A stretch of 64,000 nt of DNA, from the NCBI GenBank assembly GCA_030765065.1, contig CM060980.1:62976364-63040363 (forward strand), in the 5' to 3' direction. Every line of letters begins with the position of its first letter. Within the stretch, counting starts at the first letter, position 1. Origin of the DNA: Deroplatys truncata (taxonomy: Eukaryota > Arthropoda > Insecta > Mantodea > Mantidae). The position numbers and the translations under genes are program-made. Positions 1-64,000 of the stretch are shown piece after piece. Under the pieces are notes generated by a model. It worked only from the letters and a program-made list of their open reading frames with translations, had not been told where the DNA came from and searched no databases.

Positions 1-694
1 TGTGTATGTAAACAGCATAACTCAAAAACGAAAAGTCGGATAAATACAAAACTTGCTGTTTAGGTTCAATATCTTCCAAAAATGCGACACGAAGATTTTC
101 GTCAAAAATTCCCCCCGCCCCAAACTAGACTTTACACGGAACAGTTTTTGAAATGTCTTATTTTTAAAAACAGTCTAACGATGTTGATTAAAACAGCATA
201 TATTAAAGTTATTTACACGACAAATAAAATATATATCTTGAATTTTCAGGGAATAGCCTATGAAGTCCTCTTCATTCGGAAGGAATTTTGTAAAATTGCA
301 CAAAAAATATAAATCTCTTTAAAACAGACAATTTACTTCGAATAAGGTGTTTTGTGCACTAAGCTGTTTCTAAGATATCCGACATTAAAGGTTCGAAATG
401 TTCATTTATTGGTCATTCTCTTAAAGTACCTTCAACATTCAGCTGTTTCTCGTGATTGCATGGAAAGTATGGCATTTTAAGGTCGGCATATAGCGTCCAG
501 TTCTTAAACATTTGGCTATCGCTGTTCCCTTTGTATCTATAACGAAATGTGTAATGTAGCTATTTCTGCAAAGGTTTATTTGGATTAAAATGTTGTAGAT
601 AGAAAAATAAGCTTGTGTAAGAATAACTTGTATACGCACCAATAAACGATAGAGGGCAGGGAAAGTCATGTGAATGTATCACATGAGATTTTTA
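1..694 (+). repeat. R1 dispersed repeat, 5' part cut by window edge
   Basis: This is one of nine copies of a roughly 0.85 kb non-coding repeat seen in this window, called R1 here. The copy starts inside the element, just after its internal TG tract, with a block containing AACAGCATAACTCAAAAACG. It runs to the conserved end containing GGGAAAGTCATGTGA. It has the same orientation as the copy at 28,549-29,439 and no coding potential. The element type is unknown. Its two ends share only a short inverted motif, CTTTCTCTAC. Confidence 0.75.
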
Positions 695-738
695 AGATTT
701 ATTAACTAGTTTCATGGTTTATTTTACACCATATATAC

Positions 739-740
<2 letters not shown>

Positions 741-811
<71 letters not shown>
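741..811. repeat. (ATA)n / (TAA)n microsatellite
   Basis: About 23 perfect copies of a trinucleotide. The poly-leucine reading frame across it on the minus strand is an artefact. Confidence 0.95.
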
Positions 812-904
812 TTGAATTTGTTTAAAGCGCAACTGGATAAGACGATTGATCGAACCATTCTCAATGTTTGACTTTGGATGTAAAGTTGAATCGGAAAATC
901 AAAT

Positions 905-1467
905 ATTTCGACGGGGGGAGGGAGGGCTCCCATCCACTGGTGCTCAGCATCGCACGTAGGCCACTAGTGAGCCATTTGTCTCTTACGTAACCCCTGGGAG
1001 AAAGGGATGAAGGGAAACCAGAAAGACAACCAGATACGGACGACGATGCGCGCAAGCAAGGACAGGGTCCCTGGCGATTCCAGAATCACACTAATCCTGA
1101 TGCCGGCGCAAACCTGCCTGTGCTATTAATCCCGGGGTCCCGGAAAAAAACCCTCCAGGAATGTGCACTAACCAAGCACCTGGGAGGAATCTTTATGCAG
1201 AGTAGACTCCACCGTCCCGTCGCCACGCACCAATCGTCGTCGCCTGGTCCACGATCCTCCCTGAAACATTGAAGGGTTAAACAGATGAAAGGAAATGATG
1301 GGGAGAGGAAAAAATGGACAGGAAATTCGTGTAGAAGAGGAACCAGAATTCGCCACCAACATAGGAAAACGACGAAAAAGTCCAAGGTGAGAGCGACCGG
1401 CCCAACTAGAATCGAATCCGGAACCTGCATGCGAGCCTTACACGTTACCGCGGAGCCATCTTGCTTG
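905..1467 (-). repeat. S2 long tRNA-derived SINE-like repeat
   Basis: The tRNA-like head lies at the right end and reads on the minus strand. It has an A-box-like GGCTCCGCGGTAACGTG and a B-box-like GGTTCCGGATTCGATTC. The body is G+C-rich against A+T-rich surroundings. The same body recurs at 17,040-17,783 and 18,083-18,430 on the minus strand, and the head recurs at 24,546 on the plus strand. It could be two adjacent copies, since body segments repeat around 940-1,130 and 1,140-1,467. Confidence 0.6.
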
Positions 1468-1929
1468 GTTTAAGTTGTATCACACTTGAAAGTTTCGTTG
1501 CCGCCACCGGAACTCGAACCATGAGTCTTCGACTTTCCGTGCCGATATTTTATTCTCTAGCTATTGTGCCAAGATTACCGAGGACGCGTTAAACAGTCGC
1601 ATGTGATTCATGCATATCAGTTAACCTCGAAACTGGTCTCAATAACTCAGAATTAGGATGCGTTTAAGGCGATTTTAATTTACATGTGCTTTTTTATTCG
1701 GGTTCTAGTTAACTATATTAATTTATGTCTGTATTTATTCGCTCTAAATGGGTATTACCCGGTGACGGAGTTAAATATACAAAATAACATTACAAAAATT
1801 AGTGCAAAAAACTAATACAGTGAACAATAAACGATAATGTGAATAAAACTGATCTATTAACGAATCATATTATTGTAGCTACCACTTTATGGTATCTAAA
1901 TAACTTTATAATTAATAATCCAACTTTTA

Positions 1930-2815
1930 ATCTATTCAGAATTTTCCTAAATTTCCTCATGGGCGGAGGAAAGCCCTGAAAGGCTGGCAGAGGCAATTCA
2001 TTCCATTCTTCAATGGTTCCACTAACAAAGAATTTTATTACGTCAGTTCTGAGCCTTCTTCGCTTAATTTTAACCGAATGATCGTTCTTCCGTAATGTGT
2101 TGGGTTCTCCAATCTTTCACTAACGCCCGCCCATGCATTTAAACCAGCATAAGCTTTAAATAATGCGCATAATCGATGTCTCTTACGCCGAACTTTTAAC
2201 TGCTCCCACTTAATCTCTTCCCCTTTTATGGGCCCAAAATATTTACCTATTTTTATGAATCTTATAGTCCTTCTTTGTATGTTTTCTTTAGTTAACTCTA
2301 TACTGGTCCCAATGTGTTATTCCATTTTCCATTATAGCCGCACTAAAACTTATAGAATTTACCTGGATTTTGCGATTCTTTTTCAGTATCCTCGTTAAGA
2401 AATGTAATGCTTTCCAGGATTTTCTAGATGTAGGATTTAACTGATTGTCCATCCAGCATTTCTCGCCAAGTACACACCCAAATATTTGCAGCTGTCCACC
2501 CTTGGAATTTTTTCTCCGCACATGCGATGTTATGAAGGATTTCCCCCTTAGATCTGCTAAAGCAAATGAGCTTAACTTTTCCTAAAATTAATTGTTTTAT
2601 TTGCAGCTGCCTAATGATTTAATTTAAACCACCTTGAAGCACAAATTCATCTACGATATTCCAAATTTTATTGTAAATAATGAAAACATCTGCAGATAAT
2701 CTTATCTGTTCTTTCACACCAGCCAACTGTATGCTAAGACCATACCACACGTGAAGGCACCTCTTGATGTAATTGAAATCGTACTTGAGGTTTATTGACA
2801 TACGAGAATTATATG
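1930..2815 (-). pseudogene. Non-LTR retrotransposon reverse transcriptase remnant (C-terminal half)
   Basis: Translated on the minus strand with frame changes, this matches the last third of an insect LINE reverse transcriptase. In order it shows a degraded catalytic segment around 2,690-2,710 (residues SADVFIIY where a FADD-type motif is expected), a conserved thumb-side block KALHFLTRILKK near 2,400, and a basic tail with RRKRHRLCALFKAY near 2,170. The end has a SGTIEEWNELP-like motif near 2,010. Several stops and frameshifts break it and no 5' half is present, as expected of a 5'-truncated LINE insertion. The clade (Jockey, CR1 or related) cannot be fixed by eye. Confidence 0.7.
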
Positions 2816-3690
2816 AGATAAGTTTAGTGTGTGTCCAGGCATCATGGTGTAGAGGTAGAGTAGTGATACGGAAAGCCGAAGGCTAAAGAAGTCACGCGGT
2901 GATCCTTACCCCCTTGGTATACGCTACAAAACGTAACACTACGGACACACTCAAGATATCGTGAGGTGAGGTCACTTTTGCCCAAACCAGCGCCTATATG
3001 TGACGAGAAGACAGGGACGTAGCTCAGGGATGTCATCGAGAGGGTTATAGGATGCGAATAGCTGGAAGGATGACGAAAGAGTGACGTTATTAGACGCATT
3101 ATTATGATCCCAAGAGAGACTTTAACCTTTCTAATCACTAATCTAATCTACACTGCAGGAGGGAGAGAACTAAAGAGCCTGAGTTTACCTGGTATACAAA
3201 AGAAGTCCGGCCTTCCATCTTCGTCGTGCCTGGAGCCTACGTCGATGTTGTAAGCTAGCACAAAGTAAATTTAAAGAACTGACCGTCACAGAGTGCTGCT
3301 AGGCAGGTGGCAGGCAGAGCAACAGTCAAAAAGCTCTTTAAGTTTAAATATCCGAGGGGTATGCTGACTAGTACTGACGTGAGTGGGTGTCAGCATGATT
3401 TCATAAGCCACCCATGTGTCAAACATGAGGTGGTCATTCCCCTAAGCATCATACCACCGAACACCCGCTTATGTAAGCATCCGGGAAATGACTAGCAAGA
3501 ATTCTAAAGCCGAATTCATGGATTTACTTAAACAGATTTTGTTCTGAATATCTCGAACTTTATAAAATTATATTTGTCAGGATATAAATAATCTTCTTTC
3601 TCTCCGCACTTGATGCAGTAATTTGTATCACAAATTATTTAAGTGTAAAGAGTGATTATAGTATGAATATGCATTATTATGTGACATTGA
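2816..3690. other. Unclassified stretch, no gene seen
   Basis: Moderately G+C-rich between 2,838 and 3,480, with a weak tRNA-like start around 2,842 (TGGTGTAGAGG). It may be another SINE, but no B box is convincing. All reading frames are short and unrelated to any family I recognise. Confidence 0.4.
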
Positions 3691-3984
3691 TTTGAGATGT
3701 TTGTTGACTGTAATTATTGTTGGGAAGTAAGTTTATACTGCCTTACTGAAACTGACAATAATAGCGTGCAATAATGCAGCGAGGGGGTGAGCTGTTTATC
3801 ATTATTGGAAACGAGGAAGTTACGTAATGTTGGCGCGTTTTCCTTAAGAATTTTCTGGAACATTTTTCCTAGAGCATATGTATTCATAATTTTCATTGGA
3901 TATAAAAATAGACGCTAATGCTGGCGCGTTTTATTAGCCAATAGTAACTCAGTTATAATCTTTAGGCATATCGGGGTGTAAGAG

Positions 3985-3993
3985 TATAAAAGG
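3985..3993 (+). promoter_or_regulatory. TATA box of the putative LTR
   Basis: TATAAAAGG, followed at a suitable distance (about 4,013) by CAGTCAGTTCG, an insect initiator-like sequence. It suits an LTR promoter. Confidence 0.45.
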
Positions 3994-4622
3994 TAGGTTA
4001 GAGGTAAAGACCCAGTCAGTTCGTCGAAAATATTTGTATGCTACACGTCGCCCTCAGTCCAGCAGAAATATTACACGTCGGCTATCGATTCGCAAGTTAC
4101 GCGTATAAGAGTTATGAAAAATCTCAAGTATGGTAAAGTTAATTATACAAAAGGTTGAAGTACGTAAATTAAAAGTGATCAGTAAGAAGTTGTTATAACA
4201 GTTTCAGTTTGGCGAGTGTCAAGATCAATGTGTAAATGTGATAGTGACTGTGTTCGACAATAAAAGTGTAAAACAAATTCCTTCATCAGTGTTATCTTTG
4301 GATAAAAGACTCCTTTCCGTTTACACAACCTGTATAAAGAGATGTGCTCGACTAAAAAGATCATAGCTAGCCGGAGGACAGTAAACCAAAATTAAATAAA
4401 ATAACAGTAGCATTCTTTCAAACGAACACTAATACTACCGCAAATTGCTAACACCAGATGGAGCTAACAAACCTAACAAATGAATCACGTCACAAGATGG
4501 CTTCAACACGTGAAGTAAACACACATACACAAACATTATAAGTATACCGCCGCAAATTGGCTTCCAAAACGTGGGGCTCAACAAAAAAATAAATAATATA
4601 ACAGAAGTATACCACTTCAAAT

Positions 4623-4640
4623 TGGCGCCCAACGTGGGGC
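4623..4640 (+). other. tRNA-Lys(CUU) primer-binding site
   Basis: TGGCGCCCAACGTGGGGC is the exact complement of the last 18 nucleotides, including CCA, of animal tRNA-Lys with anticodon CUU. This is the classic primer site of many LTR retroelements. A degenerate second copy, TGGCTTCCAAAACGTGGGGC, lies 65 bases upstream at 4,558-4,577. Confidence 0.75.
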
Positions 4641-4690
4641 TCAACAAAAAAATAAATAATATAACAGAAGTATACCACTTCACACTGTGG

Positions 4691-5550
4691 ATATAGGAAA
4701 GGAAAATTGAAGGGGAAACAGGTTACATAGTAACAGGAGAATAAAGTACAATACAATTAAGCTGTCCTATAATAATTAGCACTATGAACTAAGTAATTAA
4801 ACAGTTTAAACGATTTTAAAGTGAAATAATACACTAAAACTATGGTGTAGAAGGTAGATGATACACATATGAAAGAGGAGTAAGCCTTATACAACATTTT
4901 GGGACGCTTTTACAACAATGCTAAAGGACTACTATGTTTTGAATAAATTCAGCTTCAATTTTTTAATTTAAACCCGCATTCTTTAAGCTTGATTGACAGG
5001 AAATAAGTACACGTTCCTTGAAGCTAAATGTGTCGACAATTAAGGTCTGCCAGTTAGGTTATTACAACGGCAAGCGTTCCAATGTTCGCGAATGATGAAT
5101 TTTAAAGGCAGTTCCCAAATTTCATATCGGATTTCCAGGTATTTAATTTCAGGAACTAGGTAGTACAAGTTAAAACCAGTAATGTGTGAAGTATCAATGT
5201 GCTCAGGGCGATCTTTCTGGCGAAAATATTTATTTGCTTGATGCAGCGTGATTGATAGTGAAGAGCATAGAAACCTTAAAACACTTAGCAGTGATGTGAA
5301 ATAAAATTAATGTTTTGAAAATACGTTTCTGCGAGTGTATTGGGCTTTCTTTCGAAATTTCGTTCTCATTCATAACAGGCAAATTACCAGAAACTGTAAA
5401 CCGGTTTCAGGTATGTACCTGTGTGAAACAAAGTTAATTACCAGTTAAGGCGATTACCAAGCAAACAGATGAAGATATGACAGCATGCAAAATTAAAAAC
5501 ATCTGTGTCCTCTCACTCCTTTATACTGACGCAACGTTCAGAATGTTGCC
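4691..5550. other. A+T-rich stretch without recognisable gene
   Basis: No frame over 60 codons resembles a known family, and no repeat shared with the rest of the window was noticed. Confidence 0.5.
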
Positions 5551-5790
5551 TACTGTCTATTCAGCGAAGTTTTAGCTAGTGAATGGGGTAACCCTTTCAA
5601 GGAGATAGTGTTTACTTGGTATGAAGCAAGAGAAGGGAATAGACGCGCGATAGTGAAAGGTTTTTTTCCACAGTATGTGTCGCGCGCTCCAAGAGTTCAG
5701 CATACTGTGTATCCCTCCCACCAGCTAAAGCTTTTTCTGAGAGATAAGCCATTCCATCCCACTAGCTAACACATCACTGAACAGACAGTA
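5551..5790. mobile_element. 240-bp MITE (family P1) with about 34-bp terminal inverted repeats
   Basis: The left end TACTGTCTATTCAGCGAAGT continues through TTAGCTAGTG. The right end is its inverted complement (GCTAACACATCACTGAACAG, then ACAGTA), with only a few mismatches over about 34 bases. The outermost TA on both sides suggests a TA target duplication of Tc1/mariner type. It is non-coding. A second copy is at 19,552-19,805. Confidence 0.75.
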
Positions 5791-6700
5791 TTTGAAATGT
5801 TCAAATGCCTAATATTGAGTGTAATTTGCATTTGAAGAAATTTAAAAATTCATACTATCTAATGGAACTTTATTAATATATAATAAGAAAACATTAATAA
5901 AATGTGCTGTTCGCACGAACACTTTCTGTGGAATGACCCAAATTGGATCTTAAGACGGACTATTACTGTCGACTTTATAATATGCCATTTTAAATGTAAC
6001 ACTGTGACATACGAAGTACAATTTTGCTAAAACCAGCAGCACCTTTATATCTAAGATACTGTAACTAAATCTACTTTGAGAACAGTTCTATTTTCTTCTG
6101 GATCAACTTAAAAATAGATTAAAGAAAGAAATAAAAAAGGAAAAGATACTGTTTTTAATGAATAAAGAAACCCAGGTGGATTGTTTTACATGTCGATTGA
6201 CTCCATTGCAGCAGCTTCCACTTCGGAACACAATGCAACGTACTTGCACAATTTTTGGGACCATCATTATTAACAGGCATAGGAATTCTTGTGCAGTTGA
6301 CTTCAAATTAGCTACACTCCAACCATCAGTACATAGAACATACACAACAGGGCACAGGGTCATTGAAGGAAGTTAAAACACGGTCTCGCGAGTGGTCGGT
6401 ACACGCCAACAAACTGTACGAGGGATGGGGTGATTATCACTTGTCAAGTTCGGTAGCAGTTAAATCAAATTTCCTTTCGTCCAGACTTTAACGCTTGGAA
6501 ATTCATATCTATTAAGTATAAATGCTTTTTAACATATAAACTTTTTTTTTCATTATTTACGCAGAATTGTGCTTGTACTTGCACATTTTAAGGCAAGAAA
6601 AAGATTAGTCATATAAATAGTTTGAACCAAACATTCAGAATGTAACTCTCGCCTCGTAGACGAGAAAATCAATTATGCAGAATGTGTGGATAAAGCAAAT
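5791..6700. other. Non-coding stretch
   Basis: A+T-rich. Two overlapping frames of 72 and 86 codons on opposite strands (6,103-6,376) have no recognisable content. Confidence 0.45.
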
Positions 6701-6712
6701 GAGGCTGTTTGT

Positions 6713-7006
6713 TGGTTTTATTTTTATTTTTTTTAGTTTTATTTATGGACGCTCTTTAACTACTATGGTTCTTAGCGTCCAATTCCATATTGGGCATGAA
6801 AGTCCGGTAATTTTCTTCAGAGGCCTCTTTATCAGGCTTGAGGTTCCTTTACGTGCCGTAAATCTACGACACGGGACCACCGGCTTTGCTTCCCTTCCGA
6901 AGGAAGCCATGCTAAGGATTTTTACGTCCGAAAAAAATCCATCGCCCTCCGCCGGGTTTGAACCCGCGACCTTGGGAATTAGAGGCTAGCACGGTACCAC
7001 TAGTCC
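6713..7006 (-). repeat. S1 tRNA-derived SINE
   Basis: About 295 bp. The tRNA-related head is at the right end on the minus strand, with A-box-like TGGACTAGTGGTACC and B-box CGGGTTTGAACCCG on its complement. The tail ends in the conserved AGCGTCCATAAATAAAACT followed by an A/T-rich run. It shares its whole body with 19,258-19,549, 22,096-22,390 and 43,272-43,566. Confidence 0.85.
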
Positions 7007-7864
7007 ATGGGTTAGTCTAAACCTTTTCGTAATGAAGCTATCATATTACGACTTCGTTAATACTCTGATGGGGCTGTTGTGACGTCAGCGATGTATGGGG
7101 AAATATATCGAAATCGGATTGAAGGATTCTTATCTCTACGACAGAGAGCTAAATAATAGCGTTAACGTTTACCTTTTTTATAATATATCCATATACTCGA
7201 TATTAACCAGTAATATGATATGTGACAAAAAAGCTAGGGAACTGCGTCTTTGTGGATCAAGAAGTGCTGTGTCAGTAGACAGAATCAATGTAATTTATTT
7301 ACTAGACGCACCGAAATAATTTCTCTGTCATACACGTTCTTAAAAGCTACTATCAACCTTATTTGAATAACGCGTAATAAATTGTGAATTTGATTGTTGC
7401 TTGTCCAACTCCACAGTTATATCCTGCAGACGCTGCTGCGAGACAAGATTACGTTTGCAAACAATCTTATCTATTTGCCCGACGCAGCCAAGATGCATAA
7501 CGCGGCCAGTGGAACTACATGCTGTTTCGTTGTCTTACGTTAGCAACACCACATTTGCGGTATGCATTTTGGTTCTTTTCCGTCTCCTCATCTTTCAAGT
7601 GTACTTCTAGGTTTCGTGACGTATGACGATGCCGGATAGAAGTTGCGGATGCTTGCCCAAAGGAAAGAGTATTTCCCGTGGACACCAGGGGGCTGCTTGG
7701 TCGATGGGTCGTTCATCGCCCTCTCTAGGCAGCTCCAGAAGTGGGATAGATCTTCAAGGCTGGAATTATTAGCGACTTCCGCAAGTCTCTGTGACCTACC
7801 TGCCTGTAATCTCCTATAATTCCTTCACTTCATTCCTTCTTCCTGGTTAGCCAAAATGCATGCA
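7007..7864. other. Non-coding stretch before the mariner element
   Basis: Frames at 7,095-7,319 and 7,401-7,610 are short and unrecognised. The part around 7,630-7,850 is G+C-richer and may be another repeat, but nothing here identifies it. Confidence 0.4.
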
Positions 7865-9181
7865 CGAGGTGTGATCAAAAATTTCCGGAATGGCTTCACA
7901 ACAATGCTGACGCTGAGATTTCTTTAATTCTTACCCAGACTGTACATGCAGCGTTCCTTCCCGGTAAAAAATGAGACTTCCTGTGACCATGCAGTGACGA
8001 GGTAGACGTTCTGAAGTGAACACGTGTTTTGCGTGTGCTGTGATTTTTCCGCGTAGCAAAAATGTTAGATTACGAAGAACAAAGAACGAACATCAACTTT
8101 TGCTTTAAACTCGGTAAAACTGCAACAGAAGCCTATGAAATGTTAAGAACAGCTTATGGGGAGGACGTTATGGGCAAAACTCAACCATTTGAGTGGTTTT
8201 CGAAATTTAAAAGTAGTGTGACATCAGTTAAAGATGCAGATCGTTTGGGGCGACCCTGTTCCAGCAAAACTGATGAAAATATCAATCAGGTGAGGGAAAT
8301 GGTAAATGATAGGCGCATTACAATAAGAGAACTTTCTGACTCATTAGGACTCTCCTTTGGAAGTGTTCAAAGCATTTTGAAAGACAATTTGGACATGAGA
8401 AGAATTGCCGCCAAGTTCGTGCCCCGCCTGCTTTCAAATGACCAAAAGGAAAGCCGTGTGATTGCCTGCACAGATCTTAAAGAACAGCTACAAAATGACC
8501 CACAGTTTATGGAGAAAATTATTACTGGTGATGAAACATGGATTTATGGGTACGGTACAGAAACGAAGCAACAATCTTACAATGGAAGAGTCCATCTCCA
8601 CGCCCGAAAAAGTCCAGACAAGTTCGATCGAAAGTGAAGTCAACGATGATTGTGTTTTTTGACATCAAAGGCATTGTACATAAGGAATTTGTGCCACAGG
8701 GTCAAACAGTGAATCAAGTGTCCTACAAACAAGTGCTGCAAAGATTAAGGGAGAATGTGCGACGCAAACGGCCGGAGAAATGGAGGAGTGGTGATCGGTT
8801 CCCGCATCATGACAATGCGCCCGCTCACGAAGCCCTTTCTGTTCGCCAATTTTTGGATAAAAATAGGATGAATACTGTTCCCCATTCCACCTATTCTCCA
8901 GATTTGGCACCAGCGGACTTTATTCTTTTCCCGCGAACTAAAATGCGGCTCCGAGGACAGCGTTTTGAGGACATTGATGTCATCCGCCGCGAGTCGCAGA
9001 AGGCTCTGATTATGTTGAAAGAAGAGGACTTCCAGAAGTGCTTCCAGCAGTGGCAGAAACGCTGGGACAAGTGTATCAACTCCAAAGGAGACTACTTCGA
9101 AGGTTACAGTGCAGATTAGACAAAACAAACTGTTGTGTAGTATTTATGACGACATTCCGGAAACTTTTTGATCACACCTCG
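7865..9181 (+). mobile_element. mariner transposon, full-length with terminal inverted repeats
   Basis: The 1.32 kb element is bounded by 28-29 bp inverted repeats beginning CGAGGTGTGATCAAAAA at 7,865 and ending TTTTTGATCACACCTCG at 9,181. The left repeat lacks one base of the right one. A TA follows the right end; the left flank now reads CA, so the duplicated TA has decayed on that side. Inside is a single transposase gene with one frameshift. Confidence 0.9.
8062..9119 (+). pseudogene. mariner transposase (DD34D), one frameshift
   Basis: This enzyme cuts the element out and inserts it at TA sites. The N-terminal part (8,062 to about 8,575) has the paired helix-turn-helix region, including WFSKFKSS and ELSDSLGLSFGSVQSIL, and the first catalytic aspartate in ITGDETWIYGY. 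The second part, in another frame from about 8,575 to the stop at 9,119, has the second aspartate in HHDNAPAH and the third in YSPDLAPADF. The spacing between the last two is exactly 34 residues, the mariner signature. The two parts overlap near 8,538-8,637, which fits a single small indel around 8,575-8,585. Length is close to the usual 345 or so residues. All three catalytic residues survive, so the copy is young but inactive. Confidence 0.9.
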
Positions 9182-10690
9182 TATGTAGGTCTAAATGTAC
9201 AAAGTGTCCCTCTCCGTTGTCTAACCTATGCCGTCTGTTTAACGGCGAAATATCGGAGTGATCATCTTTGCCAGACTTTCCCACGGAACCCAAAACTTCA
9301 TTGCCCGAGCTCTCAAATTAATGCTATTCTAATTGTTGTGAGGGAACGTTGGTAGCACTCACAGCTGAGTTATAAGGGTGCAGAACTCAGCATGCTTCCA
9401 ACACAGTGTTTACTGTAAATTGTAAAATATTACTGCTGAAAATTTGAAGAAATATAACATGTTCGGCGAAAAAGCATCGATATCGCAGTTTATTGAGACA
9501 GAATGTCATTGCAGTTCCGGTCCATTTCAGCATTTCCATACCCTTAGGGGACCTGCCGTAGCAAATACTTCATGTGCCACTAAAGCGCAATAACACAATT
9601 TGGTTCGGTTTGATGGTGCACTCGGAGCAAACATGTGATTCTTCATGTCGTAAGCGAGAGAATTGCCTGTTTAGAATCCAGATTTTTTCAGAACAACAGT
9701 GTGTTAGGAGTGCACAGCAATATCATTAAACTCTGAATGCTGAACTGTCGTTCACAGTTGGTATGTTTTTTAGTTTCTCAATAACTTATATTAATGATGA
9801 AAAAATTACATATAACTCAATATTAGTTAGTTTTATTGGAATTACTAACTATACCATTTGCAAGTCAAGTCAAATGAAATCTGCATTTAGAGGCTTGGTT
9901 TATAAGTGAATCCTGCAGGCATAAAGTATATGGAAAATAAAGATCGCTTTAACACTTTTTCAGCTTTCATAACCTTCAAAATGTGCTGGGAAATCGAGAG
10001 GGCTATTCGATTCTTGGGGAGTTCAGAAACAAGTTTTTCCAATAGTGCAAGTTTTTCCAATACAGTTATGAGTTGTTGAAATGAATGAGGAAATAAATCT
10101 GGAGTTTTGATGAGATGCATGGCTTCTATTGAATATTTAATACAACGTTCAGAGAGGTTGTGAATTGTTGCTTCTGAAAACAGACTTGTAGATATAAGGA
10201 TCACAAACTGTATAGAATTTTGCCTGCAGGAACTCCAACAGAATGGCAGAGTTGTGCTTGATAGTTGTGATGTTTTGACTTAGAACCACGTCTCATCAGG
10301 GTTGCAAATTAATCTTCCAAATCGAGCGAGGAAGCTTTCTGAAGACGACTCTATTTAGCCAAATCTAGTCCAAAATGGCTGGGTTGTATGCGATGATAAT
10401 ATGCGAGTGTGTACAGCCTAAGTATTTTCTTTTCTGACATGCGAATCAGCAACTTCCTTAGATTCTTCTCGAACTGCTCTTCCCTCTTCAAGTTTTAATG
10501 AGTTCTGTTTTAATGTAGTTAGCTTTAGTCCACAGTTGCCGTATTTGGAAAGGTTTTAAAATGGATACAATATGTTAATTTAAGGATACACAAAGCTAGA
10601 CAGATTTAAAAATAAAACCTTTAGAGTCTTGAAATATGTCTAGCAATAAAAAAAATATAAGACATTAAAAAGTGTTTAATTGGAAATCAG
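9182..10690. other. Non-coding stretch
   Basis: A minus-strand frame of 105 codons at 9,887-10,204 is the longest. It is A/T-biased, lacks a recognisable domain, and I do not call it a gene. Confidence 0.45.
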
Positions 10691-10694
10691 CAGT

Positions 10695-11165
10695 TTCTTC
10701 TCTATTTTCTTTCCACACCCCCTTGTATATAGACTGTCTTGTCGACATGAATGTGTAGATTTTCTGGGGTCCAGTAAACACAACTATAATTACTGGCTGT
10801 TCCATTAAGTTTGAGTTGGGTCTCATCAGACTTTACAATCTTGTCACAAACTCTTCACACTCATTTACCATACGCTAAAACCTTTAAAAACTCCATTCGG
10901 TGATCAGGGCCGTCCTCATAATACGTGCAGTAATCTTGGATGTACGTGCACTTTCAAGTTAGCGGCTTTCAGAACGTGCCATACTCGCACACTGTCAACC
11001 CGTGTCTCACGAGTTGACTTACAAACTTTTCTAAGGCCATAGCCGAAGTACCAGTATTAATATCTGTTTCAAGGTCTTCCGGGTCTTCCCTTGTGCAAAT
11101 CATAAATTGTACCATGCATCTCAAACTTATCACAACGCCGTGTAATTGTCAAGCGTTTTGGAGAT
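10695..11165 (-). pseudogene. Decayed Tc1/mariner-superfamily DDE transposase fragment
   Basis: On the minus strand near 10,735-10,840 the translation contains SDETQLKLNG followed by YSCVYWTPENLHIHV. This is the first catalytic aspartate block of a DDE transposase and the strand after it. Upstream, to about 11,165, scattered motifs remain but stops are frequent. The second and third catalytic residues were not found to the left, so the fragment is truncated. Confidence 0.6.
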
Positions 11166-11660
11166 TATGTTCTAAATACACCCCCCAAGCACATTGAACT
11201 TGAGCAACATTTTCAAACTTAAACCACCACTATAAAATGAACTTCCCCTCCCCAAACCCCATTTTGATGTACCATCATGCGTCGCATAGTAGAGACATAC
11301 GAGTAATAACTCTGTTGAGAAAATGTGCCATACTACATGTTCCACAGATAATTAAATGCAACTCAGAAAACAACAGGCAATGTTGTGTGTTAATGTGTAT
11401 TTCCTTTTTTTAAATTGCCGGACGCGGTACATTCAACAGACATTGTCGCCGCTAAAGCTAGCTTACTCGGATCTCTTAATTTTGTCTCCTTTCTCTGCTC
11501 AAATGTATTTAACATTTACTTAACTATAAAGTAATACCGTGTGGTTTTTCTATGGATTCTTTGATACACATACACATTAGATAGCAACAGTTACGTAGTT
11601 GTCTTCATTTATTATCTTTTTGAGCAACTTGCTCGTGTTGTCAGTGCGATACTAAAAGTG
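11166..11660. other. Non-coding stretch
   Basis: No reading frame or shared repeat noticed. Confidence 0.4.
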
Positions 11661-12029
11661 TAGTTCATTTTATAATTAGACTGACATCCAACTAAGGTGT
11701 TCTTAGCAGTAAAGCGGAACCAGCTACTACCATGTGATTTGCTCACGTGGGAAAGATATTCTGATGGCTTTGATTGGCTGATGTTAGATATGAATGAATT
11801 CCTACTGGATGGAGTCGGAGTAGCAACGATGTGACATCTTCATTGGCTGGAGCAGAGTTCGTTGCTACTCCGACTTCATCCAGTAGGAATCCATTCGTAT
11901 CTAACTTTAGCCAATCAAAGCCATCAGAACATCTTTCCCACCTGGAGTAAGTTGCGTGGTAACAGTTGGTTCCGCTTTGCAGCTGTGAATACCTTAGTTG
12001 CGATGTCAGTCTAATTATAAAATGGACTA
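11661..12029. mobile_element. Foldback MITE (P2), 369 bp, near-perfect palindrome
   Basis: The two halves (11,661-11,837 and 11,858-12,029) are inverted complements separated by about 20 bases. Both ends read TAGT(T/C)CATTTTATAATTAG going inward, and the arms later share AAAGCGGAACCA and GCTTTGATTGGCT. TA at both tips suggests a TA target duplication. It is non-coding and would form a long hairpin. Confidence 0.85.
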
Positions 12030-13497
12030 TACATCTTAGACGCCTTCATGCACCATCTGCTGGATTAAGTTGTTCATTGGCCTTATTTGCATAGTTGAAC
12101 TAAAATTGATTTACATCTATACTTTTTCTATTTCTTTTATGGTGTGGATGGAACTTTGGGGCATAGCACTGAAACATTTAATTGGCATTTGACTACTGAG
12201 GTAACACAGAAAAAATTGGCATTATATAGGGTTGAACCCTATTGGTACATAGTTAGAACCCTAGAATGCAGAGAATGCAAGCAACAGACGTTAGCGCTTG
12301 TGTAATTTTGAATGGCGGTTTTCAGTTTCGAATACGAAATGAGCCACTTTTTACGCAAAGCGATAAAGAGTAAACCCTTGATTACATATATCCAGTTTGA
12401 GTTATTAGCTAAAGGAAGTTCACAAGAAGACATTTTTAGTTAATTTAAAATGACGTCCTCAGTGAAATTTCTCTTTGGAGGGCAGGGAAAGTCGGAGAAT
12501 AGAGGGAATATTGATTTAAAGCTATATACATACATATAAAATAACGGGTAAATGAACAACAATTTCAAATGCTCCAAATTTTATAATGCAGCAGCTAAAG
12601 CCATGCCGGATACTCTGGATGGAGAAATATGTAATTCTACATTGAAGTGCTCTCTAGGTTCAATACAAATTTGACGCTTTAAACATGGACTCGCCGATAA
12701 CCACATTTTACTGTCGCCCAGGGAGAGATACAGAGCTAAATGTACAATCCATTTTGCATGTGACATGTTCATTCACATGAAACCTGGCCCATTGTGACCA
12801 CTCTTATCAGGAAATTTAAAATAGATGCTTTAGTATGCTGTAAAAATGACATCAGTGGAACACGTTTTGAAGACTCTCTTAAAATAGTTATATCAGAAAC
12901 TGCTATTTTTTGTTGTATTATGAGATACTAAAACTATCATAGTAGCGTAGATATAAAACCTTATTGTCCTGGAGCTGAAATAAATGCACACACTTGTTGA
13001 TTCCTATTACCGTATAAATCTGTTAACATATCCCTGTCAAGAAGCTTCTCTAAAAACAGTGGCCCTCAGTGAATTTGCCTTTTGAAATAATTGCTGTTAA
13101 AAACACGTGTTGATACTAATCTGTTTTTTCGCCAAGACGAGATGAGGGAGAAAGTTAGGACAAACCTATTGGATCATAACGCAACATGCACGGACAGTGA
13201 TTTTGTAAAACGTGTACTTTCTGGTTTTCTTATGCATTCTATCTATTGTTAACTTTAATTACACCTTATTAATAATCACTCGCTACCAATTTTTAAAGAA
13301 TTCACATTAAATTTTACCATGCTTAATCTTGTGCTTAGTGCCAGTTGCAACAAAAAACTTTAATGTAACCTATTTATTTCATCAGTTTATTAATAGAAAT
13401 AGTTATTCTAATTAAATTTGAACGTAATGCTTCATTAAATAAATGTTTGATATTTTAAGCATAGATGGTAGTTTAGAATGTGTTAACTCTGCAGCAA
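12030..13497. other. A+T-rich stretch without recognisable gene
   Basis: Short frames at 12,239-12,433 and 12,581-12,772 have no recognisable content. Confidence 0.45.
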
Positions 13498-14309
13498 AAG
13501 AAAATCTGAAGTGATACATTCACATGACTCTCTCTACCCTCTACCGTGGGTGCACAAATTATTCCTATTCAAACTTATTTTTCTATCTTTGTGAAATAGC
13601 TACATTACGCATTCGTTATAGATACAAAGGGAACAGCGACAGTCAAATGTTTAAGAACTGGACGCTATACGTGGGCCTTAAAATTCCATAATTTCCTTGC
13701 AGTCGCAAGAAACAACTACATATTGAATAACGCAGTGACCAAGAAGTGAACAATTGGAACCTTTAATAACGGATCTCTCAGCAACGGCTCATGCCAAAAA
13801 AGCTTATTTTAAGTAAATTGTGTGTTTTAAAGAGATCTATTTTTTGTACAGCGAGTCTTTGTCTATCGCTTAACGTTTACTAGTTGTATAAGTTTGTACA
13901 AAATTCCCTCCGAATGAAGTCTTCATATGTTATTCTCGAAATTCAAGATATATATTTTGTTATGTAAATATCTTTCATATATGGTATTTTAATCAAAATC
14001 GTTAGCCATTTTTCAGAAACTAAAAATTCGAAAAATGTTCCATGTAAAGGCGAGTTTGGGGTGGGGAGAATTTTGTTAAAACACTTCGTCTGCATCTTTG
14101 GAAGGTGTTGTACCTAAATACCAAGTGTGGTATTTATCTGACTTTTCGTTTTCGAGTTATGCTATTCACAGACACACACGGATATGTTTAAAAAAATGCT
14201 TTATTTGGGTTCAGGGGTCTCAAAAATGTATTTCCGGTAAAATCACGGTATCGAATTTTTGGGTGAAATGCAATACTTCCCCTACTTACTCAACGCAGTA
14301 GAGAATGTA
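13498..14309 (-). repeat. R1 dispersed repeat, nearly complete copy
   Basis: It starts with the end block containing TGATACATTCACATGACT and ends with a CAGTAGAGAATG version of the other end. Its internal CA tract is reduced to a few units near 14,168. Confidence 0.75.
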
Positions 14310-14335
14310 CTAGCAAACGTGTGGTGGGAGGAAAA

Positions 14336-15786
14336 AGCAAGAAAGAAAGAAAGAAAGAAAGAAAGAAGGAATGAATCTGTGGTTTCTGGAAATATCGAAC
14401 TTGCATCTTAAAGTTCCATTGTATTTTACAGAAATCTGCTGTGCCTCACGCGCACATTCGCCGTGAAAGGTATTTATGAGATGCAGCTAGCAGGCTGCCG
14501 CAAACACAGTATGCAAATGTGATACACAAAACAGTTGTCGTGTTTCTGCCTTGGCACAGCACTGCAGTATGAAAATTGTTAAAGAATACACCGGTTTTTG
14601 TCCATGGCGTTTAGTTCTCCTGTTTGTTGTTTTTGCAAATGTATCTATATTTTAATGAAAATATATCAAATTACAAGAAATTTTGAAATCGCTATCAATA
14701 AGATTTATTATCCCAACTCTGAATCTTCTTCACTGTCGTTACTAAAATGACGATAGTGTTTACTCTTTCCACAGTTCAGTTGTTTCTCAATTACCTGACA
14801 TAACTGGGCTTTGATGACAACGCTTTTCTGTTCATTCCCTGCTGTTGGGAATGGAAGTTGAATTTCCTGCATTCAATACTGGTAACATAAACTATCTGCA
14901 TGCTTTTTCTAAGAGTATTTTACTGCATGTGTATGAATTACATTAATTCATCTTAACTTATGATATATTGATTATTACAGATATGGCATATCATATTTGA
15001 TAGCTGAATTTTACCATTTAAACTTCACCTGGGGCTTTACTTCCCTTTTGTTTGTTAATATTTACTTACGATTTAATTCATGCAAGAGCTAAGTATGAGC
15101 TGCAAGTTATTGATTCTTTCAAGTTCAACAGCTAGCGTGGAAGTTCGATCGCCGGTTCGTCACCAAGGTTAATGTTGGTTGCCCTGCTACTGGAACCAAC
15201 GTTCAGCAGCTGTTAGTAATTAACCTTATTTTCTCGAAAAATGGTTTGCAATACACATGCGTTAAGTGCATTGGAGTATCTCGGAAAGAAAAAATACTCA
15301 ACTTTGTCTTGTATTTTCAAACTTTTTCTCGTTCTATATTGGGGCACTTACCGCACTTATATTGCAATACACTACTATCGTATACAGTGTCACACCATGT
15401 ACTCCACCACCACTTAGTTTTTCCCCAAGAGATTTTAAAGTTTACTTTCCGTTTAAGTTGAACAAACCTATTCTCTGGAACTTAGATAAGACTTAACACT
15501 AACAGGAGAACTAAAATCCACGGACAAAAACCGGTGTATTCTTTAACAATTTTCATACTGCAGTGCTGTGCCAAGGCAGAAACATGACAACTGTTTTGTG
15601 TATCACATTTGCATACTGTGTTTGCGGCAGCCTGCTACCTGCATGACAACAATATCTTTCACGGCGAATGTGCGCGTGAGGCACAGCAGATTTCTGTAAA
15701 ATACAATGGAACTTTAAGATGCAAGTTCGATATTTCCAGAAACCACAGATTCATTCCTTCCTTTTTCCTTTCTTTCTTTCTTGCTT
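14336..15786. mobile_element. Unclassified element P3 with about 290-bp terminal inverted repeats
   Basis: The arm 14,336-14,625 is the inverted complement of 15,501-15,786. Shared blocks include GGTTTCTGGAAATATCGA, TGCCTCACGCGCACATTCGC and CTGCAGTATGAAAATTG. Both tips are (GAAA)n/(TTTC)n tracts beginning AAGCAAGAAAG. The 875-bp centre has no frame longer than 76 codons and no recognisable domain. It is probably a non-autonomous DNA transposon, or an inverted duplication. It lies directly beside the end of an R1 copy. Confidence 0.7.
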
Positions 15787-17039
15787 ATATCTATGTTTAA
15801 AGTTAACTAGTCTGCCAGGAAAGCTTTTCTTTGTTTGTTAAACTGTAGTGGATCTGTTAGTTACGGTTTAACTATAATTAAGTGCTGCTATAACCTTGGT
15901 TTCAGAAAAAATAAAACGAAAAAAAAACAAATGTTGTAATTTAAAAGTATTTTTTTCGATGTCACACCCCTTTCTATGATGACTGCAAATTTTGCTTAAT
16001 TTTTATAAAAATTTCCTTTTAAACTATTAAATTTGATTTGTCCGAGGATTTTTTAAAAATGCGTTAATTGTAGTTTTATCTGTTATTACTTACTTATGAA
16101 AGACTTGAACTGTAACTAACGAGGGTAGAATAAAACGTTAAAATATGCAGAATGGATGGCCGCAGTGTTAAGTTCAAATAGCACTAAAACAACATTATTT
16201 TCACCTTGATGTTTTGAAATACGGAAAGGTTGGTGACACGGTTTCTTCGATGAACTAGACATAAGAAACAGTCCAGATTGAACGGTGTAAATGACACTTC
16301 AGAAAACTGTGCGTGCGTGTGTGTGTAGGGGGCGGCGCTTTCCCTTCCAGACAGCAGGTAAACACTGCCGAAAATAAATCTGAACCAGTAACAGTTCTTT
16401 TTATAGTTGTGAAGGACATACATTTATCCTCGCAAGGAAAAATTAAGTTTAAGCTAATCGACGCATCCGAATTAAAACCTCAAAATATCCTTAGAGGCTG
16501 AGTAAAAATATATGGGATCACAATGTACAAAACAGCTGTAAATTTTAATCCCAGATATTTTTGAACGCTTCGATACATGTGACACATGGCCTGCACTAGG
16601 TTTACTCTCGTTCTCATAGCGATTATGACCACATATTACTAAATAAGCTGATGAGGTGAAGAGAAACGCATTAAGATTTCTCAAATGCGCTTAAAACTTA
16701 AAATTATAAAAGTAGACTAAAACCGTGCACCCGAAGTTTCAGTTGAAACTCGCCCCCCCCCGTATGGGATTATTCGGATAAATATTGGCGAACGGAGGCT
16801 CCTACCACTTATTGTAGATCTCATAAATCATGATGTATGAACAGACACTGCACCCACATTGTCATTGGCAAACGAGAGGTAAGCACAAATACTCTTCTTT
16901 TAACGCCATGCCCGCAATTTCTTGGAAGTGGACGTTGTCAGCTCAAATGGTATGGCCTCGCCACTCAACATCACACAGTCCAACACTGTGACGTCGATTT
17001 TACTAACCTAAATGACACAGGAGGAGTATGAAGATAGTA
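15787..17039. other. Non-coding stretch
   Basis: A+T-rich to 16,700, then mixed. Frames of 62-79 codons around 16,184-16,684 are unrecognised. Confidence 0.4.
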
Positions 17040-17783
17040 GTCAAATGGAGGGGCCTCCAGTAACTGGAGCACGACACCACAGTAGGCTATCGTGGGCCCC
17101 TTGTGCTTTCAACATGACCCCTGGAAGGAAGAGGATGAGATGGAAACCCGAAGGGAGACCATATCCGAACGATAATGTGTGCTAGCAAGGACGGGTCACT
17201 AACGATTCCAACATGACACCAATCCTGACGCCGGCAAGCTCTGTTGGATTGGATTGTGAAACGCAGGGGATGCGGCATCAATCCAGGAATGAGAGTATTG
17301 TACCGACGCCCGATGAGGGGCGCATTCGATAGGGGGGATGAGGTGAAGGGAGACACGGGTGGCCGGAACCAGGAATGACGGCACAGAAATAATGGAATAG
17401 TCCCTACTCAAGATATAGACGCCTCAGCAGTCGGACAGGCAGACAGGAGACCCCGCCCCACACGGGGTCCAGTGCCCCTCCAGGAGGCAGTCCTTATTCC
17501 CTGGCAAACAGCCGAAGACCGAGGGACGAGGAAAGTTCACACAGAGCATCCTTCTTTCCTGCCATACCGCACCAAAACATCGCCGACACTTCCAACCTTG
17601 AAATAGACCATACAGAGTGAAGGATGAATGAAATGATTAATGGAACGAAATGGAGAAACAGTAAATTCGGGAGGGGTGAAAGAAATCACTCCAGCATTCG
17701 CCTGACAACCCGGGAAAACCCTCGAAGAAGCACATAGCCCGGGAGATCACCGGGGATCGAACCAGCGACCTCCGGAATGCGGG
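17040..17783 (-). repeat. S2 long SINE-like repeat
   Basis: The G+C-rich body matches 905-1,260 (for example CATGACCCCTGGAAGGAAG and CTAGCAAGGAC). The right end has the B-box complement GGGATCGAACCAGCGACCTC. The right end is fused directly to an S1 SINE at 17,784. Confidence 0.6.
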
Positions 17784-18057
17784 CTTAAAATGCTAGCCTC
17801 TAGTTCCAGAGGTGCGGGTTCAAATTCGTTGGAGGGCGATGGATTTTTTTCGGGTGTAAAAATCCTTAGCATGGCTTCCTTCGGAATGGAAGTAAAGCGG
17901 GTCTCCCGTGTCGTAGATTTACGTCACGCAAGAAAATCTCAAGCCCGATAAAGAGGCCTCTGAGCAAAATTACCGGTCTTTCACGCGCAATATAGAATGG
18001 GACGCTAAGGACCACAGCAGTTAAAGAGCGTCCATAAATTGAGCCCAATTTAAATGT
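17784..18057 (+). repeat. S1 SINE, 5' end replaced by S2
   Basis: It starts inside the tRNA head (TGCTAGCCTCTAGTTCCAGA), keeps the B box (GCGGGTTCAAATTCG) and the whole body, and ends with AGCGTCCATAAATTG. It lacks the A-box half. Confidence 0.8.
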
Positions 18058-18082
18058 TTTTTCCGAATGTGGTCCACAGACG

Positions 18083-18430
18083 TTTCCACCTGAAACATCT
18101 CGGTCGGTAGCCCTGCCTTAGCCGCTCGTAACCTGGGAACAGACGAGACACTCCCAGGATGAAAGGAGCTCCCTTGCAGTCCCGCCGAACTTCAGGGAGA
18201 AATCTTTCCAAAGTACAAATCCACCATCCTGCCGCAACACACCAATTGCCGTCGCCTGCTCTTACAACCCTGACACAGAAGAGAGGAAATGATGGGACAG
18301 AAAATGTTTGGTAGAAGTGGAACCACCCGACATTCGCCTATCTAACCACGAAACAACCCGAGGTCAGAGAGGCCGGCCCGGACCCCGGATCTCCATACGC
18401 GAGCCGCACACGTTACAGCGGAGCCATATC
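18083..18430 (-). repeat. S2 SINE-like repeat
   Basis: The head is at the right (AGCGGAGCCATATCTCTCC). The body shares AGAGGAAATGATGGGA and GTCGCCTGCTC with 1,230-1,310. Confidence 0.6.
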
Positions 18431-19257
18431 TCTCCATAAATGACACAAGACTTCTATGAGACAGTTAAGCGCAGGGTTTGTGTCCAAGTTGCGCGTTCGA
18501 TATCGGTCCATATCGATGGTAATGTATGCTCGGCAGCTTTATGCTATTAGATTTTATGGAATATAGAAGATTGATGAGGAACAACATTCTAACACCCGGG
18601 TGAGCTGGAAGGGCCCCGGCAGGGTCCCTATATAATCTTAAAACAATTGTTATATTAAATTCCGTTACACTTAACTGTGTTAAAGCCGAAGCCACAACCG
18701 GTATTTGAGCCATAGACGTTTAGTTTTAGCGGCTACAATGTGGTAATCTAGAAACATTGAAAATTCCCTTTGAAGTACAATTCGAAGCAATTCATCTAAC
18801 TTTGGAGCCTCAGTAGGATACATGAGTCAGACGAGAGGAGTTCATTGCACTTTTGGGGGTTTTACCATGGTAGCTCGTTTCAGAAAGCCGAAGTTCCGTG
18901 GTTCCAACTCCTGTCTTACTAATCTTCATATCAGAGAAGTGGATGACAGACATGTTCAGGAGGCGGCTGCACATTCATCTTTAAAATAATTTGTGAATTA
19001 CTATATTCTAATCAGAATGTTGAACGCACTCTCATTTTGTTTTTCCAGGCTCCGTAGGCGTTCATGCCTGAGCTAAGTTTTCTCTAGGACGTCGCTAGAA
19101 ATCAGCGAGCTACTACCGAAATCCAGTCCAAATTTCTGTTAAACAGCAATCATACAAAGTTGAGAACAGAACAGGAGATATGTTCTAGTTCACATAAGAT
19201 GGTCCTATTGCTCAAAATTCTTGAGAATTAGAAATGTTTTATATTTCCGTCCAGTTG
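18431..19257. other. Non-coding stretch
   Basis: A minus-strand frame of 82 codons at 18,465-18,713 has no recognisable domain. Confidence 0.4.
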
Positions 19258-19549
19258 TCCTCCGTGGTCTAGGGGTACCATGCTAACCTCTGGTTCCAGA
19301 GGTCACGGGCTCAAACCCGGCGGAGGCAATGGATTTTTTCGGACGTAAAAGTCCCTAGCACAGCTTCCTTCGGAAGGGAAGTAAAGCCGGTGGTCCCGTG
19401 TCGTAGATTTACGGCACGTAAAAGAACCTCAAGCTTGATAAAGAGGCTTCTGAGCAAAATTTCCTATCTTTCACGTCCAATACAGAATGGGACGCTAAGA
19501 ACCACAGCAGTTAAGAGCATCCATAAATAAAACTAAATTTAATTTTTAT
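19258..19549 (+). repeat. S1 SINE, complete copy
   Basis: The tRNA head starts TCCTCCGTGGTCTAGGGGTA and the B box is GGGCTCAAACCCGG. The body and the tail GAGCATCCATAAATAAAACT are intact. It abuts, and probably inserted into, the left end of the P1 MITE that follows. Confidence 0.88.
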
Positions 19550-19551
19550 TT

Positions 19552-19805
19552 CCATTCAGCAATGTTTTAGCTAGTGGGTAGGGAGTCCTTACAAGCAAGT
19601 ATGGGCACAGCTATTACAAGGGGATAGTGGTCTGAATAAGTGATGGGTAAATACGCGCGTTAGTGAAAGGCCGTTGGCTGTTTTTCGCGGTACGCGCCAT
19701 GCGTGGCACGAGTTCAGCGTACTGTGTACCCCACCTCCAGCTTAAGCTTTACCTGAGACATGTTATCCCAATCTCACTAGCTAAGTCATTGTTGTACAGA
19801 CAGTA
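19552..19805. mobile_element. P1 MITE, second copy, left tip lost
   Basis: It shares the TTAGCTAGTG inner repeat, the centre (ACGCGCG, AGTTCAGC, TACTGTGTA) and the right tip GTACAGACAGTA with the copy at 5,551. The left tip is missing where the S1 SINE ends. Confidence 0.7.
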
Positions 19806-22095
19806 AGTGGTTTTGAAATTGAAAAGCATGTAAGTATGCAAAGGCAGCAGGTCTTTGTTTAACTTAATTTTGCCATCCACTGGGCACAAGGAAGTTTATA
19901 AATGAACAAACTTCCATAAATACTATACCCCTCTTCACGTGCAACGGAGATGAATATAGCACAATAGACAGCATGAGATTCTCAGTAAATTACTTGGGAA
20001 ATGTATTCTGCCGTTAAAGTCCTTTTTATATTATTATTATCACCATTATCGTAAATATTTATAAACCTCCACGTAGAATGGCATAAACCAACAGTTTCTG
20101 TAAATTTTTAATTTTGGATACACAACAGAGATCAAGGTGTATAAATAGCAATTACGAAAGCAAAACTGGCATTTAAAAAAAGCGTGCGTAGATTTTCGCT
20201 CTTTTTTTATTAGCTTTTTACTCAAGAATAGTTGAATCATTGGCAATGCAACTTCTTATATGATATACTTTAGGTCGCAATTGCAGAATAAAAACTCTAG
20301 TCTAAAGAACAGGTTATAACATGTTACAAAGTTAAAATGTCGGAGATTAGTGCTTAGTATTGACAGCACTCAAACATTTATAAGCATATCTGACAATAAC
20401 TGACATTAAAAAATTTCGATGTGATGAACATTTATGGATAATTATTTGGGAAATAAACTATAAATGGAATATATCGCAATTCAGGACAATTTAGTAGCCT
20501 CGATAACAAAAGTTATTGAGCATTTAAAGCGTGTTAAAAAAGAAACGCGGTAGGGAAGATGCAGTAATGCAATTCAATTGCGAGGGAGGGAACTGCATGT
20601 GCCAGAACAGATACAGCGAAGTTCAAAGGTTTAAGAAGTGAAGGGGACTTTCAGGAATGCCCGATTTGTTCAATTAAAGTTAATTACTGGCATACTAGTT
20701 CCACATGTGAAGAAACCAACATAATGGAACATTAAGGATAGAGAAATGGGCCAGCTTACCAATAGAAATACTTGGGGGGGTTGAACATGAAGTCATTGAA
20801 TAATGTCAAGGAGATTGGTCCCTGTTTAAGATAGGTAATGAGCAAATGGGTAAGGAATGTAAATATAAATCAGGGAAAACATATAAACTGAAATACAAAT
20901 GGATAGGGTATAAGTTGTAGCGGAAATAATATGGTGAATTACTTTCAGAAAACATTTGACTGTATTTGTTTAATTATTATGAATCAGATAGAAAAGAACA
21001 AGAAAATTACAGAAGAAAATTAAGACAGAACAAACAAAGCATACATGATTTATGAAATTTCCTAAAGAAATTTTAATTGTTTAATTATTGTAAATAGCTT
21101 TAGTTAAATAACGTTAAAATTATTTCATATGGAATTAATTATTATTTTTGTCGTATTAGAAATTTAAGACATTTCTTGAATTAAATTTTTTACTATCTGC
21201 CAAATAAATATAAAACAAAAAGGCAGCAAAAAAAAACCACACAAAAACGAGGTTATACCCGTTGCCAGGGAGAATCGATAACCATAAATGTTTTTTTTCT
21301 AAAGATGACCAGGAGATAGAGAGAACCACAAATTAATATTTAGTAACTGTTATACTTCAATAATGTTGTGCAATAAAGGACAAAAGAGCATTATAATACT
21401 TAAGGGAGTGGTGCAATTAACAATTACCTAAAGTAAAAACGGATTGTGAAGTAAAAATTGAATTTGATGTACTCCCCGTACAACAACGTAAAAAATATAT
21501 GCATTATTTGTTATAAAGTCAAATTTTATTAGTTATTGAAAATAGTTAATACTTGTTAATATAAGTCATTAATATGTGTTTGCGTACATAATATTTTACC
21601 TATAAATAGTGATTGAGAATAAATACAAAAGAAATTGAGTGAAGCAAACTTTGATTTTATCATTGTAGACAACCAACTATACTACAATATCTAACTGCAC
21701 GGTAACAGTTTAATTATATCAGTTTGCCGCAAATTGATTTAAAAATCTATAAAAAATCAAAGGTAACGAACTCTGGGGAAAAACATAACTGATCCGGTAA
21801 AGTTATGCAACAAAATCATCGCCATTTTTTCTTTACATAGGGGGAAAGACACTATAATACTGCTAACAGCTCAATCACTCTAGGTGGCATAAAATGTCTA
21901 TTTTGTACACTCATGTTAAAATAATAGTTTTACTCTAAACATCATAATCATGTTTTGGCTTCTTGTGCTATTCTTGTTTTTACATAATAATATGTAAAAG
22001 TATTAAGCTTTGTCTGTTTGGCAGCCCCTACTTTTGGGAAATTTGAAAGTTTTCTTTCTGAATAAATAAGTATAAGTATGTTTCTCGAAGATAAA
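19806..22095. other. Long A+T-rich stretch without recognisable gene
   Basis: No frame longer than 66 codons. Nothing shared with other parts of the window was noticed. Confidence 0.5.
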
Positions 22096-22390
22096 AGTCG
22101 TTCTCTGTGGACTAGTGGTACCGTGCTAGCCTCTAAATCACAAGGTCGCGGGTTCAAATCCGGTGGAGGGCGATGGATTTTTTCGGGTGTAAAAATCGTT
22201 AGCATGGCTTCCTTCGGAAGGGAAGTAAAGCCGGTGGTCCCGTGTCGTAGGTTTACGGCACGTAAAAGAACCTCAAGCCTGATAAAGAGGCCTCTGAGCA
22301 AAATTACCGATCTTTTACGCCCAATATAGAATGAGACGATAAGGACAATAGTAGTTAAAGAGCGTCCATAAATAATACTCCATTTAATTT
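22096..22390 (+). repeat. S1 SINE, complete copy
   Basis: The A-box region is TGGACTAGTGGTACCG and the B box GCGGGTTCAAATCCGG. The full body and AGCGTCCATAAATAATACTC tail are present. The tRNA half looks best preserved here. Confidence 0.88.
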
Positions 22391-23995
22391 AATTTCGAAG
22401 ATAAAACGCATACTTTCTGGTTTCTAGTCAATTATTATGTTTTAATTTTTATGATCTCGAAGAAAAGGTAAATTTCGATTAAAGTTTCATTCACGATTTT
22501 GACAGACACGTTTAAAACAGAGGTGTAGCTTGGGGGGTTGGGTATTGGAAACCCCTTGCTATAAAATGCAAAAAATTAATAGCAAAAATACCTTTTTTAA
22601 AATAATAGTATGTTTCTAGGTTGGCCGAAACAGGATACCTCTAATCGTATCACTGATAGTGCTATATTTACGTACATGTCTTAGACAATATCGCCAAAGA
22701 TGACAGCAACAGAAACTGTACTATAGATGACGTGGGTACAAACATGTTAAGATATCGGGGCATGTTTTCGTTCCGGTGATAAATTTGAGTGGTTTCCAAA
22801 GGAGTGCAATGTCTCCCAGTTTAGAAGAAACCCTATTTTGTTGTGAAATAAAATGGCCTGTAGCAGTAATATAAATACTTTACTAGTCATTATTTTAATG
22901 TCACAACACATTTGCCGGTTAGAATACACAAAATATAATTTTTTATTCCAATTGCAGCACCTTAATCTGTGAATATAAAATAGATTTATTTGAAAATTTC
23001 AAATCACAATTAATTCACATTTATATTTGAACTGATACAAATTGTTTAAAAAATGGACCCCTATACATAACCCCCCCAATAATTTTAGCTATGCTGCTGG
23101 TTGAAAAAGAAGGGAAGTTGGAAATACAGGGAGAAAGAAAAAGAGACTTTAGAATATAACCCAGGTGTAGCTGCGGGTTTTTGCAGTTAATTTTAAAGAT
23201 ATAGGGGGAGAAAATCTCGCAGCTTGAAATACCCAAATCTACAGGCACAACATCAAATTTGGAGGGACCTGGCGAGATCAGTCGGCTTCTAGACGAAAAG
23301 AGGTAATCCCGCTTAACTGTAGCTCAAAGAGAAAAATTTCATTTTACCAAGTAACCGTTTCAAAAGACGTATTCCACGCCAAAGGAAGACAAATAATGGA
23401 ATACATGGAAACAGGATCTCTTCGAATGAAAGATTCTTCCTTCTAATCTAATACATTCTATTGTCGGAAAGGAAGATGAATTGTGAAACGTGTTTACTGC
23501 ACAACGGTTTAGACAACTTCAAGAGTAGCAGACCGATGTATCAAGAGCTGCCATTGGATGAACGAATTACGTACCATGGCTGAGAAGGATGGAATGAAAT
23601 TCCTTTGCTTGAGTTCTGGTTTGTGTGTGAGCGATATGAATTACCACAAATGGCTAATTGTAACCCTATTATAAACTATAGCTTAGTGCGTTGTTTTACT
23701 TCACTCCTATTTAAATATACAATCTGTTAACCGCTACTCTTAGATAGTAACTATATATTATTTTGTATGAAGTTTTTTCTTATTCTATTTCTCATTTAGA
23801 GAAATCATCTACCCTTCCTGCCTACTTTCAGCAACTCTCCCATATTGGTTAATAACCAACATCACCCAATCTCTTCGGTCATATCAACGTGCAGTATTTA
23901 ATTTAGTATGATGGTGGGGTAACACTGCCATGCAGATCTATTGCGCATCCTCAGTCTTATCAACGATCCAGGAGTCTGACGTTCATAATGAAATG
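22391..23995. other. Non-coding stretch
   Basis: A+T-rich with two short C- or G-homopolymer spots (22,535 and 23,070). No recognised element. Confidence 0.4.
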
Positions 23996-23999
23996 AATT

Positions 24000-24425
24000 G
24001 GCCCCTGAGTCATGATGGTTGAGAGCACCTCCAATTTTGGAAACGGACTCCTAAAAGTGAGGGTTCTTTGGTGAGCAAGTGCTGGATACTCGCACAACAG
24101 ATAAATAGCTGTCTCATCTGCAGGCAGGATTCACTAGCGGTCCCCATTCTGTGCAGGTATCCTCTAAGCCTGTTTATTTTAGCAGTTCCTGTAACCTGCA
24201 TCTGTCCAAACTCCCTGTATGAGAGCTTTATAGTGACTGAAACCTGTAAAGTTCCAGTATTTCTCGTGTTCTCTGAGCAACTAGTTCCTGATAGCCAGCT
24301 TAACCGGTCCTGATGATAGTCCAGTGCTCACTCTGGTTCAACGAAAGATTGCTCAGTTTCCTTCTTATGGCTTCACCTGCTCTTTCATTGGCCAGAATTA
24401 CCATATGCCCCGGCACCACCACAAA
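24000..24425 (-). pseudogene. LINE RNase H and C-terminal domain remnant
   Basis: Minus-strand translation begins near 24,420 with a VPGHMVILANERAGEAI block, which matches the last RNase H motif of R1/I/Jockey-type LINE ORF2 (usual form VPGHxGIxGNExAD). It continues to RLRGYLHRMGTASESC near 24,160. That is the conserved C-terminal domain that normally precedes a cysteine/histidine knuckle. A degraded LLCEYPAL-like stretch follows in another frame. At least three frame changes or stops are present. It is another 5'-truncated retrotransposon tail. Confidence 0.7.
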
Positions 24426-24545
24426 GGTGCAACATTACATTGAATAATAACACGTACACTCTGGATGAATACTAACGCTGTTTATATCTTCTCATTGTCA
24501 CAAAATATGCTAGATTTCACTTTGCTGTTACCTCCTTTCGATCTA

Positions 24546-24960
24546 CCGGGCGAGATAGCTCCGCGGTAAGGTGCGAGGTTCGCATTCATGATTCACTTTG
24601 ATCTCGGGATTTTTCGCGGATTTCCAAGTCAGTAGGCGAACGCTGGGATAGTTACTGTAATGCCGCGAATTTCCTTGTTTCATTTCCTTGCCATGTTTCG
24701 GGGTAGAAGGTTCAGGCGAATGCACGGTGTGACTAGGCGTGTGTCGGGGGAAACTTTGAGTAACTGTCTCTATGGAGTGCAGTGTGTGACGAACCCACAA
24801 CGAGAGCTCTCTTTGGGGAGAGGTGACGGGTGACGTGTGGGTGGTCCCCGCCGGCGTCGTGATCTTACCCTGGAGACGTTAGGGACTCCGACTGTATCCG
24901 AGGATGCCGCCCCGGATCTGATCTCTCTCTGTGTCCTTGCTTCATCCCTTTCTCGCAGAG
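24546..24960 (+). repeat. S2 tRNA-derived SINE-like repeat, plus-strand copy
   Basis: It begins ACCGGGCGAGATAGCTCCGC (A-box region). The B box is blurred. The body has ATTTTTCGCGGATTTCC and CAGTAGGCGAACGCTGG, and is G+C-rich to about 24,960. Confidence 0.55.
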
Positions 24961-25364
24961 GTTTAATGGATACGATAGACCTCCTATGTGCTTCCCTGCC
25001 GAAATTCTCCTCCGCAGCTAATGATCCAACAAACCAATTGCCTCAAATCTGCTATCGCAAGTTACGTGAACCTTGAATTCTCGGATTCAAACATCGCTGA
25101 ACAGTACACTATTACATACCAGTCAGAAACTTCGCGGAAATATGTTCTTTTAAAACTAACGAGAAGATAAGGAAATACCTACTACTAGCATAATTTCATT
25201 GAGAATTAAATCTATCACTAACGAAAAGTAGAAATCATAGTTAAATAACAATCTGCTCATGATACAATTTTATGAGTATTTAGCTCTTAAAAGTATATAC
25301 TTCTAAGCAAAACAAAATTCACATATGTGATTTTAGGACTCGAGCTATGAAACTTTTAGGAAAG

Positions 25365-25406
<42 letters not shown>

Positions 25407-26002
25407 AACAATTTTCGCAGTAATTTATGCTGAAATCTTGATTTTTATTAGAAATTTCGACGTCAAAATATATTAAATAATAGCGATGAAGAAGTAACGG
25501 CAGCATTATCTTGTTCGTACCTCCCTAATTTTAGTTGTTGTTTTTCATTCATCATAGGCACTCTTCCTGTAATGAACAGGTACTGGTTGCTTGAGTGTTT
25601 TTCATAAAACAGTGTTTATTAATGCCCTATTAATTACATTTATTCGGTCTCATTGACCAGAAATTTTCCTTCCCATTTTACACAGACTTATGTAGGTCCT
25701 CAGTCTTGGCATGTCAATACTGCTATGGTTAAAATTTGTGTTGGTAAATGTTCTCAGTTTTTAGTAATAGTAGTTTTCTTGTTAACATTTATTTGAAACG
25801 CTAGTTTAAAGTTTTTCCGGTAAGTCTACCCTAATCTTTGTTTTTAATGTGTTTGTTAGACTTCATTAATGCAGTTAAATCTTCAATAGCTTTTGCCGTA
25901 TCCTTCTTTCTTAAATTACTTATGAAAGGCTCACAATCTTGTAGTTCTAACATGCTGATTAACTTCAGTATTTCATTAATTTCTCTACCATCTTCCTATA
26001 AT
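24961..26002. other. Non-coding stretch with a (TA)n tract
   Basis: It contains a 36-base (TA)n microsatellite at 25,368-25,403. Frames of 60-87 codons are unrecognised. Confidence 0.45.
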
Positions 26003-26760
26003 AGGCAGAGAAAGTATGCATTCACACCAAAAATTCCATATCGAGATTTCACTGGAATACATGTTACGAAGCACCCTGGACCGAAAATAAAAACATGCTA
26101 GAAGGTTCTATGTGTGTACGTGCAACACTCTACACGAAATGTCGGATAAATAACATTTGGTATTTAAATTCAGTATTTTCCAAGGATGCAACAAAATTTT
26201 CAAGGTCTGTCCCCTATAGCTCAGTAGATGGAGCACCTGCCAGTTTGCGAGGAGTTACAGGTTTGATTCCTGGCTGGGGGAATTGGAATATTTCTCTCGC
26301 CAAGATTTTTCCCTATTCTCCCCAGAACATGAAAGAATGAATGAGAGTGTAAATGCGTGCGTGATCTATTGTATAAAACCCAAAGAAAAACCAGATATCC
26401 AATGATAACGGTACAAGAGTTAACACCATTGCCGTTAGGTAATGTGTTCCGAAGGAAAAAGACCGCCGATATGACCATTACAGTTAAAGGCGGGGTATAA
26501 ATGGAAAAACATCAAGATAATCCCTTCACTCCAAAATATCCTTTATATGGAAAAATTTACTTTATTTTGTTATCATAAATAGCTCTAACGGTTATGACTA
26601 AAATGCCATACACTTGACTTACTGACACGAACAGAATATATACATTGAATTCTCAATGAATAGCCTGTGAAGACCACTGCACTCTGAGTGAATTTTACAT
26701 AACTATGAAAACAAAAGGGATACAAAAAAATTACATTAGAAAAAAATTTAGGGCTTTTTA
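26003..26760 (+). repeat. R1 copy interrupted by a SINE
   Basis: R1 sequence (AAAATTCCATATCGAGATTT and onward) stops at about 26,210. It resumes at about 26,519 with CTCTAACGGTTATGACT and CTGTGAAGACC, in the right order. The 3' end is truncated. Confidence 0.65.
26211..26518 (+). repeat. tRNA-derived SINE (S3) inserted in R1
   Basis: The head has an A-box-like TAGCTCAGTAGATGG and a B-box-like CAGGTTTGATTCCTGG, properly spaced as in a tRNA. The body then runs about 240 bp. Its family differs from S1. Confidence 0.65.
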
Positions 26761-27091
26761 AGATGTTTAATTTGTGTTTAATTAGCCCTTTTGTAGCTTT
26801 AACCGTTTATAAAATACTTTCTGTTGTTGATCGGGATTTCTATATTTCAGAATACACACTTCTGAAATATTATGAACATTCTGTTGCTTATCAGGCTATG
26901 CAAAACGTATTGAAGTCCAGCAAAAATATAACGTGATTTTATTTAACATTTAACTATCGTACTTGACGTCCTGTATAGCTCTATATAACTAATAAAATGT
27001 GTATTAAAACTATTTCAGAAACATTTATCATTAACAAGAAGTAGAACATGCGTTTTTTTTATAAATTCTTTGCAAAGTAGTTATGCATATA

Positions 27092-28467
27092 CACTGCCGT
27101 TTGTGAAAATTGCAACACCAAGAAAGAATTTTCCGAATAACTCTAAACTTGGTGGAAGTGTAGAAGAGTGTGCTAGCGATAAGTGATTAGGTTTGCAAAG
27201 AGATGGGGTAAACGTAGGCCGGGCAGAGTCCTCTCGTGTCGGTCCGACAAGGTCAATGTTGCACCCAGTGCACAGCTGTCAAACAAATTGGAACAATTCA
27301 GTAGGTGCCAGTATGCCTCGTCGACGTCAATATCGGCATGTGAGTGAGTTCGAACGGGGCAGAATGATCGGTCTCCGGGAAGCGGGTTTGTCATACCGTG
27401 ATATTTCGGCTCGTTCAGGGCATGCTGCTACACCAATGATGCGTGTGTGGAAGCAGTGGATAGATGAAGGTCGTACGCAGCGAAGAGCGGGTACTGGACC
27501 ACGAAACATGACCACAGCGCGAGATGACCGTTATGTTGTCCGCATGGCCATAACGGACCGTACAGCTTCATCCACAGTGTTGGCTGGACGCTGAAGCAGT
27601 GCAACAGTTGTGGACTTGTCTGCATCAACGGTTCGTCGCCGTCTACTGCAGGTTGGCTGGTTGCATGCATGCCATTACGTCGGCTTCCATTGTCCAGAAA
27701 CCACAAGCTCCTCACACTGCAATGGGCACATGGACACCGTCACTAGGGTGCTGAGTGGCAAAATGTAGTCTTTTCGGACGAGTCCCGCTTGAACGTGTTC
27801 TACAGTGATGATCGCATACGTGTCCGGCGGTACCGTTATGAGCGCAACCTGGAGGGCTGCATTGTTAAGCGGCATAGCGGACAAACACCAGATGTGATGG
27901 TTTGGGGCGCCATTGATTATAACAACCTATCTCGCCTCCTACGAATTGAGGGCACTTTGAACAGCAACCGCTACCTTGTAGAGCCAGAGGTACTCCCCCT
28001 GCTTCAGACATCTACACAGGCCACATTTCAGCACGACAATGCCCGGCCACAAATTGTGAGGAATGTACAAGCCTTCTTCGAAGAGCGACGGGTACCATTG
28101 CTTCCCTGGCCTGCACGTTCGCCTGACATGCGGCTCATCGAACATGTCTGGGATGTGGTTAATCGGCACCTGGTGCGTCACGGTCCTCTAGTAACCAGTG
28201 TCACGGATTTGTGGGCTCGAATACAAACTGCGTGGAGGGAAATTCCTCAGGAACTTATTCAGAATCTTTTTGATTCAATGCCACGGCGTATAGCAGCTCT
28301 AATTGCAGCCCATGGAGGCCACAATAAATACTGAATATTAGGGCTCAAAGGTCATGTATAGATTTGAAAGGTTTATCATTTGTTACTTGTCATGTACCGA
28401 AGTGGTATTAAATTCATTGAATTCATGCGTTTCGTTCTGGGTGTTGCAATTTTCACAAACGGCAGTG
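27092..28467 (+). mobile_element. Tc1-like transposon with TA duplication
   Basis: The 1.38 kb element starts CACTGCCGTTTGTGAAAATT at 27,092 and ends with the exact inverted complement at 28,467. A TA lies immediately outside each end (27,090-27,091 and 28,468-28,469). It holds one dead transposase gene. The surroundings are A+T-rich while the element is about half G+C, so it is clearly foreign to its context. Confidence 0.93.
27313..28334 (+). pseudogene. Tc1-family transposase (DD34E), disabled by stops
   Basis: The gene starts at the ATG of MPRRRQYRHVSEFERGRM (27,313). It has a paired helix-turn-helix DNA-binding region (LREAGLSYRDISARSG). An in-frame TGA at 27,592 ends the first open part, and a TAG lies near 27,745. 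Beyond it the frame is open to 28,334. Catalytic residues are all visible: VFSDES near 27,770, QHDNARPQ near 28,030 and RLIEHVWD near 28,135. The last two are separated by 34 residues, which defines Tc1. The C-terminus SMPRRIAALIAAHGGHNKY is intact. Total length would be about 340 residues, normal for the family. Confidence 0.9.
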
Positions 28468-28548
28468 TATATTATAGGGAGGAAATTCGTGTAATTGTAA
28501 TACTATTATTGCTATTTTTTATAGTTATTTTCAAAAGCAAGCTATTTT

Positions 28549-29439
28549 TACTTTCTTTACTACGTATAATAAGTAGGGGAAGTATTGCATTCCACCCAAA
28601 AATTCGATACCGAGATTTCACCGGAAATACATGTTTTGAGACCTCCTGAATCCAAAAAAAGCATTTTTGGAAACATGTCCGTGTGTGTGTCTGTGTGTCT
28701 GTGTGTGTGTGTGTCTGTGTGTGTGTCTGTGTGTGTGTGAACAGCATAACTCAAAAACGAACAGTCGGATAAACACCAAACTTGGTATTTAGGTTCAGTA
28801 TCTTCCAGAGATGCGACACGAAGGTTTTCAAGAAAATCCCCCCACCCCAGACTACCCTTTACATGGAACATTTTTCGAAAATTTTAATTTTCTCAAAAAT
28901 GGCTCTAACGATTTTATTTAAAATATCATATGTTTAAGATAATGCCATGAGAAATGAAATGTATATCTCGAATTTTCTGGGAATGTCTCCAAAAGTATTC
29001 TTCATTGTGAACGACTTTTGCATAACTGGTAAACCATAAGAGATAGACAAAATTTCACTAGACAAAAAATGTTGATCTCGTTAAAATACACAACTTATGT
29101 TATATACATTTCTTTTGTTGAGTGAACCGTTTTCGAGATATTGCTTGTTATTCCCTTAAATTTTCCAATACTTATACTTTTTCTCAAATTCGTTATTCAT
29201 TTTTTTATGTCCTGGACTTGCAAAGAGAATGGAATTCGACACATAGCAACCAGCGTTAAAATATTTGACCATCGCTTAAAAGCTACCATATTCCCCTTGC
29301 ATCTACAAGAAAATTAGCAATAAGATTGACATCTCGATATCTCGATTAACATAAAGCATATGGAGAATAGGCGTTTGTAAAAATAGATTGTACAAGAGTA
29401 GAGAAAGTCATGTGAGTGTAACACATCAGATTTTTTCAT
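28549..29439 (+). repeat. R1 dispersed repeat, complete copy
   Basis: The most complete plus-strand copy. One end is TTTCTTTACTACGTATAATA; then comes a conserved block (ATTCGATACCGAGATTTCAC), a TG tract at 28,678-28,740, AACAGCATAACTCAAAAACG, and the other end with GAGTAGAGAAAGTCATGTGA. About 890 bp, non-coding. Confidence 0.8.
28678..28740. repeat. (TG)n microsatellite inside R1
   Basis: GTGTGTGTCTGTGTG-type tract. The histidine/threonine-rich minus-strand frames across it are artefacts. Confidence 0.9.
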
Positions 29440-30507
29440 TGGAGGTACACTGCGATACAAAGTAGCTGCTAATAACTTGTTTTACTACTATTCTTAAAGT
29501 TTGTTTTCTAAAACTAATTTTATGTGGAAATACTCTGTTATAAAAAGCAGCTAGGTTCTCACCTTCAAGAATGCTTGCCATTCATCCTCTGTGTTCATAA
29601 ATAAAACGTATTTAATCTTCAACAAGTGTTATTTTCTCGGTTAGCAACATTTTATACCACTTGTCCCATTCCAATGAAAATTATTTTCTTTGTCGCTGAA
29701 GGTTTTATAAAACCGTTGAATATCCATCCCTTCTTAAACCGGACAATTTCTTCTATAGCCTTATATTATACTTATTTTTCAAAATCATATTTTTATACAT
29801 AATGTGCCACGCTAAAGGATGCGAAATTCACAAAATAATTTGGAAATCAATTCTTACTACCCGGTTAGTTCCTATTTCATTTTGATGGAATTTAATTTCT
29901 CCTAACTAGTGATGGATGGGTGGGCAAGGTGTGTTAGCTCTTAATTTCGAGATAATAGTTTTAGCAGTTGTCGGTTATCTAAAATTGTTTCGTACGATTA
30001 TATTAAATTTTAACTAACCTATCTGGATTCCACTTTTAACATCATTCAGAATAAGTTTAAATTTACGAAGATGCTAAGGAATGGGAATTAATGCATTTAA
30101 AACATACAGCGTGTATGTGTAGAAGTGTTTGCAGCTGTAGTTAATTGTTAATTTGAATATCTATTCAAAAAGAATAATAAAAGTTCAGCATAAAATAGCC
30201 TTATTTATATTTGAATAAGATAGTAGCTTATAATGAAGGAATATCCACAATTTTAAGATCTTAAAGAGCATACGTCTTTCATGTTTAAAATTAAGCTGAA
30301 AAGGAATACAGTTTAATTGGAAGTTTTAAAAGGTTATATAAAAATTAACAGAAGTTTAATCTTAAACACATTTAAATAGTACTGCAATGCTAAGAAAGGG
30401 CTTAGTATAGTTTGCAAATAAAATACGTATCATGTGCTTCTGGCATTATACATTTATGGATATTCATCTTGGATTGAGGCGTTTATAATGAGTCCCTGAT
30501 AGACTGG
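29440..30507. other. A+T-rich stretch without recognisable gene
   Basis: No frame or repeat noticed. Confidence 0.5.
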
Positions 30508-30867
30508 ATGAAAAATCACATGCCTTTCTCTAACCTCTATCTTTATTATTGAGTACATAAACTACTATTATTAAAGCTTATTTTTCAGCCTACTTCATTT
30601 TAATCCAAATAAACCTTTGCAGAAATAGCTACATTACACATCCGACTTTCATTTTGAGATGCTGTACACACACACACACACACACCACGCACACATACGC
30701 GCACCCACACATACACACACACATGTACACATTTTTCTAAAACTGTTTTTTTTATTCAGAAGGCCTCAAAACAGAAGGCCCGTATTTCCGTTGAAATCTC
30801 GGTATTAATTTTTGTATGGAATGGAATAACTCCTCTACCTACTATGTACATAGTAGAGAAAGTAAAA
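30508..30867 (-). repeat. R1 copy with large internal deletion
   Basis: Both ends are present (CACATGCCTTTCTCTAACCT on the left, ACATAGTAGAGAAAGTAAAA on the right). The roughly 500 bp between the ACATTACACATCC block and the CA tract (30,669-30,727) are missing. Confidence 0.75.
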
Positions 30868-31215
30868 TTAGACGACAAACTTGAGACAAATGCTTAAATC
30901 ACTGCCTATTTTGTAGTGTTTAACGCCCGTTCTTACTGAATACGGCACCAAAAGTGGTGGACGCTGATGATTAGACATCGGATTTGTATCCACCAAAAGT
31001 ATTTAAGATATGCATGCATTTTTTCTGTCGAAACCTTTAAGATATTTTCTATAATTTTGCATGCACCAAAATTGTTAAGTTTATCCTTATACGTTTTGGT
31101 ACTTACAATGTACATCTTCCTGAGGCACCATTTCGGCCCTTGTAGTTTGATTTGCAGTATGCAATCTCATTTTCTCCAAATGCTCATGTGTAAGTTTATA
31201 ACGTTTATCGGTTAA
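30868..31215. other. Non-coding stretch
   Basis: An 82-codon plus-strand frame at 30,967-31,215 is leucine- and phenylalanine-rich through base composition only. Confidence 0.4.
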
Positions 31216-31217
31216 CA

Positions 31218-31440
31218 TAAGTTTGTATGACGCACCTCCGTGGTCATGGGGGTAGCGTGTTTGTCTTGCTACCTCCATGATAGAGGTCCCGAGTTCGAAT
31301 CTCGGTTAGAGTTATTTTCCTAAATAAGGTTTTTTCTTCCGAGGGTTTCCCTTATCCTGTAAAGACGAATGTCAGATAAAGTTAAGTTTACGGACCTCGG
31401 GCCCACTTGAGCATAATTTCAAACATTTCTTTAATTTATC
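31218..31440 (+). repeat. tRNA-derived SINE (S4)
   Basis: The tRNA head CCTCCGTGGTCATGGGGGTA holds an A-box-like TGGTCATGGGG, and the B box is CCGAGTTCGAATCTCGG, with clear T-stem pairing. The body (ACCTCGGGCCCACTTGAGC) is unlike S1. Confidence 0.7.
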
Positions 31441-31857
31441 GCCCGATATTACTTAACTGGTTAAATGATATTTCCATATCTATTGAAGTTATTGAGCAAA
31501 ATTTGAAATCACTTACCTACTCTGGGGAAATTTCTTCAGGAAGTGCTGCATTTTCATCTTGAAGATACTTTTCCACATAAAACAAAACTTAAATGTTAGG
31601 AGTTCTCTCTAAAACACTGCACAATTTACCGCTTAATTTTCCTGCATATTTAAATGAGCACACTTACTTTACTTTTATATATAAACTTGAGTATTCTTAT
31701 TTAAATATATATATATGTATATATACTGCATGAGCCTTCTCATCCTGCGGATTGGTAACCAGGCAACCCTGCATTTTACAGACGATGCGAAATGCAGGTG
31801 CTGACACCGCATTCACCAGCCCACTGATTAAGGCTACGGTGTTGCTCGTGGTTAACG

Positions 31858-31935
31858 TGCTCTAGTAGCGCAATGGTTAACATGCTGGAAAGTCGGGTGA
31901 AGGTCGGAAGTTTAAATCACACCTGCGAATAAATC
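31858..31935 (+). repeat. tRNA-like SINE head, degenerate
   Basis: TCTAGTAGCGCAATGGTTAA is A-box-like and AGGTCGGAAGTTTAAATCAC is B-box-like. It does not fold well enough to be called a tRNA gene. Confidence 0.45.
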
Positions 31936-32059
31936 AGTTTTTATTCATTTCTGTTCATGTTTCGAGAACGCTCTAGCAAATCATGTTTTCTTTCCCAATG
32001 CACAAGAAAGTGAATTTGCCTATAAATACGAAGTTCCAGCCTTCGTGCGCATTGTGGAA

Positions 32060-33105
32060 CAATGTTTTCGAATAGAGAGTATCTAGACATGCTGTTGATA
32101 TACTGGGAAGTGCAACAGAATGCAACGTAGGCATGTTGTCTACACCAACAGAGGTTTCCGCAGAGAACACTTCTATAGATCACACGTTTTTGCGAGTTGC
32201 GAACCGCCTTTTGGAATGAGATACAGTACACAAGACACCACATCCACGAAGGGATCACCCTGTCTGTGACCAAGCAACGACGATCGTGTGACTACGTCAT
32301 TCAGCATCCGCATTGTAGTACAAGAGACAAGCATTTCGATATTAGCCAATCTTCTGTGTGGAGAATACTACATAATGCAAAGTTACACCCTGATCTTTAA
32401 CTGCACCAGGAGCTACTGCAGTCGGACCATGGACGGAGAGTGGCGTTCGCTAGGTGGATCATACGACAAACTGAACAATATCCACATTTTTTTGGCAATT
32501 GTGTTATTTACAGACGAAGCAGGGTTCTACAACCAGGCCATGTAAATCGCCACAACATACATTACTGGAGTATTGTAAACCCACACTGGATGCGAGAGGC
32601 GGCCTTACAAGTCCATGGGGTTTCAACGTTTGGGCTGGTATACTCGGTGATCATCTAATAGGCCCGTATTTTTATGATGGCCAACTCACTGGGAATCGCT
32701 ATATCCACTTCCTACAACACCAGCTGCCTACCCTGCTGGATGAAGTGCCGTTGCAGAACCGACAAACTATGTCGGTTCTATGCCAGCCCATTCGGCCCGT
32801 CGGTAACGGCTTATCTCGATGTCACCTACCCTAAACGATGGATCGGATGGCATGGACCAAAAGGGTGGCCAGCATGCTCGCCAGATCTAATCCTATAGAT
32901 TTCTTCATATGGAGTTATCTTAAAGATGTGTACCAGGAGTGGCCAATGACCCCTCAACAGCTCAAGAAACGCAGCATATTTGCTTGCCGTGACATCACAC
33001 CGGTCATGTTGCACCGGATTAGGCTGGCGATGATGGTTAGACTGAGATCTTGCATCCATTCGAACATCTACTACAACCACATGGAGGAAACGGGTAAATT
33101 GTAAA
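32060..33105 (+). pseudogene. IS630/Tc1/mariner-superfamily transposase, heavily frameshifted
   Basis: Pieces in all three frames, in the right order, match a common insect DDE transposase. The N-terminal DNA-binding part is 32,090-32,400 (SQSSVWRILHNAKLHP at its end). The first catalytic aspartate is in LFTDEAGFYNQ near 32,510. A linker NRHNIHYWS and a core IGPYFYDGQLTGNRYIHF follow (32,655-32,715). RWIGWHGPKGWPACSPDL leads to the third acidic residue in DFFIW near 32,900. The second catalytic block near 32,775 reads as a degraded PAHSAR motif whose preceding aspartate seems lost. The C-terminus is at 33,105. At least five frame changes. No terminal inverted repeats were found by eye. Confidence 0.75.
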
Positions 33106-33202
33106 GATTTATCTGTGTGATGGTGCATGATGTCATAGTCACTGTTAAATGAGAGGTTTTCAGTAGTCATATGGGCTTGCAGACGTTATCCAGTTTGTAT
33201 GT

Positions 33203-33228
33203 AAGAGCGTCCATAAATAAAAACTCAA
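33203..33228 (+). repeat. S1 SINE tail only
   Basis: AGAGCGTCCATAAATAAAAA is the conserved S1 3' end. The rest is absent, as in a strongly 5'-truncated insertion. Confidence 0.6.
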
Positions 33229-34428
33229 ATCAATTCGTACTGCATTTTGTAATCTCTCAGAACAATTTATTGGCTTTCTTTTGTATGAAAGAATAGCTTT
33301 AAATAGTAAAATATTATTTAATGGTGCCGTATGCTTGTAAGTGATAATTACAATGTAATATGCATTTATTTATGATGTTCGTTAAAGCATATTCTAACAA
33401 GTAACAATTTGTGTTTTAATGAAATTCACATAATTAAACTAATTAAGTGAAACGACACTTCCATGCCAAACTATCAGTTCTCTTTAAATTTACTAAAACT
33501 AAAAAGTACCTTCAAGTGGCAGTATTTGAACCTGGGACCTTCACCACTGAAGGCCAACGGGCACACTGTTGCGCTACGAGTGCAAGTCACTGCACGCACA
33601 GCGGTGCAAAGCAGTCATTTCGGCCGAAACTGAGACGCCTTGCAGTGGACGGTGTTTACGGCATAGTCTGTACAACGCCGGGACTGCATAACTTCTCAAT
33701 CCGCATGCTGAGAAGACTCACCCGGTATATGTACATCTCCACTGTTTAGCAATAATAAAGTAGGTGAGAGAGGGAAGGGAACGTTGTTGTACTGCCGGAA
33801 ATCGAAAGAAACCTGTTTTAACAAGCCATGCGTGGGGCCATAAAATGGGGTTGGAAAGGAAAATGCAGAGGTGTAAACCTGAAAGCCGACCACGCTCTCC
33901 TTCTGATTGATAACACCTTATAGTCGCAATGCCTAGGAAAGGAGTAGTATTATTATTGAGAAATGATCCATAGTAGGCACTTTATTATTTTGTCACTAAT
34001 GTGTTTAAATATTAATCTAAAATTTAAAAATACGTGTATTATATGCTTGATTCAGGGAAAAATTATTAAATACGCAGCAACATTGAAACCATGCAATTAT
34101 ATGAACCCTAAAACTTTACACATGCACAAGCACAGAAACGCATGAAATATATTAAAACACTTAATTCCATATCACAAGTTAAAACAAACTAAATAATGCA
34201 TTTGCATACAAATCCGATATCTACTGATGATACATAGATGAGATTGGTACCTCCTCGGCATTTACCAATGTGAAAAAAAACGCACTTTGCACACCCATAA
34301 TTGTCTTCTTGGTGAAGAAAGACGAAAAAAACCAACCATATAGTAGCGATTCTCTTGAGACGAGGCGTACAGTTGTGGAAACAAAGATTGAGCGACCGCA
34401 CGGAAATGCACGAAGTTAACAGAGCTTA
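33229..34428. other. Mostly non-coding, with a reverse tRNA-like repeat near 33,515-33,600
   Basis: TTTGAACCTGGGACCTTCAC and TTGCGCTACGAG are the complements of a B box and an A box, so a degenerate tRNA-derived repeat reads on the minus strand here. Nothing else was recognised. Confidence 0.4.
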
Positions 34429-34784
34429 CCGAGCGGATGACAGGCGGTGAGGTCTGTGGCCCGCATTCGGCAGGTCGTGGGTTCGGTTCCCGTGGCCGAT
34501 ATTCCTGATTCATGGTTTTTTTGGGGAGTTTATCCGGGTCGCTAGGCGAATGGTGGGAAGGATCATTTCATCCCGGAATTTTCTATCCCTCCTTTTCACC
34601 TACATTCTCATTTCACTTCAACTTTCATCAACTTAGTCTGTTTCAGGTTTGAAAGTGTCGGCGGGAGCCTCGGCGTTGCATTGCGGGGAAAAGGATGATC
34701 TATGTAACTCTTCTTCCCCCGGAATGGGGGCGGTCTCCCAGTCCAGACTCCCAGGAGATGTGCAGATCTGCAAGGGATAGGGGA
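34429..34784 (+). repeat. tRNA-derived SINE (S5), fused to S1
   Basis: It starts ACCGAGCGGATGACAGGCGG. The B box is GTGGGTTCGGTTCCCGTGG. The body is G+C-rich. It continues without a gap into the S1 body at 34,785. Confidence 0.6.
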
Positions 34785-34985
34785 GCTGGTTGTAAAAATC
34801 CTTAGCATAGATTCCTTCGGAAGGGAAGCAAAGCCGGTGGTTCCGTGTCGTAGATTTATGGCATGTAAAAGAGCCTCAAGCCTGATAAAGGGGCCTCTGA
34901 GCAAAATTACAGGTCTTTCACGCCCAATGTAGAATGGGACGCTAAGGACTACGATAGTTAAAGATTGTCCTTAAATAAAACTCAA
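34785..34985 (+). repeat. S1 SINE body without its tRNA head
   Basis: It begins GTTGTAAAAATCCTTAGCAT and runs to the S1 3' end. The head is replaced by S5. Confidence 0.75.
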
Positions 34986-35612
34986 TTTAATTTTTTCCCC
35001 TCCTTACCGGGAGCACCTCTTCAGGGCTTCAGGCAAAAACGGTCTTGTAGGTCGAGATGCTAATGCCCCCGCAGTTATTTCTAGTCCTAACATAGCTTAA
35101 TTCACACGTGAAATGTGTTACACTACAAATCATATATGAGTATTACTTAAGCTAGGATACATGTATTATGTTGTTACGTAAAATAACACCGGGAAAGTAT
35201 TTAAAAACATGTTCTTCCAAAGAATGCACAGGTAAACACCTTAAGATTTCAACCTTTGGTTACATGACTTTACAAAGAGAAGATACTTATTTTCATGGTA
35301 GAAGTGACTCAGTGCCATTGTTCTAGGTTTGAAGTTCAGTATGCTACCTAAGGAGACGGTTCCAACCCGACAATCCGCATGTATTTTTTATTCATCCACT
35401 TTTCATAATATAGTCACATTGTATATTTATGCAGATTACGTTTTTGGCATACATTCACTCTAGGATTCTGAGGTATTTATCGCCTATTCTCGGAAAAACA
35501 AGAAAAAGGTAAAATACCTTAATTCTACGTCGCTATTAAATGTAAAGCAAGAGAAACAAATATAATTAAACTAGGCAATCAGTAAGAAGGCCAGAACGTC
35601 TAATATTTTGTA
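34986..35612. other. Non-coding stretch
   Basis: A weak tRNA-like motif at 35,306-35,380 (GACTCAGTGCC, then CGGTTCCAACCCG) may be another SINE head. Confidence 0.35.
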
Positions 35613-35619
35613 TGGGCTC

Positions 35620-36370
35620 CCGTTATTTGCTACCTCTGCCTTCAGTGTTCAAGTCCCTGAAATAGTTGGTATTTTCTGCTAGTGATTCTGAAGTACCTTC
35701 TATTGCATACCAGAGCTGCGCAGCATTAGTGAACCTAGTACACCGAGAAAGCCTCTTCTTTATTTTAATATGTTTTATAGGATTCAAATCTGGTGACTTC
35801 GCAGACCATGGCATCTGCTCAAACATGTTCGTATGCTCCAAAAACCAATTTTATACTCTGCCAAACTATGGACTAGATGGTTCTCCTGCTGGTATATAAT
35901 AATTCCTTCAGGATAACGCTCTCGGGCAGACGGGAGAAGAACTTGGAGTGTTTCAATATACGTTTCACTGTTCAGTTTCCTTGAACGTGTTCCTGCATAC
36001 CTACTCATACCACGATATCCACACCCAAGTAATAACGCTTGCAGGAGTGGTCAGATAGTCTGTTGTAGCGAGTCCCATTGGATCTGTAAACATACACAGA
36101 AGTGATACTTGCAGTGCTAAATGTAACTTCGTCCGAGAAAATTACTTCTCTCTAATATATGATATATGTTCTCATACAGTTCCACATATCCCAACCTGTC
36201 AATCACGCGGAGGTCTGTTTCTTCTTGCTTAATTGCAGCACGTCTATTCCGAATTTCAGTATCGTTGCAACGGTTGGTAATAGCTAGTCCGTGCACTACC
36301 AGAGAATGAAACAAAGCCCGGTATTCAGCGGCGATCCCTTTCCACCTCCGTCAAGACAGAATACTCAAAC
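35620..36370 (-). pseudogene. Tc1-like transposase, broken, catalytic glutamate replaced
   Basis: On the minus strand the pieces run from a DNA-binding remnant (36,117-36,314) through IFSDEVTF near 36,125 (first catalytic aspartate). A middle part follows (35,784-36,008, with ERYPEGIIIYQQENHLVHS where the second aspartate is expected). The C-terminal block MPWSAKSPDLNPIKH is near 35,800. The usual third residue is the glutamate of NPIEH, but here it is lysine. The second acidic position also looks altered. With several frame breaks, this is a long-dead copy. Confidence 0.75.
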
Positions 36371-37904
36371 ATATTTGAAATTCAGTTACGGAAATCGTTA
36401 GTTGAGGTACTTTCAATTTTCATCTTTATTCTCTATAGGGACCGGTAGCGTGTCACTTTCTTGATAATTTCACCCATCATCTTGCAGTGGACTGAGAAAC
36501 GTCACAAATTTGGACTTCCCTGTGAAATAAGCGTGTAAAATTTATCAAGGGCCTCTGCCGTATACATGGAATGCATGTGCCTTTGTAGGGTAAGAATAGA
36601 GTCGCTGTGTGAAAAAGATAAACGACCTCTTTTGGTAAGTATGGAACTAAGCACAAACGTGTAAACATGACAGAAAGAAGGAAACTAAGAATAAGAAAAC
36701 TACTGGGCCTTATCGTCAGTAGTTGGAAGCGTTGGCTGTGATATACAACTGTAAGGTATTATTAGTAGGCACTTTATAACGTAATCCTATGGATATTGGT
36801 TTAATATAAGAATACGATATATGGGGTCGATATGAAAAGAAGGAAAATATAAAAAGGGAGGAAGAATAAGCAATCGCAGAGATTTGAACACCTATTGTTA
36901 GTGTGCGAAGCGCAAGCTTTACCTCTGAGCTATTTGCTCTTACTTTTCAAATGTTCTGTTTCCACGTCCAGTTAGCAAACGACGCAATCGAAATAGGAAT
37001 AGGCTTTCTTAATTAGGTATTATTTCTTGTTTTACAAGTGCTCGATGGCTTATATGGTCTCGGTTCATTGTCTCTGTTCGTCAACAGAGTTATAGTTGCG
37101 TCTCTCATTTGTTTCACAACGAATGATCATGGTATCAGATAGGCGTATATGAGTGTTCTAGTGGCACACTGGTTTACGAAAAAAGAGAGGAAGTGAATCA
37201 AACTACTCCACCACCCCTCTTTTGTTGCCGGGCAACTAATAAAAGGGCAAGGATGTTTTAAGACGCCACCTATTTTTTCGCTGGACAGACGATAAGTATT
37301 GCCATGGATAATGTTGTTGCCATTATTCGGACCATTGGAGATGGTCTTGAAACCGAAGTGCAGATGGAATAATTCTACTCTGAGTGCGTTCAATCATTTT
37401 TCCACTACTTCACATCGTATCGCATCACTGTGCTAGTTACTTGAACGTCAATAACTCTTCACGTTGTAATTATCTGTCACATAGTTGAGTGTAATCTAGT
37501 TACATTTCGTTCTGCACTTAGCACTTGGAAACGGATTACTATTAGGCATACAATAAAATAATGTTTCAGTGTATAATGCTTCGACCCTACGTGGAACATA
37601 TGTAAACAAAATCTTAAGTGTTGCAATCGCATGGCTTTTTCTACTCATTCATCCGCAAACTATTCTTACATAAGCTTATTCTTCTATCTACTTTTTGTTA
37701 ATTGAGGTAAAATTTCATTACACTTTCGTTGTGGGTATAAGAAGAATGCAGTAGGCTAAGGCGATCTTTTCAAATCCAGTCGTTATTTGATGGCTTTGAA
37801 AATCCGCTGTCTTTGCATGAATGTAAGGCAAATAGCGATATGCAATTGAGAAAAGTATGACAATTCAAAATAAATAATGAAGATGGTTAACGCCACAACC
37901 AATT
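36371..37904. other. Non-coding, with a reverse tRNA-like motif at 36,868-36,945
   Basis: The complement carries TAGCTCAGAGGTAAAG (A box) and GGTGTTCAAATCTCTGCG (B box). The acceptor stem pairs poorly, so I treat it as a tRNA-derived repeat rather than a tRNA gene. The 88-codon minus frame at 37,127-37,393 is unrecognised. Confidence 0.4.
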
Positions 37905-38384
37905 ATAATTGACATGAGTTGTGTGCTTCAACATCTAATTTTTTGTGTAGTAAGATTTTGTTTCTTATGGTTTACCAGTTATACAAAAGTAATTAAGAAT
38001 GAATAGGGCTTTACAGGCTATTCCCAGAAAATTCAAGGTAAAGATTTTGTCATGCTATCTTAAAACATATGGTAATTTTAATAAAAATTGTTAGAGGCAT
38101 TTTTGAGAAAATACGAAAAAACCAAATTTTCTCCATGTAAAGCGTAGTTTGTGCTGGCAGATTTTCTTGAAACTCATGACCCATCCATGGATGACATTCA
38201 AATTAAAAACCAAGTTTTCTTTATAAAAATATTTTTCTTTATGCATATTTTTATTCAGGGGATCTGAATGTGTATTCCTGGTGAAATCTCAGTATCGAAG
38301 TTTTGGGTGGAATGCAATACTTCCGCTTCTTACGTAGTACAGGAAGTAGTAAGAATATGGCAAGTAGTAGAGAAAGTAAAAACA
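37905..38384 (-). repeat. R1 partial copy
   Basis: It matches the R1 half from the AACCATAAGAAA block to the GTAGTAGAGAAAGTAAAA end. The other half is absent. No CA tract remains. Confidence 0.7.
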
Positions 38385-38734
38385 CACAAACGTACACATT
38401 ACATTCATACTTCTAGTTTCTCATAGGTTAGGAATGATAACACTAGTCTGCATATTCAAACTTTCTGTCTGATGATTTCTTAAAAGTAGGTGTTCTTGAA
38501 TCAAATTTTTATGCTGATTGCAGAAATAGCTTCCGGTTTTTTCTATCACGTCAGGTTTTTACACAAAATAAGAAGTAATGTTTTGACAAGTTTACTAATG
38601 AGCGTAGAAAAATATTCAAATACCATTTCACACAAAGTAAGTTTTCATTCAACTAACGTTTTAAGAATACTCTCAGGAATTCACTTAATTTATTTCATGA
38701 TTATATTTTAACAAAACAAGAAGCCAATATGTTT

Positions 38735-39320
38735 CATTTAATTTTTTTCAAACTTTCTCTTCTTTGACTTCCTTGCAGATCCTTGAAGATGACTGTCCCT
38801 CCTCAACATCCAACAGTAGTCGGCCATCATAGTTTCATTCCATCTCCCCTGGTACCTCCTCTTCATTTCCTTAATATGTTCGTGAAAACGTTCACCCTGC
38901 TCTTCACTATAGTGTCCCAGATTTTCTGGAAAGTCGTCAATATGTGAATGCAGAAAATGCACCTTTACACTCATGTTACAACCCATCTTCTTGAAATTTT
39001 CCAACATTGTTTCGACAATGACCTTGTAATTAGGATCTTTGTTATTGTCTAAGAAGTTTTCAGTAACTGATCGGAAAGCGGTCCATGCTTCTATTTCTCT
39101 CTCATTTATTGTCTTCTCAAAATCTTCATCCTTCATCAATTTCTTATTTGAGGACCAATAAAACTTCCATCCTTTAATTTGTCTTGTGTAATGAAGGGAA
39201 ATATCTTGGAAAGGTACTTGAAGCAAGGTCCATCCTGTGGTAGAGCCCTTACATATTGCTTCATCAAGCCCAATTTTATGTGTAGTGGCGAAACCATTAT
39301 CTTTATATTTTTGAAGTGAA
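38735..39320 (-). pseudogene. Conserved protein of unknown function (PxHIKLGLMKQ type), frameshifted
   Basis: Two minus-strand frames join in order. The first (down to about 39,150) contains PLHIKLGLMKQYVRALPQDG and PCFKYLSKIFPF. The second (39,150 to 38,738) contains VHFLHSHIDDFPENLGHYSE, then EQGERFHEHIKEMKRRYQGR and MMADYCWMLRRD. The overlap indicates a frameshift near 39,150. I recall near-identical motifs in many predicted insect proteins of unknown function that occur in high copy number, usually without introns, which suggests a mobile-element origin. That is recollection and inference. The part seen is about 200 residues, likely the C-terminal portion of a longer protein. Confidence 0.65.
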
Positions 39321-40950
39321 ATTGTGTAAAAACTGTACGTGATAGAAAAAAAACTAAGAACAGTTCTGAAATCAGCATAAAGAGTGAGTCAGAATCACGT
39401 ATTAGTTTTCAGTCATCCGATATCGTGCAGACTAGTGTAATCAATGAAAAACTTCTCCTTGGGAATGCAGCCCAGAATCTCTGTCTTTATGGGCAGGTAT
39501 ATCGACTGCTTGACTGCAAATTATTTCTTCTGCCATTCCTTAATGAAACTAAAACAGAAATTTGTGGAAGAGTGTAGTTTTTAATTACATACTTTTTAAT
39601 CCTACCCCGTCATAAGAGCAATACCTAAACTTTTGCGAAAACATAATCATTATTGTCGACGTTTTTCATCTGTAAAAATTGTCACAACAAATACACGGTT
39701 TATTAATTTTAAACATGAGAGAGAAGTTTAATTCTAGTTGAAACAAATAAAACTTTAGCTGAGAAAAAATATGTTGGTAATAAATTATTGTAGCCTTTTC
39801 CCGAAAGACTGACGATTATAATGGATAAGAATAATGGGACATTCGTAAACTTATAAGAAACAGAAGCTGATTCAACCTTTCGTATTCAGCAAATGCAGCT
39901 GCTTGCAAAATGGCTGATACAAACTTCTACGAAAGTAAACATGGAAGAAATATATATTTTGGTATGTATATGAACTTCAATAAGCTCGATGAAAATGCCA
40001 TTATTTTAGAGTGTGCTGGTTGAGAGGTCCTTGTTTCTACAAAGCATTGTAAATACTCTGGGTTAATTGATAATTTAATTTCATTTATTAAACAGCAAAA
40101 AGGCCATTACGATGATTAAAATTTCTTTCCTTTGTTGTGAATTTGATCCAGTACTTTATCAAACTCCATCTCGCTTTTTCATTTTAGTATCTATGCTCAT
40201 ATTTTCCATTTGATGAATTCCTAATGTGCCTTATCTACATCTATTTATCAATTTCTCTTACCTTTGATCCGACTTTTCCACTATTTTCCATTATTCAAAT
40301 TGCTTTTAGTTTTCTTTCCTGATGAAGTTTTATGCTGTTCCGTTTGCATTCTTGATTTGATTATGTTCCTCTTTTTTTAACCGACACTATAACGACATGT
40401 ATTGCAGGTTTTTATTCTTTATACAACATCGTTATTAATTTATAATTATTTCCCATAGTTGCTTTTAGCTCTCTGCGCACGTCCTTTCAAAATCAACCTA
40501 ACCATATTCTAAACCTGCTTGAGAGTCTTTAATTCAAATAATCTCCATTTGTACCCTTATTTTGATTACTCTTTCATCTAACGTTCGGCCAAAGTCTTAA
40601 GTCTCTGACTACAATTTCATTGTTCTAATACTACACAGTCAGCAATTGAGGTGTAGAAATAAATGAGAAATAGTCCCATTTTACTTGAACCGTGCGTCTG
40701 TGTTGAAATGCAATGTAAAGTACCTTCAAAAGGTAAAAACAGAAACGGGAGGTTTTTACAACTCGAACACAGTAGTATGAGTATTGCACTTCGCTGGGCT
40801 GACTACCACGTGTATTTAAATGTAGGTTTCCGCAACGTCAAATGCATTGATATCGTGATCGAGTAGTAATAGACATCCCTATTTTGCCCGATGTTGACAT
40901 TTTAAGTTCTGATAAGATAGCGAAGTTTGGAAGGAGAAAGACCACAAAAA
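39321..40950. other. A+T-rich stretch without recognisable gene
   Basis: Nothing beyond short chance frames. Confidence 0.5.
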
Positions 40951-40954
40951 AACT

Positions 40955-41440
40955 ACTTCTGTGGTTTAGTGGTTAGCATGTTAACAAGCAGAGGTCCCGT
41001 GTTCGATTCCCGGCTGGAGGGTGGTTCATTTTCTTTAGCGAGAATTATTCCCTAAAGGCTCGTCTCTCACCAAGGCGGCTCGGGTCCAATCCCAGGGAAC
41101 CGAATGTGGGAATTGTGGTGAACAAAGCGGCATCTGTGCGGGTTTTCTCCGGTTTCTCCGGTTTTCCCCCACCATTCATTCCACCAATTGCTCCAACATC
41201 ATCCTTCTATTCATTCATCTCACCGTCATTTCATGTTATCTCTTTCCTCGCTCTCATACCTGACTTCGAGCTGATCACCCATCCTAACTGTTCTCTCTGA
41301 TCGAGAGTCTGTGCTCCTAGACAGGCGTCTGACCCCAGGTACCCGCTTGTAAGTCCTGGGGAGTGTAAGCCCTAACGACGGGGAGGGTAAACAGAGAAAG
41401 AAGATTTATTCCCTATCCTCCCTGTGCCTAGAAATATGAA
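40955..41440 (+). repeat. tRNA-derived SINE (S6), long body
   Basis: The A box is TGTGGTTTAGTGGTTAGC and the B box CCGTGTTCGATTCCCGG, well spaced. The body is C/T-rich, including GTTTTCTCCGGTTTCTCCGG and a CACCATTCATTCC run, with GTCTGACCCCAGGTACCC near the end. Confidence 0.7.
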
Positions 41441-42289
41441 TGAAAGTGTGATTGTGTGTGAAAATTGGATGTACAAACCACGACTAATACCAGCCCAAAG
41501 ATAACACCCCTATAAAGACTGCAAATCATTGCCAATGAGCATTTGTTCCTAACATAAAAAGCCGCGATATAACCTGAGTTGCTAAAGGGGGCATATAAAT
41601 GTAGCAAAAAAAAATCCTACTGGAACCATTCAATGTCTACACCGGGCAAAGTATGCGTAAGTGTAACCATTGAACACCTCTTTTTCCCGCTTTTACTTTA
41701 TGGCGACACTGTAAAGAACAGTAGTAAACCTTATGCATTTCAAAATAAGTTCTGGTTTTGATTCCACAAAGTAGTATTTACAATTATCCAATTAATGTAT
41801 GCTGTGCATTCTTCTTTCTCTTTCTTAGTGGGAAACGGTTGGTTCCTGGCTCTAGAATTGCCATTTTTTGTTTTAGCGTACGTTGTAAAGTTTATTTGTT
41901 GAATAGTCTGCTTTAGTAAATAATCAACAATCGAGATATAGCTTAACCAGTTATTTATAATAGGTTCGTTGTTTATTTTTATAACAGTTTTTTCAATTGA
42001 TAATATTCTAATTGCTACCGATTATTCATTTCGGTATCTCCCTCCTAAATGTTAAACGGTTTTGTTTAAAGCGGTTTTGAGCATCCTTATTTTGCATTAA
42101 AACGGGGCTACTGGTTTTGCTGTTTTGTTACGCATCTTCAGTTTTTCACTTAGTGATATTAATTTACTGGTTATATTTGTTTTCATATTTTTTCCTTTGC
42201 TCTTCCGACTCTGTCAGCTTTTCCCTTTCCTTTACTGTGTGTAAAGCTTTAATATTTCTTTCATGATCATAGTCAAATAATTTAAAAAA
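41441..42289. other. Non-coding stretch
   Basis: No gene or shared repeat noticed. Confidence 0.45.
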
Positions 42290-43128
42290 CCAGATGTGAT
42301 ACATTCACATGGCTTTCACTACCCTCTATCATTATTAGTGGACACACAAACTATTCCTACTAATGCCTACTGCTTTTAAACCAAATAAACGTTTACAAAA
42401 ATAGCTACTTTATACATTTCATTATAAATATAAAGAGAAGGCGATAGTCAAATGTTTAAGAACTGGACGTTATATGCCGGCCTTAAAATTCCATACTATT
42501 TCCATGCATTCGCCAGAAACAACTGAAAATCGATGTACTTTAAAGGAATGACGAGTATTGAACAATTCGAACCTTTAATAACGGCTATCTCATAAACGGT
42601 TTATGCCACAAAAAACTTACTTTAAGTAAATTGTGTGTTTTAAAGAGATCTACTTTTTTGTGTGGTACGTTTTCGTCTATCGTTAACGTTTACAAGTTAC
42701 ACAAGAATGAAGAGGACTTCTTAGGTTATTCCCAGAAAATTTAATATATACATTTTATTTGCCGTGTAAATATCTTTCATATACCATATTTTAATCAAAA
42801 TCGTTAGCCATTTTTTAGAAAATCAAAATTTTCGAAAGATGTTCCATGTAAAAGGTAGTTGACATTGTGGGATTTTCTTGAAAATCTTGGTGTCGCATCC
42901 TTGGAAGATACTAAACACCAAGTTTGGTATTTATCGGACTTTTTGTTTTGGGTTATGCTGTTCACACTCACGCGCGCGCACACACACACAGACATGTTTT
43001 AAAAAAATGCTTTATTGATTTAGGGCACCTCAAAACACGCATTTCCAGTGAAATATCGGTATCGAATTTTTGGGTAGCATGAATACTAACGCTACTTACT
43101 ATACGTAGTAGAGAAAGCAAAAGTTCTG
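42290..43128 (-). repeat. R1 complete copy
   Basis: It starts CCAGATGTGATACATTCACA and ends ATACGTAGTAGAGAAAGCAA. The CA tract is at 42,970-42,990. Confidence 0.82.
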
Positions 43129-43271
43129 TTCTGATACATTCACATGACTTTCTCTACACTCTTATCATTTATTAGTAGGTACACAAAATATTTTAACTAA
43201 AGCTTATTTTGCTCTACTACATGTTAATCCAAATCAACCTTTGCAGAAATGGATACATTACACATTTCACT

Positions 43272-43566
43272 ACAGATTTGTTGTCCTCCGTGGTGTAGTG
43301 AAGTACCGTGCTAGCCTCCAGTTCCCGAAGTCGCGGGTTCAAAACAGGCGGAGGGCGATGGATTTTTTCGGGAGTAGAAATCCTTAGCATGGTTTCCTTT
43401 GGAAGGGAGGTAAAGTCGCTGGTCCCGTGTCGTAGATTTACGGCACGTAAACACCTCAAGCCTGATAAAGAGGCCTCTGAGCAAAATTACCGGTCTTTCA
43501 TGCCCAATATAGAATGGGACGCTAAGGACCACAGCAGTTAAAGAGAGTCCATAAAATAAAACTCAT
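43272..43566 (+). repeat. S1 SINE nested in R1
   Basis: Full S1 with head TCCTCCGTGGTGTAGTGAAG and tail GAGAGTCCATAAAATAAAAC. Short flanking repeats TTACACATTT may be the target duplication. Confidence 0.85.
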
Positions 43567-44126
43567 TTTAAGTTACACATTTAAAGGGAACAGCGATAGT
43601 TCAGTTGGACGCTATGACCTTAAAATTCCATAATGTTTCCATGCAATCGCGAGAAACAACTAAATGCTGAAAGGACTTTAAAGAATGAGCAAGTAATGAA
43701 TAATTCGAACCCTTTAATAACGATATATCAGAATGGCTCATCCACAAAAAACTTATTTGATGTAAATTGTGTGTTTTAAAAAGATCTACTTTTTGTGTAG
43801 TACATTTTCGTCTCGCTTAACGTTCAGTAGTTGTACAAGATAATACAAAATTTCTTCCAACTGAAGTGGACATCACAGGCTATTCCCAGAAAAGTCAAGA
43901 TATAAATTTCATTTGTCATGTAAATATCTTTTAATATATTGTATTTTAATTAAAATCGTTAGTCATTTTTTAGAAAATAACTAATTTTGAAAAGCGTTCC
44001 ATATAAAGGGTAGTTTGGAGTGGGCAATTTTCTCTAAAATCTTTGTGTCGCGTCCTTGGAAGGTACTGAACCTAAATACCAAGTTTGGTATTTATCCGAC
44101 TTTTCGTTTTTTGAGTTATGCTGTTC

Positions 44127-44173
44127 ACACATGCATGCACGCACGCACGCACGCACGCACGCACACACACACC
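44127..44173. repeat. (CACG)n/(CA)n microsatellite inside R1
   Basis: The tract CACGCACGCACG... passes into CACACACAC, at the usual R1 position. Confidence 0.9.
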
Positions 44174-44306
44174 GGACCTTTTTCTAAAAGGCTTTTTTTG
44201 GATTTAGGGGGCCTCAAAACATGTATTTCCGGTGAAATTTCCGTGTCGAATTTTTGGGTGGAATACAATACTTACCCTACTTACTGTACGTAGTAGAGAA
44301 AGTAAT

Positions 44307-44405
44307 AAGCTATAGTAAGAATAGTTTGTAAACCCACTAATAAGCGATAGAGGGTAGAGAAAGTCATGTGAGTGTAAAACACCAGAATTTTTTTCTTTGT
44401 AATGT
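44307..44405 (+). repeat. R1 terminal fragment, opposite orientation
   Basis: About 95 bp of the R1 end, with GATAGAGGGTAGAGAAAGTC and ATGTGAGTG, joined to the end of the preceding copy. Confidence 0.7.
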
Positions 44406-44844
44406 TCTGTTAGCGTTTGCATTTCTAAGCATCTACCTCTGTTTTACCTCAAGCTGCTGTTATTTTGTTCTAGAAACTTCTGATATCGCCTGCAGTGCTG
44501 GATACTTTGTGGCCAGTCTCTGTGGACTGAAGTACGACAAAGCTTTCTAGACAGATATATAACTTCCTTTTTCAGTTTTGTGTACTTGTGCTTCGTCATT
44601 TGGCTTATTGCCACAGAAGTCTTAAGGGCATCTATGTAATACTCGGTGTACTACACTGGATGCAATTATATAATCTCTTCTTTAACGAAAATTCCGCAGA
44701 AAACGCTACTGTTCCTACAAATTCGTTGATAGATTACATCCTACATCAAAGGGTATGGGATTTGCGTAATATTTTAGTACTAGCACTTTATTTCCCATCG
44801 TTAAGTTTTCTCTTTCCTTCAGTGAGATTGCTTGTTGGTTTGTG

Positions 44845-45062
44845 AGAGCAGGTAGACTGGGTTGGTTTGGGCATATGGAAAGGATGTATGAGCAAAGATT
44901 AGTTAAAATTGTATAAATGGAGCCAGCAGGGAAGAGAGCACTGGGACGACCAAACGCTCGAGGGGAGGATAAAGTCATGGACAACATATGGAGAATGAGA
45001 ATAAAGGACTGGAGGATTCGAGGACGGAAAAGACTGGAAGAATTATTGTACAGAAAGCCATA
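44845..45062 (+). pseudogene. LINE ORF2 C-terminal remnant
   Basis: Plus-strand translation reads RAGRLGWFGHMERM, then GKRALGRPNARGEDKVMDNI, then DWRIRGRKRLEELLYRKP. This is the conserved tail of many insect LINE ORF2 proteins (usual form RLxWxGHVxRM...GRPxxRWxD). One in-frame stop (TAA) lies near 44,910. The Polinton inserted about 100 bases downstream. Confidence 0.65.
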
Positions 45063-45157
45063 ACATTTAAATTTGAAGGTGTAGCGTCTTAAGAATAATA
45101 ATATTGCTTGTTGGACTTAAAAACAAACTGCTAACGTTTGAATCTATGCTAGTAGGT

Positions 45158-45163
45158 TATATA
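45158..45163. other. Target-site duplication (left), TATATA
   Basis: Six bases identical to 60,375-60,380, immediately outside the Polinton termini. Six bases is the known duplication length of Polintons. The low complexity of TATATA leaves some room for chance. Confidence 0.8.
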
Positions 45164-47015
45164 AGACAGACCTGGGCCAGTTTTTTGCGTTTATATGGGA
45201 AAGGATAGGGAAAACGAGGGAAGATGCTAGGCTAGGAGAGCATCCAAGGAGGAAAAATGCGTTTATATGGGGGAGATAGGGATTACGAGGAGAGTTGTCA
45301 GGCTAGACAGGGTTGAAAGGGTAGAATGCACGTTTTATACTGAAGAGATAGGGATTACAAGGTTAGATGTCAACTAGACAGGAGTTGAAAGGTTGGAATA
45401 TATGCTTTATAAGGGAAAGGATAGGGAAAACGAGGGGAGATGCTAGGATAGACAGAGGTTGAAGTAGGAGGAATATGCTTTATATGAGAGTGGTAGGGAA
45501 TACGAGGAGAAGTGCTAGGCTAGTCAGAGGTCGAGTAGAGTATACAATTATATACGAAAAATAGGGAGTAGATGATAATGCTAGGCAGGTACTGAAGAAG
45601 GGAGAGTATGCGTTTATATGAGAGAGATAGGGAATACGGGGAGAAATGCTAGGGAAAACAGGGACTGAAGGTATGTAGGGTGTTTTTCCAGAAGGGAAGA
45701 GTAAGAATTTCAGAGGTATTTAGAGCACAATATAACTATTTTAGAACACACTTAGAAGCTTTTTAGGCACATGTTTATCTAACTTTGCAGGTATGCTGAC
45801 GATGTTTTAATGTGGTAGAACAGCCATTTGACATCCTCTTACTGGCCTTAAAATATTTTTAGACATAGATACAGATACGTGTTTTAGGGTATTGGTGTAA
45901 GCATTTTAGCCAGTGTACTAGGAATTGTGGAGAATTTTAGGGTTCATTTAGAGACATTTTAGGTACAGGTACAGATATTTTTTTGATATGAACAAGGCTT
46001 TCAGGACATTCTGGTATGAGGCAGGGGAATTTTAGATGTTTCAGCAGCATTTGGGGAACTGGAGCAGGTAGATTCAGGGTATTCATATAGGCTTCAGAAT
46101 ATTTCGAGGTGTTTTATGATGCTTTTAAGGTATTTTGACAATTTTCAAGACGTTTTCAAAGCTCGTGCTAGAAGTGTTTGTGGCTCTTTAAAGGTATTTG
46201 AGGTTATGGATGGGGCATAGGCGCAGACCATAAAGAGTTCCTGAAGGGACTTTTGGAAAGTGTAGTGGGTGTTTTATCGGCTTTTGGATAAGTGTAGGGG
46301 CTGTTTTATAGGCTTTTGGAAAGAGTAGTAGGTGTTTTATCGGCTTTTGGATAAGTGTAGTGGCTGTTTTATTGGCTTTTGGAAAGTGTAGTGGCTGTTT
46401 TATAGGCTTTGGAAAGAGTAGTGACTGTTTTATCGGCTTTTGAATAAGTGTAGTGGATGTTTTGTCGGCTTTTGGATAAGTGTAGTGACTGTTTATTGGC
46501 TTTTGGTAAATGTAGTGGCTGTTTTTATGAGGGCTTTTGGGAAATGGTTTTCAGGCATTCTCTCTTGTTTATAGAGTTTTTCTCTTGTATTACACAGGTC
46601 TTATGATCTATAACCATTTCTAACGTTTTTACAGTCATATCGGATCCTTTTATGGTCTTCTCAATATTCTAATGCTACCATGTATGAAAGTATGTAGAGA
46701 TGCCTTTTATAACCCAACCTTAAGCTCTGATAGTGATATTGTTTTTATTCAGCTTTTCTGTTTTTGCATGGTTAATTGTTGGTTAGGTGTATCGTCTTTA
46801 CCAGTTAATTGATGCTTTATTAGGTAAGGATTGTAAGGGTAGGTGCCTCTCCCCTTTTATCTAGGCTTGAGACTAGCACTAGGATTTGCTCCTAATGGCA
46901 GGGTTACCACCTCCCTTCCACATTATTTTTATTTATTCTTAGGTGTCTGCTAGATGTATACACAGTACATGGCAAACTTCCACTTTTTAAAGTTGTAGAA
47001 TCACGAGAAAATTAT
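45164..47015. repeat. Polinton left terminal inverted repeat
   Basis: About 1.85 kb, pairing with the right repeat along its length. The outer part (45,164-45,660) has imperfect roughly 70-bp tandem units around AGGGAAAACGAGG and GCTAGGCTAG. The middle (45,680-46,240) is unique. Then come the 31-bp minisatellite (46,245-46,545) and an inner segment to about 47,015 that includes GTATACACAGTACATGGC. Divergence from the right arm is visible in most lines. Confidence 0.85.
46245..46545. repeat. 31-bp minisatellite in left terminal repeat
   Basis: About ten units of the form GGCTTTTGGAAAGTGTAGTG plus GCTGTTTTAT. The right arm has about six units at 57,940-58,130. Confidence 0.85.
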
Positions 47016-47059
47016 CATCTAAGGATTAGATTCTCTTAGGCACTGCTTGTAATGCTGTA

Positions 47060-50000
47060 ATGGCCATATGCATATGTCGTTATTCCATCCTCAGCAACGA
47101 CTCTTTTATCGTCGTATGGAGTCAATGCAATTTTATTCACTTGCACTGTGGTAACAGTATGTTTTCGTTACAGGATCAGATTCATGGGTGTCCTTATTAT
47201 TTCTCTGGCTTTAAGACAGTCTGTATAACTGTCGAATGTGATGTGCTGCTAAATAGCGCCACGTTTTATAACTTTAATCTTTTTTATGATTGAGCCGTGG
47301 ATATCTAGCGCATACATCTTAGGTCGCAGTCTGACAAAGCGTTGGATGATTTTACCATTAGCCTCATCTTTAAATTTTCCAAGCACTTTCTTGTTTAGAG
47401 CTGAATAGCATATATGGTTTGTAGGATAATCAGCCGTATCCAGATGCTCAAGAAAACGTAGCTTGTCCTTGTACACATCTTCAGTTGTAACTTGATGGAT
47501 GAATGAATCAGTGTCCATATACATCAGCTTCAGGTTTTCAACTCCATAATGCGGTAACAACACATCATAATGATAGTGGTACATTAATGTCTTGGAGATG
47601 TCCAACACACTCATTCCAATGTATATAGGCTTGTTGAAGACGATCTGTCGGGAGGCCATATGCACAGCAGCTAGATTGGTAGCATATATTGTTCGATCGA
47701 TAAACGTAGGCTTTGCAATTAACTTTTCCAGAGTCTTCTCGTTTGTTTCACCAACCGTATATCCACACGATTACGAAGGTTCTCCAATGTTTTTCCAAAC
47801 ATAGCATTGTTGAACAGTTTGTAGAGATCCTTCTCAAAATCATTTGCAGCCTTTTGTCGTAGTCTGTTGTTAAATTCCACATACGGTTTTAACCACTGTG
47901 ACTGTCAGAATTGTAGCACACGATGGATTTTTGTTAGTTGTAGTCCATGACTAAGAGCTTGCTTCAAAGTCATGTAATGCACTACATACTTCTTTCGTAA
48001 TCCAAGGTGAGGAATTAACTTCTTTGTAGTAGACTCCTTTGGTTTCTGACACTCAGGCAGGAATGGTAAATCATTATGCAGATCATGGAGTTCAACAGGA
48101 TACTCGATGTCAACTTCTAATATGTATCCATGAGGATCATCTTCTTCCAGTCTTTGTAAGTTTATTTCTTCAGGTGAAACCCACTGAAATCCACCAAAAG
48201 GAAGGGCGTGACACATTGCCCACCCATATTGGTTATTAGCGTCCTCATATGTGATGAATTGGGTTGGTCTCGACGGATCAAACTTTTCCATGTAAGTGTT
48301 ATTAGCCTCTGCATACCGATGGGACACTTGGCATAAACCTCCTCTTATGCCGGATTCCACCATGAGTAGTTGGTCATAATCCTGTAACAGTTCCAGTTCG
48401 ATTCCAGTATACAGTAACATGGCGTCCCATGTACGTCCTGGAGAGGTAAAATAATGTGCTGGATCAACTTTGTGCGTTTTGAGAGTTTGCTCTCTGAATG
48501 TCTCAAAGACATCAGCTAGAAGAAGAACATCAGATATTAAGTAGAGGTCACTGTATTCACCCAGGTTTCTCACATTGAACAGTCTCCATACATTTCCAGC
48601 ATGTTCGTAGTCAGCATCACTAATTTCTTCTTCATTCAGTTTATTGTAGAAGTAGTTCTTAGGAGGCAGGCAGGTATCGTTCAAGACGTCCCATGAAGTG
48701 ACGTAATCATAGGGAAATACACCCTTACGTGTCATCAACTTCATCCTGTCTTCTCCGAAGTACTTCAATGTTTCAGGGTACGATGCTAGATTTTTTACCA
48801 GCTTATCCAAGCTTGTACTCAGGAACCGAAAACTATCTACAAAACGGAGCTTTATATCTCCTACATACTTGGAGAATGAGATATAGCTTTCTTCAGAGTT
48901 AGGAATTACCTCCACACGTTCACTTGTACATCCCAACTCCTTAACAATGAAGTGTGAGTCATACCCACTGAGGTTGTGCATGAAGACAGGAATATATTTA
49001 GGCGTTTTACAGGCTAAATTGCATTCATTATGAAGACTTCCCCGATATTCACCACTGATGTGATCATGGTCGCGTACTTTATAGTTCACTTCTGTAAAGG
49101 GTTTTCCACACAAGTAGCATACTATAGAAGACTCAAAATCCTTTTGCTGTTGATCTGTAAGTTTCAGGGGCATGACAGATTTGTATATATTATTAATCTC
49201 CTTTGCAAGGAATGACAGGTATTCCATAAACTTCTGAGCAGCATCAACACCACGATATACATAGGGATGCTTAGGAAGACTAGTTTCCAGATGTTCAACG
49301 CTGGTTGATGGTTTAACGTAAACACAGAAGCTCATTGCTGTATGCTCTTGATAAGGGGTTGTATAAGAAGTTTCAGGACTGGGTATGCATGTATGACATG
49401 GAGTGAGAATGCTTTCAAAGTCTGCATAGATGACGTAAGGTAGTTTCAACATCCTTTCAAAATTTTTAAACTGTACAATTGATTTTTCCTTTGTAGGCAT
49501 AACTACCCTTGCAACACCATGCTGATTACAGATAGATGCATGTTCTTGCAGTTTTTCCAGACCACTTCGTCCATACTGATTGTCAAAGTGAGTAAAGCAC
49601 CGCTTGCAGGTATATATCACTCCATCATGCTTAGTTTTCTGACGTCGAACGAGCTTCTCAAAATTCTTGATATATACATAGTGATGTTTTCCACTACTAT
49701 CACTCAATAGTAGGAGGTCACGGTGGTCAGGTAGCTCAGTGCCAGCAACCTTTATCGGATACACTTCATGCTTCTCATCCAATCCGAAAACGTTGATAGA
49801 CATCCTATTAAGCTTCTCAAATTTAGGTATTTGAGAAAGTGGAGTAGGATAGGAAACGCAGCTGAAGTCGTACTTATCTTGAAGCTGTTTGTATTTACTG
49901 ACGCGTTGAGGCTTGGTGCTGACGAATTTGGCCAATACAGAATATATAAAACATTGTTCATCCTTATAGTTTTGGATGTTAATGCAGGCTTTCCTTGCTT

Positions 50001-50694
50001 CAATAGATGGCGGTAGGGGTATGTAGCTACTGCCTCGTAAGGGGTTGTACTTGTTAATACGAAGGCGCACCCCTTCCACAGCAAGCAGAGCCCAGCTGCT
50101 TCCCTTCAGTTGTGAATCCTCCATTTCAGTAACCAACTTCTTCATTTTCGTTTCCAGCATAGAGTCCAGATCCGTTTCTAAGAATGCAGCTTGATTCCGT
50201 GTTTTAAATGTTTTGTCACAGGTTTCTCCGATACTGTTTACAAATCGGCACTCAACCAGCAGATTAATTTTCACACTCTTGTGAATACCAAGCTCTTTAT
50301 GCACTGCCTGGATTATTCGTTGTTTGGCCTCATGCAGGTACATATTCAAGTCCTTAGATGAATCGAATCGTATAAAATACGATTTCAATCGTCCTTCGAA
50401 CGCTGTCTCGTACTCTTTCATGTCACAGCCCTCCATTGTGGATAATATGTGATGTTTGGTAGGCTCCAATCTGCTTTTCTTCTGAGGACTGCTTATTTCA
50501 CATACGTCCTCGTGCCGCTGTCCCTTATAACCATCATTAAAGGTTACATTACAATGTTTACATTTGAAGAGCTTCTTGCAGCTCATCTCGTGTCTTCTCT
50601 TGTCATAACTTCGGAGGAATTCCTTTCTACATTTACTACAAGCGTATCCAGTAGCGCTTGGAATAATATCCTTATACGCTGAGTTATTCATCAT
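47060..50694 (-). pseudogene. Protein-primed family B DNA polymerase of Polinton (pPolB), inactivated
   Basis: The replicative polymerase copies the linear element from protein-primed ends. The main open part is 929 codons (50,694 to 47,905). Residues 17-65 hold two zinc-finger-like motifs (CSKC...H...C and CKHC...H...C). The 3'-5' exonuclease motifs follow: YADFES near 423, NLSGYDSHF near 575 and YLISDVLLLADVFE near 723. A CxxC/DHDH insertion lies near 526-545, and palm motif A (YEDANNQYGWAM) near 820. An in-frame TGA at 47,905 stops it. Motif B lies just beyond, a frameshift falls near 47,760, and motif C (YMDTDSF, near 47,515) is in a separate 138-codon frame (47,665-47,249). Residual C-terminal similarity continues in a third frame to about 47,060. 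With only three or so lesions in about 1,200 codons, inactivation looks fairly recent. Confidence 0.92.
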
Positions 50695-50846
50695 TATTCT
50701 TGATGCAATAACGTATTAATCCTTCTTCAAGGGAAATGTAGACCTTTTTGCCTTGATAACACTTTAGAAAGCTGATTATTCTTGGAGAGAACGCGATGTT
50801 AACACCGCAAGACTAATTAGCGCAATGAAGTCCAGTGTCGCGGTCA

Positions 50847-50860
50847 CCCTATTTATAAAG
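50847..50860 (-). promoter_or_regulatory. Candidate TATA box of the pPolB gene
   Basis: On the minus strand, CTTTATAAATAGGG lies about 155 bases before the polymerase ATG (50,694). That would give a leader of roughly 125 bases. No other TATA-like element lies between them. Confidence 0.5.
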
Positions 50861-51007
50861 GTAGCACGAACCTTTTAGATCAATTATATACTGAATGTTA
50901 ATAATAAAACGATGATTAAGCGTCTAAACTCTTATATCTCAATACGTTACACAGGTATTCGGACGTTTCCGTAGGTGTTCGAACATGTTCGGGTGTTTGG
51001 AGAGGTG

Positions 51008-51483
51008 TTCGAATGTGTTGTGTATGTCTGCGTATGTATCTGTGTGTGTATGTGTTTTGAACTGTCTCGGGGTGTGCGTGTCTGTGTGTGTGTGTGTGTG
51101 TGTCTGTGTGTATGTGTGTATGTCTATGCGCGTCTGTGTGTATGTTTATGTGAGTGTGTTTTGAACTGTCTCTATGCGTGTGTATGTGTGTGTACGTCTA
51201 TGTGTGTGCGTGTCTGTGTGTGTATATGTCTGTGTGTGTATCTGTGTGTGCCGGTGTGTGTGTCTGTGTGTGTGTGTGTGTCCGTGCGTGTGTCTGTGTG
51301 TATGTCTCTGTGTGTGCGTGTGTGTATCTGTGTGTGAGTCTGTGTGTATGTGTGTGTATGTCAGTGTGTGTGTCCGCGCGTGTGTGTGTGTGTGAGTCTG
51401 TGTGTTTACGTCTGTGTGTGTGTGGGGGGGCGTGTGTGTGTGTGTGAGTCTGTGTGTTTGTCTGTGTGTGTGTGCGGGTGTGG
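51008..51483. repeat. (TG)n-rich tract, left border of internal inverted repeat
   Basis: Irregular GTGTGTCTGTGTGTATG runs with two TTTTGAACTGTCTC blocks (51,054 and 51,158). Frames rich in valine and cysteine here are artefacts. Confidence 0.95.
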
Positions 51484-52248
51484 GTGCTGATCAAGAAGAA
51501 GAAAGGAATAAAGTAGAAAGGAAGAAGGAAAGAGAGAAAGAAGAAAAAAAAGAAAGAAAATTAAGAATTTTAATTCAGACCTGAGGATACTTAAGTATAC
51601 TTATAAATATATGGGTTAAACACTTTTTATTCCAGCCGTATATGTCTCCTAGTTTAATATTTATGAACCATTAAATTTTTATAAAGATTCGAACAGGGAC
51701 CATAGGTTACCTAAGTACATATCACGGTTTAACACAGATAATGAATTACATCTAATAAATACATTTTTGATCCGTCCATACAACTCCCTTAGTTTAATAG
51801 CTATTGATCATTAAATATTTTGCTCTAAGATAATAGTAAAAAATTAATCCTTAAACAGCTTGATTACAATTATTTTCTAATGATACCTGAAAAGTCTTTC
51901 ACTAAGCCTCTTAGTGCTATAAACTTATTCTGATTTTACCATATTTGTCTAAGTCTTTTAACTCATTAAGAATTAACCATTTAGGTTTTACCGATTCGAG
52001 GTCGGATATGAACTTCGGACTCCTAAATAGTTGTTCAGAGAATCTATCCACTGCTATCAATTTAATGTAATTTGTTCGAAGAGTCTAGCTGCCCTACTTC
52101 GGGAATAATGAAACATCAAAGTTTAAAACTCTGGCGAGACTCGAACTCCGGTCCCTAGAGATATCTTTCCGTAACTAATCAATAATACAGAACTATGTGA
52201 ATCCTTGTTGATGCTAAAAGGGCATAAAGTCAGTAGTACACAATGAGA
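51484..52248. repeat. Internal inverted repeat, left core arm
   Basis: About 765 bp whose inverted complement is 53,373-54,137. I counted only a handful of differences on reading through (for example near 51,893, 52,132 and 52,175), so identity is around 98 percent. It contains a purine-rich block (51,491-51,560). It also contains the complement of a tRNA-like B box (GACTCGAACTCCGG, 52,138-52,151). Confidence 0.93.
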
Positions 52249-52250
52249 CC

Positions 52251-52605
52251 TTCTGGATCAATTTATGGCTTTTTAATTGGCTTAATTGATTTAAATTGGC
52301 TGTAATTGGTCTTTCATGTAAGTCCGACCTAAGTACATGATACCTTCTGGATCAATTTATGGCTTTTTAATTGGTTCACATGGTTCATTTGGTCTTTCAT
52401 GTAAGCCCGACCTAAAGCACATGGGGTTTCTGGATCAATTTATGGCTTTTTAATTGGTTCACTTGGTTCACTTGGTCTTTCATGTAAGCCCGACCTAAAG
52501 CACATGGGGTTTCTGGATCAATTTATGGCTTTTTAATTGGTTCAATTGGTCTTTCAGGCAAAGGGGACCTATAGTGCATGAGTCTTCTGGATCAAATTTA
52601 TGGTT
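52251..52605. repeat. Minisatellite, five units of 74-94 bp
   Basis: Each unit starts TTCTGGATCAATTTATGGCT and ends with GTCTTTCATGTAAG plus CGACCTAAAG. Starts are at 52,251, 52,345, 52,428, 52,511 and 52,585. Confidence 0.9.
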
Positions 52606-53372
52606 ACTGGCGATTTGACAGTTTGTCATTCCCGACCACGTGGAGGGCTTTACTTCAAGAAGCATATAAAGGCTCGCTCCTCGGCTTTGGGTGGGAGGAG
52701 GTAATCAAAATAATGTCTGCATTTCCAGTCAGCTATGAGACATGATTCACCCACTATAAAGTACACAGCGTTAATTCTAATCATATACATCAAATAAAAA
52801 ATACAAGTTAAAATCGAAAGGTTTAATTTTCACCATCCTACCGGGACTTGTTGCTTTGAACGGGTCGATAACACGCTAGTGTTATCCGCTAAAATGCAAC
52901 AGGAGGGTTCTGAAAGTTATCGTAGAAATGGCTAGTATACGATGTTCGCTAACTAAAGCACACCTCTTTATTACAATGAGAAATTTCGCAAATTAGAATC
53001 ACAAGCGATGAAAAAATATTAGAATATTTAGCTTTAAAGGTTAACAAGCGTCACTCTGTACTTAAATACCCTGATAAGAACGCTAAACCTTCTGTAAGCG
53101 GTATAGAAGAATGAGAAACTCAGTATACCAATTTTTGGAGCACAGACTATACAGCCCCGCATGTTATTGCCTGGAGGGGGGAGAACCCTTCTGTATACAA
53201 TTTAGCTGCTATTGTGTCCGAGCTTCGCCTTAGTGGCTTCTCCACATGTCTTGTTAAAAGGTCCAGCGTACATTTCTCCGAATCGTTCTAAAAACGTCGA
53301 TATTTACCAAGAAAATAATTTTAATAACTAGAACTACAAATAGATATCGCTACCAAGAATTGATACTTCACA
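52606..53372. other. Unique centre of the Polinton, no recognised gene
   Basis: A plus-strand TATA-like CATATAAAGG at 52,663 is followed by a ten-codon frame only. A 44-codon open stretch near 52,980-53,115 (SDEKILEYLALKVNKRHSVL) may be a relic of a lost Polinton gene, but I cannot assign it. Confidence 0.4.
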
Positions 53373-54137
53373 TCTCATTGTATACTACTGACTTTATGCC
53401 CTTTTAGCATCAACAAGGATTCACATAGTTCTGTATTATTGATTACTTACGGAAAGATATCTCTAGGGACCGGAGTTCGAGTCTCGCCATAGTTTTAAAC
53501 TTTGATGTTTCATTATTCCCGAAGTAGGGCAGCTAGACTCTTCGAACAAATTACATTAAATTGATAGCAGTGGATAGATTCTCTGAACAACTATTTAGGA
53601 GTCCGAAGTTCATATCCGACCTCGAATCGGTAAAACCTAAATGGTTAATTCTTAATGAGTTAAAAGGCTTAGACAAATATGGTAAAATCAGAATAAGTTT
53701 ATAGCACTAAGAGGCTTAGTGAAGGACGTTTCAGGTATCATTAGAAAATAATTGTAATCAAGCTATTTAAGGATTAATTTTTTACTATTATCTTAGAGCA
53801 AAATATTTAATGATCAATAGCTATTAAACTAAGGGAGTTGTATGGACGGATCAAAAATGTATTTATTAGATGTAATTCATTATCTGTGTTAAACCGTGAT
53901 ATGTACTTAGGTAACCTATGGTCCCTGTTCGAATCTTTATAAAAATTTAATGGTTCATAAATATTAAACTAGGAGACATATACGGCTGGAATAAAAAGTG
54001 TTTAACCCATATATTTATAAGTATACTTAAGTATCCTCAGGTCTGAATTAAAATTCTTAATTTTCTTTCTTTTTTTTCTTCTTTCTCTCTTTCCTTCTTC
54101 CTTTCTACTTTATTCCTTTCTTCTTCTTGATCAGCAC
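53373..54137. repeat. Internal inverted repeat, right core arm
   Basis: Inverted complement of 51,484-52,248. The tRNA-like segment is on the plus strand here, around 53,424-53,490 (GGAGTTCGAGTCTCGCC). The T stem pairs over only three bases, so it is not called a tRNA gene. Confidence 0.93.
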
Positions 54138-54795
54138 CCACACCCGCACACACAGACATAAACACACAGACTCACACACACACACGCCCCCCCGCACACA
54201 CACAGACATAAACACACAGACTCACACACACATACACACACACGCGGGCACACACACTGACATACACACACATACACACAGACTCACACACAGATACACA
54301 CACACACACACGCACACAGAGACATACACACAGACACACACACGGACACACACACACAGACACACGCATACACACAGACTCACACACAGATACACACACA
54401 CGCACAGACACGCACAGATACACACATACACACACGCAGACACACACACCCACACACACACAGGCACACACAGATACACACACACAGACATATACACACA
54501 CATACACACAGACTCACACACAGATACACACACGGACACACACAGGCACACACAGATACACACACAGACACGCACACACATAGAGACAGTTCAAAACACT
54601 CACAGCCATAAACACACAGACTCACACACACGCACACACATACATACACACAGACACACACACGGACACCCACACACAGACACACACACACAGACTCACA
54701 TACAGATACACACACACACAAACACACACACAGACACATACACACACAGACACGCACAGACATACACACACGCAGAGACAGTTCAAAACGCTCTA
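54138..54795. repeat. (CA)n-rich tract, right border of internal inverted repeat
   Basis: Mirrors the TG tract at 51,008-51,483, including two GAGACAGTTCAAAAC blocks (54,584 and 54,775). It is about 180 bp longer than its partner. The threonine/histidine-rich frame of 237 codons is an artefact. Confidence 0.95.
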
Positions 54796-54869
54796 ATAGA
54801 GATATCCACTGGAGCTTATAGGTACGTGGCTCTGTTATAATATAGCTTCATATGTGAGAGGCTCTGTCT

Positions 54870-55560
54870 TTAGATGATTGTATTGATTAATGTAGCGGTG
54901 AAGATGACGGGAATTGCGGGATTAGGGAGCTATGGTATTAATGGAGTTATGTGTTGGCGGGGCGAGAGTGTAGAGTTATGGTGTTAATGGAGGCCATTGA
55001 CGGTGGTGGCAATATAACGTTATGGTGTAATTGGAAGTAGTGGTATTTGTGATGGTGGTGATAGGGAGATGGTTATAGCATTGGTGGTATTGGAAGTAAT
55101 AGTGGTGGTGAAAGTGCGGAGTTATGATACAAATAGGTGTGTAGGAGTAATGGTGATAATGGTGATGGTGGGAATTGCGGGATAACTAGTTATGGTGTTA
55201 GTGGAGTAATGTGGTGGCGGTGGCGAAAGTGTAGACTTAGGGTGTTAATGGAGGCATATGCCGGTGGTGCCAATATAAGGTTATGGCGTAATTGGGAGTA
55301 GTGGTGCTTGTGATGGTAGTGATAGGGTCATGGTGCTGGTTATAAAGTTGGTGGTTTTGCAAATGATGGCGGTGGTGACAGTATAGAGTTATGCTGTTAA
55401 TGGAGACATGGTGGCGGTGATAGTATAAGGTTATGTTGTAATTGAAGGCGGGGGTGTTTATGATGGTGGTGATAGGCATGATGGTGATGGTTATTGTGAT
55501 GATTGTTTTTTGGAAATGGTGGTAGTGATGACAGAGGTGGTGGTCATTGTTTAGATGCTG
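54870..55560. repeat. GGT/GAT-rich imperfect tandem repeat, period about 262 bp
   Basis: The block starting GAATTGCGGGAT at about 54,911 recurs at about 55,173, and the AGTGTAGAGTTATGGTGTTA segment recurs with it. About 2.5 copies, internally rich in GGTGGT and GATGGT. Confidence 0.75.
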
Positions 55561-55865
55561 ATACATGTCCTGTTATGTGTATAGAAGGGCACACGTTTAT
55601 TACAAAGAAATACATGAACACTGTACAATATAGTGGGCTGCTAAGAGTAGCAAAGAAATATTTTTAATAGGTTTCAACGTTCTTGAAATATCTGATAATA
55701 GAATGGTTATGAGGCATGGGACTATGAGTGTGGACATGAGAAATATGGTCGCAGAGGGTGTTGAATTCCTGTAAAAGCATTCAAGGTTCTTGATTTAAGG
55801 AGACATTTGTGTGGTGTATGGATCCAGCAAGGCTATGATAGGTTATCCATTCAGCCGATAAGAGG

Positions 55866-56010
55866 GTTCTAGGTTACGCTAGAAAGGGAAATGGCAGCAT
55901 AGAATGGCTTGTGTAAAGGCAGTTTAGGCAAGCTTCTAGGTTACGCTAGGGCGGGTGATGACAAAATAGGATAGCTTGGGTAAAGTCAGTTTAGGCTAAC
56001 CTGGGTGAGG
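55866..56010. repeat. About 67-bp tandem repeat, two units
   Basis: TAGGTTACGCTAG occurs at about 55,870 and 55,938, each followed by a similar GGCAGTTTAGGC or GTCAGTTTAGGC block. Confidence 0.65.
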
Positions 56011-56890
56011 TTCTGATAGGGTACCTTAGATAATTAGCGAGTGGTCGAGCTTATAGCTTTTTGTTTATGACCAGCTGAATGGGTGATGAGACGACTGTTG
56101 ACTAAGATTGGTCTAGGTTTACGTGCACTCATTCAAGCTAGATTAGGTGATAGCAGGCTGGATGTGAAGTCTGCTTATACTATTTTCGCTAGGTTAGGGT
56201 ATTCAGAGCTAGCTTAGGACTGGATTGTTGGACAGATTATAAGGAATGGTATCAGATTGTGTTAGATTATTACTGGACAGAATGCCTATTGTTAGGATAG
56301 TCTGGGATAGGCAGAGTTAGGCTTACATGATTATTCGAGTTTGAAGAATGGTTTGCAAGACTGAGGCATTAGTTCTAAGTATGTTGAACTTACAATGGTG
56401 CTGTAGTAATGGCTGCTGAGAAAGGCTTCTTTGTACAAATTATCTCTTTCTACATTGTTATATGCAACATTAAACCTTGTGTTATTGCATGGTTCTGTTA
56501 GCATAGATTGTCTTGGGAATAGGTCGTTATGATTATCACGTATGGTTACGTTTCCTGGTTGCGTTAGAGGATTACAGAATGGAATAGACAATGAGAAGAT
56601 GATTCAGGGCAGGATGATCGGTGAGCGGGTAAGGTAGGGTAGTTTAGAATACTTCTACATTCACTAAAACTGTAAATCGATATACAGTTTATCCCTCTCG
56701 GTCTCATAGCTTATCTCCTCAAGATATATAAGTTTGTAGAAATTTAAAAAAAAGGTGTTTTAAAAGTATATAAAAGCGTTCTAACACTGCATAATAAATG
56801 TTCGTGAGGCATTAAACTATGTGCAGAAATATATCAAGTCCTGAAACCTGAATAAATACGTGGGTGAATACCTGATTTACTCATAAAATT
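56011..56890. other. Polinton interior without recognised gene
   Basis: TAG-rich, low-complexity. An 86-codon minus frame at 56,331-56,591 is unrecognised. Confidence 0.4.
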
Positions 56891-56899
56891 TCACAAAAT

Positions 56900-57450
56900 G
56901 TTTTAAAAGCTTGCGACAGTGCCTGATTAGTTGCTAAAGTACATTTAAAGCTGCTCAACTACTCCTGGAATAAGCTTTGAAAATGTCTGAAAAGGGTTGA
57001 AATACTTTGAGGCAATAGCATACAATACCTTTTAAGTGCTAAACAAAAACCTCAATCATTCTAAACACCCCCAGCATACTCTAAAATCATGTGTCAATAC
57101 CCCAAAAATAACCGCTAAAGTTTCTAAAGAACCGTTCAGAGTACTCTAAAAGCCTGAGTTCATGCCGCATCCATAGTCCACAATACGTTCAAAGAGCCTT
57201 AAATACTCCTACCAGTATCCTGAAAATACCTTATAGATGTTAAAATATCTTAAAATCAACATAAAACACCTCGAAATATTCCTAAACATCTTAGAACCTG
57301 TATCAATACTTTGAAAAGGTCCACTTCCAATCTCCAGAATGCTATTGAAACACCTGAAATTATCATTCCAGTATGTTAGAATGTTCTAAAAGCCTGTACT
57401 CATACCTGATACCACAAGCTGAAATACCTTTAAATAGTCACAAATATGCA
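56900..57450. repeat. Diverged tandem copies of part of the right terminal repeat
   Basis: The segment at 57,160-57,420 matches 58,165-58,390 in the same orientation (GCCGCATCCATAGTCC, AAACACCTCGAAATATTCC, and the order of weaker motifs). The segment at 56,945-57,015 matches 58,190-58,255 (GAGCTTTGAAAACG-like). A further weak start is at 57,425. Confidence 0.6.
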
Positions 57451-57939
57451 CATGAAAACTTTGGAAAGGGATACCCTCGGAAGTGTTGCATTACTTCAAA
57501 AATGGAAGCTTACCCATGTGCTGTGTATACACCTAGCAGATACCTAAAGAATAAATAAAAATAGGCGCTAACCCTGCTATTAGGTGTAAATCATAGTGCT
57601 AGTCTCAAGCCTAGATAAAAGGGGGGGCCAGGCACCTACCCTTACAACCCTTATCTAATAAAGCATCAATTATCTGGTAAAGACGATACACCTAGCCAAC
57701 AATTAACATACAAAAAAAAACATAAAAGCTGAATAAAAACAATATCACTAACTGAGCCTAAGGTCGAGTTAGAAAAGGCATCTCTACATACTTACACACA
57801 TGGTAGCATTAGAATATTGAAAAGGCCATAAAAGGATCCGATATGACTGTAAAAAACGTTAGAAATGGTTATAGATCATAAGACCTGTGTAATAGAAGAG
57901 AAAAACTCTATAAACAAGAGAGAATGCCTGAAAACCATT

Positions 57940-58130
57940 TCCCCAAAAGCCCACCAGGAACTCTAAGGGCATAAAAATAGCCACTGCACTTTCCAAAAGT
58001 CCATAAAAACAGCCACTACATTTACCAAAAGCCAATAAAACAGCCACTACTCTTTCCAAAAGCCGATAAAATAGCCCACTACACTTATCCAAAAGCCGAC
58101 AAACAGCCACTACACTTATCTAAAAGCCCC
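57940..58130. repeat. 31-bp minisatellite in right terminal repeat
   Basis: About six units of AAAACAGCCACTAC plus TTTCCAAAAGCC, the inverted partner of 46,245-46,545. Confidence 0.8.
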
Positions 58131-58899
58131 TTCAGGAACTCTTAATGGTCTGTGCCTATGCCACATCCATAACCTAAAATACCTTTAAAGAGCCACAAAC
58201 ACTCCTAGCACGAGCTTTGAAAACGTCTTGAAAATTGTCAAAATACCTTAAAAGCATCATAAAACACCTCGAAATATTCCGAAGCCTATATGAATACCCT
58301 GAATCTACCTGTTCCAGTTCCCTAAATGCTGCTGAAACTTCTAAAATTTCCCTGCCTCATACCAGAATGTCCTGAAAGCCTTGTTCATATCAAAAAAATA
58401 TCTGTACCTGTGCTTAAAATGTCTCTAAATGAACTCTAAAATGCTCCACAATTCCTAGTACACTGGCTAAAATGCTTACACCAATACCCTAAAACACGTA
58501 TCTGTATCTATGTCTAAAAATATTTTAAAGCCAGTAAGAGGATGTCAAATGGCTGTTCTACCGCATTAAAACATCATCAGAATACCTGCAAAGTTATCTA
58601 AGCATGTGCCTAAAAAGCTTCTAAGTGTGTTCTAAAATAGTTATATTGTGCTCTAAATACCTCTGAAATTCTTACTCTTCCCTTCTGGAAAAACACCCTA
58701 CATACCTTCAGTCCCTGTCTTCCCTAGCATTTCTCCCAGTATCCCCTACCTCTCATAAAGCGCATTCCTCCTGCCTCCCCCTCTAGCTGAGTATTACTCC
58801 TTGGGTTCCTATCTAACCTAACTTTAACACCTGTCTATCCTAGCATAGGATCTCTCTCCGTTTTCTCGTCTCTCCTTATAAACACATACTCAATTCTCC

Positions 58900-60010
58900 T
58901 AACCTAACACCCCTCCTCCTGTTCCTAACCTCTCTCATATAAAGGACATACTCTACCCTTCAACTCTGTCTAGCCTAACACTCCTCCTCGTTTTCCTATA
59001 CCATTCATATAAACCATACTCTACTTCTTGACCTCTGTCTAGTCTAACACCCCTGCTCCTGTTCCCTACCTCTCTCATATACAAGACATGCTCTGCCCTT
59101 CAACTCTGTCTAGCCTAACACCCCTCCTCGTTTTCCTATACCTTTCATATAAACCCTACTCTACTTCTTGACCTCTGCCTAGCCTAACACCCCTGCTCCT
59201 GTTCCCTAGCTCTCTCATATACAAGACATGCTCTGCCCTTCAACTCTGTCTAGCCTAACACCCCTCCTCGTTTTCCTATACCTTTCATATAAACCATACT
59301 CTACTTCTTGACCTCTGTCTAGCCTAACACCCCTGCTCCTGTTCCCTACCCCTCTCATATACAAGACATGCTCTACCCTTCAACTCTGTCTAGCCTAACA
59401 CCCCTCCTCGTTTTCCTATACCTTTCATATAAACCATACTCTACTTCTTGATCTCTGCCTAGCCTAACACCTCTGCTCCTGTTCCCTACCTCTCTCATAT
59501 ACAAGACATGCTCTGCCCTTCAACTCTGTCTAGCCTAACACCCCTCCTCGTTTTCCTATACCTTTCATATAAACCATACTCTACTTCTTGATCTCTGCCT
59601 AGCCTAACACCTCTGCTCCTGTTCCCTACCTCTCTCATATACAAGACATGCTCTGCCCTTCAACTCTGTCTAGCCTAACACCCCTCCTCGTTTTCCTATA
59701 CCTTTCATATAAACCATACTCTACTTCTTGACCTCTGCCTAGCCTAACACCTCTCCTCGTTTTCCTATACCTTTCATATAAACCCTACTCTACTTCTTGA
59801 CCTCTGTCTAGCCTAACACCCCTGCTCCTGTTCCCTACCCCTCTCATATACAAGACATGCTCTACCCTTCAACTCTGTCTAGCCTAACACCCCTGCTCCT
59901 GTTCCCTACCTCTCTCATATACAAGACATGCTCTACCCTTCAACTCTGTCTAGCCTAACACCTCTCCTCGTTTTCCTATACCTTTCATATAAACCATACT
60001 CTACTCGACC
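58900..60010. repeat. 140-bp higher-order tandem array
   Basis: CCTCCTCGTTTTCCTATACC recurs at 58,984, 59,124, 59,264, 59,404, 59,544 and 59,684, exactly 140 bases apart. Further units follow at 59,754 and 59,964 (offsets of 70 and 210). Each 140-bp unit is two related roughly 70-bp halves sharing TGTCTAGCCTAACA. Confidence 0.93.
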
Positions 60011-60374
60011 TCTGACTAGCCTAGCGCTTCTCCTCGTATTCCCTGCTACTCTCATATAAAGCACATTCCTCCTACTTCAACCTCTGTCTATCCTGGCATC
60101 TCCCCTCGTTTTCCCTATCCTTTCCCTTATAAAGCATATATTCAGACCTTTCAAACCCTGTCTAGTCGACATCTAACCTTGTAATCCCTATCTCTTCAGT
60201 ATAAAACGTGCATTCTACCCTTTCAACCCTGTCTAGCCTGACAACTCTCCTCGTAATCCCTATCTCCCCCATATAAACGCATTTTTCCTCCTTGGATGCT
60301 CTCCTAGCCTAGCATCTTCCCTCGTTTTCCCTATCTTTTCCTATATAAACGCAAAAACTGGCCCAGGTCTGTCT

Positions 60375-60380
60375 TATATA
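60375..60380. other. Target-site duplication (right), TATATA
   Basis: Matches 45,158-45,163. Confidence 0.8.
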
Positions 60381-61605
60381 TTCTACTTATGCTGGGCACA
60401 GTGATTACTTACTTGACGAGTGTACAAGAGGTCGCGTTCTTTTCTTTCTTTGGCAACAGCTTTCGTCCATCTGTCCCGTGGCTTGGGGGTATATATTACA
60501 GCGTAATGGTTCTACAAGGTTGTCATGGCAATGAGCAGCGAGGTTGCCACGAAATTAGTTTTGCTCGCCAAGGAACTATAGTGCACACATATATAACTGG
60601 TAATACTGTTCTATTGTAACATACTTTATTTTATTACTATATTAAATTCACGCATTCACTTCTATATTTGTTACACTCAGCCTACAGCTTGTTAATTTTT
60701 GTATGTTAATGGTGAATTAAAGGGGAAATGAGGCATTTCAGCGACATAGATAGCGACAGACATATTTCCTCTTATCCTTAGGTAAAAATGCAACATTTTC
60801 ATAATACAGTCATTAGTATTAATTCACAACGTGTATTCTTTTCATGGATACTGTTAAGAGTGTGTTGCAATTTACTTGGAAGGGTACGTAACACATGAAA
60901 GTGAGAATCATTGCAGCTGGAATGATGTTGATTTTTGGTCTCTTATGAAAAAGTCCTTGCACCATGTATGGGCTTAGTACACAACTGAAGTTGCGTTTGT
61001 CTTTATTGCTTCTCTTGTACGTCAGTGACAATAAAGACTTGAATTTACTTTGTGTGCAGCCAGATGAGGAGTGAAAACTAAATTAAGAAAAACATAGGAA
61101 AGTCACAATAAACGCAGTCGTCGGAATTGCCCATGTAATTGTGTGTACTCTAAGCCTTGATTTACAAAGCGGACTATTTAGACTGCGAGCAGACTAAGAG
61201 CTCTGTGTAGTGGAGTAATTTCTGACTCAATTAATTTGCTTTGTGCTAGTTTCGCCAACTCCCATTACCTTTGGCTTTCTGTTCGGCTTTCTCTCCGACT
61301 TTCAGCGTCATTCTGTTGTTCCATGGTTTATAGTTATTGCATTTTAATTTTGGAAGAAGACAATTTCCATATAGAAATGCTTCCCTGACTGTTCAATAAG
61401 TCTTAACCAATAATATCTCTTATGGAAATCGGTAGAGCGGTGGTAGGAATTTAAGCTACTCCGTGCTACAACACAGCCGTAACTCGCCAAGACTATGGAA
61501 GTAAATTAGTGTTTGATTCCTATCACGGCTGGCCTATAGGGACACTATTGCGATGGTTTTCTGTAAGCAAGTGGATTTCTACAGTAACTGATTAGGCTTC
61601 TATAC
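60381..61605. other. Mostly non-coding flank of the Polinton
   Basis: It contains a weak tRNA-like head near 61,430 (GGTAGAGCGGTGG) with a possible B box near 61,515 (TTTGATTCCTATC), perhaps a SINE remnant. Confidence 0.4.
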
Positions 61606-61949
61606 TCTGTGAGGTTTAAGTTGGCAGGTTTTCTACTGTCTTTGTCTCACACAGAGTGCTGTCCTTGTCTAGCACAGGGGGTGGGACAGCAACCATTTCT
61701 TTCTTGCGATTTGTGGAAATTCCAGACCTGTATAAGCTCGCATCCCTCCCGCTTGTATTGTATTCTGACTGAAGTGTCGTATGAGCTGTGGAACTGTGAG
61801 TTTTGTGTTTTGTGGTTTTACACGATACGCAAGAATATTTCAGTGTTACAGCATATGGATATAATGTTGAATTATTTTCTAGTAGTTTTGGTTGTATTTG
61901 TATTATTTCAAATTGGATCTCGAGGGAAAGTCCTAAAATCAGATGGTAG

Positions 61950-63235
61950 GGAAATGGTATTTAAAGTTCACAGTTTCTTCAGTGACGAATTTGACGCGTT
62001 GAAATGTGGAAAGCCGATTATTTCAGTGACAAGTATAGTTGAGAGAACTGCTACTGCTACAGGTATTTCTGCTCGTTCCGTCCAGCAAATTTTAAAAGAA
62101 CACAAAAATGCTGAAGCTAGTGGCGGTAGATTGCAAACTCCAGGCAAGAAGCGCTCGAATAGGAGATCGCAAAAACAGAAATAGACTCATTCACAGCAGC
62201 TGCTATTAAGCGAACAATCTATTCGTTATATCGTACGGACTTTCTGCCTAGTTTGCAGGACATACATGAGGCTTTAAAAGTTCAAGACTTACTGAAAGGA
62301 AGCGTGTGATCGTTAGGAAAATTTCTTAAAAAACTTAATTTCAGTTATAGCAAAAATTTGCAAGGAAGACTTTTTTTTAATGGAACGAATGGATATTGTT
62401 TCTAAACGATTTCAGTTTTTAAGACGAATGAAGGAAGTGAGGGCTACTGGTAGGTCTATAGTGTACCTTGACGAAACGTGGGTAAATATAAACCATACGA
62501 GAAATAAGGTGTGGAAATGTGACGGTGATGAAAATGATTTCCCTCTTAAAACACCAATAGGCAAAGGACAGCGATTTATAGTTTTACACGCTGGATGTTC
62601 AGCAGGGTTCATTCCTAATGCCTTGCTAACTTTTAAGTCAAAATCCAGTAAAGACTACCATGAAGAAATGGATAACAATATTTTCAAGGATTGGTTTGTT
62701 AATAAATAGCTTCTTAACATTCCTTCTAATAGTGTCATCGTTATCATTCCGTAAAAATTAATAAAGCACCCACTTCATCTTCACTCAAATCCCATATGCA
62801 GGAAATATCGAGCAGAAAATGATCCCCGAGCGACATGCTATATGTATTAATTAAATTGATAAAAAGACAATTTCAAAGTTTATGAAATAGATACACTAGC
62901 AGAAATGCATGGACATACCATGGTATGGTTGCCACCTTATCACTGTGATTTTAACGCTATAGAACTTATATGGACGCAAGTGAAGAACGATGTTGCCAAA
63001 CATAATATTTCATTTAAAAGTGATGTAAAAGGTTGTTTGATAATGCGATTACAAAAGCGACTCCACACAACTGGGAAAGGGCGTGTACAAAACACTGAAC
63101 AGTTTTACTGGGAGAAAGACGGTCTGGTAGATGAAATTACGGACATATTAGTCATAAATTTAGAAGAATCGGAATCGGAAGATGAGTACGAAGATTCGTT
63201 TGAAGTCTCTGATGGTGAATCGGAGAAGGAACAAC
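61950..63235 (+). pseudogene. IS630/Tc1-superfamily DDE transposase, broken
   Basis: Pieces in order: an N-terminal DNA-binding part to about 62,184 (SIVERTATATGISARSVQQI, a helix-turn-helix pattern). Next a 109-codon frame (62,380-62,709) has the first catalytic aspartate in IVYLDETWVNINHT and the block KGQRFIVLHAG. Then comes a damaged gap (62,710-62,900) where the second aspartate should lie. Last, a frame from 62,905 has the third residue in HCDFNAIELIWTQVKNDVAKH and an acidic tail (EESESEDEYEDS). The order, spacing and YLDETW/AIELIW pair are typical of an insect and aphid DDE family. Several stops and frameshifts. Terminal repeats were not found. Confidence 0.78.
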
Positions 63236-63828
63236 GGTCGGAGAGGAGGGGCACCCCTCCACTGATGCGTGTTTGGCTGGTGTATCTGCTTTGCCTGTGT
63301 CACCATAGAGTGAGAGCGAAATGGTGACTATTCCTTTCTCTGTCTAAAAGGGACACGACTATTTAAACCTCACGGACAGTAGGCGTGCTTGGTGGTATGA
63401 TATTAAGCTCACCGCTTTGGATAGCGCTATGGGAAAGAAGCAGGATGCTTCGAGCGTCAAATGATCGACACTTTTTGCTCACGGACATTCTGTCTGAAAT
63501 TATTGGGAGCATTTACGTGCAAATAAACATTACACGGGACGGCCGTACTTCGCCTTCCACCTCGGAAGCAGAGGTTTTGTAACCACGAAATCATGAAGGA
63601 TCTACGAGAGTTAAACTGCAGGTAAATGGTATAACTGGGGCATGGAGTTTTCATACTAGTGTTTACTGATTCACATGTGTTTATCTACAGAGAATCATCC
63701 TGTACCTCACTTTATGTTAGAAGGCCTTCGCAGATTCCTTCTCTTTGTCCATCTATGTCCTCGACTTAGATCATGGCTCTTGGCTAGCATTTACATATCG
63801 TGGTCATCGACGTTTCAAAAATGTTATA
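63236..63828. other. Non-coding stretch
   Basis: Short frames only. Confidence 0.4.
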
Positions 63829-64000
63829 CTACGTGATCAAAAGTATCCGGATACCTGGCTGAAAATGACGTAAAAGTTCGTGGCGCCCTCCATCGGTAAT
63901 GCTGGAAGTCAATATGGCATTGGTCCACCCTTAGCCTTGATGGCAGCATTCACTCTCGCAGGCATACTTTCAATCAGGTGCTGGAAGGTTTCTTGGGGAA
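63829..64000 (-). mobile_element. Tc1-like transposon, 3' end, cut by window edge
   Basis: It starts with a terminal repeat CTACGTGATCAAAAGTATCC next to TA, of the type found in insect Tc1-like elements. The minus strand inside encodes a transposase C-terminus. Confidence 0.75.
63909..64000 (-). CDS. Tc1-like transposase, C-terminal 30 residues (partial)
   Basis: Reading in from the window edge the frame is open: FPQETFQHLIESMPARVNAA, then IKAKGGPMPY and the stop at 63,909. This is the characteristic Tc1-family ending (compare SMPRRIAALIAAHGGHNKY at 28,275-28,334). The rest lies outside the window, so whether the copy is intact is unknown. Confidence 0.75.
   Translation of the reverse strand, partial: PQETFQHLIESMPARVNAAIKAKGGPMPY

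Follow-up and report, generated by a model that had tools for sequence, protein, structure and literature searches.

The window analysed here, a stretch of 64,000 nucleotides (C6:62976364-63040363) from the 4.29 Gb genome of Deroplatys truncata, carries one copy of a transposon family whose members are giant palindromes, with arms of up to ~7.5 kb around a spacer and often with a polymerase gene in each half. Our preferred reading, to which we assign a probability of roughly 0.6, is that this is a palindromic, polymerase-only family derived from an insect-type Maverick (Polinton), that it is copied by fold-back and inserted by an integrase acting in trans, and that the window copy is a hybrid. 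The demonstrated part of this explanation comprises the layout, the 6-bp target-site duplication, the kinship between the two arms of an element, the selection on the polymerase and the satellite copies. What is surprising is that the palindrome takes in the whole element and places a polymerase in each arm.

Borders and target-site duplication

A preliminary description of this DNA had placed the element between 45164 and 60374 and had read TATATA as its 6-bp target-site duplication. Comparison with other copies showed that each of these ends was 13 bp short and that the true ends lie at 45151 and 60387. TATATA sits within the end repeat, where it also occurs in other copies (for example, at loci L009/L010, L011/L012 and L019/L020); we regard it as part of the repeat because, among the 20 ends that ten fetched elements provide, 18 share AGTAGGTTATATAAGACAG with no more than 4 differences. 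The target-site duplication is TATGCT. The terminal repeats, too, proved longer than first described. The features of the window copy, in window positions, are as follows.

45145..45150: left copy of the target-site duplication TATGCT, matching 60388-60393
45151..60387: whole element, with ends AGTAGG...CTACT and an end motif common to other copies
45151..46993, plus strand: left terminal inverted repeat (non-coding outer arm), ~1.8 kb
46250-46525: 32-bp tandem repeats inside the left terminal inverted repeat
47252..47770, minus strand: separate polymerase (PolB) piece with motif C, in another frame
47722..47904, minus strand: separate PolB piece with motif B, after a stop codon
47908..50715, minus strand: main stop-to-stop stretch of PolB, 936 codons, with ExoI, EndoVII/HNH, ExoII, ExoIII and motif A
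50716..52248: inner left arm, including a GT-rich array at 51014-51486
52249..53372: central spacer (palindrome loop), homologous to the spacers of other copies and inverted in at least one
53373..54604: inner right arm, an inverted repeat of 51045-52248
54605..57492: interior of the polymerase-less arm, with similarity to sampled polymerase-less copies
57493..60387, minus strand: right terminal inverted repeat, ~2.9 kb
58898-60124: 140-bp tandem array that enlarges the right terminal inverted repeat
60388..60393: right copy of the target-site duplication TATGCT, matching 45145-45150

The copies end in AGTAG, with a single end reading AATAG, and these are 5'-AG...CT-3' termini like those of Polintons. 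The duplication was scored in 30 elements, namely the window copy, eight of the ten fetched pairs (two in which the left end motif was not found were omitted), 19 exact-end pairs (5 further ones were omitted) and two small copies. It was an exact 6 bp in 27 of the 30 and matched at 5 of 6 bases in the remaining three, and in none of the 30 did it extend to 7 bp. Among the 27 exact duplications there is a weak preference for a palindrome (A at position 2 in 17, C at position 3 in 16, G at position 4 in 13 and T at position 5 in 13). A weakly palindromic target together with a 6-bp duplication is integrase-like. The matching ends, the duplication and the PolB gene bear out the earlier view that this is a complete element, bounded by inverted repeats and carrying a polymerase.

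Copy number and size of the family

In the genome, 43 matches to the initial 1101 nt of the left repeat were found, the best 40 of 5918 first-look candidates having been scored. A genome search with the exact end 19-mer returned 39 forward and 38 reverse occurrences, with none in either direction for the reversed control; when up to 2 mismatches were allowed, the counts were 577 and 581, against 47 and 46 for the reversed control. By these end counts the family has roughly 500 copies. The exact ends form 29 inward-facing pairs at a median distance of 14.8 kb, 23 of them within 13-17 kb, and there were no outward-facing exact-end pairs within 40 kb; the elements of the family are mostly 13-17 kb long. 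Searching the genome with the end repeat was the check that had been suggested at the outset, and other copies among those collected have the polymerase-only layout in common with the window element.

Palindromic architecture

Alignment of left against right halves revealed inverted arms in all ten fetched elements, ranging from 3.1 kb (97.0% identity) to 7.5 kb (99.0%). The terminal inverted repeats extend over most of the element, giving it a foldback or palindromic form. Six of the ten have a polymerase in each half, in opposite orientation (the copy at C1:163 Mb being a partial case), and four are palindromes without polymerase. In two further fetched elements both arms hold the gene, with frame shifts in one of the two (C7:137), which brings those with outward-facing PolB in both arms to 8 of 12. 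The polymerase-bearing arms in the first ten measure 6.3 kb (99.3% identity, spacer 1.4 kb), 7.0 kb (96.2%), 6.8 kb (99.6%), 7.5 kb (99.0%, spacer 1.0 kb) and 3.1 kb (97.0%), with one 9.5 kb alignment that passes through the centre; the polymerase-less arms measure 3.9, 4.4 and 6.0 kb, with the fourth in pieces of 1.3 and 3.9 kb.

The same arrangement is visible from the polymerase genes. Among the best 49 of 25097 candidates scored across the genome, 40 fall into 20 inverted (-,+) pairs with 1.8-5.5 kb between the matched parts, and the paired genes point outward from the element centre. By contrast, other PolB_2 families, for which 76 of 11882 candidates were scored, yielded a single pair within 40 kb among the 76 loci, with open frames unequal in length. 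A survey of the open-access literature by titles and the beginnings of abstracts returned no palindromic polymerase-only element, which is a weak statement.

We also compared eight spacers. The spacer at C14:172 Mb is inverted relative to those of the window, C7:274, C16:62 and C5:61, and the one at C14:3.6 Mb matches C7:274 in inverted orientation and C16:62 in both orientations. A spacer in both orientations is expected if the two halves of an element are equivalent. Both orientations are compatible with fold-back copying and with gene conversion alike.

Kinship and divergence of the arms

The left and right polymerase copies of one element were sisters in all eight elements compared, at 99.5-100% identity (the tree omitted C7:305, whose 1283 nt fell below the length cut, and the right arm of C1:163 was partial, at 1446 nt). 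Between elements, PolB identity ranged from 94.6 to 99.8%; the top value, 99.75% for the window against C7:274, is higher than the lowest value within an element. On the tree of the outer-arm segment, left and right arms were sisters in 12 of 13 elements, the window copy being the sole exception. By plain identity, an element's own arm was its best match in 10 of the 13 over the outer segment and in 7 of the 13 over the first 393 nt. Arms are identical over kilobases in some copies (of the 12 elements for which both arms were available, 11 were compared, C1:163 being left out and the left arm of C16:656 starting 84 nt inside the repeat). To judge from these comparisons, it is as if the arms had been remade from one another.

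The outer repeat accounts for 63/12867 differences between arms and PolB for 33/25725 (Fisher p 1.2e-10; seven elements, without C1:163 and with the left arm of C16:656 starting 84 nt inside the repeat). Because the two regions diverge unequally, an account in which the arms were identical at insertion and then drifted neutrally is too simple and cannot explain the data. Selection on both active gene copies, or gene conversion acting preferentially on the interior, may be contributing.

The polymerase gene

In Pfam searches, the minus-strand stretch at 47908-50715 matched DNA_pol_B_2 (E 1.1e-16) and Endonuclease_7 (E 1.8e-5), and the DNA_pol_B_2 match and the motifs point to a B-family polymerase of the protein-primed type. 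Of the 49 best genome matches, 41 have an open frame of 1225 codons; 42 contain no stop inside the matched part, and the other 7 contain at least one. The gene has, in order, ExoI, an EndoVII/HNH segment, ExoII and ExoIII, followed by motifs A, B and C; in full-length frames the Exo segments and motifs A-C match exact patterns, with variation of these patterns in some copies. The 1225-aa frame of L010 received no DNA_pol_B_2 report from the Pfam scan; the near-identical window stretch scored 1e-16, and we assume an effect of the filter. Premature stops of apparently the same kind are reported in both arms at C4:146.05 and C4:154.28 Mb, and the third pair with stops, at C22:1.85 Mb, has them in one arm only.

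PolB dN/dS had a median of 0.175 and a range of 0.12-0.35 over 36 pairs from nine elements; one arm was taken from each (9 of 17 rows), the frame-shifted arm of C7:137 and the stop-bearing arm of C1:163 were included, and stops and gapped codons were skipped. These ratios indicate purifying selection on PolB, and values this low imply that the gene stayed functional during the spread of the family. A PDB sequence search with PolB produced weak zinc-finger matches only, an NCBIfam search gave no match, and viral contigs yielded 3 pattern matches and no relatives.

The window copy as a hybrid

The window copy is atypical, and its sequence marks it as a hybrid in which one arm bears the polymerase and the other does not, because the left arm is of the polymerase type, the right arm resembles polymerase-less copies, and the two outer arms are not sisters. 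The left arm is 99.75% identical to C7:274.85 Mb over 2808 nt. The right arm shares 95.0% identity with the left arm of the same element and 96.6% with the closest arm elsewhere, and no donor for it was found among the arms compared. Within it, the 2.9 kb at 54605-57492 are 78-90% covered by four sampled polymerase-less copies, with identity of ~94% across 1.4 kb and of 73-86% in the rest. The polymerase frame of this copy is broken by a stop codon and a frame change.

The internal inverted repeat (51045-52248/53373-54604, 92.7% identity) is the inner part of the whole-element palindrome. The supposed space of missing genes, 54605-57492, resembles the interior of polymerase-less sisters. We did not find support for the proposal that the interior consists of expanded ends and replication signals, since the repeats are the two arms of a palindrome in which the polymerase is often present twice.

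Absence of other genes

No second gene was detected in the window element, 7 other ORFs submitted to Pfam having no match at E<=1; this profile search covered 8 chosen ORFs, and short decayed interior pieces could escape it. Integrase was absent from the 19 element ORFs scanned against Pfam (7 + 2 + 10), and no packaging ATPase, adenain-like protease or capsid gene was found in the same sampled copies and ORFs. Besides PolB, the ORFs of at least 110 aa in the ten fetched elements are mostly low-complexity or lie in the flanks, and Rfam and tRNA scans of the window returned nothing. The ORF survey of ten elements and the Pfam-scanned ORFs thus agree with the earlier claim that integrase, ATPase, protease and capsid genes are missing. 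The proposed polymerase-only lineage also stands: other copies share the layout, and no relative with a full gene set was found among the sampled copies. We considered as a possible full Maverick a longer copy at C2:4730638-4749151 (18.5 kb between ends) and set it aside; a 1.5 kb sample from its middle had no match in the window element or in any of seven loci used for comparison.

Small copies and possible helpers

One copy of 2.2 kb consists of a single arm plus a 100-nt inverted end and has an exact 6-bp duplication; another, of 208 bp, is barely more than two ends, and its flanks match at 5 of 6 bases. Because these two copies exist, short ends seem to be enough for movement. The copy at C7:305.5 Mb comprises only a right half, broken off 39 bp short of the inner-arm end; TCTGTT, the 6 bp beside its right end, is missing at the break, which makes a truncation probable.

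Profile matches indicate that ordinary Maverick genes are present in the genome. A Pox_A32-like ATPase was found at 38 places and Phospholip_A2_4 at 150 (the best 150 of 2852 candidates scored), and at L038 the ATPase and a PLA2-like frame are adjoined by a weak adenain-like frame (adenain E 0.0045, below the cut-off). The 100 listed family ends have none of the 38 ATPase places or 150 listed PLA2 places within 30 kb, and among the sampled copies none with these ends carried an integrase. The earlier idea of mobilisation in trans is therefore upheld in part: the polymerase-less and 208-bp copies fit it, but no listed helper gene is near the listed ends. We regard mobilisation in trans by resident Mavericks as likely, and such a helper as plausible.

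Proposed mechanism and alternatives

A polymerase-bearing element is an inverted dimer, built from an end, an outer repeat, an outward-facing PolB, an inner arm and a spacer of ~1-1.8 kb, followed by the mirror image. In the mechanism that we propose, the linear DNA would be copied by the element's own B-family polymerase, probably with protein priming, and the displaced strand would fold back along most of its length as a hairpin. This fold-back would join or re-copy two half-elements, keeping the arms alike, and an integrase from ordinary Mavericks of the same genome would insert the product through the matching ends that it bears on both sides. The joining of two unlike halves, one with PolB and one without, would account for the window copy. 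We also entertain, tentatively, the idea that the true genome amounts to just one half, with one end, one polymerase and one loop, in the form of a self-complementary hairpin. The palindrome in the chromosome would then be a loop-copied dimer, because the integrase needs two ends, and the family would represent a virus-like, self-complementary transposon with one gene and with satellites of its own (the polymerase-less and 208-bp copies).

A possible but doubtful alternative is that the palindrome is simply inherited through cut-and-paste or integrase-mediated copying, with chromosomal gene conversion keeping the arms alike, much as sex-chromosome palindromes do, and no fold-back replication. 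Such conversion would suit the greater likeness of PolB arms than of outer repeats and the kilobase-long identical arms of some copies, but all 12 non-window fetched elements show own-arm kinship on the outer-segment tree, and efficient conversion would be needed at each of these sites. Much the same likeness might arise in the assembly itself, as inverted duplications from unsplit reads or mis-joins, since palindromes are hard to assemble and consensus errors could raise interior identity. We judge this very unlikely in view of the unlike flanks with matching 6-bp duplications (27 of 30 exact), the 0.5% difference between arms in the outer repeat, the presence of spacers, and the single near pair that other PolB families in the same assembly show among their 76 scored loci.

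Two further accounts concern the gene content. PolB is the sole gene in the sampled copies, its protein has an EndoVII match, and it is under purifying selection, all of which would suit an autonomous one-gene element in which PolB, with EndoVII/HNH between ExoI and ExoII, both copies the element and cuts and joins its ends. This seems improbable to us, as the 6-bp duplication and weakly palindromic target look integrase-like. Moreover, EndoVII and PolB2 are also reported together in ordinary Mavericks that bear an integrase (PMC5803895). The window alone, with its interrupted polymerase and internal inverted repeat, could be read as an ordinary decayed Polinton in which an unrelated inverted-repeat transposon is nested. 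That reading is scarcely credible beside the sampled sisters with the same ends, which have PolB in both arms or in none, the pairing of 40 of the 49 best polymerase matches, and the identity of the internal repeat with the inner arm of the palindrome.

Relation to known systems

Several groups of eukaryotic viruses have been proposed to descend from Mavericks or to be related to them, and a 6-bp target duplication and AG...CT ends, both present here, are Polinton traits. Unlike Polintons, the family has no integrase, ATPase, protease or capsid gene in the samples, is mostly palindrome, and has a PolB in each arm of its polymerase-bearing copies. Foldback-type and other long-TIR DNA transposons likewise have very long inverted repeats around a loop; they use ordinary transposases, whereas this family encodes a B-family polymerase. 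Snapback or defective forms of protein-primed linear DNA genomes, and self-complementary parvovirus genomes, resemble it as inverted dimers of one genome end. Those are replication by-products or constructs, whereas this family is chromosomal, with several hundred copies.

An EndoVII+PolB2 B-family polymerase and terminal inverted repeats are further points of likeness to Polintons and Mavericks. In the Mavericks reported from Spodoptera (Sf) cells, the polymerase has EndoVII (weak, E 0.02 and 0.32) and PolB2, and these elements also carry an integrase, an ATPase, a protease and a PLA2-type capsid gene (PMC5803895). Bidnaviruses (Bombyx mori bidensovirus) are described as having a PolB of polintovirus descent, proposed protein-primed replication, and terminal inverted repeats through which single strands form a panhandle (PMC4061559, PMC4938981). 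The family is like them in having PolB and terminal inverted repeats, and protein priming is proposed for both; it is unlike them in that bidnaviruses have their own capsid and other genes, and their repeats are not described as genome-spanning.

The two PolB copies in each polymerase-bearing element offer a difference that is almost clock-like, once the uneven divergence of gene and repeat has been explained. The mirror-image layout may record fold-back replication in a PolB element. In a lineage pared down to a polymerase and two ends, present in ~500 copies by end counts and under selection, replication is separated from packaging and integration.

Tandem array and incomplete copies of the palindromic family

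The right end repeat of the palindromic polymerase-bearing element in the window carries a tandem array, with no such expansion in the left repeat of the same copy. It is listed here with transposase fragments found elsewhere in the window.

8062-9119: transposase fragments of mariner type (matches to HTH_48 and Transposase_1)
27789-28334: DDE_3 transposase fragment (DDE_3 match)
58898-60124: 140-bp tandem expansion of the right end repeat, nearly nine units

Two other copies of the family in the source genome are shortened or incomplete. In the element at C1:163.3 Mb the repeat at the left end (L013) is missing about 27 nt from its start, and the 6 bp adjoining the right end (L014), GCCGTG, also stand immediately before the shortened left end; this element was possibly inserted from an already shortened end. 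At C7:305.5 Mb (L033, with L034 at C7:305492302-305501501) the right half alone is present, cut 39 bp short of the inner-arm end, and the six right-flank bases were not found at the cut. This right-half copy possibly reflects truncation or a one-ended insertion.

Other polymerase families and Maverick-type genes

Matches to PF03175 (DNA_pol_B_2) place several further PolB_2 families in the genome, many with open frames of approximately 1261 to 1315 codons. The inverted-pair arrangement was not seen at the scored loci of these families (76 scored of 11882 candidates). At C4:11089823-11107213, two opposite-strand polymerase matches lie 16 kb apart, with open frames of unequal length.

Ordinary Maverick-type genes are abundant in the genome, as judged from Phospholip_A2_4 and Pox_A32 places. 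For Phospholip_A2_4, the PLA2-like capsid domain, there were 2852 first-look candidates; among the 150 scored, dozens share an identical score and a 224-aa open frame, which suggests a recent burst.
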